This document shows positions 1-17,694 of a stretch of DNA of 17,694 nucleotides, piece after piece; within the stretch, counting starts at the first letter, position 1; each line of letters begins with the position of its first letter. The position numbers were made by a program, and so were the translations under genes. The notes beneath the pieces were generated by a model that worked only from the letters and a program-made list of their open reading frames with translations, did no database searches and had not been told where the DNA came from. Source of the stretch: Flavobacteriaceae bacterium (GTDB lineage Bacteria; Bacteroidota; Bacteroidia; Flavobacteriales; Flavobacteriaceae); NCBI GenBank assembly GCA_002693605.1, contig NZQO01000119.1, forward strand, positions 1-17,694. The letters run 5' to 3'.

Positions 1-910
1 CCATACCCCCGCGCCGTTTCATGGAGGATACCGCCACTGCAATAACGGTGAGGATATATGCCGATACGGGCAAACTCCAACGCTTGTACTGTACCACCTC
101 GTACCTATTAATGTAGGAGCTTCCGCGTCTTTTCTCGCGCTCGATGAAATCGCTGAGCTCGGTGAAATTGAGGGTTTCGGCAATATATTCAACCGGGGTG
201 AGGTCTTCCAGCTCGAACGTAAAGGTAGTGTCTACGCGCTGGCGTGATTCAATAATATCGTCATGGTCGCCAATAGTTCGCTTTAGGTAATTATATAAGG
301 TATAGGTACTATCGGCTTCATTATATACAATGCGGTTGGCCGATATTTTGTAATCGAGCCTGTTTCCGTCGAAATGTTCTAGGGTAAAGTTATTGCCGGC
401 CTTTTCCTTCACGTTGAAGTAGCTCACGTAAATGTAATCGTTGTCATTGATTTGCCGGAAGACATTGGTCTGGTTCCTGTCCTGTTTGCCTTTTTTCAGA
501 TAATCATACTTAAACTCGTTGAACCCCTTACTTGCCATTGGCGCTAGGTACATTCCCATGATAAGTGCGCCGATGCACACGACGGTGGCCCCTATCATAT
601 ACGGTCTCAAAAATCGATAGTAGGATACCCCGCTGCTCAAGAACGCAATAACCTCGGTATTGTTGGCAAGTTTTGAGGTGAACCAGATTACCGATAAAAA
701 GAGGAATAGCGGAAAGAGCAGATTTGCGAAATACACCGTAAAATCGAGATAGTACTTCACCACCTCAATAAGCGGCACCTCGTTTTCCAACATCTTGTCT
801 ATTTTCTCGGCTAGGTTTACCGTAATCCCTATAGGTATAAACAGCAAGAGAAGCAGAATGAATGTGCCCAGGTATTTTTTCAGTATGTATCTATCTAAAA
901 TGCTAAGCAT
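1..910 (-). CDS. lptG: LptG/LptF family permease (YjgP/YjgQ), C-terminus cut by window edge
   Basis: This is an inner-membrane permease of the LptF/LptG family. With LptB it drives lipopolysaccharide out of the inner membrane toward the Lpt bridge. The frame is open from ATG at 910 to base 1, giving about 303 residues. Family members are usually about 350-400 residues, so the last transmembrane helices lie outside. What can be read fits the family: a short amphipathic start (MLSILDRYILKKYLG), a first membrane helix (FILLLLLLFIPIGI), two further hydrophobic segments near residues 60-80 and 105-125 with the family-like LSSGVSYYRFLRPY, then a long periplasmic domain, and a hydrophobic stretch (LPVSAYILTVIAVAVSS) just before the edge. 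The gene starts 6 bp after the tgt stop and is almost certainly co-transcribed with it. LptF versus LptG cannot be settled here. Confidence 0.85.
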   Translation of the reverse strand, partial: MLSILDRYILKKYLGTFILLLLLFIPIGITVNLAEKIDKMLENEVPLIEVVKYYLDFTVYFANLLFPLFLFLSVIWFTSKLANNTEVIAFLSSGVSYYRFLRPYMIGATVVCIGALIMGMYLAPMASKGFNEFKYDYLKKGKQDRNQTNVFRQINDNDYIYVSYFNVKEKAGNNFTLEHFDGNRLDYKISANRIVYNEADSTYTLYNYLKRTIGDHDDIIESRQRVDTTFTFELEDLTPVEYIAETLNFTELSDFIEREKRRGSSYINRYEVVQYKRWSLPVSAYILTVIAVAVSSMKRRGGM

Positions 911-916
911 ACATCG

Positions 917-2047
917 TTATAGGCGTTTGTCCATTTGCCTTACCATTTGGTCTTTCCAACCGGAAAAGGTACCCGCTAAGATATGTTTTCTCGCCTCGCG
1001 AACCAACCACAGGTAAAATCCGAGGTTATGGATGGTAGCAATCTGCCTTCCCAACATTTCGTTTACGGTAAACAGATGCCGCAGGTAGGCCTTGCTATAT
1101 GCCGTATCTACCCAGGTAATTCCCATTTCGTCTATGGCAGAGAAATCGTCTTCCCACTTTTTATTCTTGATATTAATGGTTCCATGAGCAGTAAAAAGCA
1201 TCCCGTTGCGACCGTTACGGGTGGGCATCACGCAGTCGAACATATCTACGCCCAGCGCGATATTCTCGAGAATGTTTATGGGGGTCCCGACTCCCATTAG
1301 GTAGCGCGGTTTTTCCTTCGGAAGGATTTCGGTCACCACGGCCGTCATTTCGTACATTTCCTCAGCAGGCTCGCCAACCGATAGCCCCCCAATGGCATTA
1401 CCCGCCGCACCTGCACTGGCTATGTACTCTGCCGATTGCCTCCTTAAATCTTTATAGGTACTGCCCTGCACTATGGGAAATAACGTTTGGTTGTAGCCAT
1501 ATTTAGTGGGGGTCTTTTCTAAGTGCGAAATGCACCTGTCCAGCCAACGGTGGGTCATATGCATAGATCGCTTAGCGTAATTGTAATCACACGGATAGGG
1601 CGTGCACTCATCGAACGCCATAATAATGTCTGCGCCAATGCTACGCTGAATCTCCATAACATTTTCGGGCGTGAAGAAATGAAAACTACCGTCAATGTGC
1701 GACTTGAACTTTACCCCTTCCTCCTTGATTTTTCTTCGGGCAGAGAGCGAATACACTTGGTACCCACCACTATCGGTAAGGATATTTCGGTCCCAGTTCA
1801 TAAACTTGTGGAGACCGCCGGCCTTTTCCAATATGTCTATTTGCGGGCGTAGGTACAGGTGGTAAGTGTTCCCCAAAATAATATCGGGGTTAATATCGTC
1901 TGTCAATTCGCGCTGGTGTACGCCCTTAACCGTGCCAACGGTTCCCACCGGCATAAATATAGGGGTCTCCACGGGGCCGTGGTCCAATGTAATTCTGCCG
2001 GCCCTGGCGCTTGTTTGCGAATCGGTTGCTTCTAGTGTAAATTGCAT
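917..2047 (-). CDS. tgt: Queuine/preQ1 tRNA-guanine transglycosylase
   Basis: This enzyme exchanges guanine 34 of tRNAs with GUN anticodons for preQ1, on the path to queuosine. The 376-residue length is normal for bacterial Tgt. Visible family motifs are TDSGGYQV (residues 91-98), FDECTPYP (145-152), the base-recognition loop GGLSVGE (220-226), and FDCVMPTRNGRNG (270-282), which holds the nucleophile Asp271. The C-terminal zinc site is odd. The usual CxCxxC is replaced (Gly309, Thr311 and Asp314 occupy the expected cysteine positions), while the TIHNL histidine (His340) is kept. ATG at 2047 is preceded by a TATCTTTG promoter box. It is the first gene of a pair with lptG. Identification is firm. 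Confidence 0.97.
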   Translation of the reverse strand: MQFTLEATDSQTSARAGRITLDHGPVETPIFMPVGTVGTVKGVHQRELTDDINPDIILGNTYHLYLRPQIDILEKAGGLHKFMNWDRNILTDSGGYQVYSLSARRKIKEEGVKFKSHIDGSFHFFTPENVMEIQRSIGADIIMAFDECTPYPCDYNYAKRSMHMTHRWLDRCISHLEKTPTKYGYNQTLFPIVQGSTYKDLRRQSAEYIASAGAAGNAIGGLSVGEPAEEMYEMTAVVTEILPKEKPRYLMGVGTPINILENIALGVDMFDCVMPTRNGRNGMLFTAHGTINIKNKKWEDDFSAIDEMGITWVDTAYSKAYLRHLFTVNEMLGRQIATIHNLGFYLWLVREARKHILAGTFSGWKDQMVRQMDKRL

Positions 2048-2084
2048 TCAGAAAAAATTAAGGCCTCTCTGTTGAAAGTCGTTG

Positions 2085-2092
2085 CAAAGATA
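2085..2092 (-). promoter_or_regulatory. -7 promoter element for tgt-lptG
   Basis: The minus strand reads TATCTTTG, a perfect match to the Bacteroidota -7 consensus TAnnTTTG, 37 bp upstream of the tgt start codon. No convincing TTG -33 element is seen at the expected 19-21 bp spacing, so the upstream half is weak or non-consensus. Confidence 0.6.
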
Positions 2093-2205
2093 AAATGATT
2101 TATGGGTTTCTGCAGATTCTGCTGAAATAGAATCAAAAATTAGCCCAATTGTACCTGGGTGTTAACTAATTTTCAGGTTTCGTTGATAAAAGCTACCCGT
2201 ATGGT

Positions 2206-2236
2206 TTTGGAACACCTCTAGAATACCGTATTTTTG
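2206..2236 (+). promoter_or_regulatory. Promoter of the transketolase operon
   Basis: TTTG at 2206-2209, a 19-bp spacer, and TATTTTTG at 2229-2236 give a textbook Bacteroidota sigma-A promoter (TTTG-N19-TAnnTTTG). Transcription should begin near 2242, leaving a leader of about 20 nt with an A-rich stretch before the ATG at 2263. Confidence 0.75.
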
Positions 2237-2262
2237 GCGCATAAAAAGCTAAAAATAATTTC

Positions 2263-3108
2263 ATGCCAAATTATTCAGAATTAAACGACTTAGTTGTACA
2301 GGTACGTAGGGATATCCTTCGACAGGTACACGCTGTAGATTCAGGGCATCCAGGTGGCTCTCTAGGATGTGCAGAGTTCTTCGTGGCGCTCTACCAAGTA
2401 GTGATGGACCGCAAGGAAACTTTCGACATGGATGGAGTGGGCGAAGACTTATTCTTTCTTTCCAACGGCCATATTTCACCTGTATTTTACAGTGTCCTGG
2501 CTCGCTCAGGATATTTTCCGGTTGAAGAGCTGAGCACCTTCAGACATATCGATTCCCGTTTACAGGGGCACCCCACCACTCACGAGGGCCTACCGGGTAT
2601 ACGGATTGCATCGGGCTCGCTTGGGCAGGGAATTTCGGTCTCCCTCGGGGCGGCCGAGGCAAAAAAACTGAATAACGACTCGCATTTGATTTATACCCTT
2701 TGCGGCGATGGCGAGCTCCAGGAGGGCCAAAATTGGGAAGCCATTATGTACGCCGCAGCCAATAAAGTAGACAATATCATCTTGACTGTCGATTTGAACG
2801 GACAGCAAATTGACGGGGCCACCGATACCGTATTACCCCTTGGAAATGTTACGGCTAAATTTGAGGCGTTTGGCTGGGAAGTACTGGAAATAAAGGAAGG
2901 TAACGATCTTGAAGCAGTTATCGAGGGCCTGGAAAAAGCCAAGGAAAGAACTGGCAACGGCCGTCCGGTGTGCATACTGCTGCATACCGTAATGGGCAAC
3001 GGGGTAGACTTTATGATGCACACCCACGCTTGGCACGGTAAGGCCCCCAACGATGAACAGCTGGAAATGGCCCTATCGCAAAATCCAGAAACTTTGGGTG
3101 ATTACTAA
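2263..3108 (+). CDS. Transketolase, N-terminal (thiamine-diphosphate-binding) subunit
   Basis: This is the first half of a split transketolase. The enzyme moves two-carbon ketol units between sugar phosphates in the non-oxidative pentose phosphate pathway. The 281 residues match the N-terminal domain. Visible are SGHPGGSLGCAEF (27-39), the histidine-containing SNGHISPVFY (67-76), QGHPTTHEG (101-109), and the thiamine-diphosphate motif beginning GDGELQEGQ (148-156) and ending near VDLNGQQIDG (176-185). The protein ends where a fused transketolase would pass into its pyrimidine-binding domain, which here is the next gene 60 bp downstream. The split arrangement is common in Bacteroidota and is not a frameshift: each half has its own start, stop and intact motifs. 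1-deoxyxylulose-5-phosphate synthase is the other relative, but it is a single long chain. Confidence 0.95.
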   Translation: MPNYSELNDLVVQVRRDILRQVHAVDSGHPGGSLGCAEFFVALYQVVMDRKETFDMDGVGEDLFFLSNGHISPVFYSVLARSGYFPVEELSTFRHIDSRLQGHPTTHEGLPGIRIASGSLGQGISVSLGAAEAKKLNNDSHLIYTLCGDGELQEGQNWEAIMYAAANKVDNIILTVDLNGQQIDGATDTVLPLGNVTAKFEAFGWEVLEIKEGNDLEAVIEGLEKAKERTGNGRPVCILLHTVMGNGVDFMMHTHAWHGKAPNDEQLEMALSQNPETLGDY

Positions 3109-3147
3109 ACAGACGCCAATAAAACTTTTGCAATTAATTAAAACAAT

Positions 3148-3161
3148 CCCGCAAGCGCGGG
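3148..3161 (+). promoter_or_regulatory. GC-rich hairpin between the transketolase genes
   Basis: CCCGC (3148-3152), loop AAGC, GCGGG (3157-3161) form a compact five-pair GC stem ending 7 nt before the ATG of the second subunit. There is no U-tract, so it is not a terminator. It could tune translation of the downstream subunit or be incidental. Confidence 0.4.
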
Positions 3162-3168
3162 CCACCAT

Positions 3169-4122
3169 ATGAAAAAATATACAGACACAGGCAAGAAAGA
3201 CACACGTTCGGGATTCGGCGCGGGCCTAACCGAATTGGGCAAAACCAACGAGCAGGTGGTTGCGCTCTGCGCAGATCTTACCGGTTCGCTAAAAATGGAC
3301 GAGTTCAAGGAAAACCATCCCGACCGCTTTTTCCAAGTGGGAATTGCCGAGGCGAACATGATGGGAATGGCGGCGGGCATGACCATTGGCGGAAAGATTC
3401 CGTTTACCGGGACCTTTGCCAATTTTTCAACCGGGAGGGTGTACGACCAAATTAGGCAGAGCATTGCCTATAGCGGTAAGAATGTGAAAATTTGCGCCTC
3501 GCACGCCGGCCTGACATTGGGCGAAGATGGCGCTACGCATCAAATACTGGAAGATATCGGACTCATGAAGATGCTTCCCGGAATGACGGTCATAAACACC
3601 TGTGATTATAACCAAACCAAGGCCGCGACATTGGCAATCGCCGAATACGACGGGCCCGTGTATTTGCGTTTCGGACGCCCAAAGGTGGCGAATTTCACCC
3701 CAGAAAATGGTTCATTTGAAATTGGAAAGGCCGTGCACCTTCAAGAAGGAAGCGACGTAACCCTTGTTGCTACGGGACATTTAGTATGGGAAGCGCTTCA
3801 GGCAGCAGCCCAACTACAGGAGGAAGGAATTACCGCTGATGTGATAAATATTCACACCATTAAACCTTTGGACAATAAAGCGATTATTTCCAGCGTTAAA
3901 AAAACAGGGTGCGTGGTTACCGCCGAAGAGCATAATTATCTTGGTGGTCTTGGTGAGAGCGTTGCCCGTGTATTAGCCGAGAATGTCCCAACACCTCAAG
4001 AATTTATCGCTACACAAGATACCTTTGGCGAATCGGGAACCCCCGAGCAGCTGATGGAAAAATATGGTTTAAATGCCGACGCAATCGTGAAAGCGGCAAA
4101 AAAAGTGATTGCACGCAAGTAA
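3169..4122 (+). CDS. Transketolase, C-terminal (pyrimidine-binding plus C-terminal domain) subunit
   Basis: This is the second half of the split transketolase and should assemble with the product of the preceding gene. It has 317 residues. The pyrimidine-binding domain begins near residue 10. It contains FFQVGIAEANMMGMAAGM (54-71), in which Glu61 is the expected catalytic glutamate that activates thiamine diphosphate. Next comes the GEDGATHQ segment, which contributes histidine to the active site. The C-terminal transketolase domain follows (VTLVATGHLVWEALQAA, then TAEEHNYLGGLGESVA). The same layout occurs in the E1 beta subunits of 2-oxoacid dehydrogenases and in DXS, but the adjacent N-terminal partner fixes the assignment. 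It is the last gene of the operon and is followed after about 20 bp by a strong terminator. Confidence 0.95.
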   Translation: MKKYTDTGKKDTRSGFGAGLTELGKTNEQVVALCADLTGSLKMDEFKENHPDRFFQVGIAEANMMGMAAGMTIGGKIPFTGTFANFSTGRVYDQIRQSIAYSGKNVKICASHAGLTLGEDGATHQILEDIGLMKMLPGMTVINTCDYNQTKAATLAIAEYDGPVYLRFGRPKVANFTPENGSFEIGKAVHLQEGSDVTLVATGHLVWEALQAAAQLQEEGITADVINIHTIKPLDNKAIISSVKKTGCVVTAEEHNYLGGLGESVARVLAENVPTPQEFIATQDTFGESGTPEQLMEKYGLNADAIVKAAKKVIARK

Positions 4123-4142
4123 TCCCTTTTTTGTCCTGAATC

Positions 4143-4172
4143 AAAAAAGCCCTGCAAATGCAGGGCTTTTTT
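4143..4172. terminator. Bidirectional intrinsic terminator between transketolase and lipoprotein genes
   Basis: A stem AAAAAAGCCCTGC (4143-4155) pairs with GCAGGGCTTTTTT (4160-4172) across loop AAAT. With A6 on one flank and T6 on the other it can end both the plus-strand transketolase operon and the convergent minus-strand lipoprotein gene. Confidence 0.9.
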
Positions 4173-4193
4173 AATGTCGTATAAATCTTTCTC

Positions 4194-5105
4194 TTAACTG
4201 TCTTTATCTAAATAATCGGGCGTCCCGTCATTATCCACATCTGGATAGGTAATATTTCCGTTAGCATCAATTTCTATCTCATCTCGCGTCGGCCTGCCGT
4301 CATTGTCATCATCGGGGTCAAGGTAGTTCGGCGCTCCATCATTATCGGTATCGTCATCTTCCTCTAGCTTGTTGCCATTGAGGTCTTCCACTACCGAAGG
4401 CACCCCGTCGTTATCCTGGTCACCCGTTTCAACTTCGTAAAGATGAAAGGTGAAGATCAATTCGGAATATAAAGGAATGTTCGATCCTGCCGGCGGATTC
4501 ACATAATAACCCAAACCCGATTGCACAAACACCGCACCTACGCCGAAATTCTCGAAATTTACCGTACCGTCTGGATTCGAGCTCACGCCCGTGGCACCCT
4601 GAAACTCAACCAAGCCATCTTGCAGCCCGTTAACTACCCGTGTCAAGTCAAATTTTACAGGGGAAACCGAAGCACTGAACAATTCATTATTTAAATACCT
4701 TCCCTCGTAGCTTATGGTTGTAATGTCTGGAAAATCTGGCTGTTCGCCGCCCCCTTCCAAAGCATTCAGATAGTATAGTTCGTAGGTTACGCCCTCGGCA
4801 ATGCGATCTTCCACGGTTTTTGAGCGTACCTGCTCTATCAACGGAATCTTATCGGCATTATCGCCTGCAATGGTGTCAAATTCAATCCTGAAATCGAAAT
4901 CTGCCGGAGGGTTCTGGAATTCCTCGTAATTATAGAAATGCGTGCGCAGGTATTCCTCGATATTTTCGGTAGAGACAATGGCCTCTGGCCCACGATCACG
5001 CGCGGGGATGAAATTATCTGGCAGGCCGTCGTCATCGTTGTTACATGAAACCAACGACCCCGCAGAAATTGCCACGGCAGCCAAAATATATAAAACTTTA
5101 TTCAT
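4194..5105 (-). CDS. FKBP-like lipoprotein with thrombospondin type-3-like calcium-binding repeats
   Basis: This is a predicted lipoprotein of 303 residues from ATG at 5105 (ATG at 5111 adds two residues). Residues 1-21 form a type II signal peptide ending in lipobox LVSC (Cys21). It is followed at once by NNDDDG, an acidic cluster of the kind that directs Bacteroidota lipoproteins to the cell surface. Residues 126-226 resemble the FKBP peptidyl-prolyl isomerase fold (ISYEGRYLNNELF ... GLGYYVNPPAGSNIPLYSELIFTFHL). The aspartate of the FDSS motif and the tryptophan of the VI-x-GW motif are replaced (Ser144 region and Leu161), so isomerase activity is doubtful. Residues 229-300 hold repeated DxDNDGxP motifs typical of type-3 calcium-binding repeats. 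Related proteins are often annotated as peptidylprolyl isomerases. The substrate is unknown. Confidence 0.8.
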   Translation of the reverse strand: MNKVLYILAAVAISAGSLVSCNNDDDGLPDNFIPARDRGPEAIVSTENIEEYLRTHFYNYEEFQNPPADFDFRIEFDTIAGDNADKIPLIEQVRSKTVEDRIAEGVTYELYYLNALEGGGEQPDFPDITTISYEGRYLNNELFSASVSPVKFDLTRVVNGLQDGLVEFQGATGVSSNPDGTVNFENFGVGAVFVQSGLGYYVNPPAGSNIPLYSELIFTFHLYEVETGDQDNDGVPSVVEDLNGNKLEEDDDTDNDGAPNYLDPDDDNDGRPTRDEIEIDANGNITYPDVDNDGTPDYLDKDS

Positions 5106-5124
5106 CGTCATTTTTTTGAATGGG

Positions 5125-5132
5125 CAAAGATA
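5125..5132 (-). promoter_or_regulatory. -7 promoter element for the FKBP-like lipoprotein gene
   Basis: TATCTTTG on the minus strand matches TAnnTTTG. Transcription would start near 5118, giving a leader of roughly 14 nt to the ATG at 5105, or 8 nt to the ATG at 5111. This argues against the upstream TTG at 5135 as the start. Confidence 0.6.
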
Positions 5133-5143
5133 CAATTTTCCAC

Positions 5144-5151
5144 TACTTTTG
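5144..5151 (+). promoter_or_regulatory. -7 promoter element for the Hsp15-like gene
   Basis: TACTTTTG matches TAnnTTTG, 34 bp before the ATG at 5186. It lies back to back with the -7 box of the divergent lipoprotein gene, only 11 bp away, so the two promoters overlap. The nearest upstream TTTG (5115-5118) is at a long 25-bp spacing. Confidence 0.6.
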
Positions 5152-5185
5152 CTTAGAAGATTAACGCTGAATTTGACGTAATTGT

Positions 5186-5560
5186 ATGAGGATCGATAAA
5201 TATTTGTGGTGCGTTCGTTTTTTCAAAACTCGTAGCTTGGCCACCAAGGCCGTCAAAAAAGGTGCGGTAAAGATTGCAGGGGAAACGGTAAAGCCCTCTC
5301 GTGATATATACCCTACCGACGTGCTGGAGGTGCGCAAGGAACAGATCAACTACAAGATTGAGGTTTTGGACCTGCCACCAAGCCGCGTGGGCGCTAAGTT
5401 AGTGGACATCTACAAAAAAGACCTAACACCCAAGGAAGAATTTGAAAAAAACGAACTTCTTACCTATGCCAAAGATTACTATCGGAAAAAGGGCACGGGA
5501 CGCCCCACCAAAAAAGACAGACGCGACCTGGAAGATTTTACTGACACCACTGAGGACTGA
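5186..5560 (+). CDS. hslR: Hsp15-type RNA-binding S4 domain protein
   Basis: This is a small basic protein of 124 residues with an N-terminal S4 RNA-binding domain (MRIDKYLWCVRFFKTRSLA ... AVKIAGETVKPSRDIYPTDVLEV, about residues 1-50). It has the lysine-rich C-terminal tail RPTKKDRRDLEDF, which parallels RPDKKERRDLLRF of E. coli Hsp15. Hsp15 binds 50S subunits carrying a stalled peptidyl-tRNA and helps free and recycle them, so a role in ribosome rescue is expected. The length and both ends agree with the family (E. coli Hsp15 is 133 residues). The start at 5186 sits on the first S4 residues. The gene is followed 37 bp later by a phosphoribosyltransferase gene on the same strand and is probably transcribed with it. 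Confidence 0.88.
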   Translation: MRIDKYLWCVRFFKTRSLATKAVKKGAVKIAGETVKPSRDIYPTDVLEVRKEQINYKIEVLDLPPSRVGAKLVDIYKKDLTPKEEFEKNELLTYAKDYYRKKGTGRPTKKDRRDLEDFTDTTED

Positions 5561-5597
5561 TAAGCCTTCAATTACTACCTTTACAAAAAAAGCATAC

Positions 5598-6098
5598 ATG
5601 GCGCAAGAAACGATCATTCTCGACCAGCAGGAAATTCAACATAAAATTCGGCGAATTGCGTGGCAGATTTACGAAACGAACGTAAACGAACAGGAAATAG
5701 TAATAGCCGGTATCGTGCAAAATGGATTTCGCCTGGCAGAACGGCTAAAGGAAGCGGTGCAAAAAATATCGCCTATAAAAGTCCTACTTTGCGAAGTGCA
5801 CATCGATAAAAAGAACCCTACTGGCGAAATAAAAACATCACTCCCTCCTATCGAATACCAGGACAAATCGTTGTTATTGGTAGACGATGTACTGCATTCG
5901 GGAACTACCTTAATATACGGTGTAAAGCATTTCTTGGAAGTTCCGCTGAAGCAATTCAAGACCGCCGTGCTCGTTGACCGTAATCATAAGAAATATCCCG
6001 TGAAGGCCGATTTCAAAGGCATTTCACTTTCCACCTCATTAAACGAAAATATCTCCGTGGTTTTCGACGGCCGAAACGACCGTGCAATCCTAGAATAG
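5598..6098 (+). CDS. PyrR-like phosphoribosyltransferase
   Basis: This is a type I phosphoribosyltransferase of 166 residues. The PRPP-binding loop is LLLVDDVLHSGTT (92-104). The N-terminus (ILDQQEIQHKIRRIAWQIYE, then IVIAGIVQNGFRLAERL) and the C-terminal VDRNHKKYPVKADFKG follow the PyrR layout. PyrR is a uracil phosphoribosyltransferase and, in Gram-positives, an RNA-binding attenuator of pyr operons. No pyr gene or attenuator is present here, so regulation by this protein is not supported. Purine salvage is an alternative. ATG at 5598 was chosen because it begins the PyrR-like region. The frame stays open upstream to 5442 only inside the preceding gene. Its 3' end overlaps the convergent shikimate kinase gene by 9 bp. 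Confidence 0.82.
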   Translation: MAQETIILDQQEIQHKIRRIAWQIYETNVNEQEIVIAGIVQNGFRLAERLKEAVQKISPIKVLLCEVHIDKKNPTGEIKTSLPPIEYQDKSLLLVDDVLHSGTTLIYGVKHFLEVPLKQFKTAVLVDRNHKKYPVKADFKGISLSTSLNENISVVFDGRNDRAILE

Positions 6099-6611
6099 CC
6101 GGGCGTAAATTTCCTGTACAATTTCGGGAACGGGCTTCGTATCGATATCTACCACGATACTCGCTTGATTATAGTAAAATGAACGCTCAAAAAGGTGTTT
6201 CCGAATAAAGTCTTCCAGCAGCTCGGGCGTGTTAAGATGGGCAATGAGCGGTCTATTGGTCCTGTGTCTAAAAAGTCGTTGGGTAAGCGTACCAACACCT
6301 CCCCTTAGATAAACCGTTATTGTATTATCTGATTTTTGCAAGATTTCCATAATGTTACCGTAGCAAGGGGTGCCGCCGCCGGTGGCCAGTACGGCAGATT
6401 CTTTTTGTTGCAGTAATTGCTGTAGCACCGCTCCTTCTTTCTTTCTGAAGAAAATTTCGCCCTTTTCCTCAAATAGTTGCGGGATAGGCATCCCCACTTC
6501 CTCTATTATTTTTTCGTCAAGATCGGTAAATGGTATTCCAAGGGTCCTCGCCAGCTCTTTTCCAACCGCAGATTTACCACTTCCCATATACCCAATTAGC
6601 ACTACAACCAT
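6090..6611 (-). CDS. aroK: Shikimate kinase
   Basis: This enzyme phosphorylates the 3-hydroxyl of shikimate with ATP, the fifth step of the chorismate pathway to aromatic amino acids. Its 173 residues are normal for the monofunctional cytoplasmic enzyme. Visible are the P-loop GYMGSGKS (7-14), the DLDEKI shikimate-binding motif (Asp-Leu-Asp near residue 32), the FFRKKE arginine, the LATGGGTP loop, and RHRTNRPLI in the lid region. The gene stands alone on the minus strand. It is divergent from tRNA-Lys and convergent with the phosphoribosyltransferase gene, with 9 bp of shared 3' coding sequence and no terminator between them. Confidence 0.95.
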   Translation of the reverse strand: MVVVLIGYMGSGKSAVGKELARTLGIPFTDLDEKIIEEVGMPIPQLFEEKGEIFFRKKEGAVLQQLLQQKESAVLATGGGTPCYGNIMEILQKSDNTITVYLRGGVGTLTQRLFRHRTNRPLIAHLNTPELLEDFIRKHLFERSFYYNQASIVVDIDTKPVPEIVQEIYARLF

Positions 6612-6660
6612 AATTTTTGTAATCGTTTTCCCTGATAGTCACAGAGTTTTATAAAAAAGG

Positions 6661-6668
6661 CAAATTTA
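6661..6668 (-). promoter_or_regulatory. -7 promoter element for aroK
   Basis: TAAATTTG on the minus strand matches TAnnTTTG, 49 bp upstream of the aroK ATG. No clear TTG is found at -33. Its upstream half would overlap the tRNA-Lys promoter. Confidence 0.45.
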
Positions 6669-6680
6669 ATCGAATTTCGT

Positions 6681-6712
6681 TTTGAAAAATAAAATTAATG
6701 ATAGTATATTTG
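6681..6712 (+). promoter_or_regulatory. Promoter of tRNA-Lys
   Basis: TTTG at 6681-6684, a 20-bp spacer, then TATATTTG at 6705-6712 match the Bacteroidota consensus at both elements. The start of transcription should be about 12 nt before the mature tRNA end at 6731. Confidence 0.75.
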
Positions 6713-6730
6713 CACCCGCATTCAAGGGCA

Positions 6731-6803
6731 GACTTGGTAGCTCAGTTGGTAGAGCATCTCCCTTTTAAGGAGAGGGTCCTGGGTTCGAGCCCCAGCCAAG
6801 TCA
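6731..6803 (+). tRNA. tRNA-Lys, anticodon TTT
   Basis: A complete cloverleaf of 73 nt can be drawn: acceptor GACTTGG with CCAAGTC, D arm GCTC/GAGC, anticodon stem TCTCC/GGAGA around loop CTTTTAA (anticodon TTT), and T arm CTGGG/CCCAG around TTCGAGC. The discriminator is A. The 3' CCA is not encoded. A promoter lies directly upstream and an intrinsic terminator directly downstream, so it is a single-gene transcript. Confidence 0.98.
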
Positions 6804-6810
6804 CAAAAGC

Positions 6811-6841
6811 AAAAAAGCGCACTTTTTAGTGCGCTTTTTTT
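6811..6841. terminator. Intrinsic terminator after tRNA-Lys (bidirectional)
   Basis: AAAAAAGCGCAC (6811-6822) pairs with GTGCGCTTTTTT (6829-6840) around loop TTTTTA. The A and T flanks make it usable also by the convergent patatin-like gene, whose stop codon is about 60 bp away. Confidence 0.9.
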
Positions 6842-6902
6842 ATTGACGGTAACACTAATTCCATCCCCACTTAATTTCACGATCCCCTCCGTATTATTAA
6901 CG

Positions 6903-7694
6903 TTATTCGCCGGTAAGGGCTTCGAGCGCGGAGGTTATTTCGGGCATTGCCTTAAGTGCCTCTTCATAGCCGATGTTATAAATTGTATTGGCCTTTTTCA
7001 TATCAAACGTGCCGTACTGTTCCAATACCTGCGGCATAAGTACGTAGTGGCAACGCTCCAATTTCAGCAGTGAAGAATATCGCGTGGCTATTTGATAGAC
7101 GCGTTCCGAAACCCGATAGGTATTCGTTAATTTCGATGGCTCAATTTTCTGCAGGGGGTTAACGTAAACGCCAATAATGAAGTCGCATTTATCTAACAGC
7201 GGTTCTACCGGGAAGTTATTTACAATGCCACCATCGGCGTACAAGGTTCCTTTAATATCGTAGGGCGAAAACATGAGCGGAAACGCTGACGATGCAAGTA
7301 TGGCATCGACCACAGGGCCGGACTGGAAAATTTTGTTACGCCCACGAACCAAGTCGGTGGCGGCAACGAATAGTGTTTTTTGCAAGCTCTCGAACGAGTC
7401 CGTATCGAAGTACCGCTGAAATTGTTTCTTGAACTTAGACAAATCAATAATTCCCGGTTTTCCAAAGGCGAAATTGGAAAGGGTAAAGATGGACGATTCC
7501 TTGAATATCGCCAATATTTCATCGGGCGTCCTTCCGGATGCATAGAGCGCCCCCACCAAAGCGCCCGCACTCGAGCCGGAAAGTAGTTGAGGGTGTATGT
7601 TTGCTTCGGCCAGCGCCTTAAGCACGCCAATGTGCGCCACTCCCTTCACGCCGCCGCCGGATAGTACCAGCCCTATCTTTTTTCCATTGCCCAT
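6903..7694 (-). CDS. Patatin-like phospholipase family protein
   Basis: This is a serine acyl hydrolase of 263 residues using a Ser-Asp dyad. The oxyanion segment GGGVKG is at 13-18. The nucleophile elbow GSSAG is at 40-44, with Ser42 as nucleophile. The catalytic DGG is at 154-156 within LYADGGIVNNFP. These spacings match the short bacterial patatins of the RssA/YchK group. There is no signal peptide or membrane helix, so it is probably cytoplasmic or peripheral. The phospholipid or other ester substrate cannot be told from sequence. It is a single gene. A TATATTTG box 24 bp upstream suggests its own promoter with a short leader, and the bidirectional terminator of tRNA-Lys lies downstream. 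Confidence 0.92.
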   Translation of the reverse strand: MGNGKKIGLVLSGGGVKGVAHIGVLKALAEANIHPQLLSGSSAGALVGALYASGRTPDEILAIFKESSIFTLSNFAFGKPGIIDLSKFKKQFQRYFDTDSFESLQKTLFVAATDLVRGRNKIFQSGPVVDAILASSAFPLMFSPYDIKGTLYADGGIVNNFPVEPLLDKCDFIIGVYVNPLQKIEPSKLTNTYRVSERVYQIATRYSSLLKLERCHYVLMPQVLEQYGTFDMKKANTIYNIGYEEALKAMPEITSALEALTGE

Positions 7695-7717
7695 AGGCCC
7701 TTGTTACCTTTTAATTT

Positions 7718-7725
7718 CAAATATA
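7718..7725 (-). promoter_or_regulatory. -7 promoter element for the patatin-like gene
   Basis: TATATTTG on the minus strand fits TAnnTTTG. Transcription would begin near 7712, 18 nt before the ATG at 7694. The -33 region reads ACTTTTACC, a weak match. Confidence 0.55.
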
Positions 7726-7811
7726 AAACTATCCAATCTGCGGTAAAAGTTCAATTATAAAACTCAGTATTAAAAATATCACCTAAACTATGATACTTTT
7801 CCATTTTTAGG

Positions 7812-7819
7812 TACATTTG
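7812..7819 (+). promoter_or_regulatory. -7 promoter element for tRNA-Leu
   Basis: TACATTTG fits TAnnTTTG, 11 bp before the tRNA 5' end, the same layout as for tRNA-Lys. A clear TTTG at -33 is not visible. Confidence 0.55.
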
Positions 7820-7830
7820 CCGCACCAAAA

Positions 7831-7914
7831 GCCCAGGTGCTGGCACTGGTAGACAGGCATGGTTGAGGGCCATGTGTCCATTAGGGCGTGTGGGTTCGAG
7901 TCCCATCCTGGGCA
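7831..7914 (+). tRNA. tRNA-Leu, anticodon GAG
   Basis: An 84-nt class II tRNA. The acceptor is GCCCAGG with CCTGGGC, the anticodon stem CATGG/CCATG surrounds loop TTGAGGG (anticodon GAG), and there is a long variable arm (GTCC, loop ATTA, GGGC). The T arm is GTGGG/CCCAT around TTCGAGT. The discriminator is A and CCA is not encoded. Confidence 0.97.
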
Positions 7915-7920
7915 CGCAAG

Positions 7921-7948
7921 ACCACTAAGTTTTCTTAGTGGTTTTTTT
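7921..7948 (+). terminator. Intrinsic terminator after tRNA-Leu
   Basis: ACCACTAAG (7921-7929), loop TTTT, CTTAGTGGT (7934-7942), followed by a run of T. It isolates the tRNA from the carotenoid locus. The 178 bp from here to the next gene hold no supported gene apart from the operator candidate described separately. Confidence 0.9.
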
Positions 7949-8047
7949 ATGCCCATCGCCTTGGGGAAAGTAATCATCTGGAATTGGCTAATACGCCAAT
8001 GAAAGGAAACGGAAATCTTCTCATCTTCCCCATGGGTCCCTCAGTAC

Positions 8048-8077
8048 TGTTTATAATATTTCACAAAATATTAAACA
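8048..8077. promoter_or_regulatory. Candidate operator upstream of merR (TGTTTA-N18-TAAACA)
   Basis: TGTTTA (8048-8053) and TAAACA (8072-8077) are perfect inverted half-sites 18 bp apart, 49 bp before the merR start codon. The right half covers the expected -33 region of a degenerate -7 box, TACTTTCA (8094-8101). The same half-sites at the same spacing recur at the crtI promoter, suggesting autoregulation. Confidence 0.6.
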
Positions 8078-8126
8078 ATATTATTATTTTTCGTACTTTC
8101 ACCACATAAAATTATCACCAAGGCAC

Positions 8127-9050
8127 ATGCAGGTAAAGACTGAATTCAGCATTAAGGACCTCGAAAACTTAAGCGGCGTCAAGGCGCACACTATAAGAAT
8201 CTGGGAGAAACGGTATAACCTGCTGGAACCTGACCGGACCGATACCAATATTAGGAAGTATGACCTGCGCCATCTCAAAAAACTGTTGAACGTTGCCTTT
8301 TTGTATAATGAAGGACATAAAATCTCAAAGATAGCAGAACTGGGTGAGAGCGAAATCCAAAACCTAATTAAGGAGCAATCTGAACGGCAAAAGGAAATTT
8401 ACGCCATACAGTCGTTCAAACAGGCCATGTTTGCCTTCGACTCACAACTGTTTTCGGCCACGTATAAAAAACTAACGGCAGAGCAACCCTTCAATGAAAT
8501 TTTCTTCCAGGTATTTCTTCCATTGTTGGAGGAAATAGGACTTCTTTGGCAAACGGGCACGATAGATCCGGCGCACGAGCGCTTTATTTCGGAACTCATA
8601 AAACAAAAGATAATAATCCATATAGAGGAAGCACAATCGGAGAGAAAAACTGCCGGTCCTACCCTATTCACGCTGTACCTGCCCTACGGAGAGATCCATG
8701 AAATCGGCTTGCTGTACGCTAACTACGAAATTTTACGGGCCGGCTTCAAGACTATTTACCTAGGTGCCAACATTCCGCTGGATAATTTAAAGCACATCCG
8801 GAGTCACCACGACGACGTAATTTTCCTTTCGTATTTTACCGTAACTCCAGAAAGAGGCGCACTGGAAGACTACCTAACCAATTACCAAAACGAAATTTGC
8901 GGCAAGACCCCTTGCGAAATTTGGCTTATGGGACAACAAGCCCAGGCCTTAGACAAAAAATCATTGGCCAAGAACCGCAACGTGAGTATCATTTCATCTA
9001 TAAATCAACTAACCTCTAAATTAGAATCATTAAAAATATCACAAATTTAA
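8127..9050 (+). CDS. MerR-family regulator with cobalamin-binding-like domain (CarH/LitR-like), probable regulator of the carotenoid genes
   Basis: This is a predicted transcription factor of 307 residues. Residues 5-70 are a MerR-type winged helix (FSIKDLENLSGVKAHTIRIWEKRYNLLEPDRT). Residues 95-170 correspond to the four-helix cap domain and 175-300 to the B12-binding fold. The lower axial cobalamin ligand motif ExHxxG is intact (EIHEIG, His191), followed by YLGANIPLDNL. In CarH the cap carries W-x9-E-H; here it is Trp141 ... Glu151-Arg152, so the histidine is replaced, and the downstream GG is GQQ. CarH/LitR proteins repress carotenoid genes in the dark as an adenosylcobalamin-bound tetramer. 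A lineage member may or may not still sense light. It lies 49 bp before crtI on the same strand, and both promoters share an inverted repeat. Confidence 0.88.
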   Translation: MQVKTEFSIKDLENLSGVKAHTIRIWEKRYNLLEPDRTDTNIRKYDLRHLKKLLNVAFLYNEGHKISKIAELGESEIQNLIKEQSERQKEIYAIQSFKQAMFAFDSQLFSATYKKLTAEQPFNEIFFQVFLPLLEEIGLLWQTGTIDPAHERFISELIKQKIIIHIEEAQSERKTAGPTLFTLYLPYGEIHEIGLLYANYEILRAGFKTIYLGANIPLDNLKHIRSHHDDVIFLSYFTVTPERGALEDYLTNYQNEICGKTPCEIWLMGQQAQALDKKSLAKNRNVSIISSINQLTSKLESLKISQI

Positions 9051-9067
9051 TACGAGGGCGTTTATTT

Positions 9068-9097
9068 TGTTTAATTTTTAATTACTTTCGTTAAACA
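9068..9097. promoter_or_regulatory. Candidate operator over the crtI promoter (TGTTTA-N18-TAAACA)
   Basis: A perfect 10-bp inverted repeat, TTTTGTTTAA (9065-9074) and TTAAACAAAA (9091-9100), brackets the likely -7 box TACTTTCG (9083-9090). The core TGTTTA-N18-TAAACA matches the one upstream of merR in sequence and spacing. A protein bound here would cover the promoter and the start of transcription, as expected for repression. Confidence 0.65.
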
Positions 9098-9099
9098 AA

Positions 9100-10560
9100 A
9101 TGAAACAGAACATTTCCATTATCGGTTCCGGATTTTCTTCCCTTGCCGCGTCCTGCTACCTCGCGAAGGCCGGGCATACCGTAACTATTTTCGAGAAGAA
9201 CGCCACAATTGGGGGCAGGGCCCGGCAGTTCAAAAAAGAAGGTTTCACGTTCGACATGGGCCCTACGTGGTACTGGATGCCCGATGTATTCGAGCGGTTT
9301 TTTGCCGATTTCGGAAAGCGACCGGAAGATTTCTACAGTCTTGAAAAACTAGCACCGGCCTATTCAGTATACTTCGGAAAGGAAGATTTTATTACCATTG
9401 AGGATACGCTCGAGAAAATCTACCGCACTTTTGAGAACGAAGAACCAGGAAGCGCTGAGAAACTTCGCAAGTTCATTACCGAGGCACAGGATAACTACGA
9501 GGTCGCCATCAAAAATCTGGTATATCGTCCCGGCGTTTCCCCGCTGGAACTCGTTACACCCGTAACGGTAAGGAAAATAGACCAGTTTTTCAGCACCATC
9601 AGTAAAAAGGTCAGGAAGGAATTCAACAATCCCAGGCTCGTTTCCATCTTGGAGTTCCCGGTATTGTTCCTGGGCGCAAAGCCCTCCAACACCCCGGCGT
9701 TTTACAGTTTTATGAATTATGCCGATTTCGGCCTGGGAACATTCCACCCCCAAAAAGGGATGTACTCGGTAATTGAGGGAATGGCTTCTCTGGCACGTAG
9801 TCTTGGAGTAACCATAGAGACCAACAGCAATGTCGAGAAAATTGAAGTGCAGGACAAAAACGCCATCGGCCTCGTTATAAATGGACAGCTCGTGCCCTCG
9901 GAAATCGTCCTGAGCGGGGCCGACTATCACCACACCGAAACCTTGTTGGAAGATCGCTACCGGCAATATTCTGAAAAGTACTGGGGCAACAAAACGTTTG
10001 CGCCCTCATCGTTGCTATTTTACGTGGGTTTTGAAACGCCCATAAAAAATGTGGAACACCATACGCTGTTCTTCGATGTCGATTTCGAAGCGCATGCCAG
10101 GGCAATTTACGATACCCCACAGTGGCCCGAGAATCCGCTTTTCTATGCCAGCTTTCCATCAAAAACCGATGCGAGCGTAGCGCCAGAGGGCAAGGAGGCC
10201 GGTATTTTCCTAATTCCCCTGGCGCCCGGAATAAAGGATACTCCGGTTTTACGAGAAGCCTATTTCGAAAAAATTATCGCCCGTTTTGAGGCGCTAACCA
10301 ACCAAGAAGTAAAAAAATCCGTTATATTTAAAGAATCGTATTGCTTAAACGATTTTGTGGAAGACTACAATTCGTACAAGGGAAATGCCTACGGCTTGGC
10401 AAATACGCTCTTGCAGACCGCATTTTTACGGCCTAACTTAAAGAGCAAAAAAGTCAAGAACCTATTTTTTACGGGACAGCTTACCGTTCCCGGACCGGGG
10501 GTGCCGCCCTCGCTGATCTCGGGTAAATTGGCCGCAGGTTTAATTGAAAAAGAAAAATAA
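9100..10560 (+). CDS. crtI: Phytoene desaturase
   Basis: This is a flavoprotein that introduces double bonds into 15-cis-phytoene, in the four-step CrtI type giving all-trans-lycopene. Its 486 residues are normal for CrtI. The N-terminus has the FAD dinucleotide-binding signature IIGSGFSSLAASCYLAKAGH, then EKNATIGGRARQF. Next comes FDMGPTWYWMPDVFERFF, typical of CrtI. The C-terminal CrtI signature is FFTGQLTVPGPGVPPSLISG (near 455-475). It is the first enzyme gene of the crt cluster. The ATG at 9100 lies only 9 nt after the candidate -7 box, so the mRNA may be nearly leaderless. Its end touches crtB. A ketolase-like or hydroxyneurosporene desaturase role is less likely given the crtB, crtZ and crtYcd neighbours. 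Confidence 0.96.
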   Translation: MKQNISIIGSGFSSLAASCYLAKAGHTVTIFEKNATIGGRARQFKKEGFTFDMGPTWYWMPDVFERFFADFGKRPEDFYSLEKLAPAYSVYFGKEDFITIEDTLEKIYRTFENEEPGSAEKLRKFITEAQDNYEVAIKNLVYRPGVSPLELVTPVTVRKIDQFFSTISKKVRKEFNNPRLVSILEFPVLFLGAKPSNTPAFYSFMNYADFGLGTFHPQKGMYSVIEGMASLARSLGVTIETNSNVEKIEVQDKNAIGLVINGQLVPSEIVLSGADYHHTETLLEDRYRQYSEKYWGNKTFAPSSLLFYVGFETPIKNVEHHTLFFDVDFEAHARAIYDTPQWPENPLFYASFPSKTDASVAPEGKEAGIFLIPLAPGIKDTPVLREAYFEKIIARFEALTNQEVKKSVIFKESYCLNDFVEDYNSYKGNAYGLANTLLQTAFLRPNLKSKKVKNLFFTGQLTVPGPGVPPSLISGKLAAGLIEKEK

Positions 10561-10564
10561 AATC

Positions 10565-11407
10565 GTGAAAGAAATTTTTGACACCGTATCGCGCAGCTGT
10601 AGCCAATACGTGACCCAGGCGTACAGCACCTCCTTTTCGCTAGCCACGAAAATGCTCGCTCCTTCCATACGGCAGGATATCTATAACATCTATGGCTTTG
10701 TGCGGTTTGCCGATGAGATTGTAGATTCGTTCAACGAGTATCCGCAGCAATTACTATTTGAAAGGTTCGAAACCGATTTATCGAACGCCCTGCAAGAAAA
10801 GATCAGCCTAAACCCTATACTCAATTCGTTTCAACATACCGTACACCGCTATGCCATAGACCAGCACCTTATCGATGCCTTTATGAAAAGTATGCGTCAG
10901 GATTTAAGTAAAACGAATTACCTGAACGAAGCCGAATACCACGACTATATTTACGGCTCGGCCGATGTGGTAGGGCTCATGTGCCTCAAGGTATTTGTGA
11001 AGGGCGACTTGGAAAAGTACGATGCCCTGAAGGATTCGGCACAGCACCTTGGCTCCGCCTTCCAAAAGGTCAATTTCCTGAGGGATTTGAAGGATGATTT
11101 TGAAGGGCTCAATCGTACGTACTTTCCCAATACGAACCTGCACGCACTCGACGAGATTTCAAAGGAAAAAATAATCGCCGAAATCGAAGAAGATTTCAGA
11201 TTGGGCTACCAAGGCATCCTGCACCTGCCGGCAGAGGCAAAATTTGGCGTGTATATGGCCTATAGGTACTATCGCCGACTGTTAAAAAAACTGCACCGCA
11301 CCCCTGCGCTGGAAATCAAGAACAAGCGCATTCGCGTGCCAAACTATGAAAAATTCGGGTTGCTAACGCGTTGTTACGTCAAGTACCAATTGAAATTGGT
11401 AAGATAA
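10565..11407 (+). CDS. crtB: Phytoene synthase
   Basis: This enzyme condenses two geranylgeranyl diphosphates head to head to 15-cis-phytoene. It has 280 residues from GTG at 10565, and starts KEIFDTVSRSCSQYVTQAYSTSFS as flavobacterial homologues do. An in-frame TTG at 10544 would give 287 residues and a 17-bp overlap with crtI. There is no ATG near the expected N-terminus. The two Mg-diphosphate motifs are FADEIVD (Asp50, Asp54) and NFLRDLKDD (Asp174, Asp178), followed by RTYFP. The GTG is 4 nt after the crtI stop, so translation is probably coupled. Squalene synthases share the fold, but length, motifs and neighbours favour CrtB. Confidence 0.95.
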   Translation: MKEIFDTVSRSCSQYVTQAYSTSFSLATKMLAPSIRQDIYNIYGFVRFADEIVDSFNEYPQQLLFERFETDLSNALQEKISLNPILNSFQHTVHRYAIDQHLIDAFMKSMRQDLSKTNYLNEAEYHDYIYGSADVVGLMCLKVFVKGDLEKYDALKDSAQHLGSAFQKVNFLRDLKDDFEGLNRTYFPNTNLHALDEISKEKIIAEIEEDFRLGYQGILHLPAEAKFGVYMAYRYYRRLLKKLHRTPALEIKNKRIRVPNYEKFGLLTRCYVKYQLKLVR

Positions 11408-11419
11408 CCAGTATCTTTG
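11384..11419 (+). promoter_or_regulatory. Internal promoter for crtZ-crtYcd with overlapping inverted repeat
   Basis: TTG at 11390-11392, a 19-bp spacer and TATCTTTG at 11412-11419 fit the Bacteroidota consensus. Transcription would start near 11425, 40 nt before crtZ. A perfect inverted repeat, TACCAATT-GA-AATTGGTA (11384-11401), sits on the -33 element at the very end of crtB. Confidence 0.6.
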
Positions 11420-11464
11420 CGCAAGACACCCAAAGCGAATCTACTAATTGTTTTTTTTTCTGAA

Positions 11465-11914
11465 ATGGATATTTTTCTCTGGATATTGACATTTGTTACC
11501 ACCTTCTGCATTATGGAATTTATGGCTTGGTTTACCCATAAATATATTATGCACGGTTTCTTATGGAGTCTACATAAAGATCACCATAAAAAGGACCATG
11601 GCAGCTGGTGGGAGCGAAACGACCTGTTTTTTATCTTTTACGCTACGGTAAGCATTGGGTGCTTTGTGGCCTGGCAATATTACGATGTATGGGCCGGGCT
11701 GCCGGTAGGACTCGGAATTTTCGCCTACGGGGCCACCTATTTCCTGGTGCACGATATATTTATACACCAACGGTTCAAGATGTTCCGCAATGCCAATAAT
11801 TGGTATGCCAAGGGAATACGGCGCGCGCATAAAATACACCACAAACACCTTGGGAAGAATAAGGGTGAGTGCTTCGGGATGCTGTTTCCGCCGCTGAAAT
11901 ATTTCAAGAAATAG
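11465..11914 (+). CDS. crtZ: Beta-carotene hydroxylase
   Basis: This is a membrane di-iron hydroxylase of the fatty-acid-hydroxylase superfamily. It adds 3- and 3'-hydroxyls to beta-carotene, giving beta-cryptoxanthin and then zeaxanthin. It has 149 residues from ATG at 11465. The diagnostic histidine boxes are complete: HKYIMH (25-30), HKDHH (37-41), HDIFIH (96-101) and HKIHH (122-126). Hydrophobic segments lie near 3-22, 54-72 and 78-98. An upstream TTG (11417) is in frame but falls inside a promoter box, so it is rejected as the start. It sits 57 bp after crtB and 2 bp before the cyclase gene. Confidence 0.96.
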   Translation: MDIFLWILTFVTTFCIMEFMAWFTHKYIMHGFLWSLHKDHHKKDHGSWWERNDLFFIFYATVSIGCFVAWQYYDVWAGLPVGLGIFAYGATYFLVHDIFIHQRFKMFRNANNWYAKGIRRAHKIHHKHLGKNKGECFGMLFPPLKYFKK

Positions 11915-11916
11915 CG

Positions 11917-12612
11917 ATGGACACACTTTATCTGTGGCTTAACCTAGGGTCGTTTTCCATCCCGTTTCTATTCAGTTTCCATCCGCGGCTCCAGTTCCAT
12001 AAAAAATGGCCGGCATTTTTCCCCGCACTGTTTATTATGATGGCGGTCTTCCTTCCTTGGGACATTCTGTTTACGGAGTCCGGATTCTGGGGCTTCAATA
12101 GTAAATATGTTACGGACGCCTATTTTCTTGGTCTTCCACTAGAAGAATGGCTCTTTTTTCTGTGTATTCCCTATGCCTGTATCTTCACACATTATGCACT
12201 GCTAACGTTATTCCCGGATTTTAGGTTCTCCAAACGCGCTACAGACATTATTTACTTACTACTCGTCACTTCCCTAATCTTGGCATTGTGGTATTATTAC
12301 GATAGGTGGTACACCTTTGTAAATTTCAGCTATGCGCTTATACTCCTGGGCCTCGTATATAACAGTAACAGCTCACTACTGCGTAGTTTCTTTGCCACCT
12401 ATTTAGTAATCCTCATCCCATTTTTTCTGGTGAATGGCGCCTTGACGGGCTATTTTACCGAAACACCGGTAGTTTGGTATAACAATGCCGAAAATATGGG
12501 ACTTCGCTTGGGAACGATTCCCGTGGAGGACATTATCTACAATCTTGGAATGCTCCTAACGGTATTATGGTGCACCGAAATGTTCCTAGCTCGTAAATCT
12601 TCTACGAATTAA
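11917..12612 (+). CDS. crtYcd: Fused CrtYcd-type lycopene beta-cyclase
   Basis: This is an integral membrane lycopene cyclase of 231 residues with two tandem lycopene-cyclase domains. They correspond to the separate CrtYc and CrtYd subunits of actinobacteria and to the cyclase half of fungal bifunctional proteins. The first repeat carries PWDILFTESGFWGF and the signature PLEEWLFF (74-81). The second carries GLRLGTIPVEDIIYN with PVED (202-205). About six membrane helices are apparent. It converts lycopene to beta-carotene, the substrate of the hydroxylase encoded just upstream. ATG at 11917 follows the crtZ stop by 2 nt. Its TAA stop shares bases with the stop of the convergent tlpA-like gene. 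Confidence 0.94.
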   Translation: MDTLYLWLNLGSFSIPFLFSFHPRLQFHKKWPAFFPALFIMMAVFLPWDILFTESGFWGFNSKYVTDAYFLGLPLEEWLFFLCIPYACIFTHYALLTLFPDFRFSKRATDIIYLLLVTSLILALWYYYDRWYTFVNFSYALILLGLVYNSNSSLLRSFFATYLVILIPFFLVNGALTGYFTETPVVWYNNAENMGLRLGTIPVEDIIYNLGMLLTVLWCTEMFLARKSSTN

Positions 12613-13172
12613 TTGGTTAAGAGGGCATCTATCGTTTCCCGAACGGTCTTACTATCCCACTTTGCCGCGCCGGTTTCCGCCATTACGATTGTGCCTTTCT
12701 TTGAAATAAGAAACGTTGTAGGAAGGACATTTGAGGTGAGCACTTGCGGGGCGCTATACGACTGCAAATATACTGGTATCGAAAAACCCTTCTTCTGTAG
12801 AAAGCGTTCCACCACTTCACGGTCTTCCGAAGTAACAAAATAGAAATCGACATTTTTATCCTTGTAGCTATCGTAGAGATTCTGTAAGCTGGGCATTTCG
12901 GCAATGCAGGGCGGGCACCACGTTGCCCAATAATTCAGTACGATAACCCGGCCCTTAGATACCTCGAAGTTGATTTTGGCGCCCTCTAAATTTGTTAGTT
13001 GCCAATCATAATCGGTTATGACTTCCCTATCATTCTCCGCAACTTCCGAAGGGCTAAGTGAAACGAGTCGTTGCACGAAAACCTTGATTGGCACACTTGT
13101 TTGTGGAATTAGAAGAAAACCAATTATTACTATGAACAGCAGATTGCCCCAATTTTTTCGTAAAAATTCCAT
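12609..13172 (-). CDS. TlpA-like membrane-anchored thiol-disulfide oxidoreductase
   Basis: This is a thioredoxin-fold protein of 187 residues. Residues 8-24 form an uncleaved membrane anchor (or signal) ending before a periplasmic linker. The redox domain begins near residue 55, with active site WATWCPPC (Cys86 and Cys89), the cis-proline loop VLPTTFLI, and the TlpA/ResA-like phrase VIVLNYWATWCPPCIAEMPSLQ. Such proteins reduce disulfides outside the cytoplasm, for example in cytochrome c maturation, but no partner gene is nearby. It lies 56 bp downstream of the aconitase gene. A hairpin fills that gap and contains the only plausible ribosome-binding site, and no separate promoter is visible. 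The TTAA at 12609-12612 ends both this gene and crtYcd. Confidence 0.92.
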   Translation of the reverse strand: MEFLRKNWGNLLFIVIIGFLLIPQTSVPIKVFVQRLVSLSPSEVAENDREVITDYDWQLTNLEGAKINFEVSKGRVIVLNYWATWCPPCIAEMPSLQNLYDSYKDKNVDFYFVTSEDREVVERFLQKKGFSIPVYLQSYSAPQVLTSNVLPTTFLISKKGTIVMAETGAAKWDSKTVRETIDALLTN

Positions 13173-13175
13173 ATG

Positions 13176-13209
13176 AAAAAACCCTCCTTATAGATTACAA
13201 GGAGGGTTT
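13176..13209 (-). terminator. Hairpin between acn and the tlpA-like gene: terminator and/or Shine-Dalgarno mask
   Basis: On the minus strand AAACCCTCCTT (13209-13199) pairs over 11 bp with AAGGAGGGTTT (13189-13179) across a 9-nt loop, followed by more T. This is a good rho-independent terminator for acn. The same 3' arm contains AAGGAGG, which ends 9-10 nt before the ATG at 13172 and is complementary to the 16S 3' end, so folding would hide that ribosome-binding site. Confidence 0.8.
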
Positions 13210-13228
13210 ATAAGATTATAATTACACG

Positions 13229-15496
13229 TTATTTTGCGTTTTGCTTCTTTATCAAATTCAACGCCGACCCTTCACGGTACCAACGTATTTGGGCATCGTT
13301 GTAGGTGTGGTTTACCTTGATGGTATCCTTGCCGCCATCGGCGTGTACGATTTCCAAGGTTAGTGGCCTGCCTTCTGTAAACTCTGAAATATCTACAAAA
13401 TTGAAGGTATCGTCCTCTTGAATTTTATCATAATCCGCCTCATTGGCAAAGGTTAGCGCCAGCATACCTTGCTTTTTCAGGTTTGTTTCGTGGATACGCG
13501 CGAATGACTTCACCAAAACGGCAGCCACCCCAAGATGACGGGGCTGCATAGCCGCGTGCTCGCGCGAGGAGCCCTCGCCGTAGTTATGGTCTCCCACCAC
13601 TATCGTCTTTATCCCCCTCGCCTTATATTCACGCTGAACGTCGGGAACTCCGCCATATTCGCCATCTAACTGATTCTTCACGAAATTGGTCTTTTTATTG
13701 AATGCGTTAACGGCCCCAATCAACGTGTTGTTGGCTATATTATCAAGGTGACCGCGATAACGCAGCCAAGGTCCCGCCATTGAAATATGGTCTGTGGTGC
13801 ATTTCCCGAATGCCTTGATCAACAGCTTAACGCCCTGCAGCTCTTCATCTTGTATGGGCTGGAATGGGCTCAGCAACTGAAGTCGTTCACTATCTTTAGC
13901 CACTTTCACGTCCACATCGCTACCGTCTTCCTTCGGCGCCAAATAGCCGTTTTCCTCCACTTCAAAGCCCTTTGGCGGCAATTCAATACCGCGCGGTTCG
14001 TCAAGTTTTACTTCTTCGCCATCTTCATTGACGAGGGTATCGTTCATAGGGTCAAAATCCAAGCGGCCCGAAATTGCTATCGCGGCCACCATTTCGGGAG
14101 AACCCACGAAGGCGTGGGTGTTCGGATTTCCATCGGCCCGCTTCGAGAAGTTTCGGTTAAATGAGTGTACGATGGTGTTCTTCTCGTCGCCCATCATATC
14201 ACTTCGGTCCCACTGACCAATACAGGGGCCACACGCATTGGTAAAGATGGTGGCGCCCAGGTTTTCGAATACGCTTAGCAAGCCGTCGCGCTGGGCGGTA
14301 TACCGAATTTGCTCAGAACCTGGATTGATTCCAAAATCACTTTTCGGCTTTAATTTTTTATCAATTGCCTGTTGTGCAATAGATGCCGCACGGGTAAGGT
14401 CTTCGTATGATGAATTTGTACAGGAGCCAATTAAACCCCACTCTACCTTAAGCGGCCAACCGTTCTTTTCGGCCTTTTCGCCAAGTTGTCCCACGGGAGT
14501 GGCCAAATCTGGAGTAAAGGGGCCGTTAAGATGCGGGCGAAGTTCGGATAGGTTGATTTCTATTACCTGGTCGAAATATTGTTCTGGATTCTCGTACACC
14601 TCTGGGTCTCCGGTAAGGTACTCTCTCACCTTGTTTGCCTCATCGGCTATCTCCTCACGCTCGGTAGCGCGCAGAAAGCGTTCCATAGAATCGTCATACC
14701 CAAAGGTAGAAGTGGTAGCACCAATTTCGGCACCCATATTACAGATAGTTCCTTTTCCGGTACACGAAAGTTTGCGAGCGCCCGGCCCAAAATATTCTAC
14801 GATGCAGCCAGTTCCCCCCTTCACGGTTAGGATATCGGCCACTTTCAGGATTACGTCCTTCGATGCGGTCCAACCGCTAATTTCGCCTGTAAGCTTCACA
14901 CCTATTAACTTCGGAAACTTTAATTCCCAGGGCATTCCGGCCATAACATCTACTGCATCGGCACCGCCAACGCCAATGGCGACCATTCCCAATCCCCCGG
15001 CATTTACCGTGTGGGAGTCGGTACCAATCATCATTCCGCCTGGAAAGGCGTAATTTTCAAGCACAACTTGGTGAATAATTCCTGCTCCCGGTTTCCAAAA
15101 TCCGATGCCATATTTATTCGAGACAGATTCAAGAAAATCAAATACCTCGTGGCTCGTCTCGTTGGCGCGTTTCAAATCGGCTGCCGCTCCTTGCTTGGCC
15201 TGTATTAAGTGGTCACAGTGTACGGTTGTTGGCACCGCCACTTTTTCCTTTCCGGCTTGCATAAACTGAAGCAGCGCCATTTGGGCGGTTGCATCTTGGC
15301 AGGCAATTCGATCGGGTGCAAAATCTACATAATCCTTACCTCTGGTAAAGGCGGTTGTTGGCTCGCCGTCCCACAGGTGATTGTATAAAATTTTCTCTGA
15401 AAGTGTTAATGGTTTCCCCACGATTTCCCGCGCCTTATCAACGCGCGATGCCATTTGGGAATATACCTTCTTGATCATATCAACATCGAATGCCAT
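13229..15496 (-). CDS. acn: Aconitate hydratase (mitochondrial-type aconitase)
   Basis: This enzyme converts citrate to isocitrate through cis-aconitate in the TCA cycle, using a [4Fe-4S] cluster. It has 755 residues, the length of the mitochondrial-type enzyme rather than the longer E. coli AcnA. Cluster ligands are Cys359 in GSCTNS and Cys422 and Cys425 in [10 protein letters not shown], closely matching the mitochondrial numbering. Substrate-site signatures include [14 protein letters not shown] (158-171) and [17 protein letters not shown]. The C-terminal swivel domain carries [18 protein letters not shown] at 15496 lies 32 nt after a TAGTTTTG promoter box. It is followed by the terminator-like hairpin and the tlpA-like gene. 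Confidence 0.97.
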
Positions 15497-15527
15497 AGTG
15501 TCTATTATTTTTGTTTTTTGAGTTCTG

Positions 15528-15535
15528 CAAAACTA
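15528..15535 (-). promoter_or_regulatory. -7 promoter element for acn
   Basis: TAGTTTTG on the minus strand fits TAnnTTTG, giving a leader of about 25 nt. The -33 position reads TTTC rather than TTTG. Confidence 0.55.
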
Positions 15536-15614
15536 CGAAATTATGCACTTATTTGAAAGTATTTAAAGTTTCAGCAATAACACTGAACATTATTCACAAG
15601 TTCTTTAAATTCCA

Positions 15615-15648
15615 TTGCCATAATTACGGTATTTATAAAATACCTTTG
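15615..15648 (+). promoter_or_regulatory. Orphan plus-strand promoter-like sequence with palindrome
   Basis: TTG (15615-15617), a 23-bp spacer and TACCTTTG (15641-15648) resemble a promoter pointing into the 3' end of the acyltransferase gene on the opposite strand. GGTATTT-ATA-AAATACC (15628-15644) overlaps the -7 box. No plus-strand gene follows. The rest of the 169-bp gap between the acyltransferase and acn genes holds only the acn promoter. Confidence 0.3.
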
Positions 15649-15665
15649 TAAAAATTGCAACATCG

Positions 15666-16814
15666 TTAATTTTTGGATTTGGAAAATAGATTTTTCATCC
15701 ACTTTTTATCGCGAATATCCATTATTGGCTTCTCGTAGAGGGTATATAGCAGGTATGAGAGCAACAATGTACACACAAAATAGACCGTAGCGTAACCGAG
15801 CTTCTGAACCGTGCCCAGGCCCTCTATTGGATAAAAGTGGCGCATTAGTTGAAGAATTATCGAATAATGCAGGAGGTACATCCCATACGATACTATGCTC
15901 ACAAAGGTGACCATCCTAACTACGGGGCCGTGTCGCCATTGCAATTGCGACAGGAACGGTAGCGTCAAGGCAATACTAATGGAGCCCAACGGCAAATAGA
16001 GCACGTTCCAAAAAAACGGATTTCCCTCGTAGGACAGGTGTAGACCACTTACCAAAAATTGGAGTAGGCAGAAGAGCGCGCCACCCGCCAAGAGGAAACT
16101 CGACTTATAGCTTTGCCATCCAGCAGGATAGCGTATGGACAAATAGGCTCCAAGCACCCCCATATAAATGGCATCGATACGGTACAGTACTACTGCCTTT
16201 AGTTCGATATTCCATTGTTCGGGCGAGTTTGTGCGTGTACTGAAGTGGTAGCCCAACTTTGTTGCTAGAAAGAATATGATGATTGCAAGTGTCGCTATCA
16301 GGAACAATTTTTTCCTGGATCGAAACAGCGGGAGCAGGGCCCCCAACGACAGTAATGTGGGGCCAATGATATAGGCAAATTCCTCGATGGGCAAGCTCCA
16401 CGATTCGGTGAAGAAAATATCCATTCCGAAGTAAAGGTTCTGAAGGAAGAGAAAATAGCTCCAAAGGCTCTCCGGAAGCTCCCGACCAATATACAGTACG
16501 ATGCCAATATTGATTAGCAATACTAGGTAATAGTTGGGAAGGGTGCGAAACCAGCGCCGCACGAGGAAATACCCGAAATGTGCTGTTCTGAAATTTTCCG
16601 TAGTAAGAATACGTAACATTATTCGGCCAATCAAGAACCCACTTAACACGAAAAATATCTCGACCCCAGTAACCCCCATAAGGCGCAAAAGGCTTACCAG
16701 CGTACCGTCGGCCTCAGGAAAAATCCAAAGCACGTGGGCAATAACCACGAAGAGGATAGCGCACGCGCGCATTAGGTCAAGCCCAAAAATTCGATTGGAG
16801 TGATTAATTTTCAC
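15666..16814 (-). CDS. Membrane acyltransferase (acyltransferase 3 family)
   Basis: This is a polytopic membrane O-acyltransferase of 382 residues, the normal size for the acyltransferase 3 (OatA/NodX/WecH-like) family. The N-terminal signature is GLDLMRACAILFVVIAHVLW, with the conserved Arg and the His of the presumed active site. It is followed by TGVEIFFVLSGFLIGRIM, typical of the family, and then RFFR-like RRWFRTLPNYY. About ten hydrophobic helices continue to the C-terminus. These enzymes acetylate or otherwise acylate exported sugars, lipids or peptidoglycan; the acceptor here cannot be told. The gene has 71 bp to the moxR-like gene upstream and 169 bp to acn downstream. A TACCTTCG box near 16840-16850 may be its own weak promoter. 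Confidence 0.9.
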   Translation of the reverse strand: MKINHSNRIFGLDLMRACAILFVVIAHVLWIFPEADGTLVSLLRLMGVTGVEIFFVLSGFLIGRIMLRILTTENFRTAHFGYFLVRRWFRTLPNYYLVLLINIGIVLYIGRELPESLWSYFLFLQNLYFGMDIFFTESWSLPIEEFAYIIGPTLLSLGALLPLFRSRKKLFLIATLAIIIFFLATKLGYHFSTRTNSPEQWNIELKAVVLYRIDAIYMGVLGAYLSIRYPAGWQSYKSSFLLAGGALFCLLQFLVSGLHLSYEGNPFFWNVLYLPLGSISIALTLPFLSQLQWRHGPVVRMVTFVSIVSYGMYLLHYSIILQLMRHFYPIEGLGTVQKLGYATVYFVCTLLLSYLLYTLYEKPIMDIRDKKWMKNLFSKSKN

Positions 16815-16885
16815 GAGGCGCCGCTTTTTTGCCCATACGTGGCGAAGGTACTAAAATAACCGAGAGGGCCACGGCGCGACCCTAT

Positions 16886-17694
16886 CTAGAATAGGCGCTC
16901 TATAATGGTTTCGATGGAAAGTCCCTCGGCCTCGGCCTTGTAGTTCTTGATCATTCGGTGCCGTAATATTCCGGTTGCAACGCGCTGGACATCCTCAACA
17001 TCGGGCGAGTACTTTCCGTGCAGGGCGGCATGTGCCTTGGCACCCAATATCAAATTTTGCGAAGCTCTAGGCCCGGCACCCCAATCGATATAATTCTTCA
17101 CCATTTCGGGCGCTTGGGCACTCATTGGACGTGTTTTGCCCACCAATCGCACGGCATATTCCACCACGTTGTCCGCGACGGGAATTTTTCGAATCAACTG
17201 TTGGTATTCGATAATAGCCTTGGCATTAAACAGCGCATTGACCGTAGTCTCGCCATCTGCAGTGGTGCTTTTTACGACCTCAACCTCCTCCTCAAACGTG
17301 GGATAATCTAAATTTATCGCAAACATGAAACGGTCCAACTGGGCCTCGGGCAAGGGATACGTTCCTTCCTGTTCAATTGGGTTTTGCGTGGCCAGCACGA
17401 AATAAGGCTGGTCCAGCTTGTAGTGGTGTCCGGCAACTGTAACCGATCGCTCCTGCATCGCTTCCAATAGGGCAGCCTGTGTCTTGGGCGGGGTTCGGTT
17501 TATCTCATCGGCCAGGATAATATTAGCAAATACGGGGCCCTTTATAAACTGAAATTCCCTGTTCTTGTCTAATATTTCAGAACCCAGAATATCGCTAGGC
17601 ATTAAATCTGGGGTGAATTGTATTCTCTTAAACTGCAGTCCCAGAGTCTGCGCGACGGTATTGACGAGCAAGGTCTTGGCCAACCCGGGAACAC
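16886..17694 (-). CDS. MoxR-family AAA+ ATPase, N-terminus outside the window
   Basis: This is a cytoplasmic AAA+ chaperone-like ATPase of the MoxR group. The frame is open to the window edge (first whole codon at 17692), so about 50-60 N-terminal residues are missing. The visible part begins inside the Walker A loop (VPGLAKT). It then shows FTPDLMPSDILG, Walker B ILADEINR followed by TPPKTQAALLEAMQE, sensor 1 ATQNP followed by IEQEGTYPLPEAQLDRF, and a C-terminal lid domain with RASQNLILGAKAHAAL. MoxR proteins usually work with VWA-domain proteins and often precede DUF58/Bat genes. Those are not downstream here; an acyltransferase gene follows instead. Cofactor or complex maturation is the usual role of the family. 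Confidence 0.93.
   Translation of the reverse strand, partial: VPGLAKTLLVNTVAQTLGLQFKRIQFTPDLMPSDILGSEILDKNREFQFIKGPVFANIILADEINRTPPKTQAALLEAMQERSVTVAGHHYKLDQPYFVLATQNPIEQEGTYPLPEAQLDRFMFAINLDYPTFEEEVEVVKSTTADGETTVNALFNAKAIIEYQQLIRKIPVADNVVEYAVRLVGKTRPMSAQAPEMVKNYIDWGAGPRASQNLILGAKAHAALHGKYSPDVEDVQRVATGILRHRMIKNYKAEAEGLSIETIIERLF

Follow-up and report, generated by a model that had tools for sequence, protein, structure and literature searches.

An inverted repeat with an 18-bp spacer as the probable operator of a CarH/LitR-like MerR regulator at carotenoid and stress-related genes of Bacteroidia

In the window, i.e. the whole 17,694-nucleotide stretch of Flavobacteriaceae DNA analysed here, the same inverted repeat lies upstream of a gene for a CarH/LitR-like regulator and upstream of the carotenoid genes following it, which raises the question whether this repeat is the operator of the protein encoded between its two copies. 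The regulator gene merR (8127-9050, forward strand, as are all genes of the locus; 307 aa) codes for a MerR-type HTH, a B12-binding_2 cap and a Rossmann-like domain. It is followed by crtI encoding phytoene desaturase (9100-10560; NCBIfam NF058655 CrtID, above cut-off), which is supposed to head the controlled operon. To the same operon presumably belong a crtB-like phytoene synthase gene (10544-11407; Pfam SQS_PSY), an ORF at 11417-11914 which we take from its position and His motifs to encode a crtZ-like beta-carotene hydroxylase and which has no match in Pfam or NCBIfam, and a lycopene cyclase gene with a CarR domain (11869-12612; Pfam Lycopene_cyc, TIGR03462). The window also contains a tRNA-Lys gene (6731-6804) and a tRNA-Leu gene (7831-7915), the latter upstream of the merR promoter region.

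The pattern TGTTTA-N18-TAAACA occurs exactly twice in the window and precisely where the first-pass annotation had placed it: upstream of merR at 8048-8077 (arms TGTTTA 8048-8053 and TAAACA 8072-8077) and at the crtI promoter at 9068-9097 (arms 9068-9073 and 9092-9097), both copies having a spacer of 18 nt and no strand assigned. Dinucleotide-preserving shuffles of the window (n=200) gave a mean of 0.00 exact matches. At crtI the arms extend, as had been claimed, to a perfect 10-bp inverted repeat, TTTTGTTTAA at 9065-9074 being fully complementary to TTAAACAAAA at 9091-9100 (93% complementarity over 14 nt), and they indeed bracket a likely -7 box, TACTTTCG (9083-9090, forward strand, operator positions 16-23), with one mismatch to TAnnTTTG. 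The suggested location of the right merR half-site at -33 is tentative, as it depends on a weak -7 candidate, TACTTTCA at 8094-8101, with two mismatches.

The genome from which the window originates (2.19 Mb, 68% complete) contains seven exact copies and the reversed control none, in line with the rarity elsewhere in the genome that had been named beforehand as a test of the proposal. Exact arm pairs with spacers of 6 to 30 nt number 13 in this genome (pooled reversed control: 8), seven of them having spacer 18 and the remaining 24 spacers sharing six; a 14-base form, TGTTTAA-N16-TTAAACA with two mismatches allowed, was unspecific (22 forward vs 28 control). The assumption that only two promoters are concerned proved too narrow. 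Further copies are found upstream of flavin reductase-like, DNA photolyase-family and DPRP-type photolyase-related genes (contig C118), in front of a TetR_C_23 gene that has an ABC1 kinase-like gene behind it (C114, 2567) and 11 nt before the beginning of a DUF4397 gene (C86), and a copy with one mismatch overlaps the start of msrA, after which folE comes next (C127). Past the ABC1 gene, another exact copy (C114, 4674-4703; L006) has no gene start nearby, possibly belonging to a small RNA or an unannotated short gene.

The copy on contig C148 was excluded from the regulon count because it lies in an unrelated repeated element common to genomes G044, G017 and G014, and it is probably a chance match. 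This near-identical element, TGTTTAAGCAYCTAATTTAGCNAATAAACA, is located at 3512-3541 of locus L008 (C148), at 1583 of L069, at 1664 of L099 and at G014:C1:2232552; its flanks are conserved in L008, L069 and L099, and the neighbouring genes in L008 converge on it. The tRNA/tmRNA search of L008 gave no match at the element and the Rfam search of L008, L069 and L099 none for it; as a guess, it might be a mobile element, either resembling an integron attC site or of another kind, that matches the operator pattern by chance.

Conservation at orthologous promoters had likewise been set beforehand as a test, and it was found at the 30 best-matching merR loci, the window's own included, in all of which crtI follows merR. 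With one mismatch allowed, a spacer-18 site is present between merR and crtI in 24/30 loci (20 exact) and upstream of merR in 19/30 (15 exact), being absent upstream of merR in the other 11, and the remaining spacers of the 0-40 range together gave one exact pair per side. All 24 loci with a merR-crtI gap of at least 43 nt have the site (20 exact, four with one mismatch) compared to none of the six with a gap of at most 24 nt. Within the 60 promoter zones of these 30 loci, the inverted form TGTnnA-N18-TnnACA occurs 42 times, compared to a mean of 0.33 and a maximum of 2 in shuffles. Tandem TnnACA at 11 bp is found there as a pair once on each strand (shuffles: means 0.47 and 0.27) and as a triplet in no zone, and the Pseudomonas form T(G/A)TACA-N12-TGTA(C/T)A does not occur. 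A search for related loci among genome contigs gave a single locus (L009), which has one exact site immediately before its merR. We added three extensions within the family and 17 outside regions, which are no random sample as they were picked for sites or a MerR match; in three of these 17 (L119, L122, L123) no merR was found. In other families, 14 merR loci selected for their sites or matches show by script count an exact site downstream in nine cases and upstream in one; L116 and L118 were scored as lacking an upstream site since the script put the gene start inside the site, which lies directly before merR in both.

Across 489 genomes, an excess of the motif is confined to those in which the regulator was found. 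We defined a strong MerR match by a best E-value below 1e-50, a cut chosen after seeing the gap between the weakest strong (3.2e-53) and the strongest weak match (1.5e-46). Within the family (n=249), the 185 genomes with a strong match hold 1032 exact sites vs 223 in the reversed control, whereas the other 64 hold 90 vs 73, composed of 30 vs 19 in 17 genomes with a weak match and 60 vs 54 in 47 genomes without match. Outside the family (n=240), 351 sites vs 137 in the control were counted in the 145 genomes with a MerR match and 73 vs 93 in the 95 genomes without. Because the genomes are related, these are strong associations and not independent events. At most one TGTTTA site is present in six of the 185 strong-MerR genomes; two, G135 and G092, have none at all, which is unexplained for G092. 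G135 carries two CarH-like genes (L155, L164), with Val25 and Lys25, and has no exact TGTTTA site and two exact TGTCTA sites.

The residue numbering refers to the recognition helix of the window MerR (helix 20-30 in the model), in which Ile25, encoded at 8199-8201 on the forward strand, co-varies with operator base 4. A diverged MerR group of 16 loci (support 100/100), recognised on reading the loci of weak-match MerRs and located beside fasciclin genes in 7/7 tested, has Lys25 in 15/16 loci vs 0/47 others, 44 of which have Ile. The form TGTCTA-N18-TAGACA was first seen exactly in two of seven intergenic regions of these diverged MerRs and then sought family-wide. It is found upstream of merR in 13/16 loci of the diverged group with one mismatch (five exact), with 19 of the matches in this group at spacer 18, five at 19 and a single one at any other spacer between 8 and 30. 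In the 249 genomes, 18 of 46 exact TGTCTA sites, a number including the two discovery loci, lie in the 15 Lys25 genomes (reversed control there: 7), compared to 28 sites vs 52 in the control elsewhere in the family; the Lys25 genomes have no clear excess of TGTTTA sites (20 vs 16). In five of the Lys25 genomes, G032, G168, G184, G202 and G221, TGTCTA sites are at most about 170 nt upstream of merR. The Ile25 member of the diverged clade, in G025, has neither the TGTTTA nor the TGTCTA form upstream of its merR, and TGTTTA sites number five in its genome (control 0); two of these were examined and lie near a fasciclin-like gene and a 142-aa gene. Ile25 is also present in the weak matches of G007 and G240, in both of which a TGTTTA site immediately precedes merR. 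The tree has the Ile25 member as the earliest branch of the clade and needs a single origin of Lys25 (support 90/71), for which reason the co-variation counts as one event. A Lys reading the G of TAGACA would be chemically sensible, and the sequences suggest that the change in half-site at the same spacing tracks the MerR recognition-helix residue, one event, though a telling one.

As the motif is enriched only together with the regulator and differs where the DNA-reading part of the regulator differs, the sites are very likely the operators of the window's CarH/LitR-like MerR. The conservation and rarity of the motif, its co-occurrence with the regulator in 489 genomes and the co-variation of residue 25 with the half-site all favour the proposal that this protein has operators at the promoters of merR and of the crt genes.

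How far the regulator deserves to be called CarH-like differs for its features: its fold and its context, beside crtI in 30/30 loci, speak for the name, and the Wx9EH motif, which the window protein lacks, speaks against it. Pfam detects the MerR HTH and the B12-binding_2 four-helix cap, the Rossmann subdomain being below Pfam listing, and the PDB sequence search matches TtCarH. The AlphaFold model (mean pLDDT 90.7) has Thermus CarH 5c8e as top Foldseek match (E 2.5e-15, TM 0.55, whole chain), with 5c8d also among the best, and its cobalamin-binding part aligns to CarH with a TM of about 0.8 by target length and 3.5 Å; according to the model, the window MerR possesses the whole CarH fold including the four-helix and Rossmann subdomains. 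The ExHxxG motif with the lower-ligand His is present (E189, H191, G194), E189 and H191 being conserved in 30/30 family loci and G194 in 29/30. Wx9EH, described in the excerpted text of PMC8156234 as capping Ado and as absolutely conserved in the CarH homologues studied there, is replaced by Wx9ER in the window protein. The 30 family loci comprise 9 EH, 19 ER and 2 ES, whereas other groups have EH in 33/33. The light-state upper-ligand His beside the Trp is absent in 27/30 family loci, 24/30 having Gln, and the B12 motif ends in GQ in the window, not in GG, which is found in 3/36 orthologues (L054 was left out of this alignment, being from the same genome as L027). The window MerR scores 77 bits with NCBIfam NF052513 CarH, below the cut-off of 400. 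Because the window protein is devoid of Wx9EH, B12-based light sensing is for this protein a presumption. As the lower-ligand ExH is kept in 30/30 family loci and Wx9EH is intact in 33/33 loci of the other groups, the ancestral form looks AdoCbl-competent; the use of AdoCbl probably goes back to the ancestor, with a possible change in the window's group. In the broad sense, membership of the LitR/CarH superfamily fits a CarH-like protein beside crt/photolyase genes with a shared site at promoters, to which it would bind.

The position of the operator relative to the promoter suggests how such a protein might act. The -7 box is numbered -12 to -5 and transcription starts 4-5 nt farther (PMC6847099, in part). 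On the gene strand of the 25 crtI sites, operator position 16 marks the beginning of the exact box TAnnTTTG in 19 and of a relaxed box in 23, compared to none on the opposite strand. The same -7 register is found in 16 of 54 other target sites (other strand: 1) and is absent in 38/54; 13/54 have a box at positions 35-39 and none of 15 merR sites has an exact box at position 16. The bases flanking the arms show no more pairwise symmetry than composition predicts. With predicted start sites, the crtI arms would occupy roughly -27 to -22 and -3 to +3, and in the window crtI transcription is predicted to start near 9095, 5 nt before the ATG, giving a 5-nt leader; in F. johnsoniae, 87% of the transcripts with a probable promoter have leaders longer than 10 nt, according to the accessible portion of PMC6847099.

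These data are consistent with a model according to which the MerR protein encoded between the two repeats would bind both, each arm being a half-site, with the half-sites facing each other 24 bp apart and the right arm TAAACA representing a form of TnnACA. Since the crtI arms surround the -7 box, the bound protein would shut the crtI promoter, by blocking sigma contact or melting, and upstream of merR it would regulate its own gene. The whole account, with repression and light response included, we regard as probable with some reservation, its binding, repression, release by light and role of AdoCbl being presumed steps. For Chryseobacterium lacus, the consulted part of PMC7064467 reports that a crt cluster is induced by light where car and lit genes are absent, so that light induction within the phylum need not depend on a regulator of the window type.

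Beyond the crt genes, the same operator would join carotenoid synthesis with photolyases, FolE pterin synthesis, MsrA, fasciclin and DUF4397 proteins and the TetR-ABC1 pair. For targets, 73 of the 1122 family sites were examined, taken from 13 genomes and leaving out two sites of G059, which has no MerR match. Of the 73, 57 have an ATG ORF of at least 60 aa that starts no more than 80 nt downstream, a figure given without control; five are inside an ORF and 11 elsewhere. The site precedes the TetR gene in 9/13 fetched genomes and the own one, and crtI in six plus the own. A BLAST cluster of 20 rows is centred around fasciclin lipoproteins (four tested, 4/4 Fasciclin), ten of these rows facing an mnmA-like gene named from its motif, and GLPGLI-type proteins account for seven rows (one tested). 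In 8/13 genomes the site precedes the gene of a 142-aa protein, 30-32 nt upstream in five of the eight; this family (member at L083 1635-2063, and relatives), of which one member tested has no Pfam or NCBIfam match, is probably an uncharacterised regulon member. Among the single targets are MsrA, DUF2867, an SRPBCC-like protein followed by a photolyase, and two proteins that score below their NCBIfam cut-offs, one similar to the ketolase CrtW and the other to mevalonate kinase.

In other families of the class, sites precede genes for ECF sigma factor-like proteins, FolE with photolyase, PTPS and a DUF4397 protein, and the ECF sigma factor would be under the same operator as well. The ECF sigma-like loci are L111, L112, L113, L114, L115, L119 and L120, six of seven beside merR; the ECF identity was tested and confirmed by Pfam for L114, one of the seven, and the names of the other ECF genes, of folE in L111 and L121 and of mnmA derive from resemblance, with no family search. 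Tandem operators 42-43 bp apart occur before fasciclin genes divergent from the mnmA-like gene (L071, L102, L107), and at the same distance upstream of ECF sigma-like genes (L112, L113, L114); the distance corresponds to about four helical turns, and bound oligomers may contact each other. The targets are light and oxidation related, comprising carotenoid, DNA-repair and oxidative-stress genes in many Bacteroidia, and from this gene content we infer a light or photo-oxidative stress regulon under one regulator.

As the TetR_C_23 gene has an upstream site in the own genome and in 9/13 fetched genomes, the operator might be owned by another regulator of the regulon, above all this TetR protein. 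TetR is matched in 159 of 249 same-family genomes, those with strong MerR and TetR having a mean of 6.16 sites compared to 3.60 for strong MerR alone, and the 16 genomes with TetR and a weak or no MerR match keep 43 sites vs 19 in the control. From this excess of 24, seven were traced to the divergent Ile25 MerRs of G007, G025 and G240 and eight to the incomplete genomes G079 (81% complete, 610 contigs; regulon-like sites before TetR-ABC1 and SRPBCC-photolyase genes) and G147 (73% complete), in which no MerR was found, while nine remain unexplained. However, where a strong MerR is present but TetR finds no match (42 genomes), the count is 151 sites vs 42 in the control, compared to 47 vs 54 in the 48 genomes with neither a TetR nor a strong MerR match, and the half-site difference tracks the recognition-helix residue of MerR, not TetR; TetR operators are usually short palindromes. 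We therefore set TetR aside as owner of the sites, with some unexplained sites remaining, and consider its ownership very unlikely. It appears more improbable still that the repeat is part of a strong Bacteroidota promoter, with AT-rich spacer and -7 box, and no operator: TAnnTTTG abuts the right arm in the 19/25 crtI and 16/54 other sites mentioned, but it is missing in exact register from all 15 merR sites and from 38/54 others, the genomes without MerR show no motif excess outside the family and hardly any inside, and the spacer is 18.

A different question is what the MerR does once bound. It might be an activator or a sensor of a non-light signal, e.g. oxidative stress, that makes no use of AdoCbl, since Arg or Ser replaces the Wx9EH histidine in 21/30 family loci, the upper-ligand His is mostly absent and the targets include MsrA, FolE and fasciclin proteins. 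This reading is unlikely on balance, in view of the crtI operator arms overlapping the -7/start region in a repressor-like manner and of the retention of the lower-ligand ExH and, in the other groups, of Wx9EH. Binding by the MerR as a repressor of a light-related regulon remains the preferred reading.

Classical MerR activators (MerR, CueR, SoxR) act at a short palindrome between -35 and -10 elements with a spacer of 19-20 bp; the window protein shares the N-terminal MerR HTH with these, but the window arms bracket the -7 box instead. The unlikeness to such palindromes that had been pointed out before is confirmed by the conserved arms at about -27 and +1 with the crtI -7 box in between, the starts being predicted. 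In LitR-LitS of Streptomyces, a MerR-type regulator gene lies beside an ECF sigma factor gene, which is similar to merR beside the ECF sigma-like gene in other Bacteroidia families, whereas in the window crtI follows merR. Closer is CarH of Thermus, Bacillus megaterium and myxobacteria, for which the source excerpts describe the same combination of MerR HTH and B12-binding domains, crt neighbours, a promoter-overlapping operator and a TnnACA half-site. CarH operators consist of tandem 11-bp repeats nnnnTnnACAn (PMC9304148, in part), three in Thermus, four in B. megaterium and some degenerate in myxobacteria (excerpts of PMC9304148 and PMC8156234), in contrast to the two inverted half-sites with N18 found here, and the window protein differs from the CarH described in these excerpts by Wx9ER for Wx9EH and GQ for GG. 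Pseudomonas class II LitR (PplR1/PmlR2), as portrayed in the accessible part of PMC9758184, also belongs to the LitR/CarH family and represses light-induced genes, with TGTACA-type half-sites that lie as a pair over the promoter. Its sites, T(G/A)TACA-N12-TGTA(C/T)A, have a spacing of N12 compared to N18 in the window, and it has only the four-helix B12 subdomain, PmlR2 acting with a LOV partner, whereas the window protein has both subdomains.

A description of a Bacteroidota CarH operator or of a regulon of the CarH/LitR branch was not found in the open-licence literature, most subscription papers being outside its scope, which agrees with the earlier statement that no described flavobacterial operator of such form is known, as far as the open-licence sources extend. 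Usable flavobacterial light transcriptomes were not found in the literature either. For Nonlabens spongiae, a MerR gene is named beside the crt cluster in PMC11855829 (in part), and a three-word search in that text found no regulatory study of it.

The probable operator represented by the two repeats of the window is shared by many families of Bacteroidia. Going further, we tentatively put forward, as a possibility and not as the expected outcome, a Bacteroidia-wide light regulon read by a one-residue code, Ile25 reading TAAACA and Lys25 reading TAGACA, in which the repressors of the window's subclade may have lost the AdoCbl-capping His and may use changed or B12-free sensing, with operator and targets being kept. 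Its 12 bases serve as a handle for the prediction of regulated genes across many families of the class and add unexpected candidates such as fasciclin proteins, MsrA, DUF4397 and the 142-aa protein, and the operator is placed precisely against the unusual Bacteroidota -7 box. Residue 25 would represent a natural specificity switch. Finally, our data suggest that CarH-type half-sites are usable inverted as well as in tandem, which bears on how the CarH oligomer meets DNA.
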